Assembly (NCBI GenBank): GCA_016839955.1
Contig: JAEOTI010000332.1
Location: forward strand, 1-5,731
DNA length: 5,731 nt
Source of the DNA: Candidatus Hodarchaeota archaeon
Lineage (GTDB): Archaea; Asgardarchaeota; Heimdallarchaeia; Hodarchaeales; YT1-057
Direction of reading: 5' to 3'
How positions within the stretch are numbered: the stretch's first letter is position 1; every line of letters begins with the position of its first letter. The position numbers were made by a program, and so were the translations under genes. This document shows, in pieces, positions 1 through 5,731 of the stretch. The notes beneath the pieces were generated by a model. That model was not told the origin of the DNA, ran no database searches, and saw only the letters and a list, made by a program, of their open reading frames with translations.

Positions 1-12
1 TAAATTATCCAT
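1..12 (-). CDS. 5' end of a minus-strand gene leaving the window
   Basis: Only the first four codons are visible, reading M-D-N-L on the minus strand from an ATG at 12-10. The start is supported by an AGGAGG Shine-Dalgarno sequence at 26-21, eight bases upstream. A second ATG at 20-18 touches the Shine-Dalgarno directly and is therefore a poor start. The gene lies downstream of the AspBHI-like gene in the same direction, separated by about 160 bases, and it seems to have its own ribosome site and possibly its own promoter. Nothing can be said about its product. Confidence 0.5.
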
Positions 13-20
13 TTTTTCAT

Positions 21-71
21 CCTCCTAATTTAAAAATGATACGAAATAATTACTTTTAATCTTAAAAATCC
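21..71 (-). promoter_or_regulatory. Ribosome site and possible TATA box for the left-edge gene
   Basis: On the minus strand AGGAGG occupies 26-21. A T/A-rich element reading GGATTTTTAAG runs from 71 to 61. If it is an archaeal TATA box, transcription would begin near 39, leaving a short leader that carries the Shine-Dalgarno. The TATA assignment is weak in DNA this AT-rich; the Shine-Dalgarno is clear. Confidence 0.35.
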
Positions 72-171
72 TTGCATCTATTGTAAAAAAATGCTTATAT
101 CTTTTAAATCCAAGGTCGTAAAAGTGCTATTTCGCGACATTCTTTCACACACTCTTCAAAAATGAGAAAGG

Positions 172-1407
172 TTAAGAATTATTTTTCATTGGAAAATTGT
201 CATTTAACCAGGCCTTTAAAGAAATATCATCACTAAATCCTTTATCAACAAGAATTCTTACGATATCATCTCCAGAAATTATCAGAACTGGATGTTCATC
301 CTCAATAATCTCCTTATAAGCTTGTGGTGTAACATAACTTGATGTAATTAGAATACCAAATTGACGATATTTAATCCGCGAAATAAGACGTGAGGTTTGT
401 CTAATTCCAATTCCTCCTGATTCTGGATTGTGGCACTTTGCTTCAAATGCGAATTTAATAGATAATTTTTCACCGTGTATTGAACCAATTAGGTACTCTC
501 CCATACCGTCTCTTCCACCATCTCTCCAAGGTCGTGTAATATCAATATTAGTGAATCTTCTATCCATTAATTTCAACAAATGTCCACAAAAATGCTCAAA
601 TTTAAACGGATCCTGCTGGAAATGCATGAACAGGGTGTTCAGTAATTTCCTACCGATTTTGTCTGAAGGGAGCTGCTCTTCCTTCTTTCTATAAGTTTCT
701 ACTCTAGGTGATTTTAGGGGAATGATTCCTGTGTTTCCCAGTTTAATAAATTCCTTCCAAACGGGTAGTGAATATTCATGCGCATTTGGATTACTTTTTC
801 TCAACTCTTTCAGCCACTCCCTAGGTATTTCATTATCTCTAGTGTCTAAGATTGTAAAAAAAGCTTTGTAGTTCTGAAATCTTTCGTTCGCAGTTGATCG
901 CCAGATAGCAACTAAATCATTATCCGCATTAGAATTCAGTCTTCCTGGAGCAGCTAATCCAAGAAATCGTACAGTTCGACCCTTTCCACTTTTTTGAAAA
1001 ATTAGAAATGGGGGAATGTTGCTTCTGTCAAGATCACTTCCTGAAAGGAGATTAAAAGTATCTCTGAGTAAAGAATTGCCTCTTTTTGTTGTTTCGTGTA
1101 GTTTATGTCCAGCCTTTCTGTTATCACCGTAATATTGGAATATTCCAGACTCGGTATCAATGTAATCAGGCCACTCTAATTCGGAACCGCTGGTGTAAAG
1201 AACTACATACGCAGACTTCTCAGCATCATTCATATTTTCATTGATTTTCGTTTTTCTAGCGATCCTAAACCCTCCCGAGTTTCCGACACCTTCTAATAAT
1301 TTTGAAATAGGATCATCCCCAGCATTTCCTTCTATTCCTCCTCTATAAATTGCATCTATTATTAATGGTGCTTCCTTGAGGTCATCAAACTCAAATTCCC
1401 TTGCCAA
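172..1407 (-). CDS. AspBHI-type methylcytosine-dependent restriction endonuclease (Mrr-like nuclease domain)
   Basis: 411 residues. Residues about 13-155 match my recollection of the AspBHI N-terminal DNA-reading domain: G-N-A-G-D-D-P-x-S-K-L-L near 27-38, V-V-L-Y-T-S-G near 68-74, W-P-D at 79-81, Y-Y-G-D-N-R at 92-97 and L-H-x-T-x-x-x-G-N-x-L-L near 103-114. Residues about 268-390 look like an Mrr-type PD-(D/E)XK nuclease: G-G-R-D (D300), F-E-A-K (E322, K324), then G-I-L-I-T-S-S-Y-V-T-P-Q-A near 351-363 and L-I-I-S-G-D-D near 375-381. AspBHI itself cuts DNA outside a short site containing 5-methylcytosine. Here the role is inferred as cleavage of modified, or differently modified, DNA. The start is TTG, supported by TGAGGTG eight bases upstream; no better start is near. 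It follows the 402-residue gene by 42 bases and is probably co-transcribed with it. Length and active site appear intact. Confidence 0.85.
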   Translation of the reverse strand: MAREFEFDDLKEAPLIIDAIYRGGIEGNAGDDPISKLLEGVGNSGGFRIARKTKINENMNDAEKSAYVVLYTSGSELEWPDYIDTESGIFQYYGDNRKAGHKLHETTKRGNSLLRDTFNLLSGSDLDRSNIPPFLIFQKSGKGRTVRFLGLAAPGRLNSNADNDLVAIWRSTANERFQNYKAFFTILDTRDNEIPREWLKELRKSNPNAHEYSLPVWKEFIKLGNTGIIPLKSPRVETYRKKEEQLPSDKIGRKLLNTLFMHFQQDPFKFEHFCGHLLKLMDRRFTNIDITRPWRDGGRDGMGEYLIGSIHGEKLSIKFAFEAKCHNPESGGIGIRQTSRLISRIKYRQFGILITSSYVTPQAYKEIIEDEHPVLIISGDDIVRILVDKGFSDDISLKAWLNDNFPMKNNS

Positions 1408-1415
1408 ATAGAATT

Positions 1416-1422
1416 CACCTCA
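1416..1422 (-). promoter_or_regulatory. Shine-Dalgarno deciding a TTG start
   Basis: TGAGGTG on the minus strand, eight bases before the TTG at 1407-1405. This is a strong ribosome site and is the main reason to accept the TTG start of the AspBHI-like gene. Confidence 0.7.
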
Positions 1423-1449
1423 TTTCAAATTTGTTTCTATTGAGAGCAT

Positions 1450-2658
1450 CTATAAATTGTCATTAATAATTGAATCTAGATTAGTGTATTTCTGTTTCAA
1501 CTCTTCCAGTAGCTTCTCTTTTTTAAAGGTAATTAGGTCAAGAATTGATCCTTTTCCATAATGACTTGAAATTAATTCTGCTACTTGATTAAAGTGAAAT
1601 GTAAGCCTACTGAAGAAATCGTCATCGTTAGAAAACTCAAACCATAGTTGTTGCCCTCCTATTACCACTCTAGGAAATGAAATGAATTTTATATCTGGGT
1701 TTTGATTAACCATCCGTTGGACTTTGTTATCTAAACTCTTTGCTCTCTTACTTTGATATAATCCACCAAGCATAAAACCCATGTTGGAATATCCACTTTT
1801 TCTTTGATAATTTGGCATTACTATCTCGAAGAACTTCTTTTCCTCTGCACCTCTCATAGTACCAGCAGGCATAGACTTTATCTCGTAATGATAAGGAATA
1901 TAATTATCATGTTCTTTGTCATGAACAAATTTCTTTAGATCAAACTCTCTTAACTCTGATCTTACGGCATAAAAATGCCGTAAGATGTTCTCCCCTACTA
2001 ATCCCCATTTTCCAGATAATTTTCTAGAAATTGTTTGTTCATAAGGAACCGTAATTGCTTCTTCTAATGTTTTAAAACCAAAAAGAATGATTAAATAAGG
2101 ATTGAAATTTAAATCAGATATAGATAAACTTTCAATTTCCTTATAAATTGAAGAAATGAATTTAAATGCTTCAATTCTAATCCAATAATCAATATTCTCC
2201 AATGTTGGGCCAGTTAGCAAGAGATCCGTTAATAATTGATGGGAATTTGACGATTCAACCCATTTGTCTAATTTTCCCGAATTTATCCACTGATCTGCGT
2301 TTTCAATAAATTTGCTTATTTGTTTAAACTTAACACTATATTTTACAATCTGGTTATCGTTGAATTTTAGATTAAAGGATTTGGAAATTGCGATCAAAAA
2401 TTCAAATAAATCCAGTAAATCATAAATCTCTAAGAAATTTCTGTTACCCTCATACTCTGTCTGGACTAAAGTTATTAATTTCTCCATTCTCTCCAATTTT
2501 TTTGATTTAAATTGTGACAGAATTATTGCTTGGTTTGATTTTAGATCATTAATTTCCCTGATTTCGGAAATTATTCCTTCATATACGTTAGGAAGAGCTT
2601 TCTCATTCACTAAACAGATCATTTTATTCAAGATCATATAAAAGTCAATATGAGTCAT
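1450..2658 (-). CDS. Unrecognised 402-residue protein; possible PD-(D/E)XK nuclease of the restriction arm
   Basis: I do not recognise this family. The reading frame extends to a TTG at 2700, but the ATG at 2658 is preferred because GGAGAGGG lies seven bases upstream of it, while the TTG has no ribosome site and abuts the operator. Residues about 1-200 are rich in predicted helix (many Leu, Ile, Lys, Glu), with no signal peptide or membrane segment. From about 215 the composition changes to mixed alpha/beta. There G-L-V-G-E-N (E223), D251 and Y-E-I-K-S (E259, K261) are arranged like a PD-(D/E)XK active site: an early acidic helix residue, an Asp, then E-x-K eight and ten residues later. That is a motif-level inference only. 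It is the first gene of the operon with the AspBHI-like nuclease, and its promoter carries the same operator as nucS. It could be a restriction nuclease or a partner subunit of the AspBHI-like protein. Confidence is high that the gene is real and low for function. Confidence 0.75.
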   Translation of the reverse strand: MTHIDFYMILNKMICLVNEKALPNVYEGIISEIREINDLKSNQAIILSQFKSKKLERMEKLITLVQTEYEGNRNFLEIYDLLDLFEFLIAISKSFNLKFNDNQIVKYSVKFKQISKFIENADQWINSGKLDKWVESSNSHQLLTDLLLTGPTLENIDYWIRIEAFKFISSIYKEIESLSISDLNFNPYLIILFGFKTLEEAITVPYEQTISRKLSGKWGLVGENILRHFYAVRSELREFDLKKFVHDKEHDNYIPYHYEIKSMPAGTMRGAEEKKFFEIVMPNYQRKSGYSNMGFMLGGLYQSKRAKSLDNKVQRMVNQNPDIKFISFPRVVIGGQQLWFEFSNDDDFFSRLTFHFNQVAELISSHYGKGSILDLITFKKEKLLEELKQKYTNLDSIINDNL

Positions 2659-2665
2659 CTCACAG

Positions 2666-2673
2666 CCCTCTCC
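2666..2673 (-). promoter_or_regulatory. Shine-Dalgarno deciding an ATG start
   Basis: GGAGAGGG on the minus strand, seven bases before the ATG at 2658-2656. It supports this ATG over the in-frame TTG at 2700-2698. Confidence 0.65.
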
Positions 2674-2703
2674 TAACTCAGAAGCCTTATAGCCTTTCAA
2701 ACT

Positions 2704-2725
2704 TTGTAGGTGAAAATGACTACAA
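2704..2725. promoter_or_regulatory. Operator copy B, upstream of the restriction operon
   Basis: A 22-bp element with outer arms TTGTAG and CTACAA. Its right half, TGACTACAA, is identical to that of the perfect inverted repeat at 3141-3162, and 18 of 22 positions agree overall. It lies 45 bases before the ATG at 2658 and about 12-33 bases downstream of a TATA-like box, over the expected transcription start. Binding there should block transcription of the unknown/AspBHI operon. The likely binder is the winged-helix protein encoded at 2812-3099 (inference). Confidence 0.7.
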
Positions 2726-2736
2726 TTAAATCTGGA

Positions 2737-2745
2737 TATTATAAG
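2737..2745 (-). promoter_or_regulatory. TATA-like promoter element of the restriction operon
   Basis: CTTATAATA on the minus strand. As an archaeal TATA box it predicts a start near 2715, inside operator copy B. TATAAT could also be read as a bacterial -10, but I see no convincing -35 at the right spacing. Confidence 0.4.
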
Positions 2746-2767
2746 TCATAGTATATGATAAGACCTC

Positions 2768-2805
2768 AGAGTAAGAGAGGCTCCATTGGGGAGCCTTCTT
2801 ACTCT
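2768..2805. terminator. Strong stem-loop after the regulator gene
   Basis: Inverted repeat: outer arms AGAGTAAG (2768-2775) and CTTACTCT (2798-2805); inner arms GGCTCC (2779-2784) and GGAGCC (2790-2795), joined by further A-T pairs with one bulged G; the loop is ATTGG. In total about 16 pairs. It begins seven bases after the stop codon of the minus-strand regulator, the position of a terminator or of a 3' stability hairpin. No long T run follows on either strand, so intrinsic termination is only one possibility. Confidence 0.5.
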
Positions 2806-2811
2806 TCTTTC

Positions 2812-3099
2812 CTAACCCATAGTAAGAAAATCAAAAGTAATTGTACCATAGGCGAGTTTATACGTTATCCCTTCCTCCGATTCTTCTTTATTTAACAATT
2901 TAGCTGAAGTTAAAGATTCAATGTATTTGTACAAGGTCTCTCGATGTTCAAGGTCGATATGATCCCGTGAAGCTTCGTAGATCTCCCTTAAAGTTTTAGG
3001 CGTCCCATCTTTCAATAGACTAATTAATCTTACCCGCTTCTCATTCGATAAAGACTGACTGATTGCTACTATTTGCTTTATATTTGTAATTTCCACCAT
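2812..3099 (-). CDS. ArsR-like winged-helix transcription regulator, likely controller of the locus
   Basis: 95 residues, the usual size of a single-domain ArsR-type regulator. Residues 13-31 (S-Q-S-L-S-N-E-K-R-V-R-L-I-S-L-L) form the typical first helix. T-L-R-E-I-Y at 36-41 would be the second helix, and residues about 52-69 (H-R-E-T-L-Y-K-Y-I-E-S-L-T-S-A-K-L-L) the recognition helix. Residues 72-90 would be the wing, ending in a short hydrophobic tail. The only cysteine- or histidine-like metal ligands are isolated His residues, so a metal sensor is unlikely. The ATG at 3099 has GGA immediately next to it, which is too close for a ribosome site, and a TATA-like element lies 30 bases upstream, so the transcript may be leaderless. 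It is divergent from nucS and shares with it the perfect inverted repeat at 3141-3162. I infer that it binds this site and copy B, playing the part that C proteins play in bacterial restriction-modification systems. Confidence 0.8.
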   Translation of the reverse strand: MVEITNIKQIVAISQSLSNEKRVRLISLLKDGTPKTLREIYEASRDHIDLEHRETLYKYIESLTSAKLLNKEESEEGITYKLAYGTITFDFLTMG

Positions 3100-3125
3100 T
3101 CCTAATCAGAAATTAGACAAAAATC

Positions 3126-3133
3126 CTTAAATG
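3126..3133. promoter_or_regulatory. TATA-like element between the divergent genes
   Basis: CTTAAATG on the plus strand (CATTTAAG on the minus strand), nearly symmetric. Read leftward it lies 30 bases before the regulator's ATG, as expected for a leaderless archaeal transcript. Read rightward it predicts a nucS start near 3156, inside the operator. One box may therefore serve both directions. The assignment rests on position and composition only. Confidence 0.35.
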
Positions 3134-3140
3134 TAAAAGA

Positions 3141-3162
3141 TTGTAGTCAATAATGACTACAA
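3141..3162. promoter_or_regulatory. Operator copy A: perfect 9-4-9 inverted repeat
   Basis: TTGTAGTCA (3141-3149), spacer ATAA (3150-3153), TGACTACAA (3154-3162). It lies 18 bases before the nucS ATG and 41 bases before the regulator's ATG. A symmetric 22-bp site suits a dimeric winged-helix protein. It would overlap the nucS transcription start (repression) but lies upstream of the regulator's own TATA-like box, so its effect on the regulator could differ. A second copy precedes the restriction operon at 2704-2725. Confidence 0.8.
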
Positions 3163-3180
3163 AGTTAGGATTGTATAGCT

Positions 3181-3861
3181 ATGGATAATTCACAGGATAC
3201 TCCTGTTCCCCCATTCGTCGTGTTATTAGACAATTGTAAGATAAATTATTTAGGACGTGCAAAAGCTAGCTCAAAAGGAGGAGAATTTCTTACATTAGTA
3301 AAGAAAGATGGAACAATTTTGTTACATTCCCTCCAAAAAGGTATGCGGCCTGTTTTTTACAATCCTTCGGGGGATCTATCAGTCTCACTAAAAGAAAAGA
3401 ACATATTTCTCGAGTCAATTGCAGAGAACAAAGAAGTTTTAAAAGTAGAAGGCCAGATAAAAGACTTTATGGATATAGAAGATCAAGGGGAATCTAAAAC
3501 AAGGTCTTTTGAAGCTCGTGTTGGAACTGAAAAATGGATGGTTCAGCAACTCAAGAAAAAGCCAAGTATCTTTGGACTTAAAAAGAAAGATTTTGAAGGG
3601 GCTGAAGTACGGATTACCTCGGGACGAATTGATCTCCTTTTCACAGACCTGGTCATAGAGGTCAAAAAACGAGCTGGTGCTAGGACACATGACCAATTGT
3701 CTAGATATTTACGAGGTTCTGGAAAGAACCAAGGAATAATTGTGTGTATAAAAGCAACTAAGACGTTAAAAAGTGCAGTCGAAGAATCATCAAATATTCT
3801 TCTAGTGGAGAAACCTGAATGGTCTGAATTTGATTCGGAACTTTCTAAAGAAAACTATTGA
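3181..3861 (+). CDS. nucS: NucS/EndoMS-family endonuclease
   Basis: 226 residues, slightly shorter than typical archaeal NucS. The N-terminal part, about 13-90, carries the family pattern: C-K-I-N-Y-L-G-R-A, then K-D-G-T-I-L-L-H-S and R-P-V near 56. The C-terminal RecB-like nuclease domain has E117 (G-T-E-K), then G-R-I-D-L-L with D151, V-I-E-V-K-K with E160 and K162, and Q-L-S-R-Y with Q172 and Y176. These match the positions of the metal-binding and catalytic residues known for Pyrococcus NucS, so the enzyme should be active. Known members cut branched single-stranded DNA or make double-strand breaks at mismatches, with G:T among the best substrates. Oddities: the loop between D151 and E160 is shorter than usual, and the C-terminus shows no obvious PCNA-binding motif. 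A weak AGGA lies ten bases before the ATG. It is the first gene of an operon with the C5 methyltransferase, 14 bases downstream, and is preceded by the operator. Its job may be repair of deaminated methylcytosine or restriction. Confidence 0.87.
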   Translation: MDNSQDTPVPPFVVLLDNCKINYLGRAKASSKGGEFLTLVKKDGTILLHSLQKGMRPVFYNPSGDLSVSLKEKNIFLESIAENKEVLKVEGQIKDFMDIEDQGESKTRSFEARVGTEKWMVQQLKKKPSIFGLKKKDFEGAEVRITSGRIDLLFTDLVIEVKKRAGARTHDQLSRYLRGSGKNQGIIVCIKATKTLKSAVEESSNILLVEKPEWSEFDSELSKENY

Positions 3862-3862
3862 A

Positions 3863-3869
3863 GAAAGGA
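3863..3869 (+). promoter_or_regulatory. Shine-Dalgarno favouring a GTG start for the methyltransferase
   Basis: GAAAGGA, six bases before GTG at 3876. The earlier in-frame TTG at 3858, which overlaps the nucS stop codon, has no comparable ribosome site. Confidence 0.5.
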
Positions 3870-3875
3870 ATTATC

Positions 3876-5555
3876 GTGGAAAAACCCAAATTAAGTTTGA
3901 TAGACCTTTTTTGTGGTGCTGGTGGTTTCAGTACAGGTTTTCTAATTGCTGGAGAGTATGACATCAAGGCTGGAGTAGATATCAAAGGATTTATGGAGAG
4001 AAGTTTTATCCAAAATCATCCTGGGGCAAAATTTTTTCAATATGATATTAGAGAAAGTCCTCCACAAGAGATTTTAGAATTAAATCCTGATCTAGTAATA
4101 GGTAGTCCACCGTGTCAAGGTTTCAGTGATGCAAGAGGTGTTCGATATCGCCTTGACCGAAAGAATGATCTGGTCTTCAAATATTTCGAATGGATTGATC
4201 AAATTCAACCTAAAATAGCTATAATGGAAAATGTCAAGGGTATGAGTACAATAGGTAAAGCGTGGAGGAGTCTAGAAGATCCTGGTCATGAAGAAGATAT
4301 TGATTTTATGGAACTTCTAGAAGAAACTGTAAAAAAGATTGGTTTTACATTCACTTATGATATTTTGAACAGTAGAGACTTTGGTGTCCCACAAGAACGA
4401 GAACGAGTTTTTTGTCTAATGATCCGTAAAGACCTTAAGAAAAAATTCTCGTTACCTTCTCCTACACATGGAGAAAAAGAAAAAGAAACAAAACAAACCC
4501 AATTAGATGAATTTTTAGGGAGTAGGAACCAGAAAAGTGAAAAAGAACTCCAACCATTTGTAACTGTAAATGAAGCACTGCTTGGTCTTCCGAATCCTTC
4601 TAAGTATGAACAAGGAAATCATATTGATACTTCTTCTTTAAGCGTTCAACATCCAAGACAACACACCTGGTTTCAACAACTAATTTTCAACACTAATTTG
4701 ATTAATAATCATATTTCTCGTTATCCTAAAAACGAGGAAGTATTAGAAATCATCAAAAGAATACCTGAAGGGGTTACATATCGAAGTGATCGTCTTGGTG
4801 ATAAGCATATAGGAGTTTGGGAGGTCTTCAAGAACCAATTATCAGAAGAAGAACGTGAATTACTGAAAGATATAGCCATTCTAAGGACAAAAAACCACAT
4901 TAAGACAAGAAAAGGTAAATACAGCGAAGGATACGTCCCACGAGAATTCTTAGAAGAAAAAGGGCATTCAAAAGAAATATTGGAGAATCTCGTTAAAAGA
5001 AGGTTTCTTAAGCATCCTACATCTTGTCATTTAACGGAGAAAGCTAAACATCTTCTTAATAGAATTCAGGATGAAGAATCATCCCTCTCAAAACAAACAA
5101 CAGATGAAATGGTTACCAAAGCTGATTTAGCAGTATTGAATAAACTCTCAAAACTTCAATCAGAAGTTGAGGGCTCTGATGTTGTCCGAGATTATCAATT
5201 GGGAATCCTAACAAATACCTTGAGGAAACTTGTCAGGTTAGGTTGGATTAAAACTGGCAAAGTGGAAGAAGAATATGATTTGACTGCTAAAGCAGGTCAC
5301 AGAGGAAGATATTCTAGAATTGCTATGGGTTACCAATCAAGAACATTAATGACTGGATTCACAAACTTAAATGAAATTCTACATCCAAAAGAAAATCGTG
5401 GACTTTCATTAAGGGAAGGAGCACGTTTAATGAGTTTTCCTGATTCATTTACATTTTATGGTACATTTTCTCAAATCTCACTCCAGATTGGGAATGCAGT
5501 CGCACCACTTGTAGCAAGACAAATTGCTATAAATTTGTTGAAGGAAATCAATTGA
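3876..5555 (+). CDS. C5-cytosine DNA methyltransferase with a winged-helix insertion
   Basis: 559 residues from the GTG (565 if the TTG at 3858 is used). It transfers a methyl group from S-adenosylmethionine to carbon 5 of cytosine in a specific site. All key motifs are present in order: motif I D-L-F-C-G-A-G-G-F-S-T-G-F (10-22), motif IV G-S-P-P-C-Q-G-F-S with catalytic Cys80, motif VI E-N-V (118-120), motif VIII Q-E-R-E-R-V-F (173-179), motif IX L-S-L-R-E-G-A-R-L-M-S-F-P-D (510-523) and motif X G-N-A-V-A-P (539-544). It is longer than the roughly 330-450 residues common in the family because about 160 residues (315-476) are inserted in the target-recognition region. These look like two winged helices: one around 323-397 ending K-R-R-F-L-K-H-P...L-T-E-K-A, and one around 411-481 with L-R-K-L-V-R-L-G-W-I-K-T-G...Y-D-L-T-A-K-A-G. 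The gene is tightly coupled to nucS, so the two are likely co-translated and share the operator. It is intact and probably active; its target sequence cannot be read from the protein. Confidence 0.93.
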   Translation: MEKPKLSLIDLFCGAGGFSTGFLIAGEYDIKAGVDIKGFMERSFIQNHPGAKFFQYDIRESPPQEILELNPDLVIGSPPCQGFSDARGVRYRLDRKNDLVFKYFEWIDQIQPKIAIMENVKGMSTIGKAWRSLEDPGHEEDIDFMELLEETVKKIGFTFTYDILNSRDFGVPQERERVFCLMIRKDLKKKFSLPSPTHGEKEKETKQTQLDEFLGSRNQKSEKELQPFVTVNEALLGLPNPSKYEQGNHIDTSSLSVQHPRQHTWFQQLIFNTNLINNHISRYPKNEEVLEIIKRIPEGVTYRSDRLGDKHIGVWEVFKNQLSEEERELLKDIAILRTKNHIKTRKGKYSEGYVPREFLEEKGHSKEILENLVKRRFLKHPTSCHLTEKAKHLLNRIQDEESSLSKQTTDEMVTKADLAVLNKLSKLQSEVEGSDVVRDYQLGILTNTLRKLVRLGWIKTGKVEEEYDLTAKAGHRGRYSRIAMGYQSRTLMTGFTNLNEILHPKENRGLSLREGARLMSFPDSFTFYGTFSQISLQIGNAVAPLVARQIAINLLKEIN

Positions 5556-5658
5556 AATGACCATTTAGAGTGTTTAAAATTTACTTGGAAGACCCGTATA
5601 ATGAACTAGCATGGTTCTAACATAAAGCTTTGAGGAGTGCCTTTTTCGATTGAAAGCG

Positions 5659-5665
5659 TTTTTTT
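5659..5665 (+). terminator. T-tract, possible archaeal-type terminator
   Basis: A run of seven T, with a run of five T at 5642-5646 upstream, about 100 bases after the methyltransferase stop. Only a 5-bp stem (GCTTT at 5627-5631 with AAAGC at 5653-5657) precedes it. Archaeal termination often needs only T-tracts, so this may end the nucS-methyltransferase transcript. Confidence 0.35.
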
Positions 5666-5679
5666 GGGCTACTGAAACA

Positions 5680-5731
5680 GTGATGAGCTCGGGCTTCATC
5701 GTACTGATAACGATAAAGAGTAATTAACTGA
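5680..5731 (+). ncRNA. Weak candidate for a box C/D sRNA
   Basis: GTGATGA at 5680-5686 is a perfect C box (RUGAUGA). CTGA at 5704-5707 could be the D' box, CGATAAA at 5711-5717 a degraded C' box, and CTGA at 5728-5731, the last bases of the window, the D box. The 52-base span fits archaeal C/D guides. Against it: the first guide region is 17 bases, longer than usual, C' is poor, the C box can pair with TCATC at 5696-5700, and the terminal stem lies outside the window. Short motifs like these also arise by chance. Confidence 0.25.

Follow-up and report, generated by a model that had tools for sequence, protein, structure and literature searches.

A divergent NucS-family endonuclease gene in tandem with a C5-cytosine methyltransferase gene in an Asgard archaeal restriction-modification cassette: a candidate counterpart of Vsr

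Cytosine methylation creates mutation hot spots, and the known remedies linked to methyltransferases (MTases) are the nuclease Vsr, which nicks DNA, and glycosylases of the Mig type, for which Mig.Mth/M.MthTI provides the precedent. Among restriction-modification (R-M) systems, those of Neisseria contain Vsr according to excerpts of PMC7973814. For the NucS/EndoMS family, the available part of PMC8228993 gives a substrate preference for G-T, G-G and T-T and describes cleavage by EndoMS as proceeding through double-strand breaks. In EndoMS, as set out in the accessible sections of PMC6829318, the flipped mispaired bases sit between Tyr41 and Trp77 and are bonded by Asn76 and Trp77, with the Asn76 side chain contacting O6 of G or O4 of T. 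No NucS-methyltransferase system is described in the excerpts of the openly licensed literature that was searched.

The locus analysed here is a stretch of 5731 bases (hereafter the window) encoding five proteins. On the plus strand, a nucS-like open reading frame (ORF; 3181..3861), which was assigned to a divergent NucS/EndoMS-family endonuclease of 226 aa by comparison of domain, fold and catalytic residues, is followed by a gene for a C5-cytosine DNA MTase (3876..5555; 559 aa from GTG 3876). The initial annotation, which had placed an intact NucS-family gene directly upstream of an intact C5 MTase gene behind an operator (3141..3162), is thereby borne out. It had also allowed for either a gap or an overlap between the two genes, and both frames exist: the longest MTase frame is open from TTG 3858, which corresponds to a 4-base overlap with nucS, and the MTase homologues P0007 and P0008 start at a position equivalent to GTG 3876, so that a gap of 14 bases appears likelier. 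The minus strand carries the gene of a winged-helix (ArsR-like) protein of 95 aa (2812..3099), the probable controller of the cassette, and a divergent operon for an EcoO109I-like type II restriction endonuclease (REase) homologue of 402 aa (1450..2658; ATG start, with the frame running to TTG 2700) and an AspBHI/MspJI-family 5-methylcytosine (5mC)-dependent REase of 411 aa (172..1407). tRNA genes and Rfam families were not found in the window.

Operator 1 (3141..3162), situated between the HTH gene and nucS, is a perfect 22-bp inverted repeat with 9-bp arms and a 4-bp spacer (TTGTAGTCA-ATAA-TGACTACAA). Operator 2 (2704..2725), placed 45 bases upstream of ATG 2658, the first start codon of the divergent REase operon, is identical to operator 1 at 18 of 22 bases; when the whole window was shuffled 300 times by a first-order Markov model, two of the shuffles contained a site within four mismatches of operator 1. 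Half-sites with at most one mismatch occur four times, a number that 9 of 200 shuffles reach, which makes the half-site count weak when taken alone. The HTH protein matched no Pfam family at E ≤ 0.1 and its other family matches were weak; its role was assigned by homology to an HTH protein of Halorutilus salinus (L009; E 9.1e-15 among 5949 ORFs), whose gene is divergent to that of a related MTase. The stretch of 140 bp between these two Halorutilus genes contains a site matching operator 1 at 18 of 22 bases, and none of 3000 shuffles of that stretch reproduced such a match. We infer that the HTH protein binds both operator copies and that it probably controls the cassette. The second operator copy and the divergent operon behind it were absent from the initial annotation.

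Searched as a whole, the 402-aa protein matched no Pfam family at E ≤ 0.1. Its homologues include the proteins whose genes immediately precede those of related MTases in Natroniella (L005, 1.6e-8) and Halanaerobacter (L006, 1e-10); two Asgard proteins are weaker matches (L160, 4.6e-7; L161, 2.3e-5). All four of these proteins match PF14511 (RE_EcoO109I) above the cut-off, and hhalign of the window protein against them gave 97.5%. PF14511 was also the best Pfam match of its C-terminal 248 aa, at an E of 0.071 that is below the cut-off, and D240...E259-I-K261 were picked out by eye as candidate PD-(D/E)XK residues. The AlphaFold model of this protein was poor (pLDDT 46), and searches in plasmids, viral contigs and PDB sequences were unproductive, with none below E 0.7 in the PDB; for the L006 homologue, likewise, nothing was found in plasmids. 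The AspBHI-like protein matched RE_AspBHI_N (PF18062, 7.7e-58) and Mrr_cat (1.5e-12) in Pfam as well as mREase_II in PADLOC (3.6e-136), and it aligned over its full length, through the catalytic region, with solved AspBHI (4oc8, E 1.5e-85). As the divergent operon holds both an EcoO109I-like homologue and an AspBHI-type enzyme, the restriction slot of the cassette is probably filled, and the gene set of an EcoO109I-like type II R-M system, MTase plus REase homologue, is present.

The MTase matched PF00145 (DNA_methylase) with an E of 2.5e-55, and its top PADLOC family, PDLC03343, is also that of the MTases of L006 and of L009, a system in which the REase belongs to the TdeIII family. Relatives of the MTase in viral contigs, plasmids and phages were distant, and neither a NucS nor a Mig-like ORF was found beside its nearest named relatives (L005, L006, L007 and L009). 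Because the REase families found in this company, EcoO109I and TdeIII, recognise GGNCC-type sites, we would guess a GGNCC-like target; GGNCC itself occurs once in the window against 5.0 expected, counts that are too small to carry meaning.

The NucS-like protein matched Pfam NucS_N (PF21003) with an E of 6.4e-11 and 42.5 bits, above the cut-off of 23.9. Its scores against Pfam NucS_C (15.8 bits, cut-off 24) and the curated NCBIfam NucS model (74.7 bits, cut-off 216) fell below the respective thresholds, on which sequence grounds it is classed as a divergent relative and not as a NucS equivalog. The Vsr family (PF03852) gave no match to it in the Pfam scans, so it would be a functional analogue of Vsr at most. 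A structure model of moderate quality (pLDDT 74.7, pTM 0.47) was submitted to Foldseek, and the sole five matches at E ≤ 1e-3 were all EndoMS/NucS chains (E ≤ 4.5e-11), at TM-scores that were low (0.30-0.38).

Compared with the EndoMS/NucS enzymes of Thermococcus and Pyrococcus (5gke, 2vld), the window protein retains the fold, the catalytic D-ExK set and, as does its clade, the equivalents of Tyr41 and Arg44. The catalytic residues D151, E160 and K162 are invariant in all 57 proteins compared, that is, in 4/4 members of the clade described below and in 53/53 other NucS proteins. In contrast, the pair that corresponds to Asn76-Trp77 of EndoMS is replaced by F59-Y60. At the first of these positions all four clade members have F or Y (the others N in 50/53 and Q in 3/53), and at the second all four have Y (the others W in 51/53 and Y in 2/53). 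Further differences concern loops, the linkage to an MTase and the C-terminal tail, where a PIP-like, clamp-binding motif was recognised by an ad hoc pattern in 0/4 clade members, although the same pattern matches just 24/53 of the others, which makes this last difference a weak one. With the catalytic residues kept and the base pocket replaced, the enzyme has the look of an intact catalyst that recognises bases in an altered way; given the loss of the Asn-Trp pocket, its substrate choice and specificity may have changed.

Relatives of this protein were sought among ~5.8 billion proteins with a single query (E ≤ 1e-3) and with a profile (E ≤ 1e-5), and both searches returned the same three besides the window's own protein, one of them named as coming from a Candidatus Hodarchaeales MAG, a name that makes an Asgard archaeon of Hodarchaeales type the probable owner of the cassette. 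The three siblings (P0002, P0003 and P0004) and three MTases with 59-65% identity to the window MTase (P0008, P0007 and P0006, in the same order) were recorded on contigs of identical size, namely 29160, 9796 and 3272 bp. As the exact sizes coincide, we conclude that NucS and a close MTase relative share a contig in 4/4 clade members, the window included. The 3272-bp contig is so short, with ~2340 bases taken up by the two genes, that these cannot lie far apart, while for the contigs of 9796 and 29160 bp co-residence follows and adjacency is not implied.

In a tree of 57 NucS sequences, comprising the four clade members together with 38 Asgard, 11 haloarchaeal, two Deinococcus, one Streptomyces and one viral sequence, the four come out as a clade of their own (support 100/99), set off from the 53 others by a stem of 3.1 changes per column. 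The long branch of the clade meets the long Streptomyces branch, which makes its placement unsure and leaves its unity unaffected. In a tree of six MTases, likewise, those of the window, P0006, P0007 and P0008 came together (98/96); P0009 and P0010, which have no counterpart among the NucS relatives listed, stood outside this group. Two expectations raised by the initial annotation are thus upheld, namely that such NucS proteins would stand apart from other NucS and that the pairing would extend beyond one genome. Between the window and the 29160-bp contig, the NucS proteins are 80% identical and the MTases 59%, no closer than other MTase pairs. This difference argues against simple co-descent of the two genes and suggests that NucS or MTase has been exchanged between loci.

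Relatives of the window NucS were found neither in viral contigs nor in GTDB r220 contigs, and NucS or MTase of the window type was found in none of 227 Asgard genomes, 65 of which gave weak matches (best 61.8 bits). Phages and plasmids yielded distant NucS alone (Halogranum virus HGTV-1, Deinococcus, Halococcus), and a C5 MTase was absent from the four fetched loci of these proteins. Among the 227 Asgard genomes, NucS_N was found in 67, C5 MTases in 120 and both in 27; among the 24 of these 27 for which MTase coordinates were listed, inspection by eye revealed just two in which NucS and MTase share a contig, at distances of ~29 kb and 1.3 Mb. A total of 64 NucS loci was fetched, 60 from Asgard genomes with at most 1.5 kb on each side and four named ones with 4-5 kb, representing 42 distinct proteins, and within these flanks a C5 MTase ORF was found at 0/64 loci.

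Other repair enzymes, however, do stand beside C5 MTases. Vsr was detected in 11/227 Asgard genomes, and at six of ten fetched Asgard Vsr loci (L190, L192, L193, L196, L197 and L199) a C5 MTase lies within 1.5 kb. In the Asgard genome G189 (L200), the gene of an HhH-GPD protein precedes an EcoO109I-like REase gene by 47 bp, and a C5 MTase gene runs divergently to it; the best PDB match of the HhH-GPD protein was 1kea, 'Possible G-T mismatches repair enzyme' (3.5e-39), followed by MutY (9.9e-32). In the Lokiarchaeal locus L075, a Mig-like protein is encoded ~43 bp upstream of a C5 MTase open frame, where the MTase may in fact start further in, and another adjoins a C5 MTase in Nitrosovibrio (L081). 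Using a two-sequence profile, Mig-like ORFs were found in just 2/95 loci with an MTase ORF. The top PADLOC families of the L200 and L075 MTases differ from that of the window MTase. Judged from sequence comparison, two other families of T:G-repair enzymes can thus hold the place that NucS occupies here, in one case beside the same kind of REase.

The window protein can be set against both. As with Vsr, a small nuclease gene is linked to a C5 MTase gene and the substrate would be T:G; unlike Vsr, the protein belongs to the NucS family, has an N-terminal PH-like domain and resembles EndoMS-type enzymes, which cut both strands. The Mig.Mth-type HhH-GPD T:G glycosylase (1kea) holds a comparable slot by a C5 MTase, and the G189 copy lies beside an EcoO109I-like REase, whereas its sequence and chemistry are unrelated to NucS and the G189 MTase is of another PADLOC family. 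The explanation that we consider best, and hold with slightly better than even confidence, is that the window protein is a NucS-derived counterpart of Vsr and Mig, acting on deaminated 5mC within a regulated R-M cassette. A winged-helix controller would bind the two operator copies and thereby govern two divergent operons, with nucS and the MTase on one side and the EcoO109I-like and AspBHI-like 5mC-dependent REases on the other. The MTase would methylate cytosine at the cassette's site, by our guess a GGNCC-like one, deamination of 5mC would leave a T:G mispair, and the co-expressed nuclease would cut there so that the site could be restored. NucS would then occupy, as a third and independent enzyme, a slot that in other loci belongs to Vsr or to a glycosylase of the Mig type, and if so, it would be a third independent remedy for MTase-provoked hot spots. 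It would also create a direct link between the archaeal and actinobacterial mismatch nuclease, which is similar to type II restriction enzymes, and a restriction cassette. In this one cassette a conventional REase homologue, a 5mC-dependent REase, an MTase and what is probably a repair enzyme are united behind two copies of the same operator.

The repair reading is preferred mainly because of the comparison with the other enzyme families and because the restriction slot is probably filled; the distinct NucS clade, its co-residence with one MTase clade in 4/4 cases and the 0/64 other NucS loci with a C5 MTase also speak for it. Weighing against it are the replaced pocket residues, the double-strand breaks of EndoMS where Vsr nicks, the differing PADLOC families of the L200 and L075 MTases, the scarcity of Mig-like ORFs (2/95 loci), the nearest named MTase relatives with neither NucS nor a Mig-like ORF found, and the unequal divergence of NucS and MTase between loci. 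The two restriction proteins of the divergent operon bear on the alternative that the initial annotation had placed beside a Vsr-like partner: of its two readings, the Vsr-like one is retained as the best explanation, while the other, in which NucS is the restriction nuclease for the unmethylated target, is weakened by the REase homologue and the AspBHI-like enzyme already in the cassette. In this alternative NucS would flip bases at its site and break both strands wherever methylation by the MTase was missing. The changed pocket residues and the tandem arrangement with the MTase gene would suit such a nuclease, but in L005 and L006 it is the EcoO109I-like protein that directly precedes the MTase, and we regard this alternative as unlikely. 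A broader proposal, which we hold to be less likely than not, is that a replication-coupled mismatch nuclease has been converted, with a rebuilt pocket, into a site-specific R-M nuclease. It could be a counterpart of Vsr that cuts both strands and is specialised for T:G where the MTase methylates, or a NucS-based restriction enzyme that flips a base pair of its own site. In either form it would represent a type of R-M partner absent from the literature searched, as far as its excerpts extend. The small protein family lends itself to comparing mismatch and site specificity with EndoMS.

That an ordinary NucS for general mismatch repair came to lie in a defence cassette by chance would fit the kept fold and catalytic residues, and with NucS_N matched in just 67/227 Asgard genomes, the host may have no other copy. 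Against this speak the separate clade on its long stem, the altered pocket, the PIP-like tail recognised in 0/4 members by an ad hoc pattern (though in only 24/53 others), and co-residence with one MTase clade in 4/4 cases, versus a C5 MTase at 0/64 other NucS loci; we consider chance placement quite unlikely. Finally, NucS and the AspBHI-like enzyme might jointly act on modified invader DNA, with NucS recognising a modified or deaminated base rather than a self-inflicted T:G. The shared two-operator cassette and the altered pocket are compatible with such a role, as is the ability of Thermococcus gammatolerans NucS to cleave U- and hypoxanthine-containing DNA, reported in the available part of PMC8228993. 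Yet the gene is in tandem with that of the MTase and not with those of the REases, and the binding of modified bases is a supposition, which makes a joint defensive role very improbable.

Beyond NucS, the cassette resembles R-M systems of the EcoO109I and TdeIII types: it has its REase homologue and its subfamily of MTase in common with L005 and L006, and its HTH protein and operator in common with L009. It differs from them by its additional NucS gene and by the placement of the REase in a divergent operon together with an AspBHI-like enzyme. The latter shares a full-length match to 4oc8 with the AspBHI/MspJI family and is set apart by its position inside an R-M cassette with NucS. Within that family, the MspJI gene directly adjoins a (probably inactive) cytosine MTase gene according to excerpts of PMC3874153, and a C5 MTase was found nearby at two of the four AspBHI-type plasmid loci examined, out of 20 records with a match.

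Because the AspBHI-like 5-methylcytosine-dependent restriction endonuclease (172-1407, minus strand) shares a regulon with the C5 methyltransferase of the window, it must leave DNA with the methylation pattern of its own cassette uncut. With the recognition context tabulated for AspBHI, YSmCNS (PMC3874153, table), GGNmCC would be excluded from cutting and GGNCmC would not be in every case. An operator resembling that of the window was found in Halorutilus salinus (locus L009, 6710-9356), together with a TdeIII-family restriction endonuclease, an HTH protein and a related methyltransferase. Two further methyltransferase relatives, P0011 and P0012 (on contigs of 24400 and 35088 bp), are shortened to 329 and 334 aa, respectively, lacking either the start or most of the C-terminal part of the window enzyme, and are perhaps decayed or incomplete copies. 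The EcoO109I-like endonuclease of locus L006 (3741-4709) carries an N-terminal helix-hairpin-helix extension with a weak RuvA-like match.

Among 176 Halobacteriota genomes, 34 contained a match to NucS_N, the N-terminal domain of NucS, and 28 of these had two to three; in most of them a single strong hit was accompanied by one or two weak ones scoring about 24-58 bits, which may point to so far unstudied NucS paralogues. Halovirus HGTV-1 (locus L001) encodes a NucS relative of 222 aa (3971-4639) adjoined by a Holliday junction resolvase gene, and on a Deinococcus plasmid (locus L002, 4896-8199) a UvrD-helicase gene starts 37 bp after the NucS gene.
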